Assembly (NCBI GenBank): GCA_021783515.1
Contig: JAJXTV010000001.1
Location: forward strand, 124,001 to 188,000
Origin: Nitrospirota bacterium
GTDB lineage: Bacteria > Nitrospirota > Thermodesulfovibrionia > Thermodesulfovibrionales > UBA6898
Reading direction: 5' to 3'
DNA length: 64,000 nt
Positions 1-64,000 of this stretch are shown one piece after another (position 1 is the stretch's first letter; each line of letters opens with the position of its first letter). The position numbers and the translations under genes are program-made. The notes under the pieces were generated by a model. The model did not search any database, was not told where the DNA came from, and saw nothing but the letters and a program-made list of their open reading frames with translations.

Positions 1-2112
1 CGGACAGACGAGTTGAGGGTGGCCGCCGAACTCTCCTCCGAGGTTTTCAGGGGCGACCTCGCGCTGGAAGACATCATCGAGCGCTTCCTCCGCGCCATAA
101 CAGACGAGTTGGGCTATGGCTACGCTTCGCTCTGTCTTGTCGACAGGGAAACGGGACTTCTCTCCCATGAATTCAAGAAGGGCGGCGGCGAGGGGTTCTG
201 CGCGATGGGGATCCTGCTCTCGGACGAGCATCCCCTCACAAAGACGATCCGCGAGGCGGTGCCCTCGGTCAAAAGGGCTGAGGAACTCGGGGCGTCCTCT
301 TCTGACGCCAATGTCGCGGTCGTTCCGATACTGTCCCGACAAAGGAGAAGGTGCAGGGATATCAACCTCTGCCGGCACGAAACCTGCCCCGCGTTTTTCG
401 CCGATGACGACAGGTGCTGGCTGATAGACGGCACCCTCTGCCGGAGCCCCCAGTCGGTCGCAGGGAAAGACAAGATTTGCGGGTGTCTCCATTGCCCGGC
501 ATTTCCGGTCCTCGGGGTGCTGATCGCCGGCAGGGGGGAGGAGATCGGTGCTACCTCCCTGCATTCCTTCGAGGTCCTCGCCTCCGAACTGGCTTCTGCG
601 ATGGAAAATCAGAACTTCATCGAGGCGAAGAAGGCCGATATCTCAAAGCTCGTGCGGTTGCACGACGTGTCTGTCGGGTCTCTGCAGAGCCCCGGCGGCG
701 ATCTGGAACATATCATCGTCACGTCCGCGTTGGCCTTTTCGAACGCAGACGCCGCGGTCCTGTGGCGCCTCTGGAAGGACGGAATGCTGCATCCTGCGGA
801 TTCGGCGGGAATCGATCCGGGCCAGGTCCCCTCGCCGCTGCGGCCTGACGATTCCTTTGTCGGCAGGGCGTTCTCGGAAGGAGGGGCAGAAACCGTCGAG
901 ATGCAGGAAGTAAAGGGGTTGGAAGATATGATCAGGGGGCATGGCTTCCTGTATGCCGCCTCAATTCCGCTTACCTTCAAGGATACCGCCCTTGGCTGTC
1001 TGACGCTGTTCAGGAAATCGGATTTCCCCATGAACGACTCCGAAAGGGCGATCATCCTGCTGTTTGCAAGCCAGGCCGCGGCGGCGATGAACACCATGCA
1101 GATATACAACGAGCTGAAGACCGAGAAGGAATTTTCGGATGCTATCTTCTCCTGCGCGTCAAGCGGCATCATGGTCCTGGACGGGGACGGCCGCGTCCTG
1201 AAGATGAACGCCGTCGGTGCGGAGATCCTCCGGGTGGATGCCGGTGACGCCGTCGGGCAAAAGATAACCGGGATATATCCGGAAATGGAGGATATGCGTG
1301 CGCTCAGCGAGGGGCTCGGGAGGGAGATGACGATAACCCTTCCGACGGGGGAGGCACTGCCGATCGGCTTCGCCAACTCGCGCCTCTTAGCGTCCGGCGA
1401 CGACGAGAAGGGAGTAATCGTTCTTTTCAGGAATCTGGCCGAGATAAAGAGGCTCCAGGCGGAAGTCCGGAAGAAAGAGCATTTCGCCACGATGGCAAAA
1501 GTGATTTCGGGAGTTGCTCACGAGATACGAAACCCGCTTTTCGGAATATCCTCCATCGGCCAGATACTCGAGCGGGAGCTGGATTCACCCCAGCATAAAG
1601 CGCTGGCGCAGGCGATGCTGAGAGAGTCGGACAGGATGAAGAGGCTCATCGAGGAACTGCTCCTGTACACGAAACCTTCCCGCCTCGAAATAAAAGAGGT
1701 GGACCTGGCAACCCTGTTCGAAGAGCTCGGCCACTACATGAAGGCAAAGAGGGAGGCCCTGTCGCTGTCGATTGCCGTGCCGCCGCTTACGACCATCAAG
1801 GCCGATCCGGACAAGATCACCCAGGTGTTCCTGAACCTTCTCAACAACGCAGTCGACGCCGCCAGAAAAGAAATTCTCCTATCGGCGAGGACATCAGGCA
1901 ACGACGTGGAAGTCCGGATTACGGATGACGGCCCGGGGATCAAAGAGGCAGACCTCGTCAGGGTATTCGACCCTTTCTTCACCACCAAGAAGGGGGGGAC
2001 CGGTCTTGGGCTTCCGATCTGCAAAAAGATCGTCGAAGACCACGGAGCCGCGATCGAGATATTCAGCGGGGAAAACCGGGGAACGACGGTAACGCTCGTA
2101 TTCCGACGCTGA
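1..2112 (+). CDS. sensor histidine kinase (GAF-GAF-PAS-HisKA-HATPase) with inserted two-CW Cys module; 5' partial
   Basis: The frame is open to the window edge and the first candidate start (TTG at 13) has no convincing ribosome site, so the N-terminus probably lies outside. Counting from that TTG: a GAF domain at about 1-180, a second GAF at about 215-365, a PAS-like segment at about 375-480, the H-box (VAHEIRNP) near residue 502, and an ATPase domain with the N-box (NLLNNAVDAA), DDGPG and GGTGLGLP motifs at the C-terminus. There is no transmembrane segment in the visible part, so it is probably cytoplasmic. The first GAF is interrupted at residues 114-161 by a Cys-rich module (Cys 114, 120, 125, 135, 143, 156, 158, 161) that also occurs in the chemoreceptor and in a small protein of the same locus. 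It converges on cheB with a 2-base gap. Its partner regulator is unknown; the NtrC-like protein at 12042-13358 is a candidate. Confidence 0.88.
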   Translation, partial: RTDELRVAAELSSEVFRGDLALEDIIERFLRAITDELGYGYASLCLVDRETGLLSHEFKKGGGEGFCAMGILLSDEHPLTKTIREAVPSVKRAEELGASSSDANVAVVPILSRQRRRCRDINLCRHETCPAFFADDDRCWLIDGTLCRSPQSVAGKDKICGCLHCPAFPVLGVLIAGRGEEIGATSLHSFEVLASELASAMENQNFIEAKKADISKLVRLHDVSVGSLQSPGGDLEHIIVTSALAFSNADAAVLWRLWKDGMLHPADSAGIDPGQVPSPLRPDDSFVGRAFSEGGAETVEMQEVKGLEDMIRGHGFLYAASIPLTFKDTALGCLTLFRKSDFPMNDSERAIILLFASQAAAAMNTMQIYNELKTEKEFSDAIFSCASSGIMVLDGDGRVLKMNAVGAEILRVDAGDAVGQKITGIYPEMEDMRALSEGLGREMTITLPTGEALPIGFANSRLLASGDDEKGVIVLFRNLAEIKRLQAEVRKKEHFATMAKVISGVAHEIRNPLFGISSIGQILERELDSPQHKALAQAMLRESDRMKRLIEELLLYTKPSRLEIKEVDLATLFEELGHYMKAKREALSLSIAVPPLTTIKADPDKITQVFLNLLNNAVDAARKEILLSARTSGNDVEVRITDDGPGIKEADLVRVFDPFFTTKKGGTGLGLPICKKIVEDHGAAIEIFSGENRGTTVTLVFRR

Positions 2113-2114
2113 CG

Positions 2115-3140
2115 CTATGCCTTTGAGAGGATCAGGGCCGCAATCCCCCCCAGCGGCACGATCCTGTCGACCGCCTTCCGTTGGATCGCCGCGCGCGGCA
2201 TGCCGAAGATCGCAGAGGAGGCTTCGTCCTGAGCGATCGTAAACCCTCCGCGGTTCTTTATCTCCGACATCCCTCTGGCGCCGTCAGACCCCATCCCGGT
2301 GAGTAATATCCCTGCTGCGCGTCCCCCGAAATGCCCCGCCACGGAGGAAAAAAGCACGTCGACAGAAGGCCTGTGGATCTCCCCGTCCGGCTCGGGGCTC
2401 AGCCTCACGCGCGGAATCTCCTTCCCCTTGCCGACGGTCATATGGAGTCCGGCCGGAGCTACCAGACATTCGCCGGGAACGATCAGGTCCCCGTCCTCCG
2501 CTTCCTTTACCCGGATTGCGCAGAATGAATCGAGCCTCCTCGCAAGAGGTCCGGTAAAGCCCGGCGGCATATGCTGAACGACGAGTGTCGCAAAGGGGAC
2601 CTCCTTGGGAAATGCGGAAAGGAGGGTCTGAAGGGCCATGGGACCGCCCGTTGAGGCCCCGACCGCCGCGACATCGATAAGCCCCCCCTCGCCGGGGCAT
2701 ATGAGGACCCCGCCGGAGCGAACATCCTTCCCCTGGACCGGCCTGCCGCCGGCAATCGTCGTCACCTTTTCGACGATCTCCCTCGCGAGATCCAGGAAAT
2801 CCATCATCCCGGTCGACGACTTGTCCACAAAGTCCATCGCTCCCAGCTCAAGCGCCTTCAGGGTGAGGTCCGCCCCCCGCTTCGTAAATTGGGAGAGCAT
2901 CAGCACCGGGGTCGGCCGCTCCTGCATGATCGCCTTCAGCGTATCGATCCCGTCCATCCCGGGCATGTTGATATCGAGCGTCACCACGTCCGGCTTCAGC
3001 GAGATCACCTTTTCGATCGCCTCCGCACCCGTGGAAGCGACGCCCGCCGCCTCGATGCCGGGCGACGCCTCGAAGATCCGGATGAGGGCCTTCCTTACGA
3101 AAGAAGAATCGTCAACGATAAGGACCCTGATGCTACCCAT
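2115..3140 (-). CDS. cheB: chemotaxis response regulator protein-glutamate methylesterase CheB
   Basis: 341 residues, the usual CheB length. An N-terminal receiver domain has Asp10/Asp11 and the phospho-acceptor Asp56 (LDINMP). The C-terminal methylesterase domain has the catalytic triad positions Ser163 (GASTGG), His190 (VVQHMPP) and Asp286 (TGMGSDG). It removes methyl groups from, or deamidates, glutamyl residues of the chemoreceptor, opposing CheR. The start overlaps the end of the HEAT-repeat gene by 8 bases, which suggests translational coupling, and it is the last gene of the chemotaxis run. Confidence 0.96.
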   Translation of the reverse strand: MGSIRVLIVDDSSFVRKALIRIFEASPGIEAAGVASTGAEAIEKVISLKPDVVTLDINMPGMDGIDTLKAIMQERPTPVLMLSQFTKRGADLTLKALELGAMDFVDKSSTGMMDFLDLAREIVEKVTTIAGGRPVQGKDVRSGGVLICPGEGGLIDVAAVGASTGGPMALQTLLSAFPKEVPFATLVVQHMPPGFTGPLARRLDSFCAIRVKEAEDGDLIVPGECLVAPAGLHMTVGKGKEIPRVRLSPEPDGEIHRPSVDVLFSSVAGHFGGRAAGILLTGMGSDGARGMSEIKNRGGFTIAQDEASSAIFGMPRAAIQRKAVDRIVPLGGIAALILSKA

Positions 3141-4257
3141 CTGTCCCGAGCCGGGAAAGGCTCCTCCGGGCCGCCAGCCTCACTTCCTCATGGTCGTCCC
3201 CGAGCATCTCGTTGAGGATGCGATATGCCCTCTCCATCCGGAGAGAGCCGAGCGCCAGCGCCGCTTCAGTCCTCACCTCTGGGTCTTCGTCCCCGGCAAA
3301 CTGCAGGAGGGCCATCGGCTCTCCGATCATCGACAATACCTTTGCCAGGATCGGTCTATGCCCCCCGCAGGCCCCCTTCATCTCGTCGATGATGCCACAG
3401 ACCGCTCTTCTACCGATGCCGAGCAGCCCTTCGATCGCGTATTCCTGAAGCTCTTCGTCCCTGACGCCTTCGAGCAGGAACGACATTGCCGCCATATCGT
3501 CAGACCAGCTCAACGCCATGAAGGCATACTTCTTCGTCTCCTCGTCCTTCGAACCGAGCATTCCGACCAGCATCGGGACGAGGCTGAGAAAATACTCCGG
3601 ACTGGGCCTGACCCCCTCCCGTTCCGCAATCCCGATAATGGCCCTCAGTGCCCGTTCCCTGAGTCCGGGCTCCGAAAAGCAGGCGGTAAGATGGCGGATG
3701 GAGTCCCTGCCGCCCGCCTTTTCTATGGCGAGGATAGCCACCTCCGGGTATATCCGTTTGTCGAGACATTCGTAAAGCATACTGAGCGCCGCCTCTCCGC
3801 CGATGCCTCCCAATGAGTTGACCGCGGCCATCGCGACCCACGGTTCGTCGGCCAGGGCCTCCCTCAGCGCCCCCACCGCCCTTTCGTCACAGCCGCCGAG
3901 CGCCTCGGCTGCGGCGCAGCGGACATTCACATCGGGGTCCCGGAGCGCGCCAGCCAGCAGGGGAAGAGAACTCCGGTCACGGATCTCGCAGAGGATATTC
4001 ACCGTGAAGAGCCTCACCTCGGGGTCCCCGTCCCGGATCAGCGAAGAAAGAGACTGGAGCGCCCTCGCCCCCAGCGCACGGTAGACCTCCATGGCCGAGT
4101 TCCGGACATCCGCGTCCTCATGGTTTCTGATGCCCTCCTCAAGATACGCCACATATTCGGTCCCGGGGCGCGCGATGAGGGCGGAGATTATCTCCTGCCT
4201 GCCCCACCAGTCTTTCGACGGCAGTTCTTTAAGGAGCTGACTTACCTCCTTTACCAT
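3133..4257 (-). CDS. HEAT-repeat protein in chemotaxis operon
   Basis: 374 residues made almost entirely of tandem helical HEAT-like repeats of about 30 residues, with recurrent 'D.dpeVR..Aa.aLg' signatures (for example DPDVNVRCAAAEALG and DPEVRTEAALALG). There is no signal peptide, membrane segment or catalytic motif. HEAT solenoids are protein-interaction scaffolds. It lies between cheR and cheB with overlaps of 7 and 8 bases, so it is expressed with them and probably binds a chemotaxis component. The partner cannot be named from sequence. A short conserved N-terminal segment (KDWWGRQE) precedes the repeats. Confidence 0.85.
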   Translation of the reverse strand: MVKEVSQLLKELPSKDWWGRQEIISALIARPGTEYVAYLEEGIRNHEDADVRNSAMEVYRALGARALQSLSSLIRDGDPEVRLFTVNILCEIRDRSSLPLLAGALRDPDVNVRCAAAEALGGCDERAVGALREALADEPWVAMAAVNSLGGIGGEAALSMLYECLDKRIYPEVAILAIEKAGGRDSIRHLTACFSEPGLRERALRAIIGIAEREGVRPSPEYFLSLVPMLVGMLGSKDEETKKYAFMALSWSDDMAAMSFLLEGVRDEELQEYAIEGLLGIGRRAVCGIIDEMKGACGGHRPILAKVLSMIGEPMALLQFAGDEDPEVRTEAALALGSLRMERAYRILNEMLGDDHEEVRLAARRSLSRLGTDG

Positions 4258-5135
4258 ATCGCAGCCTCCTTGTCGCCTCTCTCTCCGTGCTTCCGGTAGA
4301 CGATAATGCCGTCCACGTATTCCGGCGCAAAACGGTTCGTCTTCTGGATAAGACTTTCGGACGTGCCGACAAAGAGATATCCGATATCGTCGAGGCAGTC
4401 GGCAAAATTCCTGACGATCCGCTCCGTTGCTTCATCGCTCATGTAGATCAGCACGTTCCGGCAGAATATCACGTCGACCGGCGCCAGTCCTGTAAAAGCG
4501 CCCGGATCGAGGATATTGCCGTGCCTGAAGGCGATGTTCTTCCGATAAAACTTCCTCAACACGTACCGGTCGTTATCGAGAATAAAATACCGTTTCAGCA
4601 TCTCCGCATTTCCGTTGAGCGACCTGAACGAGTTCCGGGTGTATGTGGCCTCCTCCGCCTTCCTGATGGAGTTCCGGTTGATGTCGATTCCCGTTATCAT
4701 CACGTCCCAGTCCCACGCGAAAAGCCCGCTCTCCTGAAGCACGACATTCAGGGTATAGGCTTCCTCGCCGCTCGAAGAGGCGACCGACAATATCCGCAGC
4801 CGGTTCTGCCCCCGCCGCTGCTTCTCTTTCTTGATCTCTTTCAGCAGACTCGAAAAAGCATCGAGCTGCACTTTTTCCCTGAAGAAATAGGTCTCGTTGT
4901 TCGTGATATGCGAGGCGAGAGTGGAAAGCTCCTCCTTCGAGGGGTCCGAAAGAATAAAGTCATAGTAGTCACGGTAGGTGGCCAGGCCGAGGATCTCCAG
5001 CCTGTGCGAGACCCGCGCGTGCAGCATCAACCTCTTGTCGCCCTTCAGCAGGATGCCGAGCTCCCTCCGGACAAGGTCCTTCAGGAGAGCGAAGTCTTCC
5101 TCGGTCATCACGTTGCTCTTCATATGCAGTCCCAT
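4251..5135 (-). CDS. cheR: chemotaxis protein methyltransferase CheR
   Basis: 294 residues. The N-terminal all-alpha CheR domain (residues about 10-70, with the DKRLMLHARVSHRL segment) is followed by a SAM-dependent methyltransferase domain: SVASSSGEEAYTL is the SAM-binding motif, and DVIFCRNVLIYM is the conserved CheR motif. It methylates glutamates in the receptor signalling domain using S-adenosylmethionine. ATG at 5135 is used; Met5 and Met10 are alternatives. It lies 128 bases downstream of the receptor gene and overlaps the HEAT gene. There is no fused TPR domain. Confidence 0.95.
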   Translation of the reverse strand: MGLHMKSNVMTEEDFALLKDLVRRELGILLKGDKRLMLHARVSHRLEILGLATYRDYYDFILSDPSKEELSTLASHITNNETYFFREKVQLDAFSSLLKEIKKEKQRRGQNRLRILSVASSSGEEAYTLNVVLQESGLFAWDWDVMITGIDINRNSIRKAEEATYTRNSFRSLNGNAEMLKRYFILDNDRYVLRKFYRKNIAFRHGNILDPGAFTGLAPVDVIFCRNVLIYMSDEATERIVRNFADCLDDIGYLFVGTSESLIQKTNRFAPEYVDGIIVYRKHGERGDKEAAIW

Positions 5136-5263
5136 GAACTACCAGCCCCTTCGGCCCTGTTGGAGAAGGCACCGCGTATTTCCCCCCTCCGGAGCCGCCG
5201 GCGATAACACAAGCATATCCTCTCCCCGCCTGCCATGCAAGCGCAACGGTCCCGGGGCGGGCA

Positions 5264-7633
5264 TCACCCCGCGATGCCCTGAATAACCTTGAACGCCTCG
5301 CAGGTCATGCAGTTCCTGAGCTTCGACCGTGCGTCGCCCTGCTGGGCGCCCTTGCACCAGGTCCCGGCAATGAGCCAGCAGCGGTCTTCGCCGCTGTTGA
5401 ATGCGGGGCATTTCTGCCGGGAATGAGAGGGACAGCCCAGTATGTCCCAGCAGCGCTGGTTGCCGTTCGAATGGATCCTGAAGCCGCTGATCGAATACTG
5501 GAGGTTTTCTATCTGAAACAGCGTGTCTTCCGCCACGCCGACCATCTCTTTCGACAATCTGAGGTTCTCCCCCGAGATATGGCTCATGCCTTCCATCGCC
5601 CTCACGATCGTCTCGCCCCCGAGTTTCTGCTCCGCCGAGGCGTTGGCGACGCTCTGGGTCATGTCGTGCATAATCTCGACCGCCTGCACGATCTGTTTGG
5701 TGCCGCCGACCTGCTCCTTCACCGCAACGCCGACCTCGTACACCACGTTTTTCATCCGTTCCACCACTTCCCTGATCTGCCGGCCGCCTATTGATTGCTC
5801 TTTCGCGGCGGCGTTGACCTCCTGCACCATCCGATTCATCCTCTCGAGGGAAAGCCGGATATCATCCGCCCCCGAGGCCTGGCCCTGAACCGCAGCGGCG
5901 ACCTGCTCGGTGGACGAATTCATCTCCACGACAAACTTCATCACCTGCTCGATCGCTTTATCAAGCTCCGACGCCGACCGCGAGATCCCGCGAATCACCT
6001 CCGAGCTTTCCTTCATCGAGGCGATAATCCCGGTGAAGGCGTCCCTGCTGCTTTCAGCGAGCGCAATGCCGCCCCTTCCCTCGCGATAGGTTTCCTCCGT
6101 CGCCTTTATGGCGGTCTCGGTCTCGCTCTGCACCTGCTTGATCACCCCTCCGATCTCCTTCGTCGCCTCCATCGAACGCTCCGCAAGCTTCCGGATTTCT
6201 TCGGCGACCACCGCAAACCCCCTGCCGGCATCTCCGGCCCGGGCCGCCTCGATCGCCGCATTGAGGGCAAGCAGGTTCGTCTGGTCCGCGATCTCGTCGA
6301 TCACCTCGACGATCGAGCCGATGTCCTCGGAACGCTTGCCAAGGTTCTGAATGAGGGTCATCGTCCTTTCCGTCGTCTTCCCGATATTCTGGAGGCTCTC
6401 GATGCTTTGGTAGATCGCCTTCCCCCCTTCTTCGGCCTCGCTGAAGGCGTCCTGGCTCAATTTGTTCGCACCCCCGATCCTGGCCGCAACCTCCTTTACC
6501 GTCCTCGTCATCTCCTCTATCGTGCCGGAGGTCTCCATCACCATCCCCCTGAAAGATTCGGTGTTCTTGGAGATCTGCTCGATGGAAGAAAGAAGGTTCT
6601 CGACCGTCAGCGAAGTCTCGCTCACCGCCTCGGTCATCCGTCCTGAATTCTTCGCGGTCTGCTCGACCGACACAATCATCTGCTCGATCGTCGAGGAGGT
6701 CTCGCCGACCGAGGCGGCCATCACTTCCGCACTCTTGCCGACCTGCTCGATAGAGGCGGCCATTTCGCCGATCGTCGCCGAGGTCTCGTCGACATTCGAG
6801 GCGAGGGCCTCGGTGTTCTTGGCTACCTGGGAGATGGACGCCGCCATCTCTTCCATGGAAGAGGTGGTCTCGTCGGTTGCCGCCGCCTCCTCCTGCGCAG
6901 ACAAGGCGATCTGGCCGGAGCCCTTTGCGACCCTGTCGGCCGCCGTGACAACATGAAACGATGATGCGACCACGTCATGCAGGATACCCTTGAGATTCGA
7001 TGCCATCATGTCGATCGTCCTGCCGAGGGATGATATCTCGTCCTTTCCCCCGACCGCAAGACCGGTCGTCAGGTCCCCCGACGCGATCTTCCCCGATGCC
7101 TTTTCGAGGCGCTCGAGCGGCTTTATAATGATCCGTTCCACCAGCATCTTCATGCCGAATGCGAACAGGACGATGGCTGCCGCGATACCGACGAGCATGA
7201 TCACGAGATTCTTCCGCAGGTTGTCCGAAACGGCCTTCTTGTTGAACCCTATCTTCAGACGGCCCAGAGGCAGCCCGCTTTCGCCGACGATCTTCCGATC
7301 GAGCACCCTGAAGGAAGGTCCGATATCCGCCGGCTCCTTTGTCAGCGGTTTGTTTTCCGTATCATAGAAGACGGCAAAGTCCACCGCCGGCTCCCGCATC
7401 GCCTCCTTCACAAGGTTATCAAGCGCGATGTAGTCAAAATTCGCGTACGATGGGACGCTTATCTTGGCCATGAAGTCCGCAGTCGAGTCGGCCTTGGTTT
7501 CCACCATCCGCGTCATGGCAGAAATGTTGTTGATCGCCATAAACGTCCCGAGAAGGGAAAGAAGCAGGACGGTGAGCAAAAGCATCGGCACGATAAATTT
7601 TGTCCGTACGTTGCTAAAATGAAACAGCGTCAT
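5264..7633 (-). CDS. methyl-accepting chemotaxis protein with extended coiled coil and C-terminal two-CW module
   Basis: 789 residues. TM1 is at about 12-35; a short periplasmic sensor follows to about 148; TM2 is at about 148-170; HAMP is at about 170-225. A very long signalling helical hairpin has the conserved tip ([18 protein letters not shown]). The descending arm contains five consecutive units of exactly 28 residues (beginning [50 protein letters not shown]). The ascending arm contains matching 28-residue units (beginning [30 protein letters not shown]). The C-terminus (residues about 728-778) is a two-CW module with Cys in the order [27 protein letters not shown] at 7633. It is flanked by the binding-protein gene upstream and cheR downstream, so it is likely the main receptor of this array. 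Confidence 0.95.
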
Positions 7634-7681
7634 CTCTACCCCCTTGGCCGGTGAGAAAAAACGCCCCGGCGAAACCAGTTA

Positions 7682-8536
7682 TTAATATTTGAAATCAAAG
7701 GACTTCGTGACGCCTGCTCTCTTGAGGAGCGGAAGCGTATGCCTGAAATCCGCTTTTGTCGTCTTGATAAATCCCTGAATGCCGAGTTTCTCCTTCGCCG
7801 CGCGCGCCTCGGCAGAGGTATCACCTTTTATAGAAAGCAGCGCCGCCGAGATCTCACCTGAGGTCTTCGGGTCGGCCTTTGTCGACACCATCAGGGTAGA
7901 GTCCGGGTTTTCCCCCTTGTCCTCTCCGACCTTTTCGAGACCGGGATACTCTCCCGCCTTCTTGTCCCAGATCCGGTCCTTCACGATCGCCACGTCCGCA
8001 GCTCCCCTCGCAAGGACGTCGAGCGCGGCCCCGTGGGAGGCGGCGATCATAACGTGGGCATTCACGTCCCTGATCTTCGGGATCGAGTAATAGTAGAATT
8101 CTCCCGAAGACGCCAGGGCGGTTAATATCACCTTTTTGCCGCTGAAGTAGCCTGCCGAGCCGGTGAATTTGGCCGATCCCTTCGGCGCGATGATGTCCGC
8201 CCAGTACGTGCTGTAACCCTCGGTCGATTCGGGCCTTACGGAAGGAACGGCAAGGCCCTTTATTATCAGGGTGCCGGCGACCCCCGAACCGCTGAACATC
8301 GCGTCCGCCTCTCCTGCCGCAAACATCTTCGCTGCGGTTGTATAATTCGGCGCGCCGACAAGGCTAACGTCAACGCCTTTCTTCTGCAGATATGTCAGCA
8401 GCGGCCGATATTTCTCCGCGGCCCCTTTGTCGTCCTGCATGATGACGATCCTGAACCCTGCCGCCCTCGCATAGGCGGACAGAAGAAAGATCGCGCATAC
8501 CATGAGTGCCGCGCACGCCAGACTCCTTGTCTTCAT
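7682..8536 (-). CDS. periplasmic PhnD-like substrate-binding protein
   Basis: 284 residues from the ATG at 8536, which is preceded by a strong ribosome site (AGGAGG); an upstream in-frame start at 8602 would add residues before the signal peptide and overlap the two-CW gene. The N-terminus is a Sec signal peptide (MKTRSLACAALMVC, cleavage near ARA-A). The mature part matches the PhnD/phosphonate-binding (transferrin-like) fold: an early FRIVIMQDD strand, GEADAMFSGSG and a GAADVAIVKD segment near the C-terminal lobe. No permease or ATPase genes are adjacent; the neighbours are chemotaxis genes. I infer that it delivers a ligand signal to the receptor at 5264-7633 rather than feeding a transporter. 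The ligand is unknown. Confidence 0.85.
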   Translation of the reverse strand: MKTRSLACAALMVCAIFLLSAYARAAGFRIVIMQDDKGAAEKYRPLLTYLQKKGVDVSLVGAPNYTTAAKMFAAGEADAMFSGSGVAGTLIIKGLAVPSVRPESTEGYSTYWADIIAPKGSAKFTGSAGYFSGKKVILTALASSGEFYYYSIPKIRDVNAHVMIAASHGAALDVLARGAADVAIVKDRIWDKKAGEYPGLEKVGEDKGENPDSTLMVSTKADPKTSGEISAALLSIKGDTSAEARAAKEKLGIQGFIKTTKADFRHTLPLLKRAGVTKSFDFKY

Positions 8537-8579
8537 AGCTCTTCCTCCTTTATCCTTACGGTCCTCGCGACAGACCGCT

Positions 8580-8789
8580 TCACATCGTCTTTTCGACGAC
8601 AAGTTTTTGATAAAAATCGCATTCCCGGCAGTTGTGTATCTTCAACGCATATTGCCCCTGCACCTTGCCGCCGCACATCGTGCCGGCCACGAGGTAGCAT
8701 ACCCGCCCCCCTTTCGGGTAAGCAGGACACTCTCCGACGGCCTCCTGGCCGCACTTCTTGAATTCCCAGCAGTTAGTCCTCTTTTCCAT
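8580..8789 (-). CDS. small two-CW domain protein
   Basis: 69 residues, almost entirely one Cys-rich module: NCWEFKKCG, ECPAYP, VCYLVAGTMC, NCRECDFY. Seven Cys align with the modules in the histidine kinase and in the receptor tail of this locus. ATG at 8789 has an AGGAGG ribosome site lying inside the cheW 3' end; the two genes overlap by 17 bases. Proteins of this kind are annotated as two-CW domain proteins; Cys pairs of this spacing suggest a metal or redox site, but that is inference. There is no signal peptide. Confidence 0.88.
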   Translation of the reverse strand: MEKRTNCWEFKKCGQEAVGECPAYPKGGRVCYLVAGTMCGGKVQGQYALKIHNCRECDFYQKLVVEKTM

Positions 8790-9315
8790 GACTGCCTCCT
8801 TCGCCGGTCAGGCTGCCGACCTCGAGGGCATCACGCTTCAGGAGTCTCTCGAGATCGAGCAGGATAACGAGCCGGTCTTTCAGTTTTCCAACGCCCGTGA
8901 TATAGTCGGTGTCCACCTCGAGCACTTCCTCGGGCGGCGACTCCACGCTCTCCGGGGGCATCTTGACTACGTGGGACACCCCGTCCACAAGCAGTCCTAT
9001 CACTGTGTCCCCCACCTCGGTCACGATGATCCTGGATGCCTTGCTCGGCTCTTTCCCCGCGAGTCTGAGTCTTTTTCTCAGGTTCAGGACCGGCAGGACC
9101 CTCCCCCTGAGATTGATGACGCCGTCCATGTAGGAAGGAGAATTGGGCACCTTCGTAACGCCGCTGACACGGATAATCTCCTGCACCTGGTGGATCGGGA
9201 CGCCGTATTCCTCTCCGAGGGTAAAGGTGACGAGATGATGCTCGCGCCTCTTTTCCCGGTAAAGCGGAAGGATATCTTCGGCAAGTCCCGACGCCGGAAG
9301 TTGGATCTCGGACAT
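8773..9315 (-). CDS. cheW: chemotaxis coupling protein CheW
   Basis: 180 residues from ATG at 9315, 5 bases after the cheA stop; a longer open frame reaches back into cheA, but its N-terminal extension is Arg-rich and unlike CheW. The CheW SH3-like fold is recognisable: LVTFTLGEEYGVPIHQVQEI, then the conserved PNSPSYMDGVINLRG motif and VIGLLVDGVSHV. It bridges receptor and CheA in the signalling array. The C-terminus overlaps the two-CW gene. Confidence 0.95.
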   Translation of the reverse strand: MSEIQLPASGLAEDILPLYREKRREHHLVTFTLGEEYGVPIHQVQEIIRVSGVTKVPNSPSYMDGVINLRGRVLPVLNLRKRLRLAGKEPSKASRIIVTEVGDTVIGLLVDGVSHVVKMPPESVESPPEEVLEVDTDYITGVGKLKDRLVILLDLERLLKRDALEVGSLTGEGGSHGKED

Positions 9316-9320
9316 ATCGC

Positions 9321-10997
9321 TCACACCCCCTCTTCGCCGCAGTCGAAGGCCCGGTCGACGGGGGGGCACCCGACACCGGCCGGACCACCATTGGTGCGGT
9401 CTATGGTTTCTCTCCAGAACGCCGTGACATCGGCGATCAGGACGATCCTGCCGTCACCCAGTATGGATGCGCCCGCCACCCCGTAAGATTTCCCGAACGT
9501 CTCATCGAGCGGCTTTATGACGATCTCCTGCCGCCCGCGAAGCCGGTCAACCGCCACGGCGAGCTTTTTTTCGGCCCTGCTGAGGACGATTAGATAGAAT
9601 GTTTCCCTTCGTCGGCATCCGATATGGAAAAAATCCCCGAGCCTGACGACCGGGACGACCTTGTCCCTGAACTCGACCACCTCATGATTGTTGATCATGT
9701 GGATGTCCTCACCTTTGACCTTGATGCTCTCGTCGACGGCGCTCATCGGTATCGCGTAAACCTCTTCTCCCGCTTCTACCATCAGGGCCGGGATGATCGC
9801 AAGACTGAGGGGCAGTTTGATCGTAAAGACGGTTCCTCCCCCTGCTGTGCTGTCGACGGCGATCTGGCCGCCGAGCTTGCCGATCTTCCTGATGACCACA
9901 TCGAGCCCCACCCCCCTGCCGGAGAGGTCCGTCGCCTCATCCTTCGTCGAGAGCCCCGCCGAGAAGATGAGGGACTTGAGCGTCTCCTTGTCCGGGGTCT
10001 CGTCAGGCAGGAGAAGGCCCCGCTCGACCGCCGCAGCCTTCACTCTTCCCATATCGATGCCCCTGCCGTCGTCGCTCACCCCGACGATCACATAATTGGA
10101 TTCCTGGCCGGCCGAAAGGGTGATAGTGCCGCGGCGTTTTTTGCCCCGCTTCACCCGCTCTTTCGGATCTTCCATCCCGTGGTCGACCGCATTTCGTATC
10201 AGGTGGAGAAGCGGCTCTTCGAGTTCGTCGATCACGGTTTTGTCGAGTTCCGTCTCCTCTCCCTTGAAGACCAGCTCGACCTCTTTCCCTTGCGTGCGGG
10301 AGAGGTCCCTCACCATCCGGGGATACTTGCCGAAGACATTAAGCACCGGAAGCATCCTCGCCCTCATGATGCCTTCCTGGAGTTCGGCGATCGTCTTGCC
10401 CATCGACTCGAGACCCTCCTGCAGTTCCCTCGCCAGGGGTTTATTCCCGCCGGTCCCACGCATCCGGGTCCCGATCTGGTTCAGCCTGGTCTTGTTGATG
10501 ACGAGCTCTCCCACGAGATTCAGGAGGTCGTCGAACCTCTTGAAATCGACCTTGATGGTATCCGTCTTCGCGCCGAGATACGCAAAGAGGTCCACATCTT
10601 TTCGCCTGCCCTCTCCTGCCTCGCCCCTCAGACACTCCTGAATCGCCAGGATATGCGCGGTGAGATCGGGCCGGCCGGCGGGATCGGCGGCAACCGAGCG
10701 GAGGACCTCCCTCATGGCGGTGACGCTGTCGAAGAGCGCATCCATCACCCTATCGATCTGGACCTTTTCTTCAGCGACGCCTTTGAGCACCTCTTCGATG
10801 TTGTGCACGTAGTCCTTCATCGAGTCGAACCCCATCATGCCGGAATTGCCCTTCAGCGTATGAAGAGGCCCCATCATATCCATGATGACCTCTTTGCGGA
10901 AGCCGTTTTGCTCGATCGAAAGGAGCGCGCTGTCGAAAAGACCGAGATGCGTCTCGGCGTCGTCCAGAAAATCCCGCAGAAGCTCGGAGTATTCCAC
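9321..10997 (-). CDS. cheA: chemotaxis histidine kinase CheA
   Basis: 558 residues, shorter than enterobacterial CheA. P1 (Hpt) carries the phospho-accepting His46 (PLHTLKGNSG). No P2 CheY-binding domain can be seen before the P3 dimerisation helices (DDLLNLVGELVINKTRL). P4 is the ATPase (HLIRNAVDHGME, DDGRGID, GRGVGLDVV), and P5 is the CheW-like domain ending near residue 540. The start is GTG at 10997, immediately after the cheY stop codon, so translation is probably coupled. Lack of P2 is common in compact CheA proteins and may mean direct P1-CheY transfer. Confidence 0.96.
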   Translation of the reverse strand: MEYSELLRDFLDDAETHLGLFDSALLSIEQNGFRKEVIMDMMGPLHTLKGNSGMMGFDSMKDYVHNIEEVLKGVAEEKVQIDRVMDALFDSVTAMREVLRSVAADPAGRPDLTAHILAIQECLRGEAGEGRRKDVDLFAYLGAKTDTIKVDFKRFDDLLNLVGELVINKTRLNQIGTRMRGTGGNKPLARELQEGLESMGKTIAELQEGIMRARMLPVLNVFGKYPRMVRDLSRTQGKEVELVFKGEETELDKTVIDELEEPLLHLIRNAVDHGMEDPKERVKRGKKRRGTITLSAGQESNYVIVGVSDDGRGIDMGRVKAAAVERGLLLPDETPDKETLKSLIFSAGLSTKDEATDLSGRGVGLDVVIRKIGKLGGQIAVDSTAGGGTVFTIKLPLSLAIIPALMVEAGEEVYAIPMSAVDESIKVKGEDIHMINNHEVVEFRDKVVPVVRLGDFFHIGCRRRETFYLIVLSRAEKKLAVAVDRLRGRQEIVIKPLDETFGKSYGVAGASILGDGRIVLIADVTAFWRETIDRTNGGPAGVGCPPVDRAFDCGEEGV

Positions 10998-11411
10998 CTA
11001 TGTGGCCTTCATTTCCGTCAGGAAGGGCGGCTTTTTCGCCAGGACCTTGTCGATCAACTCATAAAGCATGTGGGGCTTGAAGGGCTTCACTACATAGCCC
11101 CACGCCCCGAGCTTCAACGCCCGCAGGGTGTCCTCCTCCCTCCCTTCGGTGCTGATCACCACGATCGGAGTCTGTCGGTAGATGTTCTCCTTCTTCAGTT
11201 TCTCCATAAACTGGATGCCGTTCATTACCGGCATATTGATATCGAGGAGAATAAGATCGAAATTATTCTCCCGCGAAAGGATATCCAGGGCTTCCAGTCC
11301 GTTCATCGCGTCAAAGATCTTGCACCCCTCATAGCGGTTCAGCACCAGCCGGTACATCGAATGGATCAACTGGGAATCGTCCACTATCAGCAACTTTTGT
11401 AACTCGGGCAT
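10998..11411 (-). CDS. cheY: CheY-type response regulator
   Basis: 137 residues from the ATG at 11411, which has an AGGAGG ribosome site; the longer open frame overlaps the upstream receiver gene and its extra N-terminus is not receiver-like. A single receiver domain: acidic pair Asp11/Asp12, phospho-acceptor Asp57 (LILLDINMP), Thr/Ser switch region (VVISTEG) and Lys109 (VVKPF). No output domain, so it acts by binding a partner (flagellar switch or, more likely given the pilus genes in the window, a twitching motor). Confidence 0.92.
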   Translation of the reverse strand: MPELQKLLIVDDSQLIHSMYRLVLNRYEGCKIFDAMNGLEALDILSRENNFDLILLDINMPVMNGIQFMEKLKKENIYRQTPIVVISTEGREEDTLRALKLGAWGYVVKPFKPHMLYELIDKVLAKKPPFLTEMKAT

Positions 11412-11439
11412 GTCTCCTCCTGTTCTGCCTTCGTTCGTT

Positions 11440-11835
11440 TCAAGTTTTTGCGCTCTGCGCAGGCGGCAGCGTGATCCCGAGGGGCTCGACCCTCGAAACG
11501 AGGTCCCCGATATCGATCGGCTTCTCGTAGTAGTGATAAGCCCCGCGCCGGTAGGCATCGTCCCTCAACTCATCAGAACCGTACGCCGTCATGATGATCA
11601 CTTCAGTCGAAGGGCTCTTTCCCTTTATAAAACTAAGCAGTTCGAGCCCCTCGATCCCGTACATGCCGCTCATCCGGATGTCGGCGATCACAAGGTCGAA
11701 CGTATATCGGGAAAGCGCCTCCTCCGCCTCTTCAATCCTGCTGCTGGTAATGACGACGTTCTCCCTGCCGCTCAGCAGATGCGACAGTGTCAGCAAGATC
11801 GTCGGCTCATCGTCGACTATCAATATCTTCTTCAT
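11440..11835 (-). CDS. single-domain response regulator receiver protein
   Basis: 131 residues. Receiver domain with Asp8/Asp9, phospho-acceptor Asp52 (LVIADIRMSG) and Lys105 (YYEKPID). The MYGIE segment after the acceptor is shared with the NtrC-like regulator encoded next to it, suggesting common ancestry or a common kinase. The C-terminal tail is short and has no DNA-binding domain. It lies 28 bases upstream of cheY and about 200 bases downstream of the NtrC-like gene. Confidence 0.88.
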   Translation of the reverse strand: MKKILIVDDEPTILLTLSHLLSGRENVVITSSRIEEAEEALSRYTFDLVIADIRMSGMYGIEGLELLSFIKGKSPSTEVIIMTAYGSDELRDDAYRRGAYHYYEKPIDIGDLVSRVEPLGITLPPAQSAKT

Positions 11836-12008
11836 CCATACCTCCCTTGGAATAATGCATCAGGTAGATGAAAGGCAATTCCGGTGCCCGGTGTCGGGAA
11901 CGGAGAAAGATGTCCGGCTGGTCCTGTAAGGCCCTGTTTTTATTTTATAATCATGCCATATCGTCCGGCGGGGTGAAAAAAGGAGATGTAAAGACAAGAA
12001 ATGGGGCC

Positions 12009-12043
12009 GACCGGAATCCGGACGGACTGTCCGGTTATCGGTC
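12009..12043 (-). terminator. possible hairpin at the end of the NtrC-like gene
   Basis: The inverted repeat GACCG...CGGTC encloses CCGGAC/GTCCGG with a 5-base loop, overlapping the stop codon. A U-rich stretch follows only after about 12 bases, so it may be an attenuating or mRNA-stabilising hairpin rather than a full terminator. The remaining part of the gap 11836-12041 contains no visible gene. Confidence 0.35.
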
Positions 12044-13358
12044 AGTTCAGTCTGTAGGCTTTGATTTTCTCGCTGAGGGTGGAGCGGGCGACGCCCAGCA
12101 GTTGGGCGGCCTTCGTCCTGTTACCGGCCGTCAGCCTGAGCACATTCTCGATATGCGTCTTTTCGACCGCCGTCAGCGTCAGGGGGTTCCCGCCCGGGGG
12201 CCGTTCCGTGCAGAGCGACAGACATTTCGCCGGGATGTCCCCCTGCGGGCTGAGAATCGCCGCGCGTTCCACCGCGTTTCTCAGTTCCCTCACATTTCCC
12301 GGCCAGGAGTATGCGCAGAGCTGCTCAACGGCGTCCGGCGCCAGCCCTCCGATCTCCCTCCGGCCCAGACCCTTCTTGATCTCATCGAGCAGAAACGCCG
12401 CGATAAGAGGGATGTCTTCGGGGCGTTCCCGGAGGGGAGCCACCGTCAGGGGAATCACGTTCAAACGGTAAAAAAGGTCTTCCCGGAATGCGCCTTCTCT
12501 CACCAGCCGCTCCAGGTCCCGGTTGGTAGCTGCGAGAACGCGCACGTCCACGCCGATATCGCGGGTTCCGCCGAGCCTCTTCAGGGACCTGCTCTCGAGA
12601 ACCCGCAGGATCTTCGCCTGGGCGCTTCGGGGCATGTCACCGATCTCGTCCAGAAAAAGCGTACCCCCGTCGGCAAGCTCGAAAAGCCCCTTCTTCGTCT
12701 TCTTTGCATCCGTAAACGCCCCCGATTCGTATCCGAAGAGCTCGCTCTCGACGATATCGGCAGGTATCGCCGCGCAGTTGATGTCCACAAAGGGCTTGCC
12801 GGCCCTGGCGCTGAGGGCGTGGATATTGCGCGCCACAAGCTCTTTGCCGGTCCCTGTCTCCCCCTGTATCAGCACCGTCGTCATCGGGTTGGAGGCGAGC
12901 AGGTGTATCATATGGATCAGTCCCTGCGTCTGTCTGCTTCTGCCCACTATGGGATACGGAGATTCCCTGCGAAGCACCGCCTCCTGGCGTATCTGCTTGA
13001 TGCCAAGGCTCTTTTCGACCACAACCGCCAGCTGATCGAGGTCTACCGGCTTCTGAAAATAATATTCGGCCCCGAGTTTCATCGCCCTGACCGCCTCCTC
13101 CACCTCGCCGTATCCCGTCATCACGATAACGGATATCTCCGGATAATCTGCCTTGATCGCCTCGAGGATCTCTATGCCGTACATGTCGGGCAGCCTCAGG
13201 TCGAGAAGGATGGTATCGGGAATCTCTTTGAGGGCTATGTCGAGTCCCTGCCGTCCGAGTTCGGCCGTCATGACTCCGTACCCTTTGCTCTCGAAGAAGA
13301 CCCTGAGACTGAGAGATATGTTTTCGTCGTCTTCTATAACCAGAAGAAGAGGCTTCAC
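12042..13358 (-). CDS. NtrC-family sigma-54-dependent response regulator
   Basis: 438 residues. The receiver domain has Asp10/Asp11, phospho-acceptor Asp53 (LLDLRLPD) and Lys103. The AAA+ central domain has Walker A GETGTGKE at about 166-173 and Walker B GTLFLDEIGD. The C-terminal Fis-type helix-turn-helix is NRTKAAQLLGVARSTL. The sigma-54 contact loop reads GAFTDA (213-218) where the consensus is GAFTGA. The start overlaps the nrdR stop in an ATGA arrangement. It activates sigma-54 promoters; one strong candidate site in this window lies upstream of the pilin gene at 63283-63798, though no evidence links the two. Confidence 0.94.
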   Translation of the reverse strand: MKPLLLVIEDDENISLSLRVFFESKGYGVMTAELGRQGLDIALKEIPDTILLDLRLPDMYGIEILEAIKADYPEISVIVMTGYGEVEEAVRAMKLGAEYYFQKPVDLDQLAVVVEKSLGIKQIRQEAVLRRESPYPIVGRSRQTQGLIHMIHLLASNPMTTVLIQGETGTGKELVARNIHALSARAGKPFVDINCAAIPADIVESELFGYESGAFTDAKKTKKGLFELADGGTLFLDEIGDMPRSAQAKILRVLESRSLKRLGGTRDIGVDVRVLAATNRDLERLVREGAFREDLFYRLNVIPLTVAPLRERPEDIPLIAAFLLDEIKKGLGRREIGGLAPDAVEQLCAYSWPGNVRELRNAVERAAILSPQGDIPAKCLSLCTERPPGGNPLTLTAVEKTHIENVLRLTAGNRTKAAQLLGVARSTLSEKIKAYRLN

Positions 13359-13825
13359 GGCTGCTTTCTGTCTCGGGGTTCGAAGAGGGTCTTCACTTCA
13401 TCCATCAGGTCGTTGATGTCCTTGAATTGATGGTAGACAGAGGCAAACCTCACATACGCCACCTTATCGAGGTGTTTGAGCTCGGACATGATCTGCTCGC
13501 CTATCCAGGTGCTCCGGATCTCCTTCACCCCGAGGCCGGCGAGTTTCTTTTCGATACTTTCGACGATCGAGTCGAGTCTGTCGGTTTCGATCGGCCGCTT
13601 CTTGCAGGCAATGAGGAGACCGTTTCTGATCTTTCCCATGTCGAACGGCTCCCTCCTGCCGTCCTTCTTGACCACCATCGGGACAAGGTCCTCCACCCGT
13701 TCGTAGGAAGTGAACCGCTTGCCGCATTTCAGGCATTCCCTTCTGCGGCGGATAGCATTGCCCTCCCTGCTCGTCCTTGAGTCGATCACCCTGTCTTCAA
13801 GGTTCTCGCAGAAGGGGCATTTCAC
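13355..13825 (-). CDS. nrdR: transcriptional repressor NrdR
   Basis: 156 residues, the standard length. N-terminal zinc ribbon Cys3, Cys6, Cys31 and Cys34 (KCPFC, CLKCGKRF), then an ATP-cone domain (VVKKDGRREPFD and KIRNGLL). NrdR represses ribonucleotide reductase genes in response to nucleotide state. It follows glyA by 12 bases, and the rpiB-glyA-nrdR order is common in bacteria. Its stop overlaps the start of the NtrC-like gene. Confidence 0.97.
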   Translation of the reverse strand: MKCPFCENLEDRVIDSRTSREGNAIRRRRECLKCGKRFTSYERVEDLVPMVVKKDGRREPFDMGKIRNGLLIACKKRPIETDRLDSIVESIEKKLAGLGVKEIRSTWIGEQIMSELKHLDKVAYVRFASVYHQFKDINDLMDEVKTLFEPRDRKQP

Positions 13826-13837
13826 CTGGGGTCCGCC

Positions 13838-15076
13838 CTATCGGTAGATGGGGAACCGATCACACAGCCTTCTCACCCGTTCAGCGTTTTCCCTTATCGC
13901 TTCCGGCTCCCTGCTGTTGTTGATGACCGCCGAGATAAGATCCGCAATCTCCTTCATCTCGGCCTCCCCCATGCCGCGCGTAGTGATGCTGGGGGTCCCC
14001 AGCCGGATGCCGCTCGTCACGGCAGGCGGACGCTGATCGTACGGGATAGCGTTTTTGTTCACTGTGATGCCGGCCTTGTCCAACGCCTGCTCCGCGTCCT
14101 TTCCCGTGATGCCCTTCACCGTGAGGTCCACCAGCATCAGGTGATTGTCGGTCCCGCCCGAGATAATGTCAAACCCCTTGGCGACAAGCTCCGCGGCCAG
14201 TGTCTTTGCGTTATCTATGACCCCCTGCTGGTAGCGCCTGAAATCCTCGGTCATCGCTTCCTTGAGCGCCACCGCCTTGGCGGCGATGACATGGACGAGG
14301 GGGCCGCCCTGGATCCCGGGGAATATCATCTTATCGACCGCCTTGGCAAACTCCGCCCTGCACATGATCATCCCCCCCCTGGGCCCTCTCAGCGTCTTGT
14401 GGGTCGTCGTCGTCACGAAATCGGCATACGGCACCGGAGACGGATGCAGCCCCGCCGCAACGAGGCCGGCGATATGCGCAATATCGGCCATGAGGTAGGC
14501 CCCTGCCTCCTTCGCAATTTCGGAGAAGATCTTGAAATCCAGCGTCCGCGAGTAGGCCGACGCCCCGACGACGATCATGCGCGGCCTGTGTTCTTTGGCA
14601 AGACGTCTGACCTCGTCATAGTCGATCAGTCCTTCCTTGTTCACGCCGTATGGCACATTCTGGTACAAGACGCCCGAAAAATTCACCGACGCACCGTGCG
14701 AAAGATGGCCGCCGTGGCTGAGGCTCATGCCCAGGATCCTGTCTCCCGGCTTCAGCACGGCGAAATATACCGCCATGTTCGCCTGGGACCCTGAGTGGGG
14801 CTGCACGTTGACGTGCTCCGCGCCGAAGATCTCCTTCGCGCGCTCGATGGCGAGGCCCTCGACGATGTCGGCATACTCGCAGCCGCCGTAATACCTCCTG
14901 CCGGGATACCCCTCGGCATACTTGTTGGTAAAGATCGAACCCTGCGCCTCAAGCACGGCCCTGCTCACATAGTTCTCCGAGGCGATAAGGACTATTTTTT
15001 CGTGCTCCCTGCAACGCTCCCGCTCGATCGCGTCGAATACGACAGGGTCGGTCATTTTGAGATCATCCATTTCCAT
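13838..15076 (-). CDS. glyA: serine hydroxymethyltransferase
   Basis: 412 residues. PLP-dependent enzyme interconverting serine and glycine with tetrahydrofolate. Visible landmarks: [45 protein letters not shown], and the PLP lysine segment [13 protein letters not shown]. Met3 is an alternative start; the 5' end overlaps rpiB by 14 bases. Confidence 0.98.
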
Positions 15077-15524
15077 CAGTCTTCAAATCTTCCTCTATCT
15101 TTCTGATCTTATCCAGTCTTCTTATATGCCTGCTGCCTTCAAAAGGCGTTGACATCCATGTCCTCACGATCTCATAGGCGAGGTCCTTGCCGATCACCCT
15201 GCCTCCCATGACCAGCACGTTGGCGTCGTTATGGAGACGGCTCATTTTAGCCGAAAAAAGGTCGTTGCAGAGCGCGGCCCTCACGTTCGGGAATTTGTTG
15301 GCTACCATCGACATCCCGAGGCCGGTTCCGCAGACCAGGATGCCCCTTTCGACCTTCCCGGAAGAAACGAGTTCCGAGACCTTCTCTCCGAAATCGGGGT
15401 AATCGACGGATTCCGTCCCGTTTGTGCCGCAGTCGATATATTCGAGGCCGAGACTCTTCAGGAGGCCGACTATCTCTTCCTTCAAGCCGAAACCGGCATG
15501 GTCACAACCTAGGGCAATTTTCAC
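15063..15524 (-). CDS. rpiB: ribose 5-phosphate isomerase B
   Basis: 153 residues. RpiB/LacAB-family isomerase (ribose 5-phosphate to ribulose 5-phosphate). It shows the [12 protein letters not shown]-terminal motif, the active-site Cys region [14 protein letters not shown] and [14 protein letters not shown]. First gene of the rpiB-glyA-nrdR group, diverging from tgt across a 189-base intergenic region. Confidence 0.96.
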
Positions 15525-15672
15525 CTGCGCTAACCTTCCTGGACCCCGTTTGCCGCATCACCACGCGCATCCGGGCATTATCGTTATGAGATATTATCTT
15601 AGCCGAGGGAATAATTCCAAGTCAAGAAAGGAGCCGCGCACGCTTTCGTGCAGTCCCGCGGCGGTTTTCGCG

Positions 15673-15678
15673 TATAAT
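15673..15678 (+). promoter_or_regulatory. candidate -10 element for tgt
   Basis: A perfect TATAAT lies 35 bases before the tgt start in the divergent rpiB/tgt gap. A clear -35 at the right spacing is not visible, so this rests on the -10 alone. Confidence 0.35.
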
Positions 15679-15704
15679 AATGCCTATGCAGCATTCGCAT
15701 CTAG

Positions 15705-16832
<1,128 letters not shown>

Positions 16833-16851
16833 TATACGGGCGGAGACCGCT

Positions 16852-17520
16852 ATGTACGTAGTGAAATTCACGGACCGGGAGCCCGGCATGGAGGGCCGGT
16901 GGGAAGGGCCGGACTGGAAGCATGTCAGGACGCTCGCCGTTTCCCATTTCCGGCCGGAGGGAAGCCTCCACCGGCCGAAAACCCTCGCAAAACTCCTCTA
17001 TACCAGGAGGGGGATCGCCGGGATCTTTCATGTTGAAGACAACTATGTGCGATGCGTGCACCACTGCTACCTCGACCCCGTATATAAAGACAGCTGCGTC
17101 GGCATCGCCTTCCGGCCGGGCGCCGAAACCGAGCATTTCAGCTTCGAGTTCAGCTGCGGCGGGACGCTCCGCGCCTGCTTCGTCACAACCGCGGACGATG
17201 CCGAAGACGGCCTCAGGGTCTTCATGCCGCTGTCAAGGAGGGACGCTGCCTCCGTCCGGATCTACCATTCGCTTCCGCCAATGGTCGAACCGGAGATCGC
17301 CGAACCTACCGTCTGGCTTCTTGAGTTCTTCATCCCTTTTTCGATTGTCGAAAAATTTCTCTGCAAGCCGCTCACCGTCAGGGGAAACGAGTGGCAGGCG
17401 AACCTGTATAAATGCGGGGACTCGACCTCCCATCCCCACTGGGCCTCGTGGGCGCCCCTGCGATCGAACAAAATTCAAGCCATCGACTCCTTCGGAAAGA
17501 TCCGCTTCGAGGAGGCCTGA
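16852..17520 (+). CDS. carbohydrate-binding family 9-like protein
   Basis: 222 residues from the ATG at 16852; upstream in-frame sequence overlaps tgt and is not protein-like. The CBM9-like beta-sandwich signature is visible: GIFHVEDNYVR, YLDPVYKDSCVGIAF, FSFEFSCGG, and GNEWQANLYKCGD...HPHWASWAPL near the end. There is no signal peptide, which is unusual for a secreted carbohydrate-binding module but common for this stand-alone family. Its position right behind tgt suggests co-transcription; the ligand is unknown. Confidence 0.82.
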   Translation: MYVVKFTDREPGMEGRWEGPDWKHVRTLAVSHFRPEGSLHRPKTLAKLLYTRRGIAGIFHVEDNYVRCVHHCYLDPVYKDSCVGIAFRPGAETEHFSFEFSCGGTLRACFVTTADDAEDGLRVFMPLSRRDAASVRIYHSLPPMVEPEIAEPTVWLLEFFIPFSIVEKFLCKPLTVRGNEWQANLYKCGDSTSHPHWASWAPLRSNKIQAIDSFGKIRFEEA

Positions 17521-17641
17521 TCGCATCGCAACGGCCGGGGCGAATCTGCAAGTGCAACTGAACTTCAGGCACCGGAGGACACAGCCGGCCAATAGGGTTC
17601 AATTCACGCCTATAGGGTTTCTTCCATTCACAATTACCCGA

Positions 17642-17670
17642 TTGACAACCTGTCCGGATTCTATTGTAAT
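17642..17670 (+). promoter_or_regulatory. strong sigma-70-type promoter
   Basis: Perfect -35 TTGACA (17642-17647), a 17-base spacer and -10 TGTAAT (17665-17670), 26 bases before the ATG at 17697. This is the closest match to consensus noticed in the window. It supports transcription of 17697-18158 and possibly of a structured RNA in the following 1 kb. Confidence 0.65.
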
Positions 17671-17696
17671 GAGAGCAGCGAACAAAAGGTTGATAT

Positions 17697-18158
17697 ATGG
17701 AAATAATCGCAGCCTTCAGGGGTCAACGGGGAATCGACTGCAACATATTTTGCAGGCTGGTCCTGTTCTGTTACTTCGCCGTTTTCGCGGTGATGCCGCT
17801 CGCCTATATCCATGTCGAGCCGCGGAGTGAAATCGTCTCAATAGTGGAGGAAGCTAGGCCCCCGGCCGAACGCTTCCTGGTGGTCCTGCACGAGGCGCTC
17901 TCCCTGCACTTCAAAGACCGGGTGGACCACGCGTGTTTCGCGCGAGGCGGCCCCCCCGGGAAAATCGTCGGCGCCCTCTTCCCGGAAGACGGGAGGCAGC
18001 CTGCCATGTCGGCGGCGCCCGAAACGCTGCAATCCCCAATCACCGTTACAGCGGCCCCGGCCCGCGGTCATCGCAGCGGCGACGGAGCCGCACCGGGCGC
18101 ATCCCGCTGCCGTTGCGGACTCTCGCCCCCTTCCGTTATTCCCGCACTTCCTGAGTAG
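17697..18158 (+). CDS. hypothetical protein with one N-terminal membrane segment
   Basis: 153 residues. ATG at 17697, weak AAAGG ribosome site, strong promoter just upstream. Residues about 18-38 are hydrophobic (FCRLVLFCYFAVFAVMPLAY), suggesting a membrane anchor or signal. The middle (about 45-85) looks like ordinary coding sequence (EIVSIVEEARPPAERFLVVLHEAL). The last 60 residues are Ala/Pro/Gly/Arg-rich and could be read-through of non-coding DNA. I do not recognise the family. It could be a short membrane peptide or spurious. Confidence 0.4.
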   Translation: MEIIAAFRGQRGIDCNIFCRLVLFCYFAVFAVMPLAYIHVEPRSEIVSIVEEARPPAERFLVVLHEALSLHFKDRVDHACFARGGPPGKIVGALFPEDGRQPAMSAAPETLQSPITVTAAPARGHRSGDGAAPGASRCRCGLSPPSVIPALPE

Positions 18159-18694
18159 AGTACTCCCTTCACAAATCCTCATTGCTTATAGCGAGGTGTT
18201 ACATGAAAGTACATTATGGCGGGCCGTATATTTCCACGACGGAAGCAATGTCGTTACCGGAGAGGTCAATAAGACCGCGGCGATACCGCGAAAGAGACCC
18301 GCAGAGGTCTGTCTGTCCGTTCACTGTCGAACAGGCCTCCGTCTGTTCCTCTCGCCATGCCGGAAGAAACGGGGCCAGATGCCCTTTTTCGTTAGAGACC
18401 TGCGTGAGGTCGTGAGAAAAGCACGGGGGAAGCCCGGGGAAAGCGCATCCGGCCGACGCGCCGGACGGCTTCCCCAACGCAGGGTTTTATCCTGAGGGTA
18501 TGCGGGGTTATTGATCTTCCCTTACGACAAGACCGCAGGGGATCTCAAACAGGGAATTACCTTCTTCTTGTCCGCTCGCTAAATCCGCGGCAATACCACG
18601 GGAATCCTCTCGCTGCCCATTTACCAGTCCTCATTTCTTATGGTATCCTTCCCTATATGTCCTGAATTACTTATATTTGGTACCTCGTAGGCCT
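18159..18694. other. 536-base stretch without a convincing gene
   Basis: Short open frames exist on both strands, but none has both a good start and protein-like composition (the best start is ATG at 18203 after GAGGTG). A large hairpin lies at 18426-18475. The stretch ends at the PATAN gene. It may be a long 5' leader or a non-coding RNA locus. Confidence 0.5.
18426..18475 (+). other. strong GC-rich hairpin, candidate structured RNA
   Basis: A 9-base outer stem (GGGGAAGCC with GGCTTCCCC) encloses a 13-base bulge and a 6-base inner stem (TCCGGC/GCCGGA) with a 6-base loop. There is no U-run, so it is not a simple terminator. It lies about 220 bases before the PATAN gene. I checked it by eye against the c-di-GMP-I and cobalamin riboswitch cores and it matches neither. 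Confidence 0.4.
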
Positions 18695-20506
18695 ATGGCG
18701 ATTACCGGAGAACTAGAACAACTACACATAGTTGATATCATCCAGCTGCTCAACACGACGAGAAAGTCCGGGACTTTTTCGGTCAGGGGGGAGAAGGGGG
18801 AAAGCCGGATCATCTTCAGCAACGGCTGCATTGTCGGCGCCAGCCATCTCAACAACAAGGTCCGCATCGGCACCGTACTGGTGAAGATGCGGGCGATCAC
18901 GGCCTCGGATCTCACGCTGGCGCTGGATGCCCAGAAGAAGGCGGGGAAAGACCGCAAGCCCCTGATCAACACCCTCATCGAAAAGGGGAAATTAAGACGG
19001 GAGGAAGCCGCCAAAGGACTGAAAAAACTGATCGAGATCGTGCTCGTCGAAATGATCGGCTGGAAGAAAGGGACCTTCATACTCGACTCCGACATCGTAC
19101 TGGTCTCTCCGGAGTGCAGCTATCCGCTCAGCGAAATGGAGCAGGAAATAGGCCTCGACGCCCAGATGCTTCTGATGGATGCGCTCCGCATCTACGACGA
19201 ACGGGAGCGGGACCGCGAGTCCGGCAAGCCGGTGTCGTCAGACGAGGAACTGTTCGGGGACGTGGTCCCGCCGGAAAAGCGGCAGGAAGAAACCCCGGCG
19301 CATCCGGTAATTACGGCCGACGACCTCGGCCTGGGGGACCTGGACCATCTTGAACGGAAGATACCCGAGGTTGCCCCCGAGGATGAGGTCTTCGACCCTG
19401 CGGAAATCCACCGCCAGAAGATACGGGAGACCCTGTCCGGCTTTCCCGCCGAAGACCAGGAGGCGTTTGTCGCCTTCCTCGAAAGGTCCTCGATCAGCCG
19501 GGGCGGAACTGCCGGAAGACAGAGAAAGAACAAGCAGACCAAGGGGATCCTCCTCTTCAGTGAGGACGAGTTCATCACGCATTCGGTTATGACGATCTGC
19601 AAGGCGGAGGATGTCCTCGTCTTCGCGGCGGACGGGGAAGAGGAGTTCCTCCGCATCATAGATCAGTGCGTCAGGATCCATGTTCCTCCCGTGCTGGTGT
19701 TCGACGACCCGGCGAAATCGGAAAAAATCGTCACAAGGGAAAAAATCGTCGGTCTGCGCCGGCGGGCGATGGAGAGCTATCCGGAACTCGCCGTCATCCA
19801 GGTCGCGTCAACTCCGGACGATGGCTTTACGCTCCTGTCCTACCGGGACGGCGCGAGGGCGGTCCTTCCGAAGCCCCGGAGGGGAGAAGGCAAGGCAGCG
19901 TCCATCAGCGACACCATCGCCTTTCTGGAAGTGTTCAGGTCATATGTGACCGCCTTGTTCGAAGAGCAGACAGCCCGTTCGGCCGACCCCGGCCTGCAGA
20001 GGCTTAGGGAAAGTGTACGTGCCCTCGGCGGCCACAGCAAGGAGTCCCCTTCGCTCGTTCTCCTCGGTTACCTCGCCTCTGTCTGCGAGCGGGCGATCAC
20101 CTTCACCGTCCGGTCTTCCGAACTGACCGGGGAAAGGGCGCTTGGGGTATTTGCGGAAAAAGATCAGGGGCCGACTTCGGTCAGCAGGCTGGGGGTCCCG
20201 CTCAAGGGGCCCTCGGTCTTCCGCGACGCAATCGAAAAGGGGACCCTTTTTTACGGCGACAGCGAGGATGAATCCCTTAAGAAATATCTCTTTGACGCCA
20301 TCGGAGCGCCGCTTAGCCCGGCTATCGTGCTTCTCCCCGTGAGGAGCCGCGGGAAAGTGGTCATGCTTGCCTACGGAGACTTCGGCATGAAGGAGGCGCC
20401 GCCCCGGATGCCGGTCGACCTTCTGGATATTTTAGCGGCTCAGACAGGGCTTGCCATGGAGAACGCCTTTTATCACGCGCAGCTCACGAAAGGGGCTCGG
20501 ACATGA
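18695..20506 (+). CDS. PATAN (DUF4388) protein with degenerate receiver-like and GAF-like regions
   Basis: 603 residues from ATG at 18695 (a TTG 18 bases upstream is possible). Residues 1 to about 110 form a PATAN/DUF4388 domain (ITGELEQLHIVDIIQLL, RKSGTFSVRGEKGESRIIFSNG). An acidic linker follows (about 150-260). Residues about 280-410 resemble a receiver domain: ILLFSEDEF, DGEEEF, VLVFDDP and a late AVLPKP lysine. Residues about 440-600 look GAF-like. PATAN proteins act in gliding, twitching and sensory control. It is followed 51 bases later by the PilT-type ATPase, suggesting joint control of pilus motility. Confidence 0.8.
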   Translation: MAITGELEQLHIVDIIQLLNTTRKSGTFSVRGEKGESRIIFSNGCIVGASHLNNKVRIGTVLVKMRAITASDLTLALDAQKKAGKDRKPLINTLIEKGKLRREEAAKGLKKLIEIVLVEMIGWKKGTFILDSDIVLVSPECSYPLSEMEQEIGLDAQMLLMDALRIYDERERDRESGKPVSSDEELFGDVVPPEKRQEETPAHPVITADDLGLGDLDHLERKIPEVAPEDEVFDPAEIHRQKIRETLSGFPAEDQEAFVAFLERSSISRGGTAGRQRKNKQTKGILLFSEDEFITHSVMTICKAEDVLVFAADGEEEFLRIIDQCVRIHVPPVLVFDDPAKSEKIVTREKIVGLRRRAMESYPELAVIQVASTPDDGFTLLSYRDGARAVLPKPRRGEGKAASISDTIAFLEVFRSYVTALFEEQTARSADPGLQRLRESVRALGGHSKESPSLVLLGYLASVCERAITFTVRSSELTGERALGVFAEKDQGPTSVSRLGVPLKGPSVFRDAIEKGTLFYGDSEDESLKKYLFDAIGAPLSPAIVLLPVRSRGKVVMLAYGDFGMKEAPPRMPVDLLDILAAQTGLAMENAFYHAQLTKGART

Positions 20507-20557
20507 ACAGCAGCGGCATCACTCTCTGCCAACATCTTATGAAAAGGGGGAACGGCA

Positions 20558-21625
20558 ATGGACATCGCCACCTTCACACAAATTCTTGAAATCGCCTTCG
20601 AAAAAAGGGTCTCCGATATCCATTTCGAGGTCGACACCCCCCCGCTTTTCAGGGCGCGCGGGCATCTGATCCACTCGAAGCTGAGCGCGCTGACGCCCCA
20701 GGACACCCAGTTTATCGCCTCCACCGTCATGGAGCAGCACGGCCGCAAGCTTCCGGAAGACCTGAAGGAGCTCGACACCTCATACACCCTGCCGAACGTC
20801 GGCCGATTCCGGGTGAGCGTCTTCCGGCAGCGGGGCAATGTCGGCCTGGTTATGAGGGTAATCCCCCATCATATCGGCACCTTCCAGGAGCTGAACCTCC
20901 CGCCGGTGCTCGGCACCATCACAAAGGCCGCAAACGGGCTGATCCTTGTCTGCGGTCCGACGGGTAACGGCAAGTCGACGACCATCGCCTCGATGATCCG
21001 GCATATCAACGATAATTTCAATTACAACGTAATCACGATCGAGGACCCGATCGAATTCATCTTCCACTCGAACAAGAGCTGCATCATCCAAAGAGAGCTG
21101 GGCATCGACACCGACAGTTTCGGAGGGGCCTTGAAGTCGGCGATGCGGATGGACCCGGACGCGATCATGGTCGGAGAGATGCGCGACCTCGACACGATCG
21201 ACGCCTGTGTGAAGGCCGCCGAAACCGGCCATCTCGTCCTGTCGACGCTCCATACGCACAGCGCGGCGTCGACCATCAACCGTATCGTCGGGTATTTCCC
21301 CCCCCAGACCCAGGAGAACATCCGCCAAAGGCTGGCCGAGATCCTCGTGGCCACGGTGTCGCTGAGGCTGGTCCGCGGCAAGAGCGCGGAAATCGTACTG
21401 CCGGCGATGGAGGTAATGTACGCCACCTCCACGATAAAGGCCTGCATCCGGGACGGCCACCTCGATGAAATCGAATCCCACATAGAAAAGGGGCGTGACG
21501 AATACCAGATGCAGACGCTCGACCAGCACCTGATCCAACTCTGCAGGCAGGACGTTATTGCGCTCGATGAGGCGAAGAGGATCTCCCGGTCCTCGGACCT
21601 CGAGAGGAAACTGATCTACTACTGA
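20558..21625 (+). CDS. PilT/PilU-type twitching motility ATPase
   Basis: 355 residues. Hexameric type II/IV secretion ATPase fold: N-terminal SDIHFE motif, Walker A GPTGNGKST at 133-141 (Asn where most PilT have Ser), Asp box VITIEDPIEF, Walker B GEMRDLDTI, His box GHLVLSTLHTHSA. Length and domain order fit PilT/PilU, the pilus retraction motors. The C-terminal AIRNLIRE motif of classical PilT is not evident, so PilU-like or a variant is possible. ATG with AAGGGGG ribosome site. Likely works with the pilins at 37772 and 63283. Confidence 0.9.
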   Translation: MDIATFTQILEIAFEKRVSDIHFEVDTPPLFRARGHLIHSKLSALTPQDTQFIASTVMEQHGRKLPEDLKELDTSYTLPNVGRFRVSVFRQRGNVGLVMRVIPHHIGTFQELNLPPVLGTITKAANGLILVCGPTGNGKSTTIASMIRHINDNFNYNVITIEDPIEFIFHSNKSCIIQRELGIDTDSFGGALKSAMRMDPDAIMVGEMRDLDTIDACVKAAETGHLVLSTLHTHSAASTINRIVGYFPPQTQENIRQRLAEILVATVSLRLVRGKSAEIVLPAMEVMYATSTIKACIRDGHLDEIESHIEKGRDEYQMQTLDQHLIQLCRQDVIALDEAKRISRSSDLERKLIYY

Positions 21626-21643
21626 CCGGCGGGTCGGCCGGAT

Positions 21644-21871
21644 TCAGGCCACTTCCGCCTCTTCGTACAGGGGAGACAGGCTCGTATAATACGGAATCTC
21701 CTCACGGGCCGTGTATTCACGGATTCCTGCGGCCGCCAGGCCTGTCGCCGCCCCCGCCGCCGCTCCGAGCAATCCGCCTCTTGCAGGTTTTTCCCTGTCG
21801 GCGAGAACGCCGATCACCCCTCCCGCCGCCGCGGCCAGACCCAGCCATATGAGATAGTCCGTCTTCTTCAT
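21644..21871 (-). CDS. small Gly/Ala-rich membrane protein
   Basis: 75 residues from ATG at 21871 (TTG at 21883 is an alternative). Two short hydrophobic segments, about 5-20 (YLIWLGLAAAAGGVIGV) and 30-48 (GGLLGAAAGAATGLAAAGI), with GxxxG-type small-residue patterns that suggest membrane helix packing. No ribosome site of note and no family recognised. It converges on the PilT-type gene with an 18-base gap. Confidence 0.5.
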   Translation of the reverse strand: MKKTDYLIWLGLAAAAGGVIGVLADREKPARGGLLGAAAGAATGLAAAGIREYTAREEIPYYTSLSPLYEEAEVA

Positions 21872-21944
21872 GAGATCATTCAAATCCGAAAATGTGCCCT
21901 ATATTACCATGAGCGGTGTGAAGGAGACAAAGGCAGGCTATCCG

Positions 21945-22802
21945 TCAGATCATGAGATATTCGTTCTCCAGGTCCCGCCGCACCGCCTCCTCGGCTATCC
22001 TGCAGACCTCGGACGCCGTCCTTCGCTCCTGTTCGCCGGCCGTTATCGGATGGTGGATGCTGACCTTGAGACGTATGCTTTCCTGTCCTCCTACTCGTGC
22101 GGCGTTCTCCTTCAGCGGTCCGCCGCTCCAGGCGATCTCCTCGTCCTCCCGGTAACGGAGCGTCACCGGCAATATCGCAATCTCCGGGTTCAGTTCCAGG
22201 GTCTTAAAGATGCCCCTGTGAAACGGCAGGCGGTCCGTGATGCGTCCGGTCGTCCCCTGCGGGAATACGGCAATGACCCGGCCCGCGCAGTCCCGCGCGG
22301 CGGCTTTGAGCACCTTGATCCTTTCTTTCCGACTGCTCCGGTCGAAGAAGATGCAACCCGCCAGCCACGCGATCTGTCCAATGACCGGGTACGACATCAC
22401 CTCCGCCTTGCTTACGAATACCGCCCCGAACAGGGAGGAAAGGACGAAGATATCAAGAAAACTGCTGTGGTTCGAGACGATGAGAACGCCCTTCTTTTTT
22501 TTCTTGAAAAAACGGAAATGTTTCACCTTGTCGATCTTCACCCGATAGATGGCGAGACAGATCTTCGAATAGAATTTGATGAGCCCCGGCCCAATGCTCA
22601 GCCGCCAGGGATAAAGTAAAAGCAGGATAAGAAAATAAGAAGGGGCGAAGACAAAGGTGACCAGCAGAAACAGGGACGTCTTGGCCAGAAATCTGAAATG
22701 CCGCATCACATACGATAGCGTGAAACGCCGGAAGCCTGCAAGACATGCATTTTCACAAATCAATGCGTCTTGAAGCGGTATGACCTTTGTCATAGCTTCC
22801 AT
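21945..22802 (-). CDS. lysophospholipid acyltransferase family protein (PlsC-like)
   Basis: 285 residues from ATG at 22802 (ATG at 22793 nearly as good). The longer open frame toward 23096 is antisense to the cupin gene and is not credible. A hydrophobic N-terminal segment (about 38-62) anchors it in the inner membrane. The acyltransferase motif NHSSFLD (His112, Asp117) is intact. The second motif reads FPQGTTG (180-186) instead of the usual FPEGTR, so the Glu and Arg that contact the acyl acceptor are replaced. Probably an acyl-glycerophosphate or related acyltransferase with altered acceptor specificity. Divergent from the cupin gene. Confidence 0.82.
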   Translation of the reverse strand: MEAMTKVIPLQDALICENACLAGFRRFTLSYVMRHFRFLAKTSLFLLVTFVFAPSYFLILLLLYPWRLSIGPGLIKFYSKICLAIYRVKIDKVKHFRFFKKKKKGVLIVSNHSSFLDIFVLSSLFGAVFVSKAEVMSYPVIGQIAWLAGCIFFDRSSRKERIKVLKAAARDCAGRVIAVFPQGTTGRITDRLPFHRGIFKTLELNPEIAILPVTLRYREDEEIAWSGGPLKENAARVGGQESIRLKVSIHHPITAGEQERRTASEVCRIAEEAVRRDLENEYLMI

Positions 22803-22844
22803 CCCGGACCTGGTGCGATAATCAGGTATAATAGGAGGTGAAAG

Positions 22845-23159
22845 ATGGAAACTCTCGATCTTAAGAGGCTGATGAAGTTCTCTCCCGACCGGATCGGCAG
22901 GGAGATGCTTTCCGATAAACCCGAGATGAGGGTCGCGCTCATGTGTCTGGAGCCCGGGCAGGAACTTGCGCCGCACAAGGCCCCTCTTCGACTCATGATG
23001 TACGTGGTCGAAGGGAAAGGGACCTTCACGGTGGGAGACGAAACTGCAGTGGCCGACGAGAAGACCTGCCTTTTCTGCGACCCTATGGTCCCCCACGGCT
23101 TCAGGGCCGACAAGGGAAGCCGCCTCGTCGTAATGGCAGTGGTAACCCCTGTCGAGTAA
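22845..23159 (+). CDS. small cupin-domain protein
   Basis: 104 residues; ATG with AGGAGGT ribosome site. A single cupin barrel: LEPGQELAPHKAP (first metal-binding motif region), MYVVEGKGTFTVGDE, then CDPMVPHGFRAD (second motif His). Such small cupins bind a metal and often act as sensors, isomerases or storage proteins. Function not assignable. Confidence 0.8.
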   Translation: METLDLKRLMKFSPDRIGREMLSDKPEMRVALMCLEPGQELAPHKAPLRLMMYVVEGKGTFTVGDETAVADEKTCLFCDPMVPHGFRADKGSRLVVMAVVTPVE

Positions 23160-23235
23160 GCGGTCCTGACTCCCGGTTCCCGGCGCTGTTTTCAGGTGCG
23201 GCTATCCGATTATTTCTGTCACAAGGAGGTAACAC

Positions 23236-23424
23236 ATGTTTCTGATCAACGTGAATTTTGACTGTTGCACCGGCTGCGGCGAATGCGTCAACATCTGCCC
23301 GGTCGGCGTCTACCAGATGGGCGAAAACGGCAAAACCGACCCCTATCAGGCGGGCGAATGCGTCGGCTGCATGAGCTGCGTCGAAGTCTGTCCCGACAAG
23401 TGCATCGACGTCAGGGAGATGTAG
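23236..23424 (+). CDS. 2[4Fe-4S] ferredoxin
   Basis: 62 residues. Two clostridial-type cluster motifs: CTGCGECVNICP and CVGCMSCVEVCP. AAGGAGG ribosome site before ATG at 23236. A small soluble low-potential electron carrier typical of anaerobes. There is no neighbouring redox enzyme. A terminator-like hairpin follows directly, so it is probably a single-gene unit. Confidence 0.93.
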   Translation: MFLINVNFDCCTGCGECVNICPVGVYQMGENGKTDPYQAGECVGCMSCVEVCPDKCIDVREM

Positions 23425-23434
23425 TCTGTCTTGG

Positions 23435-23470
23435 GGTGAAGAACCGTCGGCGCCCCGCCGCTTCTTCACC
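23435..23470 (+). terminator. terminator-like hairpin after ferredoxin
   Basis: GGTGAAGAA pairs with TTCTTCACC (9 of 9), and an inner CGGCG/CGCCG stem closes a 3-base loop. It sits 10 bases after the ferredoxin stop. The U-run is weak (TTTT about 12 bases further on). Confidence 0.5.
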
Positions 23471-23561
23471 GCTTCGCGGACATTTTGGGGAGAGGCAAAG
23501 CGACTGAGACATCCTCCCCCGGCATGTGATTTTTATGGGACGGTGCCTCAGATGTCGGGCA

Positions 23562-23591
23562 TTGACAGAACAGGCGCCGATAAGATACATT
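23562..23591 (+). promoter_or_regulatory. possible promoter for membrane glycosyltransferase gene
   Basis: Perfect -35 TTGACA (23562-23567), an 18-base spacer and a weak -10 TACATT (23586-23591), ending 21 bases before the next gene. Supported mainly by the -35. Confidence 0.35.
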
Positions 23592-23611
23592 CCCTACAAA
23601 AGGCATAGCGC

Positions 23612-24964
23612 GTGGGGGAGATGGCTCAAAAAGAAAAAGAAGAGGCGGCGGAAGACATCACTCCGCCGGCCGGCCCGCGCCTGTCCCGCAACAAATCGTT
23701 AACGCTCGGACTTTCTCTCGCCCACCTTCTCCTGTGGGTCTTTCTCGCATACAGCACGATAGGATGGATGCTGCCGCTTCTCAAGTACGGATCGACGTTC
23801 GGCTTTTATCAGAGCCCGGACGGAGGGCGCCGGATTGTCAAAATTGTTGATTTCCCGTTTCACTTCAACTTCGTAAAGATGGCCTGGCAGAGGCGGACGA
23901 CCGTACCCCTCGGCTCATCCATCTATTCCGTCGAAAACCACCTGCTGGTGACTTTCGAATGGGCGCACAAGAAGGAAATCTATGGTTCGCTTCACTTCGG
24001 ATACTCACCTACCATGCTCTGGGTACTCGCCCCGCTCCTGCCCTTCTCCCATGCAATGGCATATTTTCTTTTCAACAGCGCAGGACTTCTTGCCATTTTC
24101 TGGATGACCCGTCCTTCGCGGTCCCGGTGGGGGCTCGGACTTGCCCCGTTTTACAGCTCTATTGCGAAGGGATGCTTCATCCTCGGCCAGACGGCGCTTG
24201 TCACAGGGGCCGGTCTTTTGTTCGTCGCAGAAAAAAGCGGGGAGAAAAGCCGGGCGACCTGGCGGGGGGCAGCAATACCCGGAGCAGCGCTCTGGGCATT
24301 GTCCGCTAAGCCACCGATCGCCTTGACGGCGGCCGCCGTCCTGGTCGGATTGCGGGAATGGCGGACCCTCATAGTGGCGGGGGGCATGACCATTGTATCG
24401 ACTCTGGCGATAACTCCCTTGCTCGGCCCCCACTGGGTGAGAGATTATCTCCGGTTGCTTCAGTCCTATGATCTAGTCCATGCAAGCCCGCTGTTCTCTT
24501 GGGCAATTCGCCCTGAATACATGGCCAACCTCCGGGCAATCCTGAATGTTGATGCGGGGCTGCCCGACAACATCGCAAGTTCCGCTTCGGCTCTTGTGTG
24601 GTTTCTTACGCTTGCCTACACCGCAATAGCCGGTCTGCGCTCCCGGGCGACCGGAGCCGCCCTATGGGCCATGGGCATATTCTCATATCTTCTCTTCTGT
24701 CCCCACGTCACGCCCACGGAAGAACTCCAGGTTGTCGTAATCTTTGCTCTTTGCGTAACTGCCCGGGGCGGGTTTTCGCTGCGTCAAATCCTCCTGCTTG
24801 TCACCCTGCCTCTGCTCCCCTTTCTGGCTTCCCAGTCAAGCCTCGCTGCAGGCATGAGGTTCCCCCTCTTCAGTATTCAGCTCCTCCTTTTTCTCCTCTT
24901 CGCAACCGAAAGACGGGGGCTCCGCGGCGATTTATCACCCGGCCCCCTGCCGAAAAGCGCATAG
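23612..24964 (+). CDS. polytopic membrane glycosyltransferase, GT87/DUF2029-like
   Basis: 450 residues with about ten hydrophobic segments beginning at residue 32 (LGLSLAHLLLWVFLAY). The first extracytoplasmic loop contains DFPFHFNF, the kind of acidic loop used by polyprenyl-phosphate-dependent GT-C enzymes. The pattern LFNSAGLLAIFW and repeated KPPIAL/WRTLIVAGG helices fit the GT87 (mannosyltransferase-like) family. Start: GTG 23612 or ATG 23621, unresolved. It likely transfers a lipid-linked sugar outside the cytoplasmic membrane; donor and acceptor are unknown. Confidence 0.65.
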   Translation: MGEMAQKEKEEAAEDITPPAGPRLSRNKSLTLGLSLAHLLLWVFLAYSTIGWMLPLLKYGSTFGFYQSPDGGRRIVKIVDFPFHFNFVKMAWQRRTTVPLGSSIYSVENHLLVTFEWAHKKEIYGSLHFGYSPTMLWVLAPLLPFSHAMAYFLFNSAGLLAIFWMTRPSRSRWGLGLAPFYSSIAKGCFILGQTALVTGAGLLFVAEKSGEKSRATWRGAAIPGAALWALSAKPPIALTAAAVLVGLREWRTLIVAGGMTIVSTLAITPLLGPHWVRDYLRLLQSYDLVHASPLFSWAIRPEYMANLRAILNVDAGLPDNIASSASALVWFLTLAYTAIAGLRSRATGAALWAMGIFSYLLFCPHVTPTEELQVVVIFALCVTARGGFSLRQILLLVTLPLLPFLASQSSLAAGMRFPLFSIQLLLFLLFATERRGLRGDLSPGPLPKSA

Positions 24965-25073
24965 ACTCGGAAGAAGATGGTCGCCTAAGGCCGAAGGATA
25001 GATACTCCCTTCCGCCGCCGGCCGATATTGTTTATAATAGTTACCCTAACCTGTCTGAAAGGATAAACCTACA

Positions 25074-25637
25074 ATGAAAGAACGCCTCATCGAACTCTTG
25101 ATCGAAAAGGCCTTCAAATACAGCGAAGAGCCGGTCTTCAAGCTCGTCTCCGGAAGGATGAGCAACTATTATTTCAACTGTAAGGCGGTCACGCTCCATC
25201 CCGAGGGCATGCACCTGATCGGCAACCTGATCTTCGACATGATCAGGGATTCCGGGGCAAAAGGGATCGGCGGGCTTACACTCGGCGCCGACCCGATCGC
25301 GGACGCCGCAGCCTACACCTCCTATCTGAAACAGGCCCCCGTCGAGGCCTTTGTCGTCAGAAAATCGGCCAAGTCCCACGGCACCATGCAGTGGATCGAG
25401 GGGAACATCCAACGGGGCGACAGGGTCGTGATCGTGGACGACGTCATCACCACGGGGAAATCCACTATCGAAGCGATCGAAAAGGCCAAAGAGGCCGGCC
25501 TCGATATCGTGAAGGTGATCGCCCTCGTCGACCGGCAGGAAGGCGGCAGGGAGAACATCGAAGCGATCGGCTTCCGGGTCGAGGCGGTCGTCACCCGTGA
25601 AGAGGTGATGAAGGTCTACCGGGCTGCCGGCCGATAA
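25074..25637 (+). CDS. pyrE: orotate phosphoribosyltransferase
   Basis: 187 residues. Pyrimidine biosynthesis: orotate plus PRPP to OMP. The PRPP-binding motif VVIVDDVITTGKS is intact; the substrate segment FKLVSGRMSNYYFNCK is typical. TATAAT at 25033-25038 and an AAAGGA ribosome site precede the ATG. The last 47 bases overlap, convergently, the 3' end of glnE. Confidence 0.96.
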   Translation: MKERLIELLIEKAFKYSEEPVFKLVSGRMSNYYFNCKAVTLHPEGMHLIGNLIFDMIRDSGAKGIGGLTLGADPIADAAAYTSYLKQAPVEAFVVRKSAKSHGTMQWIEGNIQRGDRVVIVDDVITTGKSTIEAIEKAKEAGLDIVKVIALVDRQEGGRENIEAIGFRVEAVVTREEVMKVYRAAGR

Positions 25638-28443
25638 GATATTTACCGCTGAATTCCCTGACCGCGCTTCTCCTTCGCTCGAAGGCATCGATAAAGGACG
25701 CGGCCTCCCCTGCCTCCATGAAAGAGGAGACGCTCCTGATCTTTTCTTCCTCTTTCGCGAGGACCGCTTCGCCCCTCAGTCTCAGGAAGCTTTCGACTCC
25801 CCGATAAAACAGGAAGGTCTCTTTCATCAGTAACGCTTCCTCTTTCCCTATCACACCGGCCTGCAGGAGCCTGCCGAGGGCATCCACCGTCCCCTGGACG
25901 AGGAGCCTCCGATGACCTTTGCAGTGGGTGAGCTGAAGATATTGAACGGTGAATTCGATCTCCTCGATGCCGCCCGGGCCGAGTTTGATGTCCCACCCCT
26001 GCTGCTCCTTCGCCAATTCTCTCACGATCCGCTCCCGCATCTGGAGAATATCCGCCGCCGAGACCTCTCCGCCTCTGGACATCAGCGTCTCCCTCGCCAT
26101 ATTCAGAAACGCGGTCCCCGTCTTTATGCTGCCCGCCATCGGTCTTGCCTTCAGAAGGGCCTGGAACTCCCAGAACGCGGCCGCCCTTTCGTAGTATTTC
26201 CGGAAGCTCTCCAGCGAGGAAACGAGCGGCCCCTTCGCCCCTTCGGGCCTGAGCCTCGTGTCGACACGGTAGGCCACTCCCTCCTTCGTATACGACACGA
26301 GCATCCGCAGAAACTTCTCCGCAGCCTTCGTCACGGACAGTTCCGGTTCCCGCGGGGAGACGAATATCACATCGAGATCGGAACCGAAGGTAATCTCCCG
26401 GCCGCCAAGCTTTCCGAACCCGATCACCGCAAGGCCGTCTGCCGAATCACCGAGCTGCTCAAGCAAAAACGACAGGATCGCCTCGGCGGTCTTGCTCAGG
26501 CCCCTTGTCGCGTCGGCCGCTCCTATCTTCTTCTGGAGAAAGAGAAGCCCCAGCCGCATCTCCTCGGCCTGCTTAACGATCCGGACGGCGTCGTTGAGGG
26601 TGCATCCGCCCGCTGCCGTATGCGCGATTTCCTCTTTCAGCAGACTCACGCTCCTGCGCAGTTTTTCCCCCCAGCCGATCATCTCGAGATAACGCGGCCT
26701 TCCGAGCAGCATCCGTGACAGATATTCGGACTGCGCAAATACGTAGGTCAGCATGCCGACTAGGCTCTTGTCTTTCCTGAACATCTCAAGGTAGGATTCA
26801 TTTGCGCTCAGAAGCTCCGCGAACGACTGCAGGTGATTCAGCGCCGCCCCCGGCGAACCGGTCTCCAGGGCGGACTCGACGAATTGCGGCAGGACCTCTC
26901 CCAGAAGCCTTCTGCCCCTGAGAGTCTGGAAGGAGAAGGTGCTGTCTTTAATCGCCTTTATGTTCCGGACCGCCCTGTCGACATCTTTCAGCCCTCTGCC
27001 TGAGAGGTATTCCCTGAGTTCCGTATCGGACATCTCCTCATCGAAGAAGGTCCCCCCGAGGGCCGGTTCCTCTTTCTTTCCCGTAAACAGGGAATAATAT
27101 ATCCCTCTTACCCGCTGGCGCCGCGCATCGAGGTCGGAAATAAAGGCCGCGGCATTGCGAAATCCCGTCTTCCTCCCGAGGGCCTCAAGCTCCGGCCCGG
27201 CGGGAGGCAGCGTATGGGTCTGAAGGTTGTTCAACTGCTGTAGCCGGTGTTCGAGCGTCCGCAGATAATGATAATTCTCCGACAGAATAAAATAGTCTTC
27301 CTGCCCGACGAGCGCCTTCTGGAGCAGCCGGTGCAACACCTTCACTGTGCTCCTCTCCCTCAGAAGCGGCTCTCTCCCTCCGTAGATGAGCTGAAGGGCC
27401 TGGGCAAAAAACTCGATTTCGCGTATCCCCCCGTACCCCCTCTTGATGTCGCCCTTCTTAAAGGTCGAGTCTATCCTTGTTTTGAGGCTGCGTATCTCGT
27501 CGATCGCGGTATAATCCAGGTATTTGCGGTAGACAAAAGGTTTTATCATCTCCATGAAGGCGGCCGCCAGTTCCGGGTTGCCGGCGACAGGTCTCGCGCG
27601 GAGGAGCATCGCCCGCTCCCACGCCCTCCCCCACGACTCATAGTACATTTCGTACCCGCGCAGGGCAAGAGCAATTGCGCCCCTCTGGCCCTCCGGCCGC
27701 AACCTCAGGTCGACCCGGTAGGCAAACCCGTCCTCGGTATTGAGGGAGAGAAACCGGGTAAGGGACTCTCCGACCTTGCAGTAATACTCGTGGTTGCTGA
27801 TACGGTTGACGCTGATGCCCTGCGCCGTCGTCACCCCGGCTGTCTCCCCCGCCTCGGTGCCGTAGACGAAAATGAGATCGACATCGGAGCTGAAATTCAG
27901 CTCCTCGCCCCCGAGCTTGCCCAGCGAGATGACGGCAAAGGAGTCTCCGTAAGGCGCACCGTAGGTTTCGCTCAATGCGGCGCGGACGATCGCCAGGGAA
28001 TGCCCGATCACCACGTCCGCAACGGCGCTGAGCTCGAGCATGACTTCGGTCAGGTCGATCTTTTTGAGGATATCCCGGAGCGTGGTGCGAAGAGTCTCCC
28101 GCATCTTGAACCCTCTGACTACAGACATGCACCTTTCCAGAGGATAGGAACAGCCTGCAGCCGCTCCCCCTTCGCACAGGATTGCCCTCAGGTCTTCAGA
28201 GAGGACGTCTTTGTCCCGGGGAAGGTCGATCGAGCGAAGGGTCTCAAACAGGACATCGGGATTTGAGATGCAGTAATTCGCCAGAAATTGGCTGAAACTA
28301 AAGAGCACGGATATGTTTCTGATGTTCGAGGCGAGTTCGTCCGCCCTCGTAGGGTTTTCCGCGAGGAAAGAAGAGAGGTTTTTGAGCGACCTCTCAGGGT
28401 CGGGTGTAGCCCCCGCCGCCTCTGTAAGCGTCATTCCCGTCAT
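25591..28443 (-). CDS. glnE: bifunctional glutamine synthetase adenylyltransferase/deadenylase
   Basis: About 950 residues, the normal GlnE length. Two nucleotidyltransferase domains: the N-terminal deadenylase with FSSDVDLIFVYG, and the C-terminal adenylylase with FGSDLDVIFV. Both keep the DxD metal sites. Repeated RVDLRLRPEG and RVDTRLRPEG segments are characteristic. It regulates glutamine synthetase according to nitrogen state. Start uncertain among GTG 28446, ATG 28443 and ATG 28434. The 3' end overlaps pyrE on the other strand. Confidence 0.95.
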   Translation of the reverse strand: MTGMTLTEAAGATPDPERSLKNLSSFLAENPTRADELASNIRNISVLFSFSQFLANYCISNPDVLFETLRSIDLPRDKDVLSEDLRAILCEGGAAAGCSYPLERCMSVVRGFKMRETLRTTLRDILKKIDLTEVMLELSAVADVVIGHSLAIVRAALSETYGAPYGDSFAVISLGKLGGEELNFSSDVDLIFVYGTEAGETAGVTTAQGISVNRISNHEYYCKVGESLTRFLSLNTEDGFAYRVDLRLRPEGQRGAIALALRGYEMYYESWGRAWERAMLLRARPVAGNPELAAAFMEMIKPFVYRKYLDYTAIDEIRSLKTRIDSTFKKGDIKRGYGGIREIEFFAQALQLIYGGREPLLRERSTVKVLHRLLQKALVGQEDYFILSENYHYLRTLEHRLQQLNNLQTHTLPPAGPELEALGRKTGFRNAAAFISDLDARRQRVRGIYYSLFTGKKEEPALGGTFFDEEMSDTELREYLSGRGLKDVDRAVRNIKAIKDSTFSFQTLRGRRLLGEVLPQFVESALETGSPGAALNHLQSFAELLSANESYLEMFRKDKSLVGMLTYVFAQSEYLSRMLLGRPRYLEMIGWGEKLRRSVSLLKEEIAHTAAGGCTLNDAVRIVKQAEEMRLGLLFLQKKIGAADATRGLSKTAEAILSFLLEQLGDSADGLAVIGFGKLGGREITFGSDLDVIFVSPREPELSVTKAAEKFLRMLVSYTKEGVAYRVDTRLRPEGAKGPLVSSLESFRKYYERAAAFWEFQALLKARPMAGSIKTGTAFLNMARETLMSRGGEVSAADILQMRERIVRELAKEQQGWDIKLGPGGIEEIEFTVQYLQLTHCKGHRRLLVQGTVDALGRLLQAGVIGKEEALLMKETFLFYRGVESFLRLRGEAVLAKEEEKIRSVSSFMEAGEAASFIDAFERRRSAVREFSGKYLIGRQPGRPSSPLHG

Positions 28444-28524
28444 CACTACCCATCATACACGATCCGGAGCCGCCCTTTGAAAAAATCATGGGCGAGACAT
28501 CGAACCTCAAAGACCTCCAGTTGC

Positions 28525-28593
28525 GGACACGGTGGTGGGGACGACCCGAAAAGCCTTCTGTCGCGATTCCTTAGCGCATCGGAAGCCACGGCC
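28525..28593. repeat. dispersed intergenic repeat, copy 1
   Basis: About 68 bases that reappear at 41716-41786. The core 28545-28590 matches 41738-41783 at 42 of 46 positions. The core contains a TTCC...GGAA hairpin within a GTGGC...GCCAC frame (the outer stem is imperfect in this copy). It lies between the glnE start and the oppC-type stop. Function unknown; possibly a REP-like element or processing site. Confidence 0.75.
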
Positions 28594-28601
28594 CGAAGAG
28601 T

Positions 28602-29462
28602 TTACTTTCTCTCCGTCTCCCATAGGCGCGGGTCTATCGCGTCGCCGATCCCCTCGCCCAGGAGGTTGTAGCCGAGGACCGTAATGAGGATCGCAAGTCC
28701 CGGAAATACCGAGAGCCACCATGCCAGTTCGATATAATCTTTCCCAAGCGACAGGATGTTGCCCCAGCTCGGCGTCGGGGGCTGTATCCCGATGCCGAGG
28801 AAGCTCAGGGCAGATTCGATGAGAACCGCTCCGGCCACCCCGATTACGGCAGAGACGATGACCGGCGCCATGCTGTTGATCATGACGTGGCGAAAGATAA
28901 TCCGGGCGTCGCCCGCGCCGATCGCCCTTGCGGCAAGAACAAATTCCCTTTCCTTCAGCGACAGAAACTCGGCCCGCACCAGCCTCGCGACGCCCATCCA
29001 GGAGGTCAGGCCAATCACGATCATGATGTTCCATACGCTGGTGCCGATGAAGGCGATCACCGCCAGAATGAGGAAGAAGGTGGGTATCGAGAGCATGATG
29101 TCGATGAACCTCATAACCATCCGATCGGTCCACCCCCCGTAATAGCCGGCGAGCGCCCCCAGAAGCATGCCGATCGCGGTGGCAATCCCGACCGCAACAA
29201 ACCCGACCGCAAGCGAGATGCGCGCGCCCCAGATCATCCTGCTCAGCACGTCCCTGCCGAGGTCATCGGTGCCGAGCGGATGATGAAGGCTCGGGGGCAT
29301 AAGCACGTGATGCCTGTCGATCGCATCGGGATCAAACGGCGACAGCAGCGGAGCCGCCGCGGCGGTCAAAAAAAGAACCAGCACGATGATGCCCCCCGAG
29401 ACCGCCAGCCTGTTTTGTCTGAACCGCTTCCAGAACAGATTTCTTAGGGTCTGTCTTTCCAT
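28602..29462 (-). CDS. peptide/oligopeptide ABC transporter permease, DppC/OppC type
   Basis: 286 residues with six predicted membrane helices. N-terminal OppC-type segment (RLAVSGGIIVLVLFL) and the conserved HPLGTDDLGRDVLSR motif; the ABC-ATPase-contacting EAA loop is VLAARAIGAGDARIIFRH. Forms the channel with the adjacent DppB-type subunit. The start follows immediately after that gene. No ATPase genes are in the window. Confidence 0.93.
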   Translation of the reverse strand: MERQTLRNLFWKRFRQNRLAVSGGIIVLVLFLTAAAAPLLSPFDPDAIDRHHVLMPPSLHHPLGTDDLGRDVLSRMIWGARISLAVGFVAVGIATAIGMLLGALAGYYGGWTDRMVMRFIDIMLSIPTFFLILAVIAFIGTSVWNIMIVIGLTSWMGVARLVRAEFLSLKEREFVLAARAIGAGDARIIFRHVMINSMAPVIVSAVIGVAGAVLIESALSFLGIGIQPPTPSWGNILSLGKDYIELAWWLSVFPGLAILITVLGYNLLGEGIGDAIDPRLWETERK

Positions 29463-30461
29463 CTACTTCGCCCTTATCCTCGGATCGGCAAGCATATACC
29501 CTATGTCCGCCATGAGATTTCCAAAGAGCGTCAGGAACGCGCCGATCGTAAGGATGCCCATGACGGTCGGGTAGTCCCTCGTCATGACGCTCCAGTAAAA
29601 GAGCTGGCCCATGCCCGGTATCCCGAAGATGTTCTCGAAAATGACGCTTCCTCCTATCAGTCCCCCCACGCTGAGCCCCATCAGAGTGATGATCGGAAGG
29701 AGCGCGTTTCTGAAAGCGTGCCGGTAGATCACCAGCCGCTCCGGCAGCCCCTTTGCCCTTGCCACCGTGACAAAGTCCTGCCTGATCACCTCGAGCATGC
29801 TCGAGCGCATGATCCTCGAATCGAACGCCAGACCGGTGAACGCGGAGACGAAGATCGGGAGCATGAGATGCTTCGTCAGGTCCCAGACCTTGCTCCAAAA
29901 GGGCAGGGAGGCATAGCCCATAGACTTCAGCTGGGATATGGGGAGCCAGTTGAGCTCCACCCCGAAGAGGATCATCAGAAGGAGCGCCAGCCAGAAGGAA
30001 GGCACCGCAAACCCGATGAAGACTGTCGTCGTAGCGACCTTGTCCCAGAGGGAATTCTGGTGGGTTGCCGAGAAGATGCCCAGCGGCAGGGCGACGAGCA
30101 GGATGACGATCATCGACAGAAAGTTGATCATAAACGTGACGAAGAGCCTCCGCTCGATCAGGGGTTTCTTGCTGTTCCAGATCTTTTCGATCACGGGGCG
30201 GTGGTCCGACGAAAAAGACTCCCCGAAATCGAATCTGGCCAGCTTCTTTATCCAGAGACCGTACTGAACGATGACCGGCTTGTCGAGGTGGTAAAGCTTT
30301 TCGAGGCGCTCCCTCGCCTCCGGCGTGATCCTCGGGTTAAGCTCCGTGAATATGTCTGTCGGCTTGCCCGGAGCAAGATGAATGATGAAAAACGAGATCA
30401 GCGTGATCCCCAAAAGCGTCGGGACGATCTCCAGCAGCCTTTTGAAAAGGTAGGTAAGCAT
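29463..30461 (-). CDS. peptide/oligopeptide ABC transporter permease, DppB/OppB type
   Basis: 332 residues. Starts with the typical [19 protein letters not shown] membrane segment and H-LAPGKP. The EAA loop is [25 protein letters not shown]. Directly adjoins the binding-protein gene (stop 30462) and the DppC-type gene, so the three are one operon. Confidence 0.93.
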
Positions 30462-32105
30462 TCAGGGCACCAGGTGGTGCCGCTGCAGCTCTCCCGGCAC
30501 ATACCATTTCGGCAAATTATACGTAATGCCTATGGGCGAGGGCCTGATCCCCTTGAACCTGGCGTTTACGATCGGGGTAGCGTCGGGGACATAGAGAAAA
30601 ACATAGGGAAGGTCCTCGGCGAGGACCTCCTGTATCCTGAAGTAGGCCTTCTTCCTCTCTTCTATGTTATATGTCCTTCGCCCTTTTTCGAGCAGCGCAT
30701 CGACCTCGGGATTGCTGTAGCTGACGAAGTTGAACTCCTTTTCCTTCGTCTTTTTTGAATACCAGATGTCGTACTGATCGGGGTCCGGGCTGATCTGCCA
30801 GCCGAGGATGACAGCCTCGAAACGTCTCTTGTCGATGAACTCGTTGACGAAGGTCGACCACTCGAGCACCTTGATATCGACCTTGATCCCCACCTTCGCC
30901 AGCCTCCACTGGATTATTGTCGCAGTATTCATCCTGAGGGTATTCCCCATGTTCGTCAGGATGGTGAACCGGAAGGGCCTGCCGTCTTTATCGAGTATCC
31001 CGTCGCCGTCGGTGTCCTTCCACCCCGCCTCCCTCAGAAGGGCCTTCGCTCTTGCAGGGTCGTACGGGTACTTTTTTACGTCCGGGTTGTACGGCCAGGT
31101 ATGGGGCACGTACGGGCCGGTCGCGGAGCTGCCGAGCCCGAAGAGGACGACGTCGATGATCTCTTTCTTGTCTATCGCATACGCGATCGCCTGCCTGACG
31201 CGCCGGTCCTGAAAAAACGGATGCTTCAGGTTGAACCCCAGATAGGTATAGACGAACTGGGGGTAGCGAAACTTCTGGAAATTGTTTTTGAAATATTCGC
31301 TTTCGGTCTGCTTCGTATACTGAATGGGGTTCAGCCCCATCATGTCGACCCCGCCCGTCTGGAGCTCGAGGAACATGGTTGCGGTGTCCGGGATGATGCG
31401 GTAGATGAAACGGTCGATATACGGCCTTCCCGCGAAGTAGTCATGGTTGGATTCGAGCGTCAGCTCCTGACCGGGCACCCAGGTGGCGAGCTTATAGGGC
31501 CCCATCCCGACGGGGTCCCTGCCGAATTCACCCTTGGTGAGGTCCTTTCCCTCGAGGAGATGCTTCGGCAGCACCACGAGGTTTCCCCAGGAGGCAAGCG
31601 CGGGCGCATACGGTTTTCCGTATGTCACTCTGAAGGTATATCTGTCCAGTACCTCGGCCTTCTTCACCTGGAGGAAATCTTCGCTGTAGGCGGTAAGGGT
31701 CTTCTTGTCGGTAATCGTATCGAAGCCGAACTTCACGTCTTCGGCCGTAAATTCCTTCCCGTCCGTCCACCTCACGCCCTTTCGCAGGTGAAAGGTGATC
31801 GTAAGCCCGTCTTTCGAAATGTCCCAGGATTCCGCAAGGTCGCCGATGATGCTCAGATCGGTATCGTACTTTACGAGACCGTTGAAGATGAGACCGGCCA
31901 CGTCCTGGGAGGCAGCGTCACCCGACAGCATCGGGATCAGGATAGTCGGCTCACCGATCGTCCCTTCGATCAGGGCGTCGCCGTATGCAGGGGGACCCGC
32001 GGCCTTGTTCAGCGACTCCTGCCCGCCGGCGCCGGGACCGCCTTTGCAGCCGAAGGCAAAGATCGCTACCGACAGGATTGCAAGGGCAGTCAGGGTATTT
32101 CTCAT
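30462..32105 (-). CDS. peptide-binding lipoprotein of ABC transporter (family 5 solute-binding protein)
   Basis: 547 residues. Lipoprotein signal peptide with lipobox FAFGC, then the SBP family 5 fold: LAESWDISKDGLTITFHLRKG, WTDGKEFTAEDVKF, RVRQAIAYAIDKKEI. A DTDGDGILDKDG loop near residue 365 resembles a calcium-binding loop and is common in such proteins. Binds peptides or nickel-type ligands in the periplasm; the ligand cannot be told from sequence. Little ribosome site is visible at ATG 32105. Confidence 0.92.
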   Translation of the reverse strand: MRNTLTALAILSVAIFAFGCKGGPGAGGQESLNKAAGPPAYGDALIEGTIGEPTILIPMLSGDAASQDVAGLIFNGLVKYDTDLSIIGDLAESWDISKDGLTITFHLRKGVRWTDGKEFTAEDVKFGFDTITDKKTLTAYSEDFLQVKKAEVLDRYTFRVTYGKPYAPALASWGNLVVLPKHLLEGKDLTKGEFGRDPVGMGPYKLATWVPGQELTLESNHDYFAGRPYIDRFIYRIIPDTATMFLELQTGGVDMMGLNPIQYTKQTESEYFKNNFQKFRYPQFVYTYLGFNLKHPFFQDRRVRQAIAYAIDKKEIIDVVLFGLGSSATGPYVPHTWPYNPDVKKYPYDPARAKALLREAGWKDTDGDGILDKDGRPFRFTILTNMGNTLRMNTATIIQWRLAKVGIKVDIKVLEWSTFVNEFIDKRRFEAVILGWQISPDPDQYDIWYSKKTKEKEFNFVSYSNPEVDALLEKGRRTYNIEERKKAYFRIQEVLAEDLPYVFLYVPDATPIVNARFKGIRPSPIGITYNLPKWYVPGELQRHHLVP

Positions 32106-32169
32106 GTGTTGTTAAGATACCGCTTCGCATCCCATTTTTGCAACGGGAACCGCAGGGGTCAGGCGGCCT

Positions 32170-34983
32170 TCAGCGGTGATTTCGCAGGTACCTTCCCGTA
32201 TAAGACTTTCTGGATTTTACAATCCCGGCGGGCGTCCCCTCGAAAACGATCTTTCCCCCTTTGTCCCCCCCTTCGGGACCCAGATCGATGATATGGTCGG
32301 CCGCCCGGATCACATCGAGATTATGCTCGATCACAAGCACGGTATTGCCGCCGTCGACCAGTCTGCCGAGGACGTCGAGAAGCGCCTGCACATCGGCGAA
32401 ATGAAGTCCCACCGTAGGTTCGTCGAGGATATAGAGATACCCGTCCGCCCCTTCTTCCCCCGGGACGCGCGGGGAAGGGAGGTTCCCCATCTCGGCGCAT
32501 ATCTTCAGCCTCTGGGCCTCTCCCCCGGAAAGCGTCGTCGCGGGCTGGCCCAGCCTCAGGTATCCGAGCCCGGTATCGGCCATCAGACCAAGCGGCCCCC
32601 TGATCTTCGGCTGGTCCGAGAAGAAGCCGCGAGCCTCCTCAACGGTCATATTCAGGATATCGCTGATATCTTTGTCCCGGTATCGTATCCGCAAGGCCTC
32701 CGGTCCATAGCGCCGTCCGTCGCATTTTTCGCACCGGACATAGAGGTCTTCGAAAAAATACATCTCCATGAGCTCATAGCCCTCGCCCTTGCACGTCTCG
32801 CAGCGCCCTCCGGTAACATTAAAAGAAAAGAAGCCGGGACCATAGCCGTACGCCCTCGCCTCCCGCTGCTCGGAAAAAAGTCTTCTTATCTGATCGAATA
32901 TCTTGAGGTACGTGACCGGGTTGGACCGCGGGCTCCTGCCGATCGGAGACTGGTCGATCAGCCTCACGCCCTTGAGACCGCCGTCGCCCTCCAGCCTGTC
33001 AAGCGGAAGCGGAGGCTCGCCGCCGGAGCCGAACTTTTTTGAAAGCGCCCGGTAAAGCGTTTCGACGACTAGGCTGCTTTTGCCGGATCCGGAAACACCC
33101 GAGACGACCGTGAGCGTATTGAGAGGAACCCGGAGGTCCACCCCCTTGAGATTATTCCCCCGCGCACCGGACACCGATACGAACTTGCCGGCAGCCCTCC
33201 TCTTCGTCAGGGACACCCCGACCTTCTCGTCTCCCCTCATGTACCGCGCTGTCAGCGTATCCGCGCCGGAAAACTCCTGCGAAGGACCGCAAAAGACCAC
33301 CTCGCCGCCTTTATGGCCTCCGCCGGGGCCGAGTTCCACGATCCATCCTGCCGCCTCGATCACCCCCCTGTCATGCTCGACCACGATCACGGTATTGCCG
33401 AGGTCCGCCAGCCGGTTCATGATCCCGGATATCCTTTCGGTGTCCCTGGCGTGCAGCCCGACAGTCGGCTCGTCGAGGACATACAGCGTACCGGTAAGCA
33501 GCGATGACAGCTGGTTCGACAGATTGATCCTCTGGTATTCTCCGCCTGAAAGCGTCTTGCCATAGCGGTCGAGCGCGAGATAGCCGAGCCCCACCTTCTC
33601 GAGGAACTGAAGCTTCAGCGATACCTGGCGCAGCAGCTCTTTCGCAATGTCTCTCCTGAAGGGAGAAAGCTCGATGCTCTCGAAAAACTTCATGCCTTCA
33701 GTCACCGGCATCCGGCAGATCTCGGCGATATCGAGGCCCGAAATCCTATAGGAAAGCGCCGCCTTCGTCAGCCTCTTCCCCTGGCATTCGGGACAGGTGA
33801 AGCCCCGCCGGTAACGGCTCAGGAACACCCTCACGTGGAGCTTGTACCTCCTGCCTTCCATGTCCTCGAAGAAATCGTCGATCCCGTAAAACCCTTCTCC
33901 TCCCTTAAACAGGAGCTCCTTTTCCTCCGGGGTGAATTCACCATACGGCTTGCGTACGTCGAGGCCCGCCTTCTTCCCCTTGGCCAGGAGCTGCTTCTTC
34001 CACCACCGGTAGGCAGGCTTGTTCCAGGGGTCCACCGCGCCGTCGGCGAGCGAGCGCGATCTGTCGGGTATAATCAGGTCCTCGTCGTAAAGAAGGGTAT
34101 TTCCGAAGCCCTTGCAGACAGGACAGGCTCCGACCGGATGGTTGAAGGAAAAAAGGAGGGCAGTCGCCGGCGGCAGTTCGATTTCGCACTCCTCGCAGGA
34201 GTTGCCGGACGAAAATTGCCGCACAGACGGGGCGCCGCCGTCCATCACGACGACCTTCATCTGGCCGTTTCCCTCTTTCCAGGCCATCTCGACCGAATCG
34301 GCAAGCCTCGGCTCATCCCGTAACACGACCCTGTCAAGGACGACATCATGTGAGGGGAAAGGCGCGCCGACTTCCGATTGCCGCAAGGACGGGGGCACCC
34401 CGCCCCTACTCCCGCCCCCCGACTCCTCAATCCCGACATCATCTATATCGTGTATCTCTCCGTCGAGCCAGAGCCTGCGGAACCCGCGGCCTCCGAGTTC
34501 GTCAAGGGACCCCTGCGCGCTGAAGATGATCAGCGCCTTCTTCCCGGAGTATTTTTCAATCAGCTCCGCTACGACCTGATGCGGGTCCCACATCCTGATC
34601 TCTTTCCCGCACTGGGGGCAATGGGGGGCGGCAATCTTCGCATAGAGCAGGCGGAACAGTTCATAAAGCTCGGTCAGGGTGCCTACGGTCGATCGGGAGC
34701 CCCGCACGGGGTTCTTCTGTTCGAGGGCGATCGCAGGCCGGATGTTGCGGATCGCATCCACATCCGGCCTGTCCAGTTTCTCGAGGAAGAGACGGGCATA
34801 GGTCGAGAGGGACTCGATGAACCGCCACTGCCCCTCGGCGTATATGGTGTCGAAGGCGAGGGAGGACTTGCCGGAGCCCGAAACGCCCGTAATCGCAATG
34901 ACCTTGTTGTGCGGGAGGCTGAGGCTTATATTCTTGAGGTTGTTCTGTCTCGCGCCTTCAATGATAAGATCCTTTTGGGACAT
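32170..34983 (-). CDS. uvrA: excinuclease ABC subunit A
   Basis: 937 residues. DNA damage recognition ATPase of nucleotide excision repair. Two ABC modules: Walker A GVSGSGKSS occurs twice, and the signatures are TLSGGEYQR and TLSGGEAQR. Zinc sites: CEEC...CPVC and CETC...CEKC. Residues about 183-211 are a Gly/Ser/Pro-rich insertion between two conserved strands (DGEIHD and HDVVLDRVV) where homologues have a short linker; it corresponds to a palindromic DNA element inserted in frame. Confidence 0.97.
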   Translation of the reverse strand: MSQKDLIIEGARQNNLKNISLSLPHNKVIAITGVSGSGKSSLAFDTIYAEGQWRFIESLSTYARLFLEKLDRPDVDAIRNIRPAIALEQKNPVRGSRSTVGTLTELYELFRLLYAKIAAPHCPQCGKEIRMWDPHQVVAELIEKYSGKKALIIFSAQGSLDELGGRGFRRLWLDGEIHDIDDVGIEESGGGSRGGVPPSLRQSEVGAPFPSHDVVLDRVVLRDEPRLADSVEMAWKEGNGQMKVVVMDGGAPSVRQFSSGNSCEECEIELPPATALLFSFNHPVGACPVCKGFGNTLLYDEDLIIPDRSRSLADGAVDPWNKPAYRWWKKQLLAKGKKAGLDVRKPYGEFTPEEKELLFKGGEGFYGIDDFFEDMEGRRYKLHVRVFLSRYRRGFTCPECQGKRLTKAALSYRISGLDIAEICRMPVTEGMKFFESIELSPFRRDIAKELLRQVSLKLQFLEKVGLGYLALDRYGKTLSGGEYQRINLSNQLSSLLTGTLYVLDEPTVGLHARDTERISGIMNRLADLGNTVIVVEHDRGVIEAAGWIVELGPGGGHKGGEVVFCGPSQEFSGADTLTARYMRGDEKVGVSLTKRRAAGKFVSVSGARGNNLKGVDLRVPLNTLTVVSGVSGSGKSSLVVETLYRALSKKFGSGGEPPLPLDRLEGDGGLKGVRLIDQSPIGRSPRSNPVTYLKIFDQIRRLFSEQREARAYGYGPGFFSFNVTGGRCETCKGEGYELMEMYFFEDLYVRCEKCDGRRYGPEALRIRYRDKDISDILNMTVEEARGFFSDQPKIRGPLGLMADTGLGYLRLGQPATTLSGGEAQRLKICAEMGNLPSPRVPGEEGADGYLYILDEPTVGLHFADVQALLDVLGRLVDGGNTVLVIEHNLDVIRAADHIIDLGPEGGDKGGKIVFEGTPAGIVKSRKSYTGRYLRNHR
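34351..34437. repeat. GC-rich palindromic element inserted in frame within uvrA
   Basis: An 87-base insertion encoding residues 183-211 of UvrA. Contains GGGGGCACCCCGCCCCTAC and flanking CTTCCGATTGCCGC, a composition like intergenic repeats rather than uvrA coding sequence. Only this copy was noticed in the window. Confidence 0.5.
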
Positions 34984-35109
34984 CTATTATTTTAGCACAG
35001 CGAAACAGCCCGGGCCGAAAAGCCATTTTTCCCCAAACTCGCGGAATCCGGGGCCCCCGCCGGCAGGAACGACCGGAGGGCATTGTTATATTTGGGGAAC
35101 GTCGTCTCC

Positions 35110-37302
35110 CTATCCATCGGCGCCGTCACGACCGGCCCTACTCCTGAAAAGAAGGATGCATACTGCCGCCAAGACAGATCCGCTGAAAGCAAAAAGGGCG
35201 TAGATAATTGCAGGCCGGTACGCAAATGAAATCTCGTGAACTCCGGGAGGTACCACTACGCCCCTCAGAGCGCCGTTTGTCCGATAGATCTTTGTAGGCC
35301 TGCCATCTATCGAGGCCTTCCATCCTGGGTAAAACTGGTCGGCAAGCACGACAAAGCCCTTCCCCTTGAACTCGGTCTTGAGCAATACCTGATCGGGGAG
35401 ATATTTCCGCACGGTCACATCACCGTGTGAAAAATAGCCGGTGGCGATCTCTGCCAGATCCTTTCCGGAAACGACCGCACACTCCCGGGGGTTGATGAAA
35501 GAGCGGAGAAAAGCCTCCCTTGTCTGCCCTGCCCCCTCTATCCCGACAACCTGCCCGACGCTGTAGGCTACGGGCATGCAGAGCGTATTCTCGTAGAGGA
35601 GATAATCCGGGGCTGTTGCCAGCAATCTGTACCGATCGTCTTCTTTGGGCAACTTCATCCCCACCGGCAAAACAAGATACCGCGCGTTAAGCATGCTTAA
35701 CAGCCGGTTATTTTCCACGAGCCTGGGCCACTCCGCAGACCAGGCGCCCACCCCCTGCAGCTGAAGCAAGGCATTATAGTCCCTCGGAACAAGAGGGTCG
35801 TACCCCCCCACAAGCCTTACGCCGCGAAGCATTCCCATAGTGGCAAAATCATTATCCGCAAAAAAGGCGGTCCGGGAATGCAGATCGGAAACGCGATTGA
35901 ACAGCTCGGCATGGTGACCGTCGAGCGAACTCGCCTCTATCCAGTTTCCCCCTTTGAATAACAGGATTTCCGCCAGGACGACGCCGATCACGACATATCT
36001 GAATGTCTGATATCGCCCCGAGCGTATTATCAGGGCAAGTATGAATAAACAGAGGAGCATCAACAGCATAGGGAAACGCGCCTTCGCCAGGCTAAATACC
36101 GGAGTGCCGGAGAAAAATTCAACGGCGAGAGACAGGCAAAATACCGACACGAGAAGTGACGTGAGGATTAAGAGCCCCCTTTTGCCTCCCGGCTGACTTA
36201 GGAGAAAGGAAATTCCGAAGCCCGAAAGCAGCGCGAGGCAGAAATCAAACTCAAAGACGTGTTTGGAGGCAGCCCTGAAAGAGCTATAGAGCGGAACATG
36301 GAACATAAGCTCATTAAGGGGACGGATCGCAGGGCCGACCGCAAGAGCAAGGGAAAGCACGGCAATGCCGCTCCAGAATTTTACGTGCACATTTTCCTTC
36401 CTGGCGAAAAGGACCGCGATAACCGCCAACAAAAACGGCATGACACCCATATACGCCTGTGATCTTCCGACAGCGGACGGGAAGATGAGACCCGATACCT
36501 CCTTCACGGGCAGGGCATGTCCTGAAAAGGCCGCATAATTAAGGCCCGGTCTGACACCGAACGAATACAGTTCGTATAATGCATAAAGCTGGGGGGAAAC
36601 AATCGCCATGCCGATCCCCATCGCGCCGACACTGAGGCCCAGGAACCGCAGTCTTTTCCCCGATTCGAGGTGAAGGCAGTGGAATGCGACAAAGAAGAGC
36701 AGCACAGAATAAGTATAGAAACATATCTGAGGGTGCCCCGGAAGAAATTGCAGGGCGATCACCAGGCCGGCGGCTACGCCGCTTTTCACTCGTCCACCGG
36801 TTCGGATATCCTCGAAGAAGTACAGGACAAGAGGAAACCAGGTGGCCGTCCGGAGGATAGACAGCAGGTGATTCTGATACATCAGATACCCCATAAAGGA
36901 AAAGAGAACGCCCGAGATGAAGGACGAAAAGGCATCGAGCCCCATCTTCCTCGCGTAAAGAAAGGTAAAGAGGCCCGCCAGGGCATGATGGACGACGATG
37001 TCGAGATTCACCGCAACATGCAGGGGAAGAAACATCGCAGGAAGGATGGAGAGGGGGTAAAGCGTCGCCGGCTCCGATGTGGCCAAAAGGGGCATGCCTG
37101 AAAACATATAGGGATTCCAGAAGGGAAGCCTCCCGGCAAGATACTGCTCTTTTACCACACCCAGCAGAGGATAGAAGCGGGCATACATATCGAACTCAAA
37201 GGGGATCAGACCATGAAGAAGCTCTTTGCCAAAATAGGCAAAGGAAAGGATGAAAAACAGCAGAACAACAAGAATTCCGCCCGCGGCGCGTCTGCGCTTC
37301 AC
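35110..37302 (-). CDS. YfhO-family polytopic membrane protein
   Basis: 730 residues from GTG at 37302, chosen because GGAGG lies 5 bases before it; GTG 37353 and ATG 37317 are alternatives. About 12 hydrophobic helices followed by a soluble region with beta-structure near the C-terminus (FVVLADQFYPGWKASIDG), a hallmark of the YfhO family. The first loop has FEFDMYARFYPLL and PFWNPYMFSG, also family features. YfhO proteins are thought to modify cell-surface polymers with lipid-linked sugars. It opens the surface-glycan region. Confidence 0.82.
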   Translation of the reverse strand: MKRRRAAGGILVVLLFFILSFAYFGKELLHGLIPFEFDMYARFYPLLGVVKEQYLAGRLPFWNPYMFSGMPLLATSEPATLYPLSILPAMFLPLHVAVNLDIVVHHALAGLFTFLYARKMGLDAFSSFISGVLFSFMGYLMYQNHLLSILRTATWFPLVLYFFEDIRTGGRVKSGVAAGLVIALQFLPGHPQICFYTYSVLLFFVAFHCLHLESGKRLRFLGLSVGAMGIGMAIVSPQLYALYELYSFGVRPGLNYAAFSGHALPVKEVSGLIFPSAVGRSQAYMGVMPFLLAVIAVLFARKENVHVKFWSGIAVLSLALAVGPAIRPLNELMFHVPLYSSFRAASKHVFEFDFCLALLSGFGISFLLSQPGGKRGLLILTSLLVSVFCLSLAVEFFSGTPVFSLAKARFPMLLMLLCLFILALIIRSGRYQTFRYVVIGVVLAEILLFKGGNWIEASSLDGHHAELFNRVSDLHSRTAFFADNDFATMGMLRGVRLVGGYDPLVPRDYNALLQLQGVGAWSAEWPRLVENNRLLSMLNARYLVLPVGMKLPKEDDRYRLLATAPDYLLYENTLCMPVAYSVGQVVGIEGAGQTREAFLRSFINPRECAVVSGKDLAEIATGYFSHGDVTVRKYLPDQVLLKTEFKGKGFVVLADQFYPGWKASIDGRPTKIYRTNGALRGVVVPPGVHEISFAYRPAIIYALFAFSGSVLAAVCILLFRSRAGRDGADG

Positions 37303-37423
37303 ACGGCCCTCCTTCATATTTCCAGCGCCATCCGCCCCGGTTTTCGCATTCACCGCTGCGTGTTGCTTTCCTGTCTTACTTCCGGGATCATCCGATCTGG
37401 CTTTTCCTGTATTTGCCCGGGAA

Positions 37424-37717
37424 TTATCTCTTCACCGTGCATATTGATATGCTGCCCGTGCATCCTCTTTGCTCCCGGAAAAAAATGCTCCCATAAGGGG
37501 AAGGGGCTCTGTCTTCTTCACGTTGGGAGGTAAAAGAGAAGGTGCCCTTTTCCGGAAGATGCCCGGCAGAGACACTGTATCTGCCTGAGGCGGCACGGGA
37601 CCGGAAGTCATAATCCCCCGGATCGATAATCAGAAAAAAAGTCAGGGAAAAGACAACGAGGAAGACTGGCATGACAAGCCTCGCCAGTCTGAAGGCCTTC
37701 GCGTCTTCAGAAAGCAT
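37424..37717 (-). pseudogene. truncated paralog of the 39782-41635 membrane protein
   Basis: The 97-residue frame begins with a membrane helix (VFLVVFSLTFFL) and continues GDYDF...ASGRYSVSAGHLPEKGTFSFTS. The complete protein at 39782-41635 has WDYDF...ATGRYIVTEKHLPDKDPFSLTS at the same place. After this the similarity ends and the frame stops, so only the first ~70 residues of a once longer gene remain. Confidence 0.7.
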
Positions 37718-37771
37718 GCTGCTTTAGTTCCGCGGCAGGCGCCGATCGCAGCCGGCGACGGACATATTCAA

Positions 37772-38230
37772 TCAGAAGTTCCTGGCGTTGTTGCAGTCGA
37801 TTGTGAACGTATCCCCCGCTACCCTCGTACCGCCCTTACCCGTGGCCGTAGCGACGAAACATGAGGCGGCCCCGCCGCCCGTGCCGGTATTGTTCGTCGT
37901 AATCGTATACGTAAAATTCAGGTCGGAAGCGTTGCCGGGCTTGAATCCCCGCAGGAAATCTTCTATCCCCCCGTCGGCTGCTGCAGTGCCGTTATAAGGG
38001 ATCGGGGTCGCCATATTTTGGCACGTATTGGTAGAATCCATGTAATAACAGCCCTGCTCGGAAAAATATTGTTCTTCGAGCAATCTGAGATTCTGGAGGT
38101 TCGAATACGCCTCCGTTCTGGCCGCCCTTTTCTGCTGACCGATATACGCCGGGATCGCAATGGCGGCGAGAATGCCGATGATCGCTATCGTGATGATGAG
38201 TTCGATAAGTGTAAACCCTTTCTTATCCAT
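37772..38230 (-). CDS. type IV pilin (PilA/PilE-type major or minor pilin)
   Basis: 152 residues. A short prepilin leader ends at Gly5, followed by FTLIELIITIAIIGILAAIAIP, with Glu5 of the mature chain. The globular part has four Cys (GCYYMDSTNTC and later SC...DC), allowing two disulfides; a C-terminal pair would form the usual D-region loop. AAGGAGG ribosome site. Neighbours are sugar-transfer genes, so it may be glycosylated. Confidence 0.93.
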   Translation of the reverse strand: MDKKGFTLIELIITIAIIGILAAIAIPAYIGQQKRAARTEAYSNLQNLRLLEEQYFSEQGCYYMDSTNTCQNMATPIPYNGTAAADGGIEDFLRGFKPGNASDLNFTYTITTNNTGTGGGAASCFVATATGKGGTRVAGDTFTIDCNNARNF

Positions 38231-38251
38231 GCTGACCTCCTTCGAGTAACC

Positions 38252-38899
38252 TCACGCCTTTAAGAGTGCAATAACCCATAGTCCGAATGTTACCATAAAT
38301 GACAGAAGACCATAAAGGGCAGGTCTTCCCCGTAGCTTCCCCTCGCCGTCAAATGCCTTCCATATCGTATAGAGAACCGAGGAAACCCAGCCGAAGAAAG
38401 CTGCTTCGGCAAATACCGACCAGACGGGATCAGGGGCCCTGTCGGTTTTCATCACATAGAGGAGCCTCTGTTTCTCACCCTCAGCCCGTTCCGGGCTCAG
38501 TGAGCCTTCTTCGAGCAGCATCCGGACATCGAGGTCGGCAATCTTGCCGTCGCACCTGAGGATCCACTCCTTTCCCGGGATGTAAAGGCTTCGGGAGGCA
38601 TAAAAAGAACTCCTGATCGACGCATAGGCGAGGACCGCCCAATCGGGCTTTCCGGCCTTCTCGAACATCTCTCCGATCCGCCACAACCTCTCCGCGGATT
38701 TCTCCACATACGGAGAGCCGGGAAAATAGAGATGAAGCGCCGCATCATACTCCCTGATCGCCAATTTCCAGTTCGAGGCCGCATAGAAGCGCTCCCCTGC
38801 GATAAAATGGGACCTCTCCAGATACAAGACCTTGCCTCCCGTCAAAAGGAGAAACAAGGCCAGGAAAAGACCTCCCCTAGCCAGATATTTCCTTCGCAT
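38252..38899 (-). CDS. membrane-anchored protein with TPR-like repeat
   Basis: 215 residues from ATG 38899; ATG 38932 with GGAG 10 bases upstream is equally possible. One N-terminal helix (GLFLALFLLLTGG), a periplasmic TPR-like middle (ERFYAASNWKLAIREYDAALHLYF, ...AGKPDWAVLAYASI) and two C-terminal helices. It overlaps the end of the glycosyltransferase gene and lies just upstream of the pilin, so it may serve pilus assembly or glycosylation. Family not recognised. Confidence 0.7.
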   Translation of the reverse strand: MRRKYLARGGLFLALFLLLTGGKVLYLERSHFIAGERFYAASNWKLAIREYDAALHLYFPGSPYVEKSAERLWRIGEMFEKAGKPDWAVLAYASIRSSFYASRSLYIPGKEWILRCDGKIADLDVRMLLEEGSLSPERAEGEKQRLLYVMKTDRAPDPVWSVFAEAAFFGWVSSVLYTIWKAFDGEGKLRGRPALYGLLSFMVTFGLWVIALLKA

Positions 38900-39641
38900 G
38901 TTTCTTTCGGGAAACGACCCTGCCGAGAGCATCAAACATGCGCTCCACCCTCAGTCTCCAGGGAAGAACTGCTGCCTCTCGCACGATGCGTTTCGACATC
39001 TTGGAGGAACCGTAATTTCTTTCATAAAAAATGATCGGCATCTCATGGACCGTAAAACCGGCGGCATCGACTCGATAGGCCATCTCGATCTGAAAGGAGT
39101 AGCCCGTCGAATGAACCCTGTCGAGATCCAGGGCCTCAAGCGCCTGCACGCTATAGCATCTGAACCCGCTTGTCAGGTCTGTCAGGCGGAGTCCGAGGAT
39201 CATCGAGGCATATATATTGCCGCACTTTGACAGCAGGAGACGTCTGAAGTCCCATCCTACTACGCTAATCGTCTCGTTCATGTACCGTGAGCCGATCACA
39301 AGACCGAAGCCCTTCTCCATCTCTTTGACAAACCACGGCAGTGCGTCCGGGTTATGAGAACCGTCGGCGTCCATCTCGATGAAATACCGGAAGCCCCTCT
39401 GAAGGCCCCATTTAAAGCCGGTGATATACGCAGTCCCCAGGCCGAGTTTGGAAGGCCGCTCCATGAGGGAAACCCGTTCCGTCGTCGACATGATCGTCCT
39501 GACCGCTTCGGGAGTCCCGTCCGTTGACGCATCATCGACGACAAGAACATGGAAGCCGTCATGCTTCAGGACAGATTCTATCAGTCCGGGCAGGCTGGAA
39601 CGCTCATTCAGGGTCGGCATGACGACAAGGTATTTTCGCAT
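38877..39641 (-). CDS. GT2 glycosyltransferase, dolichol-phosphate mannose synthase-like
   Basis: 254 residues. GT-A fold: VVMPTLNERSSLPGLI, VDDASTDGT, EMDADGSHNP (metal-binding DxD) and the DPM-type sequence SGFRCYSVQALEALDLD...GYSFQIEMAYR. The C-terminus lacks membrane helices. Makes a polyprenyl-phosphate-linked sugar, the donor for GT-C enzymes such as YfhO- and DUF2723-type proteins here. ATG preceded by GCGGAG. Confidence 0.9.
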   Translation of the reverse strand: MRKYLVVMPTLNERSSLPGLIESVLKHDGFHVLVVDDASTDGTPEAVRTIMSTTERVSLMERPSKLGLGTAYITGFKWGLQRGFRYFIEMDADGSHNPDALPWFVKEMEKGFGLVIGSRYMNETISVVGWDFRRLLLSKCGNIYASMILGLRLTDLTSGFRCYSVQALEALDLDRVHSTGYSFQIEMAYRVDAAGFTVHEMPIIFYERNYGSSKMSKRIVREAAVLPWRLRVERMFDALGRVVSRKKHAKEISG

Positions 39642-39781
39642 AGAACTCCGCTGAATATTATAGCAAGTAGCGTGCCTAATTGGTAGCGGTCAGCACTGTC
39701 GTTCCTCGCCATAAACCGAGAAAGTTTTCCGAACGAAGCTGCGGCTGCGGGACAAAGAGTCCGGCTCGTCCCCGGGCAGGA

Positions 39782-41635
39782 TCAGGGCCCTTTTACAGCC
39801 TTTTCCGCCTGTATTTTATCTATCATCTCCCTGGCAAAAGAATTGCTCGGATCTCTCCTTAAAGCATATCGATAGGCCTGCAAGGAATCTTTCAGCCTGC
39901 CCATCTTGTAGAAAACGTCACCCATGGCAAGAAGGGGCCTAGGGTTGACGCCGTTTCTGAGTGCCAACGACGAACACCGAAGAATAATCGAATTATAAAC
40001 AGTATCGTTCGTAAGCCGGTACTTCCGTATCATGGCCTCGTTTGCCGGAACGTTTTTCAGATATACGACGCTCATCGGGTCGCAATAGACCGGGACCCAA
40101 TGATCATCATCCATCAGTTCCAGAATCAGGGGCGTAACGTTGCCGTACAGCTTGGTCTGAGAGAAAAGCAGGATATTTATCCTGTAATGGTCCAGCAGTC
40201 TGTCATACAAACGTATATCTTTCTCCCCGGAACGCCCCGCATCCCCGGCCCCAAGGCTCGTGGCACTCACGATAAAATCGTTTTCCTTCATCGCGACGAT
40301 ATTGAGTGCCCTCGTATCAATAAAGTTCTTTTTCCATGGATAAAGTCTCCACGCGATATAGCCCCCGAATGCATACTCATTGAACAGGTTGCCCTGGATT
40401 CTATTTTTTTCAATAAAATCCACCGCTCCCACGGGCGCCGTAGACCGGTCTATTCCATCCGCAAGCAGCCTTTTCCCCTGAAGATGGCCGACCATAAGGA
40501 AGCATATCAAGCCCGCCGCAGAAAGAGACAGGAGATGTTCGGCCCGCCTGACGGCATCGGCCTGCCATCTCGCGCATACTGACCCGATCGCCGCGCTTAA
40601 TTCACCGGCTACAACTACAGCGGCAGGAATCATGAAATATATTGTCATCCGCGAAGAAATGATACTTTCATACCCCAGGAGCGAGACAAGAAGGATGTGA
40701 AGCATATTCATCTTCCTCCTCCTCACCAATAGCAGCAGGGGGAAGAGTCCCAGCAAAACAAAGTAGGGATAATACAGACTTGCGGGATATATGTGATTAG
40801 AAATCAAAAAGAAAGGAGATTGCCACTCCTGGATAGCCTCTTTTAAGACGGCATACCGGGAAGACAGTGCCATATAAAAGGCCTCCAGACCCGTCGGATT
40901 GACAAGTGAAACTACGAGTGCAGCAGTCGCAACTCCAAAAAAAAGCCTCCTTTCGTGCTGCGAATAATTACTTCTCTTCAGGGAGGCCCTGACCGCCTCT
41001 CCGAACATAAAAATCAGCAGGAAGAGGTCCCCTATGATATATCCCCCGTGCAGGTTCGCCCAGAGAAGCATCAGGGGAACAAGAAGAAATATCTTCTTCC
41101 CTCGCGGCCTCCCGGAATCGTCCAGGAGGGAAAACGCCACCGCCGTAAAGAGAATCGTAAAGAGAACCGGCCGCTCCCCCATATACATGGAGGTCGTCTT
41201 ATACAACAAGAAAATAAGGACTATGGACACAAAAGAGTACGCCCCCGACCTCGCCATATGCCGGTATACCACAAGCAGGGTCAGAAAAAGAAGGATCGCC
41301 CTGAGAAAAATGATCCCCTGAAACCCCGCATACACATAAATAAGATAGAAAAGGCTTTGTGCCAGCCAATACTGTTTCAGGATCAGGCTTTCTACTTCGG
41401 GGAAAGGGTTCTTATTTTCCGTCAGATCGGACGTCAGGGAAAAAGGGTCTTTGTCAGGCAGATGCTTCTCCGTAACTATGTATCTGCCGGTAGCGAGGTG
41501 CCACCAGAAATCATAGTCCCACACCGGCGCGCCGAGATAGCTCAAAAAGAAAGAGGCAAACAGGGCGACAATTGCAATGAGCTCGAGCGTCCTGATTGCC
41601 GTGGCCTTACCGGATGCTACTGGTCCATTCCTCAA
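39782..41635 (-). CDS. polytopic membrane protein with C-terminal TPR
   Basis: 617 residues starting at TTG 41635, which has a strong GGAGGG ribosome site 8 bases upstream. About 10 membrane helices (first at 20-36). The first outer loop has WDYDFWWHLATGRYI, a conserved sequence also present in the truncated paralog. Later: GGYIAWRLYPWKKNFIDTRA, then a TPR unit (GDVFYKMGRLKDSLQAYRYALRRDPSN). Resembles GT-C-type or O-antigen ligase/polymerase-like membrane proteins, but no function can be assigned. Confidence 0.7.
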   Translation of the reverse strand: MRNGPVASGKATAIRTLELIAIVALFASFFLSYLGAPVWDYDFWWHLATGRYIVTEKHLPDKDPFSLTSDLTENKNPFPEVESLILKQYWLAQSLFYLIYVYAGFQGIIFLRAILLFLTLLVVYRHMARSGAYSFVSIVLIFLLYKTTSMYMGERPVLFTILFTAVAFSLLDDSGRPRGKKIFLLVPLMLLWANLHGGYIIGDLFLLIFMFGEAVRASLKRSNYSQHERRLFFGVATAALVVSLVNPTGLEAFYMALSSRYAVLKEAIQEWQSPFFLISNHIYPASLYYPYFVLLGLFPLLLLVRRRKMNMLHILLVSLLGYESIISSRMTIYFMIPAAVVVAGELSAAIGSVCARWQADAVRRAEHLLSLSAAGLICFLMVGHLQGKRLLADGIDRSTAPVGAVDFIEKNRIQGNLFNEYAFGGYIAWRLYPWKKNFIDTRALNIVAMKENDFIVSATSLGAGDAGRSGEKDIRLYDRLLDHYRINILLFSQTKLYGNVTPLILELMDDDHWVPVYCDPMSVVYLKNVPANEAMIRKYRLTNDTVYNSIILRCSSLALRNGVNPRPLLAMGDVFYKMGRLKDSLQAYRYALRRDPSNSFAREMIDKIQAEKAVKGP

Positions 41636-42218
41636 AACGTATTCCCTCCTCTGATTTTACTCCTCACCATCCTTATTCTCATCCTTTACATTTACTCTCC
41701 CGCTGCATACATATCGCCACGGAGGCAGGGAGGGCGGTCCGAAAAGCCTTTCGTGGCGATTCCTTAGCGCATCGGAAGCCACGTCCAAAGGCCCTGACCG
41801 GAAAATATCTCTTCGTGAAGTCCTGTATTGCCTCCGCCATGCCCCGTCAAATCCTCGCGCATCAGGAAGGATGTGAGGGACGCTCTCCCCGCCGGTATGC
41901 AACGATAGCGTTCATTATCCTCAGCCCACCTTGTCCGAAAACCTGCTCCACATAAAATTATGGGAAAATCCCTCTAAACATTTGCACATGCCCATAGTCT
42001 TCATCTCCCGGGACAACTCAATCGAGGGGGGGACATGACAATTTCCGGCTAACTGCTGCCGCGGAATGTCCGGACGTCGATGAACAGGCAGTGATGCCTC
42101 CCGTGCAAAGAAATAATGATCGCCAACCCCAACGCGGCAATACTGCAGTGAGGCAATGACCATACCCTTGCGAAAAGAAGCGGCGAGAAGGGGCTCGACC
42201 CGGCACTTGTCCCCGCAG
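41636..42218. other. 583-base stretch without a gene
   Basis: Holds repeat copy 2 near its left end. Open frames on the minus strand overlap the next glycosyltransferase and have no family signature. It separates the pilin/membrane-protein genes from the sugar-pathway operon and may carry a terminator or decayed sequence. Confidence 0.5.
41716..41786. repeat. dispersed intergenic repeat, copy 2
   Basis: Second copy of the element at 28525-28593, same orientation. Here GTGGC...GCCAC forms the outer stem of a hairpin with TTCC/GGAA inside and the 10-base loop TTAGCGCATC. Confidence 0.75.
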
Positions 42219-43286
42219 TCATGCGGGAGGGCCGCAGATCGCCGCCCAAAACTCGTCGACACGCGAACCCCAGTCGAATTCGCGGGCATAACAGATGCAG
42301 CGTTCCGCAATCTCATCATACCGTGCCGGATCGGCCAGTAATGCCTCGACCGCCCGTGCAGCTTCTCCTGCCGAATGCACCAGGTACCCCGTTTCCCCTT
42401 GGCGAATCGAATCGCGAAGACCTGGCACATCGTATCCTATCGCCGGCGTCCCTACCGCCGCTGACTCTATGACATTTATGCCGAACCCTTCTCTCACGCT
42501 CGGGACGAGTAGTACATGCGCTCTTTTCAACAAGTTCATCTTCTCGCCCTCACTTACCCATCCCTTGAACACCACGCCGTCTTCATCCTTAGCCATCGCC
42601 CGCAATTCTTCTTCAGCCGGTCCCTTTCCGATCATCCACAACTGGACCGAAGGAACTTTCTCCTTTACGCGCTTGAATATCCGGATGGCCTCTTCAGGTC
42701 TCTTCGTGCTGCGCAACCTTCCCAGGAAAACCATCGTAAGACGGTCCTCCTTACCGACAGTCACGGGGAAAGGAGAATTGCGGAGCGCATTCATCACGAC
42801 CCTAACATCATGAAAGCCAAGTCTCTCCAGGTCATGTTTCGTAGAATTGGAAACAGTTATTGTCCTCTTCTTCCTGTAGCGCTTAAGGAACATCGGTTCG
42901 ATAACGTAAGGAAACGCGCCCGCAACGCCAAGCTCCCTGAACCAGAACTCCCGGTATAACTGATGGATGAGCAGAACTGAATTCCGGAAAAAAAACGTAA
43001 AAAACCCGATCCCGTTAAATTCATCGACAATGCAATCGAAGTGTGCCTTGTTCCTTAACGCGTAACAGAACCCCCGGAGATGCACGGTAGCTTCGCCGCC
43101 TCTTCTTAGATACCTGACGCCATCAAGCGTTTCCTCTTGCGAACCGTCGGGGAATTCGCTCGCATACACCGACACCTCGCATCCGTATTTTGCGGTCAGC
43201 CCGCGCGCAATCTCGTGAGTATACACTTCGGCCCCGCCTGCAGAGGGATTGCGGATGTCGCGGCGATTGAGAATCAGAATTCTCAT
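42219..43286 (-). CDS. GT4-family glycosyltransferase
   Basis: 355 residues, GT-B fold. N-terminal GGAEVYTHEIARGL acceptor-site motif; C-terminal donor region LVPSVREGFGINVIESAAVGTPAIGYDVPGLRD with the E-x7-E pattern. Last gene of the sugar-pathway run. The start overlaps the preceding glycosyltransferase stop (ATGA). Confidence 0.9.
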   Translation of the reverse strand: MRILILNRRDIRNPSAGGAEVYTHEIARGLTAKYGCEVSVYASEFPDGSQEETLDGVRYLRRGGEATVHLRGFCYALRNKAHFDCIVDEFNGIGFFTFFFRNSVLLIHQLYREFWFRELGVAGAFPYVIEPMFLKRYRKKRTITVSNSTKHDLERLGFHDVRVVMNALRNSPFPVTVGKEDRLTMVFLGRLRSTKRPEEAIRIFKRVKEKVPSVQLWMIGKGPAEEELRAMAKDEDGVVFKGWVSEGEKMNLLKRAHVLLVPSVREGFGINVIESAAVGTPAIGYDVPGLRDSIRQGETGYLVHSAGEAARAVEALLADPARYDEIAERCICYAREFDWGSRVDEFWAAICGPPA

Positions 43287-44392
43287 GCGGTCTTTTTTTG
43301 CAAATCCGAAGCCGCCGCAATTCCACTCAGGTATTGCTCGTACTCAGCTGCTATCTTGTCCCAGATAAAACATTCCGCATACCCTCTCGCCTTTAACCCC
43401 ATCTCCCTCCTCAGCGATTCGTTACCGAGAAGATAATTCAGCTTGTCTGCAAGATCTTTTGCATCACCTGATTTAGATGAGATCGCGAACCCCGCATCTA
43501 CGGCATAGCTCAGTTCCGGGATATCGCTGACGACAGCGGGCCGTCCCCGGGCAGCCGCTTCGAGCACCACAATACCCCATCCCTCAAAGCGCGAGGGCAA
43601 GACAAAAATACAGTCCGCATTCAGGAGGGCAATCTTCCTGTCTTCCGAGACAAATCCCTCAAATTCGACGTTTGTCAGTCCCAGCTCCCTCGCCATCTGC
43701 TTCAGCCTGTTTTCATCCCTTCCCCTGCCGGCGAGAACAAGCCTTCTGTCGATGAACTTCATTGCGCGGAGGAGAACGTCGAGCCCCTTATTCCTGATAT
43801 GCAGCCTCCCGACGTATACGATAAGCGGATCGTCTTGGTCTCCCCGCCGCTCCGGGGCATGAAAGGCAGCTCCATTTATTCCGGCGGGAACGATAAACGC
43901 CCCCGGCATGTTGATCTTGCGCCTCGTCTCTTCAGAAAGGGCGGTGACGTGTCTGAACAGACGGGGATACCACTTTTCTATAAGGTAAAAGGGAACTCCC
44001 AAAAACCACCATCGCCTGAGGATCCCCGCTCCCTCGCAGTGATTCACATGCAGCACGACAGGTTTAGCGGTGAGAAGGGCGGAAAACACCGGATTCCAGG
44101 GAGCAAAATCCTCAACAATAATGTCGAAACGGTTGCTCTGCTTCCTCACAAACTCAGCGGCCTTGAAGGCGTAGGAAAACGTACTCAAGACATAACTGGC
44201 AGAATTGCCGACAAAGGCATAGTAAAGATTCCCCTCGTGATAGCCGTCGGCGCCCGGAAATCTGCCGCTCACGACGGTCACCTCATGGCCGGCGGAGGCT
44301 AGCCGTCTGCATATCTCGTAGACCCTAACCGCACCGCCGCCACCTACCCAGGGATTATGCATATGATCGTAGACAAGATGGAGGATCTTCAT
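43283..44392 (-). CDS. GT4-family glycosyltransferase
   Basis: 369 residues, GT-B fold. VGGGGAVRVYEICRRLASAGHEVTVVSG at the N-terminus; VYVGRLHIRNKGLDVLLRA and LPSRFEGWGIVVLEAAARGRPAVVSDIPELS at the donor site. Retaining NDP-sugar-dependent transferase; sugar unknown. It overlaps the next gene by 4 bases and probably adds a neighbouring residue of the same glycan. Confidence 0.9.
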   Translation of the reverse strand: MKILHLVYDHMHNPWVGGGGAVRVYEICRRLASAGHEVTVVSGRFPGADGYHEGNLYYAFVGNSASYVLSTFSYAFKAAEFVRKQSNRFDIIVEDFAPWNPVFSALLTAKPVVLHVNHCEGAGILRRWWFLGVPFYLIEKWYPRLFRHVTALSEETRRKINMPGAFIVPAGINGAAFHAPERRGDQDDPLIVYVGRLHIRNKGLDVLLRAMKFIDRRLVLAGRGRDENRLKQMARELGLTNVEFEGFVSEDRKIALLNADCIFVLPSRFEGWGIVVLEAAARGRPAVVSDIPELSYAVDAGFAISSKSGDAKDLADKLNYLLGNESLRREMGLKARGYAECFIWDKIAAEYEQYLSGIAAASDLQKKTA

Positions 44393-44396
44393 TGAT

Positions 44397-45533
44397 TCAG
44401 CGCCTCAACTTCACTCTTCGAAAAAACTCCCAGGCCCCCATCAGCGTCCTGTCGAGCAACGCCCTCAGGAATCTCTCCGTAAAAAAAGCCGCGAAGTTCC
44501 CCGGCTTCAAGAATCCGAGGCAAAAATGCTCAAAAGGGTTCCCGCACTTGCTGCGGTCGGCACCCAAGCCCCAGTAAATTGTCCTTGCTATCTGGGGTAT
44601 CGGGGAACCACGCTTGGTACGTCCGTAATAATACGGCCATCGAGTAGATTCCCGATAACCGTTTTCAAGCAAAAGGCTCCGGTACATTTCCAGTAGTCCT
44701 TTTAATGCCGGAAAGTCCTCAACGTGATGCCTCGTCTGGTACTTCGATATCTTTTCGGTTTGATCCGCCATAAACCCGCTGAAGTGAAAAAAATAGAGCG
44801 GCATACTGTTTACCCGGTATCCTTCAGCGTCCTTAGCAATGGTTCTTTCATGAAGGTTCCAATATGCAACATTGTAGCCGGGGTTCCTGAGAACGAAGAA
44901 ATTCCCCGTGAGGCAGGGGACAAGACTCATCCAGATCTGATCAACGGCATAACCGGACAGAGGGGCCTGCAGACACGAATCATAGAGCCGGTCACTCCAC
45001 CACGCGAGGAGTCTGTCCGCGGTCTGTCCGCGGGCAAAAGCAACGAATCCTAGATTAAAAACGCCCACCTTAAGGATGTCGATATCCTTCGGCTGAAGTC
45101 CATCATCCGGCATGGGGGTCGTTGTGTGAGGAGTGAGGATAATAGAGTAATGATCTAGGGAATCAAAAATGTCGGAGAGAGGACGAAACAGGAGAATGTC
45201 GGGATCGAGATAGATCACCTTTGCAAATCCGTATCGCGCAAAAAGGTGCCGAAAGGCGAAAGGCTTGACGGCCGTATTAAACTCAACGACGTTGTATTTA
45301 AAGCTGAAGGAATCAAAAAATTTTATGCCGAGGGCCTCTGCCTCCACGACGTCAAATGGTTCTCTCTCGGGATCAAAATACCCGTCTATCCTGTCCGCAA
45401 GTAAAACAAACCTCTTTACGTCCGGGTGATGCTCCAAAACAGACCGCATCAATACTCGCGCGTGAGACAGGTAATTTTTGGACACAATAGTGAAGACACA
45501 GGAATCCGATATGGGGGTTTTCATGCCCATCAC
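44397..45533 (-). CDS. GT8-like glycosyltransferase
   Basis: 378 residues (Met2 and Met4 are alternative starts). GT-A fold with VIYLDPDILLF (DxD metal site), FNLGFVAFARG and YAVDQIWMSLVP, resembling GT8-like transferases. A conserved C-terminal tail of about 90 residues is not typical of GT8. Four bases separate its stop from the following GT4 gene. Confidence 0.75.
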   Translation of the reverse strand: MMGMKTPISDSCVFTIVSKNYLSHARVLMRSVLEHHPDVKRFVLLADRIDGYFDPEREPFDVVEAEALGIKFFDSFSFKYNVVEFNTAVKPFAFRHLFARYGFAKVIYLDPDILLFRPLSDIFDSLDHYSIILTPHTTTPMPDDGLQPKDIDILKVGVFNLGFVAFARGQTADRLLAWWSDRLYDSCLQAPLSGYAVDQIWMSLVPCLTGNFFVLRNPGYNVAYWNLHERTIAKDAEGYRVNSMPLYFFHFSGFMADQTEKISKYQTRHHVEDFPALKGLLEMYRSLLLENGYRESTRWPYYYGRTKRGSPIPQIARTIYWGLGADRSKCGNPFEHFCLGFLKPGNFAAFFTERFLRALLDRTLMGAWEFFRRVKLRR

Positions 45534-45563
45534 CTATATAGGATACATGACATCATCTGAAAT

Positions 45564-46214
45564 TTAGTCACCGCTTTTAACGGGCATCCACGCCTTGCGG
45601 TATTCATCGAACCTCTTAATTATTCTTGCGGGGCACCCCACGGCAATGGTAAAGGGCGGCACGTCTTCCGTAACGACGCTCTGCGCCCCGATAACGCTCC
45701 CTTCGCCTATTCTCACGCCGGACAAGATTGTAACGGATTCCCCTATCCAGACGTTATCCCCGACAACAACAGCCAAGTCATTTGTTAATGCCCTTTCATT
45801 AGGTGGTATACAAGGATTGCTCTGTGCATGCCCTCTGTATGAGCCATGGGCATGATCGGAAATAAAGATTTTACTGCCCATCAAGACATTGTTGCCTATC
45901 TCGATATAATTCGTCGCGGCGATATGGATAAAATCATTCATGGCGACATTGTCCTTGATCACTATTCGCGGATTAAAGAGGCAGTCCCGGTGCCTTGCCA
46001 CGGCTTCAAGCCTCAGATTAACTCCCGCAGAGAAATTATCGCCGATTTCAATATTGGCATGCCCGGAGATTCGGAACGGCCGCACGATTGAAAAATTCTT
46101 ACCACATCGGCGAAAACGCCTGGTCTCCAGGGGCGACAACAATTTCGCGATGATCTTGTTGAAGACAAACCCATAATTGTGGTCAAGGATTATTCTTAAA
46201 TTTCTCAGCTCCAT
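45564..46214 (-). CDS. left-handed beta-helix O-acyltransferase (WbbJ/colanic acid acetyltransferase-like)
   Basis: 216 residues. Hexapeptide repeats (IEIGDNF, IVIKDNVAMND, IEIGNNVLMGSK, VVVGDNVWIGESVTIL, VRIGEGSVIGAQSVV) and the NAT-type SDHAHGSYRGH catalytic His region. It probably O-acetylates a sugar of the surface glycan using acetyl-CoA. Confidence 0.88.
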   Translation of the reverse strand: MELRNLRIILDHNYGFVFNKIIAKLLSPLETRRFRRCGKNFSIVRPFRISGHANIEIGDNFSAGVNLRLEAVARHRDCLFNPRIVIKDNVAMNDFIHIAATNYIEIGNNVLMGSKIFISDHAHGSYRGHAQSNPCIPPNERALTNDLAVVVGDNVWIGESVTILSGVRIGEGSVIGAQSVVTEDVPPFTIAVGCPARIIKRFDEYRKAWMPVKSGD

Positions 46215-46251
46215 ACTCTATCCCCAGATGATCTCATGCCCTCATGTCTCA

Positions 46252-47229
46252 TCAATCTATGTTCAGCCTTCTCCCGACTATCCACTCTAAGACCCGCCTC
46301 ACGACTCGTATCAGGGCCGCAGGTGCGAAATAAAGCGGCAACAGCACAAATATCGCGAAGGGATGCAACTTGTAGCTTCTCAGTATCCAAAACCATCCCT
46401 TCGAAGATTCGAGTCCCTTTTGCGTCTTCAAACGCATAGTCCAGGGTAATATATATTTTTTCATATTCTCCGCTTTAACCTTCCGGACTATTTTCTTGTC
46501 ATAACCTATGCCGGCACAGTAATCCATTAACTTATTGAAATTGTAGCCCCACGTTCTATAGAAATTGTAGCCGCCGGTATTGCCGGCCTGATACGCGACG
46601 TACGGATCCCCCGTTATATAGGACGAGGTGCTCCGTACGGCGGTAAGAATTCCGTAAGACTGCAAAAAGTGCGTATGAAAAAATTTTTCAGCGTCAGCGG
46701 GGTAAAGGCTTTTCTTGACGACCAGAGAAGACAGGAACGTAACCCATACCCTTACTATCGCCAAAAATTCATTCCCATCGCGGCACACCACATCACGATT
46801 CAAAGGGAGAACACTCTTCTCCCTCTCGATTTCGCCACCGGCAGCGATGCCGCATGCATTGAGATAGATAAGACCGACATCGTGCCCGGAAATGATCTGC
46901 CTGATTTTATCCACAGCGCCCGGGAGTGCAATGTCGTCATCTGCGAGAAGAAACACATACTGTCCCTCCGCTTTATTTACGCAGTTAAGGATATTGGCAT
47001 CCGCTCCAATGTTCTCTTGGTTCCTGTAATATTTTATATTGGAATGTCGGAGGAGAAGCTCGGCCATAAATTCTTTTGTCTCATCGGACGACGCATTGTC
47101 CGACACGAGTATTTCCACTGAAGAGTCGGCCTGCCCCAACACACTGCGCAAGGATCTCCTGAGAAAGGGAAGACGATTGTAGGTCGGGATACATACCGAT
47201 AGCAGACAAGCCGAACCGTCTTTTCTCAA
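46252..47229 (-). CDS. GT2-family glycosyltransferase
   Basis: 325 residues from TTG 47229 (weak ribosome site, so the start is uncertain). GT-A fold: SVCIPTYNRLPFLRRSLRSVL, EILVSDNASSDET, FLLADDDIALPGAV (DDD metal site). A C-terminal amphipathic/hydrophobic stretch (FAIFVLLPLYFAPAALI) may bind the membrane. Close to WcaA/RfbV-type transferases; the sugar is unknown. Confidence 0.88.
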   Translation of the reverse strand: MRKDGSACLLSVCIPTYNRLPFLRRSLRSVLGQADSSVEILVSDNASSDETKEFMAELLLRHSNIKYYRNQENIGADANILNCVNKAEGQYVFLLADDDIALPGAVDKIRQIISGHDVGLIYLNACGIAAGGEIEREKSVLPLNRDVVCRDGNEFLAIVRVWVTFLSSLVVKKSLYPADAEKFFHTHFLQSYGILTAVRSTSSYITGDPYVAYQAGNTGGYNFYRTWGYNFNKLMDYCAGIGYDKKIVRKVKAENMKKYILPWTMRLKTQKGLESSKGWFWILRSYKLHPFAIFVLLPLYFAPAALIRVVRRVLEWIVGRRLNID

Positions 47230-47284
47230 TTGCGCACCGCACTCACCGCCAAGGTTCTTCCCTTTCCCCCCGAAACACTGTACA

Positions 47285-48655
47285 TTATTTTCTTCTCACA
47301 AAGGCCGTTATGGCAGTCGCAATATAATCGATCATCTCTCTGTTAAGCCCTGGGTAAAGGCCGACCCAAAACGTGTTCGTCATGATACGGTCAGTGCACG
47401 TGAGGTCTCCTGCCACCCTGTAGCCCTTGTTGCTCCTTCTGATCTCGTCAAACAGCGGATGCTTAATGATGTTGCCCGCAAAAAGCATCCTTGTTTGTAT
47501 CTTCCGGCCTTCGAGGTACCTGACGATTTCATCCCGGCTAAAGCCCGCATTTTCCTTTACAGTCAAGGGAAACCCAAACCAGCTTGGCTCCGCTCCCCTT
47601 GTGGCCTTAGGCAGGACAAATGAGCTTTCAAGCGTCTTGAGTCCCTCGTATAGTCTCTTATAATTCCTCTTCCTCGCACTGATAAAGACGGGCAGTTTAT
47701 CCATTTGGGCACACCCGACCGCAGCCTGCATGTCGGTTACCCTGAGATTGTAACCGAAATGGGAATAAACATATTTATGGTCATAGCCATATGGGAGGTC
47801 GCCGAACTGCCATTTAAAACGCTTTTTACAGGTACCATCCTTGCCCGAAGGGCACCAGCAATCTCTCCCCCAGTCCCTGAAAGACTCGATCACCCTTTTC
47901 AATACAGGTTTGTCAGCGAAAAGGGCTCCTCCCTCTCCCATCGTTATGTGATGAGGGGGATAGAAGCTGCAGGTCGCTATATCTCCGAATGTTCCCGTAA
48001 ATCGGCCTCCGTATCTCGACCCTAAAGCATCGCAATTGTCCTCTATAAGCCAGAGTCCGTGGCGGTCACAGAACGACCTGACTTTCCTGACATCAAAGGG
48101 ATTCCCCAGGGTGTGCGCGAGCATGACTGCTTTTGTCCTCGCACTTAACGCACGTTCAAGCTTTGAACAGTCAACATTATACGTGGGCAGCTTCACATCC
48201 ACAAAAACGGGGACCAGTCTGTTCTGAATGAGCGGCGCGACTGTTGTCGGAAACGCTGCCGCAACGGTGATCACCTCGTCCCCGGGAAGCAAACGGCGGT
48301 CCTTGAGACGTCTTGAGGTAAGTGCAGAAACCGCGAGGAGATTCGCCGATGAGCCGGAGTTCGTAAGCAGACAATACTTCACTCCCAGGAAGGCAGCAAG
48401 CCTCCGTTCAAACTCCTGTGCATACCTCCCGCTTGTCAGCCAAAAATCAAGGGCCGAATCAACCAGATTAACGAGTTCCGTTTCATCGTAAACCCGGCCG
48501 CCATATGGTATCCGCGAGAGTCCGGGTACAAATGCCCTGTCCCTACCCGCATGAAAAAGATTGTAGTATTCTTTTACCTTCTCATGAATTCCCTTCTTCA
48601 GGGACGCCTCTTTTATTTCGATACGGGAGCTTTTCGCAGGACCGTTTTTTTTCAT
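47285..48655 (-). CDS. rfbH: CDP-6-deoxy-4-keto-hexose 3-dehydrase (E1), RfbH
   Basis: 456 residues from ATG 48655 (GGCGGGG upstream; ATG 48676 overlaps the radical SAM gene). PMP- and iron-sulfur-dependent C-3 dehydrase that yields the 4-keto-3,6-dideoxyhexose after reduction. The catalytic Lys of normal aminotransferases is replaced by His ([12 protein letters not shown]), as in E1/AscC. The [2Fe-2S] ligand pattern Cys-x57-Cys-x-Cys-x7-Cys is present exactly (residues 208, 266, 268, 276). Its partner E3 reductase is not in the window. Its substrate would come from rfbF and rfbG at 57.6-59.3 kb. Confidence 0.93.
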
Positions 48656-48659
48656 TTCG

Positions 48660-50255
48660 CTAATCCCCGCCTTCATCGAAAAAGCTTATGTGAGACATGA
48701 GGTGTTTCGCTTTTTCATAGCGTCTGAGAAATCCGGGACTGAGAAGACGCACGAGTACCTTACTGTATATTTGATATACCCGGCTGACTGCAAAAAACCG
48801 GTGACGACAATTTCGGCAGTACATCATCTTGTTGAAGAGGAGTCTGTTGGGCCGAAACGCATATATTGCCGCATTATTATCTGTGATAACAAAGTTCCTG
48901 TATTCAATAATTTGGCTGCAGTGGGGACACCTTACCTTCACTGAATCATCTCCAACGGCAAGAGGAACCGTCCGGGGATAGTATTTTAGAGCAGCGGTGA
49001 CGACCGCAACCCTTAGTCTGTAAAACTCCTCTTCAGATAATTGGGTCATATTATAGATATCAAAAAAATGTTTTTCAATATAGTGAAGCCTGTCCTTAAT
49101 AATTCCCTTGTCTATGCAATATCTGTACAGATAACTGTCGGGACACGGGAAGATAAAAGACAGAAGTATTCCTGCGAAGCTGTGTTCTTTCCAGAAAGCC
49201 AGCGTTTCAGAAGCGGTCGCATTCGTTTCAGCGACGTCGCCGAATATGAAATTTGCCTGTATGCTTATTCCCCTGTCCAACGTCATATGAATTGCCTTGT
49301 GAATCTGATCAGGCGTAATGTGCTTCCTCATGCTCTTAAGCACTTCCTGACTGTAACTCTCGAATCCGTAGCTAACCATAAAGCATCCGGATCCTTTCAT
49401 AGATGCAAGCATATTATCAGTCAGCTTGTCCACCCTCATTTGGCAATTCCAGGTTACCCCCCAGGAAAGGGAAGAAGTAAATGCCCTGAACCGTTGACAA
49501 AATTCCTGCAGCCTCTTTTCATCGGATGCAAACAATTCATCATAAATAGCAACGATATTGATCCGGTATTTAGGGATTGCGGCCTCCAACTCGTCCATAA
49601 TGGAATCGATTGACCGCTTTCGGTATTTTTGGCCTAAAGGGTGATAGCAAAAAGTGCAAAGAAACGGGCAAGAACGCGAAGAGATAAGCGGGTACACTCT
49701 TGGATAATCGTAAATATCATTAAAATAAGAATCGGAGGGTCTCATGCAATCAAGCTGCTTTCCCAGTTCAAGCACATCCCAATCGGGGAAAGGGACAGAG
49801 TCAAGATTAGCAATGGGCTTTCTTCCGTCGGTCAGGACAAATCTCCCTTCCTCAATGAAGGCGATTCCCGCTACGGACTTCACGTCGCCGCCGCTTTCAA
49901 TGCATGAAAGAAGTTCGACCACGGTTTCTTCACCTTCTCCTATTACGGCAAAATCTACTCCTAGCGTCCGGACAATCAGTTCAGGCTCACACGTAACAAT
50001 CCCTCCGCCCAATATCACCTTTGCGCCCATTTTTTTTGCAGTGGATATTATCTGTTTGATCCCGGCATACTGAGAAGAAAGGCCTCCCGTTGCGATAAAA
50101 TCAAATCGCTCCTCCGTAAGGACTTCCCGCAGCCTGTAATTTTCACTCTTGTTAAGACATTCGACATCATGACCGGCTTTTTTGAGACTGCTCACGATAT
50201 ATGCGATCCCTACGGGTTCCATCGCTCCCTGGGGCACAACGATCAACATTTTCAT
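48660..50255 (-). CDS. radical SAM protein with N-terminal B12-binding-like domain and C-terminal zinc ribbon
   Basis: 531 residues. N-terminal Rossmann-like B12-binding-type domain (residues 1-135; [32 protein letters not shown]) without the DxHxxG His, so cobalamin may bind base-off or not at all. The radical SAM cluster motif is Cys196, Cys200, Cys203 (CPFLCTFC). The C-terminus has two CxxC pairs (CPHC about 433, CRNC 480-483) that look like a zinc ribbon. In a sugar locus it may C-methylate, dehydrate or epimerise a sugar; substrate unknown. Confidence 0.85.
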
Positions 50256-50413
50256 GGCAGAGTATATTCAGCACCTAATGCCGGATTCATCAATAAGTCC
50301 CTTCCTCTAAGGCAAGGCTGCACGCCGATTTTAATCACTAATAACAATTGTCGTCTCACATTTCGTATGCCGCAGGGAAGAATACTTATCCGTAGTTTCC
50401 CCGGCAACTCCCG

Positions 50414-51565
50414 CTAATCGCTCACTTTTCTGTACAGGTATTCATATTCATCCATGTCCGTTTTTCTTCCTTTATTCCACAACGCCGGCACCTTGTATAA
50501 TAAATCGAATTTGCGGGGGTCCACTCCGAAGTTGTCAGCCACAACCTCGCTATCCCGGTTGTGGTTGACGTGCAGAAAATATCCCCTGACAATCCGGGTA
50601 AATTCCGCTATGTAGTTGTGAATGGTTTCAGCGGACATTTCAGCCAGGCTGTAAGAATTGAATACAAGATCTACGGAATTATCACTGAGCCTGGTTATTT
50701 CAAAATTCGGCATTATGATTATTTGGTAGTCTCTTATCGATTCCGGGGTCAGTTCCGATTCACCAAACAACAAAATCTTCTTTTCGGGAAACGCACTCAA
50801 AAGGTAATATGCGGCCAAAGCCATATTCTCGGGCAGATCGAAATCAACATACGACAGGTTATCATTATCTCTCGCGAGATAATACGCCATCCCGCCGTAG
50901 CCGCCGCCGAGTTCCACTACGGTACGATGGCCTGTCCCCCGCAGAAGTCTCCCTACCGCAGTGGCATAGTAATGCAGATAGTCTGCTCCCACTCTAATGA
51001 AAGTGCCGTCAATAAAGTAGCCATACGGGTTACCCACATTCGGCGAAGCCAATTCGCTTAATTGACAAGTATTGCCCAATAAGTCCTTCCATAGTTCATA
51101 CCGGGAAAGACAGTCGTAAAGAAAAAACTGTTTGTATTTTCTACTGATTCTATTTCCGAAATAACATTTCTGCATATCCACGGGCATCCCGTGCAAACCA
51201 GTGCTGCAGGAATTTCGCATAAAGTTGCGGTATATACGGCCCACTTTTTCAATGTCCCTGTCCGCCAGCGTCTTTATGACCTCTCGCAAAGATCGCTCAT
51301 ATACGGGCAGCCATTCGTTGCTAACCTGATAACAAGGGACTGCACTCCTTTGGATGTCCTTCGCCTTGTTATATGCATCTACGATTCGTCTTAAGATTGC
51401 AGTATCTCCAGAGGTCTCACTCTCGCGATTCAAAAAGCCCTCTTCGACGAGCCGCAAGTTGTTGTTCCTGTTGTTCCGGAATTCCCTGCTTTTCAGCCGG
51501 AGCAGCCACAGAAGACTGAACTCCCTGTCAACCCTGTTTCTTATTCTCCGCGCGAGATTATTCAT
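50414..51565 (-). CDS. putative sugar O-methyltransferase
   Basis: 383 residues from ATG 51565, which has GGGAG 9 bases upstream (TTG 51595 is the longest frame). A SAM-binding motif VVELGGGYGGMAYYLARDN and YVDFDLPENMALAAYYL, then LVFNSYSLAEMS, match the 'putative sugar O-methyltransferase' family of glycan clusters. The N-terminal 150 residues are helical and basic. It likely methylates a sugar on the glycan. The 158 bases between it and the radical SAM gene hold nothing obvious. Confidence 0.78.
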   Translation of the reverse strand: MNNLARRIRNRVDREFSLLWLLRLKSREFRNNRNNNLRLVEEGFLNRESETSGDTAILRRIVDAYNKAKDIQRSAVPCYQVSNEWLPVYERSLREVIKTLADRDIEKVGRIYRNFMRNSCSTGLHGMPVDMQKCYFGNRISRKYKQFFLYDCLSRYELWKDLLGNTCQLSELASPNVGNPYGYFIDGTFIRVGADYLHYYATAVGRLLRGTGHRTVVELGGGYGGMAYYLARDNDNLSYVDFDLPENMALAAYYLLSAFPEKKILLFGESELTPESIRDYQIIIMPNFEITRLSDNSVDLVFNSYSLAEMSAETIHNYIAEFTRIVRGYFLHVNHNRDSEVVADNFGVDPRKFDLLYKVPALWNKGRKTDMDEYEYLYRKVSD

Positions 51566-51616
51566 ATGGCCCATCTCCCGGAATGGAAAAATCAAGCTGC
51601 GTCACGCTCAACGATT

Positions 51617-52570
51617 TTATGCATGCATCCCGCGAAAAAAGGAAGCCGTCCTTAAGATCGCCGACGATTCATCGACAATGCTATCCATGGAAGAAAATAA
51701 TGGAACATACCCAATTTCCTGCGCCCTGGTGCCTGCGGAGTAATACATTTCCTTGTTCCCAGTAACATTATATATTCCCACAGTGTCGTCCACCCTGTAT
51801 TTTAGCCCAAACGCTGTCGCAAAAAAATCCAATATTTCGAATTTTGTCACAGGCCTCAAGCTTAGCGCGTCAAACACATCATTCAGACGGCGTCTTTCAA
51901 TGCACTTTTCGATCAAAGACAATAAATCCTTAGGGTGAATGTAATCACGAACCATATTTTGAGAGCCCGTGACAAAAATCTTTTTCATCTTGATGCACGA
52001 GAGCGCCTCGGCAATAAAGAAATGCGATTCAAGATCAAGGAACCGGCTGAAATATGCGAAGACCCTGAGATCCACGATATTCAAATGCTGAAAGGCCCGA
52101 TGTTTTGCCTCAGAGTTAATCTTTGCGATCCTGTAGTAATCATTTGGTAGAATGTGATTCACTTCAAGGACGGCAGTCGTGGCGTCATCTGCCGGCGCAT
52201 GGAATTCCTTTCCATAAACAGCACCACTGCTGAAATTAACGCAGAGAGTTTCAGGGTGGACGTTGAGATAATCGAGAACGAGGGCGTCGGCCATTTCGGT
52301 CAGCAGAAAAATTTCCCTCTCCCGATTTTTTAACTTTGCGACGTTTCCGATACCTATACAGTTTATGACGACATCATATTTCCCGTTATTAAATTCCTGA
52401 AGTTGCTGAACGTGAACATCCCTGTGACACTCAATGCCAGACAGGAATTGCTTTACGCTTTCGGGTGAGCGCGCAAAGAGAAAAAGTTCGTACCGGCCCG
52501 TCCGGCAAAAGTTGTAAAGCAAGCCCCTCGCGATATGGCTTGTTGCCCCAAGAATGGCGATATCACTCAT
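51617..52570 (-). CDS. NAD(P)-dependent short-chain epimerase/reductase
   Basis: 317 residues, extended SDR. Nucleotide-binding GATSHIA at the N-terminus (deviating from GxxGxxG), catalytic YYRIAKINSEAK (Tyr-x3-Lys) and SSGAVYG strand. Related to dTDP-4-keto-sugar reductases/epimerases. In the branched-sugar model it or its neighbour could reduce the keto group left by the ThDP enzyme. Moderately AT-rich. Confidence 0.82.
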   Translation of the reverse strand: MSDIAILGATSHIARGLLYNFCRTGRYELFLFARSPESVKQFLSGIECHRDVHVQQLQEFNNGKYDVVINCIGIGNVAKLKNREREIFLLTEMADALVLDYLNVHPETLCVNFSSGAVYGKEFHAPADDATTAVLEVNHILPNDYYRIAKINSEAKHRAFQHLNIVDLRVFAYFSRFLDLESHFFIAEALSCIKMKKIFVTGSQNMVRDYIHPKDLLSLIEKCIERRRLNDVFDALSLRPVTKFEILDFFATAFGLKYRVDDTVGIYNVTGNKEMYYSAGTRAQEIGYVPLFSSMDSIVDESSAILRTASFFRGMHA

Positions 52571-52601
52571 AACTATTTTGTTATTCCTGTCATAATGTAT
52601 A

Positions 52602-53657
52602 TCATTGGCTTAGCCCAGAGGAATTCTTAAACCAGTCTATAGATCGCCTAATTGTTTCATCATTATTAACGGTGATATTTAGCCCTAATTCTTTGGCCAA
52701 TCTCACATCCGGAATAAATTTTGAAGTATCCTCATTCATATGCTTAATTATAATTTCCGACTTTGAATTAGCATGTTCTTTTACTTTTTCCGCCAATTCC
52801 TTTAAGCTAATGCCATAAGGACTGCCGAGATTGTAAGCCAATCCAGGTTTTCCATCTCCTAACAATCTCAACAGCCAGACAGCCATATCGCTCGGATACA
52901 TATAGCTTCGAACAGGTGTTCCATTTCCGATAATACGAATGGGATTATTCCTAAGCGCATCTCTTATAAAATTGTTTATCGCCCAGGGCTTGTCCAAAGA
53001 TTGATAGGGGCCTATAAAAGCAAATGGTCTGGCGACAACTATCGGCAGTTTATATAAGCTGCGATATGCGCTGCAAATTGTTTCTGCATATCGTTTAGCC
53101 TCTGCATATACAGATGCAGAGGAATTACAGTCAGGCCCTCCAATGAAAGTCTCTGGAAGCGCATCGAGTTCCATGGGTTGACCGCCGTAAATCAACCCTG
53201 AACTGATATTGAGAATTTTTTTAAGATAGGGCAGTTGCAATGCAGAAGAGAGTATCGAGCGCGTCCCTTTAACAATAACATCCATTACCTTAAGGGATTC
53301 TAGGACATGCTGGCGGTTATCCGGGTTGGCGGCTGCATGTATTACAAATGTTACTTCTTCTGATATTTCAAGCGGATCCCTCACATCTTTTCCGATGAGA
53401 ACAATATCTTTACGGCGTGCTAAATGAGGTGCCTTTTCACTAAAGGCGTAAGTATTCCTGGCTAATAAAGTAAGGTTCGTATTGAACCCATGGTTATCAT
53501 TTAAGAAAGACACTAATGCAGCAATCCAGATTCCTACAAAACCGGTACCACCCGTAATGAACACGGACTGTCCCTTTAAAGCAGAGAGGGCCTGAACCGA
53601 ACCATATACTGATTCTGCGCACTCTTTTTCTATCCTATCGTGAATGTCAGTGTTCAT
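52602..53657 (-). CDS. NAD-dependent epimerase/dehydratase
   Basis: 351 residues, extended SDR. TGGTGFVGIW nucleotide-binding motif, ISSGLIYGG (Ser), YAEAKRYAE (Tyr-x3-Lys), RPFAFIGPY. It overlaps the aldolase gene by 11 bases, so it is co-expressed with the ThDP/aldolase module, which suggests it acts on the same product. Visibly AT-rich compared with flanking genes. Confidence 0.85.
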   Translation of the reverse strand: MNTDIHDRIEKECAESVYGSVQALSALKGQSVFITGGTGFVGIWIAALVSFLNDNHGFNTNLTLLARNTYAFSEKAPHLARRKDIVLIGKDVRDPLEISEEVTFVIHAAANPDNRQHVLESLKVMDVIVKGTRSILSSALQLPYLKKILNISSGLIYGGQPMELDALPETFIGGPDCNSSASVYAEAKRYAETICSAYRSLYKLPIVVARPFAFIGPYQSLDKPWAINNFIRDALRNNPIRIIGNGTPVRSYMYPSDMAVWLLRLLGDGKPGLAYNLGSPYGISLKELAEKVKEHANSKSEIIIKHMNEDTSKFIPDVRLAKELGLNITVNNDETIRRSIDWFKNSSGLSQ

Positions 53658-54657
53658 TTTTTCTCCATAAATTTACTGCAACTTCAATAATAATATCTTC
53701 CTGGCCGGCAACAACCTTCCTGCGCCCGAGCTCGAATAAAATGTCTCTAGGATCTACGTTATATTCTTTTGCAATCCTGTCTACATGTTTTGAAAAACCT
53801 GAAAAAACACCTGACAGCCCACTAACGATACTTATTCCCTTGGGAGCAGGGGTAATTTGCACTAATTCCTGTTCAGCGATTTCTCCTGCATCCAGTACTT
53901 TATAAAGGTCAATACCGGTTTGGTACCCCATTTTTCCCAACACGGCACACAACACCTCGAGCTGCGCATTGCCAGCCCCGGCACCGAAACCCCTCATAGA
54001 TCCATCCAAGATTGTCGCACCTGCTTCTGTCGCCGCGATTGAGTTGGCAATAGCCATACCGAGATTATTGTGTGCATGAAAACCTACGGGTATTTTTAAA
54101 TTTGCAACCAACGTACTTATTCTCTCCATGACATCTCCTGGAAGATATGCACCCGCTGAATCCATCAACACTACTCCTTCGGCTCCGTAGGCCTTAAGCT
54201 TATGGCATTCTTCCACAAGAATCTCTGTAGTAGCCATATGGCTCATCATTAAAACGCCATATACCTCCTTTCCCCTTTCACGGACATAGCTAATATGTCT
54301 TTCCGTAATGTCAGCCTCCGTGCAGTGTGAAGCCACACGCACCACGTCAACGCCAACTTCGAACGCTTTTCTTAAATCTTTATTTATTGTAGCTATACCG
54401 GGGATAATAAGAACTCCCAATTTGGAGTTCACCAGGCTTTCTCTGGCTGTCTTGAGCATTTCCATGTCAGGAAGTAGACTCTCGCCTATCTGTAAAGAAG
54501 AGGCTCCAAGGCCATTCCCATGACCGACTTCTACAACAGGGATGCCTGCCCGCTCAGCTGCTTTTGCATAAACTGCAATTTGCTTCTTTGTCAGCTGATG
54601 GCAGACAGCATGGGAGCCATCTCGTAATGTGACATCATTAATTAGAATCTTTGCCAT
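53647..54657 (-). CDS. DmpG/BphI-type 4-hydroxy-2-oxovalerate (pyruvate) aldolase
   Basis: 336 residues. Class II pyruvate aldolase (HMGL-like TIM barrel) with C-terminal communication domain. The active site is conserved: Arg12-Asp13 and His16 (TLRDGSH), metal ligands His194 and His196 (GFHAHNN), Cys-rich HCTEAD segment. The Tyr normally found in the AGVY motif (Tyr290 of BphI), linked to catalysis and C4 stereocontrol, is Phe285 here (SGVFSGF). Normally cleaves 4-hydroxy-2-oxopentanoate to pyruvate and acetaldehyde; reversible. Next to its usual partner dehydrogenase, but there are no meta-cleavage catabolic genes nearby, so a synthetic role is likely. Confidence 0.9.
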   Translation of the reverse strand: MAKILINDVTLRDGSHAVCHQLTKKQIAVYAKAAERAGIPVVEVGHGNGLGASSLQIGESLLPDMEMLKTARESLVNSKLGVLIIPGIATINKDLRKAFEVGVDVVRVASHCTEADITERHISYVRERGKEVYGVLMMSHMATTEILVEECHKLKAYGAEGVVLMDSAGAYLPGDVMERISTLVANLKIPVGFHAHNNLGMAIANSIAATEAGATILDGSMRGFGAGAGNAQLEVLCAVLGKMGYQTGIDLYKVLDAGEIAEQELVQITPAPKGISIVSGLSGVFSGFSKHVDRIAKEYNVDPRDILFELGRRKVVAGQEDIIIEVAVNLWRKNEH

Positions 54658-54660
54658 GGT

Positions 54661-55554
54661 CTATGCGCTCACTTTCTCAATAGTTGCCTTAGCATATTCT
54701 TCCGCCACTGCAATTGCGGCGCAACTGATAATATCAAGATTGCCGGCATAACTTGGCAGATAATCTCCACGTCCCTTAACTCTTACCATAATGACAATGC
54801 GATCGTTCTCCATCACGGGAGGAACTATTAGTTCATAACCGGGGACATAACACTGTATTTTCTTTACCATGCTGTCAATTGCATTTCTTAATTTCTCCAG
54901 GTAAGGCTTCTTAACTTTCGCAAATATGGTTGTTTGCATATCGACGCAAGGTTGAGCTGGGTTCAGGTTTAAAATTGCTTTGGCGTTATTGCACCCTGAA
55001 AATAATCTTATACCCTCTTCTGTAGTCTCAATGTACTCGTCAAGATTAATTCGGGTTGCAGCTCCGGCGCTCCTTGATGCTATTGTAGAGATTACTTCGA
55101 TATAGCTGACATCCTTATGGATTTGGCCTATAACATATGCAAGCGGGATGGAGGCCTGACCACCGCACGTAACCACATTAACGTCTTTGCAATGCAAGCA
55201 TTCCCGAAGATTTATTGCAGGGATAGCCATTGTGCCGACCCTAGAGGGAGTTAAATCAATCACAAATTTACCCAATTCATCCAAAATATTTGCATGATGC
55301 TTGTGATAGAGCGCAGAGGTAGCGTCAAATACAAGGTTACAGCAATCCGGATCTTTCATAATCACGTCTATGCTCAAGTCAGAAACCGGCACCCCAAGAC
55401 TTATTGCCTTCGTCATCCCCGGTGATGAAAGGCTGCGGCCAATAAAAAGGGCGCACTCCAAGTAGGAAGAACGTAAAACTTTTACCAATAAATCGGTGCC
55501 TATATTCCCGCTTCCCAGGATCGCGACCTTTAGTTTCTTATGGGGATCCTTCAT
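54661..55554 (-). CDS. acylating acetaldehyde dehydrogenase, DmpF/BphJ type
   Basis: 297 residues. Rossmann motif ILGSGNIGTDLL and nucleophile Cys130 (VTCGGQASIP). DmpF enzymes interconvert acetaldehyde and acetyl-CoA with NAD(H) and channel the aldehyde to or from DmpG. The stop is 3 bases from the aldolase start. In this context it probably reduces acetyl-CoA to supply acetaldehyde to the aldolase. AT-rich. Confidence 0.9.
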   Translation of the reverse strand: MKDPHKKLKVAILGSGNIGTDLLVKVLRSSYLECALFIGRSLSSPGMTKAISLGVPVSDLSIDVIMKDPDCCNLVFDATSALYHKHHANILDELGKFVIDLTPSRVGTMAIPAINLRECLHCKDVNVVTCGGQASIPLAYVIGQIHKDVSYIEVISTIASRSAGAATRINLDEYIETTEEGIRLFSGCNNAKAILNLNPAQPCVDMQTTIFAKVKKPYLEKLRNAIDSMVKKIQCYVPGYELIVPPVMENDRIVIMVRVKGRGDYLPSYAGNLDIISCAAIAVAEEYAKATIEKVSA

Positions 55555-55584
55555 AACGCTAATATTTCATCATGGGTATGTAAG

Positions 55585-57372
55585 CTACAATATCTTGTCA
55601 TATACGCAATTGGCCAAATACTCATCTCGCGACAAAAAAGGAAACATATCATCATATGGCATAGAAATCATTCTTCCATCTTCCATTCTTTTAGATGCAA
55701 CTCTTGGCATAAGCAACTGTTTTGATAGCGTCATAACTTCGCAGAGTAATGGCTCCTGATCTTTAGTAATTGCATCTAATTGTTTATCCAACTCTCTCAG
55801 CTTTGATATCTTGATATAATGAATGCCATACGCATTCGCTATCTTTTTCATATTCGGGAAACTAACCCCCGTTGTCGGACTCTCTCCGATAAATCTTCCT
55901 TCCATAAAATTCTGCTGAGTATGCCTGATGAGTAAATATCCATTATTATTGAAGAGTATGATCTTAATAGGGAGCTTATTGTGTACTATTGTCTGGAGTT
56001 CCTGAATGTTCATCTGTATGGAACCATCACCAGTTATACAGTATACGTTCTTCCCTGATGCTCCAACGGCAACACCAAGCGAAGCAGGCATATACCCCAT
56101 CGTTGATAAACCGCCCGTAATGATATGCCGTTGACCGCGCTTTACTTTAAATGCTTGGCCGTGTACATGAAAGCAGGAACCTGTATCCACAACAAAGATA
56201 TCCTCTGCAGACATTTTCTCAGAGAAAAGTGTCATAAAATGATAAGAGTTTATCCCTTCTTTCTCATTTTTATACTCAGGAATGTCTACAGGATATTTAT
56301 ATTTCCACGTCTGGGTTTGATCGATCCATTCTTGATTATCAAAACGGTAATTTTTGAGAGCTTGCCTTAACATGTTAATAAAAAGACCGGCATCAGCTTG
56401 TATTGCAATATCAGCAACAATCGATGGTTTTGCTAATTCGCTTTCGTCTATATCAACGATAATTTTCTTTGCATGTGGCGCAAAATGTTGATAATCGTGT
56501 CCAACTAATCCGATGCCCAATCGGCAACCTATAACTATCAATAAATCAGCATTCTGAATTGTGAAATTTGCAGGCCTGTCCCCATATGTTCCAGGCCTTC
56601 CCACAAAAAGATGATGATCATATTCGATCAAATCCATGCCTAACCGAGAGGTGAGTACGGGGATATTTAATGCGTTAACAAGTTCTCGTACAGTTGCCTC
56701 GGCGCCGGAAAGACGAACACCTGCACCGAGCAACAAACAAGGTCTTCTGCAATGGTGCAGAGCTTTCATAACGTTTTCAACTTGATGTGCAATCAATTCT
56801 GTATGTACAGTTTCCGGTCTAGGACAAAATCCAGCATATTCATCGGGATCAAACAGAGCACCTTGTATATCTATGGGACATTCTATCCAGACAGGACCAA
56901 CTGGGGGAGTTTTGGCAATATATATGCACTTCTCGATTTCTTGCTTTACTTTTGTCACATCATCAAGCATTACCGCATACTTAGTGACCTGCTTGAATAT
57001 AGGCAATGTATTGAACCCCTGAAGCGCAAACTGCCTCGGACCCGCCACAGTTGCTTGCGAAACTTTTGCTTGACCTGCAACGATAATACACGGGGCGCGA
57101 TCCACATAGGCTCCCACAACTCCGGTCAAGGTATTTAATGCAGCAGGGCCTGCTGTAACATATACCGCTCCAATTCTGTTCGTATACCTGCCATACGCTT
57201 CTGCAGCCATTGTGGCAGCCTGTTCGTGGTGGCAACAGATAAACTTTTGCTCTTTGTGCAGTAACAAGGCATCAGTAAGATGCATTATCATGCCGCCCGT
57301 AACAAGGAAAGCATATTCAGCCCCTGCTTTATATAACTTATCTATTATAAAGTCTGCAACTCTGATTTGCAT
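55585..57372 (-). CDS. ThDP-dependent enzyme (acetolactate synthase-like / YerE-like)
   Basis: 595 residues from ATG 57372, which has GAGGGG 10 bases upstream (the longer frame starts with TTG inside the transketolase fragment). PYR domain with catalytic Glu50 (HHEQAA), central domain, PP domain with ThDP/Mg motif GDGSIQMN (448-451) to NNN (475-477). Closest in type to acetohydroxyacid synthase large subunits, which include YerE, the enzyme that adds a two-carbon unit to CDP-4-keto-3,6-dideoxyglucose in yersiniose synthesis. With the adjacent aldolase it may use a longer 2-oxoacid. AT-rich. No small subunit gene is nearby, arguing against branched-chain amino acid synthesis. Confidence 0.88.
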   Translation of the reverse strand: MQIRVADFIIDKLYKAGAEYAFLVTGGMIMHLTDALLLHKEQKFICCHHEQAATMAAEAYGRYTNRIGAVYVTAGPAALNTLTGVVGAYVDRAPCIIVAGQAKVSQATVAGPRQFALQGFNTLPIFKQVTKYAVMLDDVTKVKQEIEKCIYIAKTPPVGPVWIECPIDIQGALFDPDEYAGFCPRPETVHTELIAHQVENVMKALHHCRRPCLLLGAGVRLSGAEATVRELVNALNIPVLTSRLGMDLIEYDHHLFVGRPGTYGDRPANFTIQNADLLIVIGCRLGIGLVGHDYQHFAPHAKKIIVDIDESELAKPSIVADIAIQADAGLFINMLRQALKNYRFDNQEWIDQTQTWKYKYPVDIPEYKNEKEGINSYHFMTLFSEKMSAEDIFVVDTGSCFHVHGQAFKVKRGQRHIITGGLSTMGYMPASLGVAVGASGKNVYCITGDGSIQMNIQELQTIVHNKLPIKIILFNNNGYLLIRHTQQNFMEGRFIGESPTTGVSFPNMKKIANAYGIHYIKISKLRELDKQLDAITKDQEPLLCEVMTLSKQLLMPRVASKRMEDGRMISMPYDDMFPFLSRDEYLANCVYDKIL

Positions 57373-57386
57373 ATTGTTATAGCCCC

Positions 57387-57575
57387 TCAATTAAAATTAA
57401 GATATATTCGGTATGCCTTGAGAACAAAGCTATGATTTTCTACATTCATAATGCCGAAGTATAATACTGCCACAATATCTACAAATGATAATGCAGAACT
57501 GATATTTACTATGAATGCTTTCCCATGCATTTCAACACGTTTCTTTATGGCAAGTGAGTCAAATTTACTCTGCAA
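57387..57575 (-). pseudogene. decayed transketolase N-terminal fragment
   Basis: The 62-residue frame (TTG start) contains IKKRVEMHGKAF...SSALSFVDIVAVLYFGIMN, matching the first ~45 residues of transketolase N-terminal subunits (typically KxGHxGGSLS.vDILaVLYFgvMN), but the catalytic GH segment is replaced by FIVN and similarity ends after NVENHSFVL. It abuts the ThDP gene. Probably a remnant left by recombination, though a short expressed peptide is not excluded. Confidence 0.6.
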
Positions 57576-57588
57576 TTGATCATCATAG

Positions 57589-58575
57589 TCAATACATGAA
57601 ATCCCTGTACCACTCTATGGTTTCCTTAAGTCCGTCCTGAAGCGAATATCTCGGTGACCATCCCAAGACTTTTTTTGCTTTCTGCGCAGACAGATACTGG
57701 CGGTGAATCTCGTTTCTGCTCTCGTTAAGGATTACCGGCTCCGCGGCGGCTCCCATTATTTCGATAATCATACGCACGAGTTCACTAACTGTCACCTGAA
57801 GTTCATTGCTGAAGTTGAAGCTCTCTCCAGCAATGTCGGCCTCGAACATCTTCTCGGCGAGAAACTTATACGTATGAGCTCCGTCCTTGACATAAAAGTA
57901 ATCCCGTATATATGAGCCGTCGCTTCTGATGGTAGGCGGTTCGCCCTTTAGAATCGATCGGATTGTCCCCGGTATGATGCGATTAAAGTTCAGGTCTCCG
58001 GGGCCGAAGAAATTGCCGCATCTGGTAACGCACAGCGGGAGCCGGTACGTGCGGTAGTAGGAGGATGCGATAAGGTCTGCACAACTCTTAGAAACATCAT
58101 AGGGATGGTTGCCTTGCAGGGGCATCTCTTCATTGTAAGGGAGGACCTGCTGCTCCCCGTATGCCTTATCACTCGAAGCGACCACCACCCCTCTTACAAG
58201 TCCCGGGTTGCGCCTGCATGCTTCAAGCAGATTATAGGTTCCGCGAATGTTGCTTTCAAAGGTTGAAAGCGGGTTCCTGTTGGCCGTCCCAACGATCGTC
58301 TGGGCGCCCAAATGGAACACCACTTCTATCTCGTATTCATTGATGATCCGTTCGAGGAGGTGATAATCTTCAAGACAACCGTTCACGACCGTCAGCAGAT
58401 CATCTATATATCTGAACTCTTCCGATCCGCTCCAGAGAATAGACCGGGACAGCCCATCCCTCACAAGCGCAACGGCATTAGCTCCCTCGTCGATAAGATA
58501 CTTTGTGAGCCATGACCCTACTAGCCCCGTTGCTCCCGTAATGAAAACGTTCCTGTCTCTCCAAAAATCGCTCAT
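57589..58575 (-). CDS. rfbG: CDP-glucose 4,6-dehydratase
   Basis: 328 residues from ATG 58575, overlapping the rfbF stop as ATGA; the longer frame (to 58590) lies within rfbF. Extended [23 protein letters not shown] and YDVSK (Tyr-x3-Lys). Partnered with rfbF, so it should convert CDP-glucose to CDP-4-keto-6-deoxyglucose, the substrate of RfbH. Its FWRDR N-terminus fits the shorter class of such dehydratases. Confidence 0.85.
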
Positions 58576-59342
58576 TCCCAGGCAACCCAAGGTCTGTATC
58601 CTTCATCCCATTGCTTATTGAAAGTCTCGACCTCTTTGAAGGTATCCATGCACTGCCAAAAACCCTCATGCTTATACACCGCCAACCGGCTCGCGGCGGC
58701 AAGATTCCTCAGCGGCTCCTGTTCAAAAACACTTTTATCATCGAGATACCGGAAAACATCCCGACTGCACACAAAGAAGCCTCCGTTTATCAACCCCCGG
58801 AGCACGGGCTTCTCAAGAAAAGATTTGGCGACGTCATTCTGCACATCGAGGACACCGAACCGTGAAGGAGGGTGAACCCCTGTAATAGTCGCGGTCTTGC
58901 CGTGCAGTCGGTGGAATTCGTAAAGAGAGTGGATATCGATATCAGCAACGGCATCCCCGTACGTAAGGAAAAAATCATCGCCCTCAACATATTTCTCTAT
59001 TTTCTTTATCCTGCCCCCGGTCTCCGTCTCAAGACCGGTATCGGCAAAAGTAATTTTCCACTCGTCAAGGCTGTGAACGTGGTGAGTTATCGTCCCCTTT
59101 CCCCTTCCGAGTTCGAGAGTAAAGTCATTGGCCAGCCACTCAAAATGCATGAAGTATTCCTTTATCAAAGCCCCCTTATATCCCAGACAAAGGATAAACT
59201 CATTAATACCGTAATGGGAATAGATCTTCATGATGTGCCACAGGACCGGCATTCCGCCGATTTCCACCAGGGGTTTCGGCTTAAACTCCGTTTCCTCCCG
59301 CATCCGGGTTCCTTTGCCGCCACATAAAATTACTGCCTGCAT
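58572..59342 (-). CDS. rfbF: glucose-1-phosphate cytidylyltransferase
   Basis: 256 residues. [30 protein letters not shown] is the nucleotidyltransferase signature specific to RfbF; also [10 protein letters not shown] and [12 protein letters not shown] near the end. Makes CDP-glucose from CTP and glucose 1-phosphate. ATG with GAGGAGG upstream and an AT-rich promoter-like stretch (GATAAAAT) before it, so it may begin the CDP-sugar operon. Confidence 0.95.
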
Positions 59343-59436
59343 CGACCTCCTCTTAATGCAAGTATTTTATCATAAATCATAGCGATGCTCCCACGGACAA
59401 ACCACTGCCTTCCCGCAATATGGGGGCTGAAGCATG

Positions 59437-61002
59437 TCAGTCATCTCTGGGCGATTCTTCGATTCTGCTGATAATTTTGCCGGCCCATTGTTTTCCCGGC
59501 GCGACCCTCCGCACTATTGCACCCAAAAGCGCGGCATCCTCCCTCTCGAAGCTTCGGGTAACAAAAAGCATCACAACGTATCCTGCAAGAAAGAGAAGAA
59601 AATAGAGAGGAATCATCCAGGAAAAAAGCGGGAGGTTTTTTGCCAGGGCATAAATCGACAATCCCATAATCACAGAACCCAGAACAGGCTTAATGTAACC
59701 GCCGGTAAAAGGGTTGGTCCCGTTCATACGGTACAGGATGAGGGATATGATGACATTAAGCGCAAAATAGGAAACCAGGGTGGCAACCGATGCACCCGCG
59801 GCGCCATAGCCGCAAATTTTTATCAGGACATAGTTCAGAAGCACATTGAGCAATGTGCCGAATATCGATACCAGCATAAGGTCCCTGGATCTTCCCATTA
59901 TGATCATGAGCACCCCATTTGCTCCCAGAAAGGCATGAAATAAAAAACAGAGGGAAAGTATCCGGAGCGTCGCGGTCGAATCGACAAAGCGGCTGCCGAA
60001 AAGAAATGTAATCGTCATCTCCGGAAAGAAGAACAGTACGAAAAAAATAGGGAGAGTGGCAGCAAAATTCCATTTTGTGAGAGTCTGGTAAGTCCTGTTC
60101 AACTCGCCGAACTGTTTCCTGACAAGCATTTCTCCGGCTATGGGCATGTACGCAAATTCCAAGGCTCCCAAAGGAAAAATCAGCAGTCTGGCAAGTGACA
60201 TACCGATATTGTACACGCCTACTTCCGAGGAACTCGCATACCGGCCCAGCATGATGGTGTCGCACCACATAAGGACTATGCCCGATACGGTCGCGATGAG
60301 AAGAGGAGCGGAAAAAGTCAGCAGTTCCTTGCCATATTTCCCGGCCTTCACTGCGAACGGATTAAGCCGCAGCCTCCTTGAATGATACGTGACGGCAGCG
60401 ACGCAGACAATCGCCATGGCGGCCACATAAGCGTACACAATACTAACAAAGGGCAGGCTCAAGGACGAAAAAATAAAGACCAGGATCAGAAAGCAAAGAG
60501 GCTGCCCGACATCAAAGATAAAAACCCTCGGAGTTATTATGTTGTAACCTCTGAAAATTCCTCCGATAATAGTCGCAACTACAGAGCACGGAACAAAAAG
60601 GGCGATCCCCTTTATAGATGCCTCCACCTCAGGCTTATAAAATACATATCGCGCGATCGCGCCCGACAGAAAAAAAAGAGAAACAAAAAAGAATAAGCCC
60701 GAGAATAGACCAAGCTTGATGGCTGCACTGCTGACGAGATCGGCGTCTCTTCCCTTCTTCTCTGCCAGAAAAATCGAGAGATATCGGGAAACACCCTCCT
60801 GTATTCCGAGACTCCCTAAAATAGATGTCACCCCCGCTAACGCCACTGCGATTGAATATACACCGAATTCTTCCTTTGTAATGCTTCGTACTACGAGGAT
60901 CTTGGCAGCAAACCAGAGCAAGATGCTTGTCACCATTCCGATAAGCACCACAACGCTGCCTTTGACGGTAGTCCTTAGCGAAGAATTGACTATCTCGGAC
61001 AT
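59437..61002 (-). CDS. oligosaccharide flippase (Wzx family)
   Basis: 521 residues with 12-14 membrane helices, MATE/MOP-type. N-terminal VVVLIGMVTSILLWFAAKILVVRSITKEEFGVYSIA and SLGIQEGVSRYLS are typical Wzx signatures. Exports lipid-linked repeat units of the surface glycan. Located directly upstream of rfbF. No obvious Wzy polymerase is identifiable in the window. Confidence 0.9.
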   Translation of the reverse strand: MSEIVNSSLRTTVKGSVVVLIGMVTSILLWFAAKILVVRSITKEEFGVYSIAVALAGVTSILGSLGIQEGVSRYLSIFLAEKKGRDADLVSSAAIKLGLFSGLFFFVSLFFLSGAIARYVFYKPEVEASIKGIALFVPCSVVATIIGGIFRGYNIITPRVFIFDVGQPLCFLILVFIFSSLSLPFVSIVYAYVAAMAIVCVAAVTYHSRRLRLNPFAVKAGKYGKELLTFSAPLLIATVSGIVLMWCDTIMLGRYASSSEVGVYNIGMSLARLLIFPLGALEFAYMPIAGEMLVRKQFGELNRTYQTLTKWNFAATLPIFFVLFFFPEMTITFLFGSRFVDSTATLRILSLCFLFHAFLGANGVLMIIMGRSRDLMLVSIFGTLLNVLLNYVLIKICGYGAAGASVATLVSYFALNVIISLILYRMNGTNPFTGGYIKPVLGSVIMGLSIYALAKNLPLFSWMIPLYFLLFLAGYVVMLFVTRSFEREDAALLGAIVRRVAPGKQWAGKIISRIEESPRDD

Positions 61003-61102
61003 CTGTAATTATAGCAGCATCCCACCCTATGGGTTAATAATGGAACTGCAGGGAAAGTCCCTCTCCCCGTAGCTGTCTGCACACACACACTGATGGCAAA
61101 GA

Positions 61103-63052
61103 TCATCGCGAAAGACCCCGTACTTCTACAGCCGACTCCGCCTTCTTTTCGAGAGAATCAATAAAACGTCCTTCTTCGCCCCCTGCAGTCTTGAGCGTCC
61201 CAAGCAGCGAAAGCGCCTCCTCCTTCCTGCCGTCTTGCAAAAGAAAAGCTATGTACGGCCACAGGAATTTTCTGGGATTCCCCGCCGAAAAAGCCAACGC
61301 GTAAAACTTATCTCCTGCTCTTTCATCCCCTTGTCTTTTAAGAAGGCCCCCATAAATCATGGTGTTAAGGCTGTATTCGGCGTCCAATTCCTCTTCCATG
61401 AAATCATTACGAAAAGGCTGTTCCAAAACACGTTCATAATTTATTTTGGGATATTCCTTCATAAACCGTACCCTCGTATCTTTCTCGAATTCCTCCGCGT
61501 CTCTTCCTTTCGGCCAGAGCCCCACCGACAAAACGTACGGATAATACTCATAGAACTGGGTTACCATCATTGTCATGGTCAGCGGGTTACTGGCAAAAAG
61601 TTTTCCCTTAAGGGCAAACTCTTCGTTGATCTGTTTCACCGAACTCTTGCTTGTCTCATAAAAAGCGGGAAACAGCCTGCTGTATTTCCAGGGGGGGGAG
61701 CTCTCCAGGCCGTAAATGTCCTTTTTGCCGCCGGTATTGATTACAAGAACGTCCTCGCGAAGCCTTTCCACCATCCTCATGTAAAAGGTTATAAACATGG
61801 CATTGTCGCTGTTATTCATAAGAAGACTGCTTACGGGCAGGACGGAAAGCATGTCTCTCCCGTAGTCATAGGCGATAGGCGCCTTATACGTGTCAACCAG
61901 CCGGTAAGAGTACGGAAGCAACGCAAGAGGCAGGGAAACCAGTGCGTAAGGAGCAACGCGATGGAGGAGCCCACTGGAAAGCCTTCCGGCCCATTCGAGT
62001 GCCAGGGCGAAACCTGCAGCCACGAGACAATAAAGAATCGGGATCGCGGGCAGAAAATATACTGAAATCACCTCAACGTCCTGACCGCTCAGGTCTTTCG
62101 AGCCCCAGACCATCCTGCCCAGAAGGAAAAACCAGACGAGTATCGCAAATACAAAGTACCCGAAGACCTTTTTCTTCTTCCAAAGGCTGAAGAAGCCCGC
62201 AAAAAGAAACGGCAGCACCGGCCTCATATTGGGGTAGACGAAACCAAGGATGCTGTTTTTCGCTCCGTAGAGCCAGGGGACTCCCAGTGAAAGGCCCTGA
62301 GCCAGGGCCTGAGAAGTGGAGGAGTGAGAACCGCTGTAATCTTGCCTCAAAAGCACCCTCACGAAATCGTGCCAGGACCCCGCAAAGGAATAAAGGATCA
62401 GCCCCCCGGAGTGGACCATCGCAACCGAGCGCAGATAAAGAAGGGAATTCACGGAAAAACCGAGCAGGAAAAATAGAGTGCCCAGCGGGACCCATTGCAT
62501 CCTCACCTCCTTCCACCGTACCGCAATGGGGAAGAGAAAGACGAGCCCCATGAATCCCATGGTATGATGGTTCCCCATTCCGAGACCTATTGTAAAGAGT
62601 CCCAGCAGGCCGTACCTGAAAAGGCTCTTTCCCTCGAGGATCAGGAGTCCGAGCATGAAGACTGCCATGACCAGAAAACCGTTGAGCACATAAGCCTCGG
62701 CCTTCAGCGACTCGGTGAAAAAGACGGGGGAGATGCAGCAGGTGACCGCCGAAGCCCAGGAGGCATAGACGTTTCCCGTCAGCATCATGGACACCCGGAA
62801 GACCAGCAGGCAGGCAAGCGTTGCGAAGATTGCACTTACGAGGTTGGTCTTCATCGCAACGTTACCGAATGGCAGGAAGGTCAGCAACTTGCCCAGGAGC
62901 ACAAAGAGGGGATAGCCAGGGGGATGGGCTGACCCCAGGGAAAAGGAAGCCGCGGAAAAAAGGCTACTGTCTCCCACATAGATGGACGTACAAAGCCCCG
63001 AAAGAGTTATGAGGAATACGACTAGAATGAGAACATAGTCGCTAATCTTCAC
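61103..63052 (-). CDS. DUF2723 polytopic membrane protein (GT-C-like)
   Basis: 649 residues from GTG 63052, with GGAGG 7 bases upstream; TTG 63088 is the longest frame. At least ten helices; the first outer loop holds DSSLFSAASFSLGSAHPPGYPLF, the DUF2723 signature related to protein O-mannosyltransferases. The C-terminus is soluble and helical, TPR-like (DERAGDKFYALAFSAGNP). Likely transfers lipid-linked sugars to a protein or lipid. Upstream neighbour is the second pilin. Confidence 0.85.
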   Translation of the reverse strand: MKISDYVLILVVFLITLSGLCTSIYVGDSSLFSAASFSLGSAHPPGYPLFVLLGKLLTFLPFGNVAMKTNLVSAIFATLACLLVFRVSMMLTGNVYASWASAVTCCISPVFFTESLKAEAYVLNGFLVMAVFMLGLLILEGKSLFRYGLLGLFTIGLGMGNHHTMGFMGLVFLFPIAVRWKEVRMQWVPLGTLFFLLGFSVNSLLYLRSVAMVHSGGLILYSFAGSWHDFVRVLLRQDYSGSHSSTSQALAQGLSLGVPWLYGAKNSILGFVYPNMRPVLPFLFAGFFSLWKKKKVFGYFVFAILVWFFLLGRMVWGSKDLSGQDVEVISVYFLPAIPILYCLVAAGFALALEWAGRLSSGLLHRVAPYALVSLPLALLPYSYRLVDTYKAPIAYDYGRDMLSVLPVSSLLMNNSDNAMFITFYMRMVERLREDVLVINTGGKKDIYGLESSPPWKYSRLFPAFYETSKSSVKQINEEFALKGKLFASNPLTMTMMVTQFYEYYPYVLSVGLWPKGRDAEEFEKDTRVRFMKEYPKINYERVLEQPFRNDFMEEELDAEYSLNTMIYGGLLKRQGDERAGDKFYALAFSAGNPRKFLWPYIAFLLQDGRKEEALSLLGTLKTAGGEEGRFIDSLEKKAESAVEVRGLSR

Positions 63053-63222
63053 ATCTTCCTCCGGGGAAATTTTTTGGGAGCAGAGCAACGATCTCCGGGA
63101 ATCTTCGCCTGCCCGTCAACCAGAAGAAACAACCTTGATATGCAATGATATTGCTCCCCCCGTCGGATACCGTCTGCGTTCTTCATAGCACCCTTGTCTT
63201 TCATGCCGGTCGGCCACCTTGC

Positions 63223-63257
63223 AAAAAAGGGGCGGATACCGAGCCGGTATCCGCCCC
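63223..63257 (-). terminator. Rho-independent terminator of the pilin gene
   Basis: A perfect 12-base stem (GGGGCGGATACC with GGTATCCGCCCC), a 5-base loop and a run of six U on the minus strand (63223-63228), 25 bases after the pilin stop. The most clear-cut terminator in the window; it isolates the pilin transcript from the downstream DUF2723 gene. Confidence 0.92.
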
Positions 63258-63282
63258 GTCGGGAGTATCCTCCCGTGATGAA

Positions 63283-63798
63283 TCAGTCGGCAGACAGAAT
63301 CTTGGTGTAAAGGAAGTTACTCTTCCCGTCAAAGACAGACATGATAATGCCCTGGATCGCGCTGTTGTCGGAGGGAACCGCGGAGAGCATGATCTCGCCC
63401 GGTGTGTTGGTATTCGCAATCCACATATTTTTTCCGCCCCACGGGGATTTGTCCTGCTGGTTTCTGGCGCTTACAAACTGGGCAACAACGCCTGTGTCGG
63501 CCAGAGAGCTATTGGTCATATCACCTGCACTCGACACCTGCCCGTCCCAGTTCGTATCAACCTCGTAAAGGCTGCCTTGCGCCGTTCCGGATTTCTTTGC
63601 AGCCGTAAGCCATCCCTGAAGCTCCGGCTCGGACGAGGTCGCCGTCCTCTGGATCGCGCCTTTTCTGCCTCTTTCCTGCATGCCGATATAGCCCGGGATG
63701 GCGATAGCAGCGAGAATACCGATGATCGCCACAACGATCAGGAGTTCGATAAGCGTAAAACCTTTCTGCTCCTTCAAATTATTTACTGCCTTAAACAT
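63283..63798 (-). CDS. type IV pilin
   Basis: 171 residues. A 13-residue leader ends at Gly, then FTLIELLIVVAIIGILAAIAIP. The globular region has no Cys, unlike the pilin at 37772. It contains DTNWDGQVSSAGD, resembling an EF-hand/dockerin-type calcium loop. AGGAGG ribosome site, strong terminator and sigma-54 promoter-like element, so it is probably a highly regulated single-gene unit and a candidate major pilin. Confidence 0.93.
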   Translation of the reverse strand: MFKAVNNLKEQKGFTLIELLIVVAIIGILAAIAIPGYIGMQERGRKGAIQRTATSSEPELQGWLTAAKKSGTAQGSLYEVDTNWDGQVSSAGDMTNSSLADTGVVAQFVSARNQQDKSPWGGKNMWIANTNTPGEIMLSAVPSDNSAIQGIIMSVFDGKSNFLYTKILSAD

Positions 63799-63930
63799 GT
63801 TCCTTCCTCCTTTTTTTGATTATTACGAACAAATTATTACGACCAAGGGTCGGCATTGCCCAAAAACTGAAAGAGTAGCTCTTTTTCACCTCCTCGTTGG
63901 TAATTCACCAATAAATCCTTGTCTCTCAAT

Positions 63931-63948
63931 AAAGCACTTTTTATGCCA
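63931..63948 (-). promoter_or_regulatory. sigma-54 (-24/-12) promoter candidate for pilin gene
   Basis: On the minus strand TGGCATAAAAAGTGCTTT has GG and GC separated by exactly 10 bases, matching the TGGCAC-N5-TTGCA layout with minor changes. It ends 132 bases before the pilin start codon. Pilin genes in many bacteria are sigma-54/PilR dependent. Confidence 0.6.
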
Positions 63949-64000
63949 TACTCCAGCATGGAATAGGCCTTAAACTTACTGAATTTTCTCAGATACCATA

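Follow-up and report, generated by a model that had tools for sequence, protein, structure and literature searches.

The window, by which we mean the whole 64,000-nucleotide stretch of a Nitrospirota MAG analyzed here, begins with a chemosensory locus in which genes for CheA, CheW, CheR, CheB and a chemoreceptor (MCP) lie together with those for an NtrC-type regulator and a histidine kinase. Three of its proteins contain a seven-cysteine module, hereafter 2CW: the kinase within its first GAF domain (GAF1), the receptor at its C-terminus, and a protein of 69 amino acid residues that consists of the module on its own. The features of the locus, identified by domain searches unless stated otherwise, are as follows:

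13..2112, plus strand: membrane histidine kinase, visible part (GAF1 with nested 2CW, GAF2, PAS, HisKA, HATPase)
334..528 (core 376-504), plus strand: 2CW module nested in kinase GAF1 (profile matches; AlphaFold model; Foldseek)
2115..3140, minus strand: CheB (receiver and methylesterase)
3133..4257, minus strand: HEAT-repeat protein, kept beside cheR in orthologous loci (Pfam; synteny)
4251..5135, minus strand: CheR methyltransferase
5264..7633, minus strand: MCP with a periplasmic sensor lacking a Pfam match, HAMP, MCP signalling domain and C-terminal 2CW
5267..5470, minus strand: receptor C-terminal 2CW module (NF045718, 39.6 bits; alignment)
7682..8602, minus strand: PhnD-like periplasmic solute-binding protein, an exchangeable receptor companion (other genes in relatives)
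8580..8789, minus strand: stand-alone 69-residue 2CW protein (NF045718, 67.5 bits; same-position orthologues 72-83% identical)
8773..9369, minus strand: CheW
9321..10997, minus strand: CheA (Hpt, dimerisation, HATPase, CheW-like)
10998..11558, minus strand: CheY-like receiver, true start probably internal
11440..11835, minus strand: second single-domain receiver (open reading frame; kept in orthologous loci)
12042..13358, minus strand: NtrC-type sigma54 response regulator (open reading frame; kept in orthologous loci)

The open reading frame of the small 2CW protein overlaps those on both sides. The kinase gene begins approximately 770 bp upstream of the window, within an open frame of 960 residues whose upstream part codes for TM1, a periplasmic CHRCH (heme-c motif), TM2 and HAMP, the transmembrane segments having been assigned by reading of the sequence. 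The frame remains open through TM1 and contains no ATG, GTG or TTG ahead of it (L009:3230-3436, just upstream of the window); a rare ATC start codon preceded by GGGAG is likely. The CxxCH motif is found in 13 of the 13 kinases long enough to include the periplasmic region, and this region gave a weak match of 24.7 bits, below the Pfam cut-off of 27, to PF21563, a family that we take to cover the c-heme periplasmic sensors of the Geobacter MCPs GSU0935 and GSU0582. Another histidine kinase of the same genome (L015:4009-5826) combines a periplasmic CxxCH motif with a C-terminal 2CW, and kinases of this type, whose modules form a well-supported group (HKct), recur in many Nitrospirota and in other genomes.

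An earlier note on this DNA spoke of a chemotaxis locus. The che genes are indeed present, but the term is loose: FlhA (PF00771) was not found in this 98.7%-complete genome, which argues against flagellar chemotaxis. Since PilT-family ATPases are encoded in the genome, one of them at 20558-21625 of the window, several kb from the che genes, the locus may act on type IV pili or, through NtrC, on transcription. Elsewhere in the window, between 48000 and 58000, the G+C content drops from approximately 0.58 to 0.43, possibly marking an acquired region.

Relation of the modules to the two-CW family

Profile searches identified NCBIfam NF045718, the “two-CW domain”, as the family of these modules, with its seven ordered cysteines and its CPA[FY], CW and GTxC motifs. 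Against a curated cut-off of 35 bits, the 69-residue protein scores 67.5 bits (E 1e-18) and the receptor C-terminus 39.6 bits (E 5e-10), and both fit the family, whereas the kinase copy differs in that it scores 21 bits (E 0.0012) and is nested in a GAF fold. Judged by its sequence, the kinase copy is a divergent homologue rather than a formal member of NF045718. The seven cysteines align in all three modules of the window, and a profile of short-class modules recovered the modules of orthologous kinases, which were outside the set used to build it. The earlier statement that one module occurs three times in the locus is borne out by this alignment and by the profile E-values, and profile searches relate the copies to one another.

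Over 112 modules, six cysteines are invariant (112/112) and the seventh is found in 110, whether the module belongs to a receptor, a kinase, a cyclase or a receiver or stands alone; one further loss was seen in the kinase of locus L054. The alignment contains no conserved histidine. No Pfam family matches the 69-residue protein or the receptor C-terminus, and none represents the module. We found no paper mentioning either “two-CW domain” or NF045718 in the open-access literature, where the family is at present a database name without a described function.

The claim that the kinase module lies inside a GAF domain holds by fold and not by Pfam, which recognizes GAF2 only and gave no GAF match in kinase region 1. 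The AlphaFold model of this region (pLDDT 82.5, pTM 0.82; locally lower, about 63-71, in the module) was matched by Foldseek to GAF structures, with a best E value of 2e-5, and in this model the module is placed between the last two strands of GAF1 (strand 310-333, module, strand 508-534). Among 14 orthologous kinase GAF1 regions, 15 columns are invariant, six of which are module cysteines. For the 69-residue protein, the AlphaFold model reached a pLDDT of 81 and a pTM of 0.66 (other models, 60-70). Because Foldseek returned no PDB fold relative for it, the cysteine geometry and the metal cannot be read from a relative; the sequence profile of the module likewise matched no solved structure up to E 10. 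A tree of the modules joined those of kinase and receptor as sisters (SH-aLRT 99); this grouping was left unused because a tree forcing the kinase with the small modules was not rejected (p-AU 0.64), and with 70 columns the tree cannot place the kinase module nearer to either.

Conservation of the locus and exchange of the receptor sensor

Orthologous loci were collected as eight Nitrospirota loci by similarity to the small protein, to which further loci from the order were added, several of them cut by contig ends. By sequence comparison, several families of the order share the locus, and the retained gene order runs from NtrC through the second receiver, CheY, CheA, CheW, the small 2CW protein, a companion if present, the MCP with its 2CW, HEAT, CheR and CheB to the convergent kinase with its GAF-nested 2CW. 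Some loci are short of one element. The small gene is absent from three (L163, L164, L168), and the small protein was not found in genomes G011 and G017, the receptor module being kept in all of these. Two loci (L165, L166) retain the kinase, HEAT, receivers, NtrC and CheA and have no MCP; in L161 the kinase adjoins cheR and cheB only; and in L168 no module was detected in the kinase while both MCPs have one.

Compared with those of the window, the small proteins of relatives are 72-83% identical, the receptor modules 61-82% and the receptor signalling regions 58-78%, and the kinase modules of relatives are 46-75% identical. On the contrary, the receptor sensors share only 18-31% identity with that of the window, the exception being L053 (65%). 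They belong to unrelated Pfam families, namely CZB (L048, L055, L158), Cache (L052) and 4HB (L164), and are unassigned in the window and L053. The companion gene varies as well: a PhnD-like binding protein (window; L053 by similarity), PBP_like_2 (L162, L163), rhodanese (L054), or none. This exchange of the periplasmic sensor among unrelated folds, while the modules are kept, is newly described here, as is the conservation of the locus. It argues that 2CW belongs to the signalling core rather than serving one external ligand, and therefore speaks against the shared ligand of the earlier note if an external one is meant.

Among 27 genomes of the bacterium's family, 8 encode the receptor module (identity of 65% or more) and 10 the kinase, among them every genome with the receptor module; the small protein (identity of 72% or more) occurs in 5, all within these 8 and never without the receptor. 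Fisher tests gave p 2e-5 for kinase and receptor and p 7e-4 for small protein and receptor, the 27 genomes being related and not phylogenetically independent. Together with the conservation of the trio in place, this co-inheritance sustains the functional link among the modules that the earlier note had suggested.

We also considered that the three modules could be functionally unrelated, each a copy of a common signalling accessory domain acquired separately and found together by chance. Such a coincidence is compatible with the 12 copies detected in the genome (E <= 0.01), with the wide use of 2CW in histidine kinase, diguanylate cyclase (DGC), receiver, MCP and Ser/Thr-kinase contexts, and with a module tree that does not securely join the kinase module to the others. 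Yet random placement would bring three of 12 copies within 8.4 kb with p ~0.005, and neither the trio conserved in relatives and inherited together nor the pairing of copies in archaea described below is what chance would predict. We consider this explanation improbable.

Distribution of 2CW outside the locus

The earlier emphasis on this one locus goes too far, for the module occurs widely and forms part of signalling proteins of many types. The nine copies of the genome that lie beyond the locus include the histidine-kinase C-terminus mentioned above (L015), a diguanylate cyclase (L017), more stand-alone proteins and, at approximately 100-150 residues, members of a longer class. Two long-class genes lie on opposite strands in L013:4461-5243, their matches about 150 bp apart, and genomes G001 and G004, from the same genus, have similar opposite-strand pairs. 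In other organisms, architectures include 2CW-receiver, 2CW-PAS-kinase, 2CW between HATPase and receiver, and 2CW-cNMP-Ser/Thr kinase. A match was found in 41 of 99 genomes of the phylum of a Desulfobacterales MAG (L087). In a Humidesulfovibrio histidine kinase (L207:4220-6262), 2CW sits inside the HAMP linker: Pfam HAMP matches the first half (positions 2-27 of 53), followed by the module and then the second amphipathic helix.

In archaea, all three 2CW copies of a Ca. Methanoperedens genome (two MCP C-termini and one stand-alone) fall within 13 kb, where CheW genes are also found; CheB, CheA and CheR are encoded further along the same contig. The only two copies of another archaeal MAG are adjacent, an MCP with fused 2CW being followed by a stand-alone gene. 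Each of these archaea has one MCP module 64-66% identical to that of the window over 55-56 residues, while the signalling domains are 31-37% identical. Given that the family occurs in 2 of 120 sampled genomes of the archaeal class, transfer is likely.

Outside the locus family of the window, and with one archaeal locus included, 10 of 43 sampled loci have a signalling gene on the same strand as the stand-alone 2CW gene and no more than 300 nt away from it, against a background of 1.7%. Some stand-alone genes begin 10-17 nt after MCP genes lacking the fusion (L099, L111). In a second recurrent pairing, the stand-alone gene lies directly 5′ of a large histidine kinase gene (L063, L066, L083, L084), and in three of these four loci directly after an NtrC gene. 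An MCP with fused 2CW is the sole copy in genomes G084 and G091, which indicates, together with the losses of the small gene noted above, that the free form is not obligatory.

The position of the receptor module raises another explanation, namely that it takes the place of the C-terminal pentapeptide of E. coli-type receptors and, during adaptation, tethers CheR, CheB or the HEAT protein. It occupies the same position, no NWETF-like pentapeptide was found in the sequence of the receptor end, and the HEAT, CheR and CheB genes directly follow the receptor gene. A tether of this kind is nevertheless very unlikely, for the partner kinase, which is unmethylated, has the same module, and the DGC and histidine kinase copies would have no such need.

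A candidate internal input common to receptor and kinase

We propose, with a probability of roughly 0.45, that 2CW is a metal- or Fe-S-binding module of the cytoplasm through which receptor/CheA and kinase/NtrC share one internal input. The locus would be a chemosensory system of the non-flagellar, Che3-like kind, and its output would run along two arms, one from the receptor through CheW and CheA to CheY, the other consisting of the heme-c membrane kinase and, presumably as its target, the NtrC regulator. We infer a metal or cluster site from cysteines that are near-invariant and cytoplasmic in every architecture. 2CW would fold around a metal or Fe-S center held by these residues and might report an internal condition such as metal supply or redox state; the metal or redox signal suggested in the earlier note fits the conservation of the cysteines. 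The receptor module, sitting where the signalling hairpin ends at its C-terminal side, could then adjust the control of CheA and the kinase module the linkage of GAF to kinase, while the free 69-residue protein would be a trans-acting form, possibly acting on the same complexes. The small protein may be an adaptor, as the earlier note considered; the idea that it is a competitor finds no support.

A purely structural, zinc-stabilized module would be expected to show the same cysteine conservation, and its role could be docking: receptor, kinase and small protein would bind one another or a common partner, for example the HEAT protein, and the kinase would be recruited to the receptor array with no sensing of metal or redox state. 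The coexistence of free and fused forms in one locus and the presence of free copies beside unfused MCP or histidine kinase genes fit a docking pair, and the HEAT protein is conserved in the locus. However, the module also occurs as the single copy of a genome (G084, G091), and its nesting in GAF and in the HAMP linker of L207 suits allosteric input better. We regard docking as somewhat unlikely, although sequence cannot decide between it and sensing.

Known systems resemble the locus or its module in part. In Myxococcus xanthus, the Che3 chemosensory system and a histidine kinase together act on an NtrC-type regulator (CrdS-CrdA; PMC3510030). The resemblance is one of layout, an NtrC regulator and a kinase flanking che genes with no flagellar FlhA found. 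In the locus of the window, the kinase is a heme-c protein with 2CW nested in it, and a free 2CW protein is encoded as well. The Geobacter MCPs GSU0935 and GSU0582 have c-heme periplasmic sensors (PMC3460858), which the periplasmic CxxCH motif recalls; here it is attached to a kinase rather than to an MCP, and the similarity to PF21563 is below the cut-off. CZB, a small cysteine-containing zinc and redox sensor, is found at MCP C-termini, at DGC N-termini and alone, and its zinc site is made of three His and one Cys (PMC8262984, PMC13370339). The placement of 2CW resembles that of CZB, but 2CW has seven cysteines, neither a match to PF13682 (CZB) nor a 3 His + 1 Cys site, and some receptors of the 2CW system carry a separate CZB as periplasmic sensor. 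CZB can be considered the nearest working analogy, not a homologue by the tests made.

In the usual view, a chemosensory array and a two-component kinase each have a signal of their own. Here, one uncharacterized domain is built into a receptor and a kinase and is present as a free copy, and evolution keeps 2CW while replacing the outer sensor of the receptor. We suggest, more tentatively than the common input itself, that 2CW could be a previously unstudied metal- or Fe-S-based cytoplasmic input module of bacteria and archaea, providing the same internal signal to a receptor array and a two-component kinase, with the free form acting between them and the external sensor exchanged freely. The 69-residue protein is small enough for direct testing. 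Should metal or redox state prove to be what 2CW senses, anaerobe-rich lineages and some archaea would have in it an internal input of the CZB kind.
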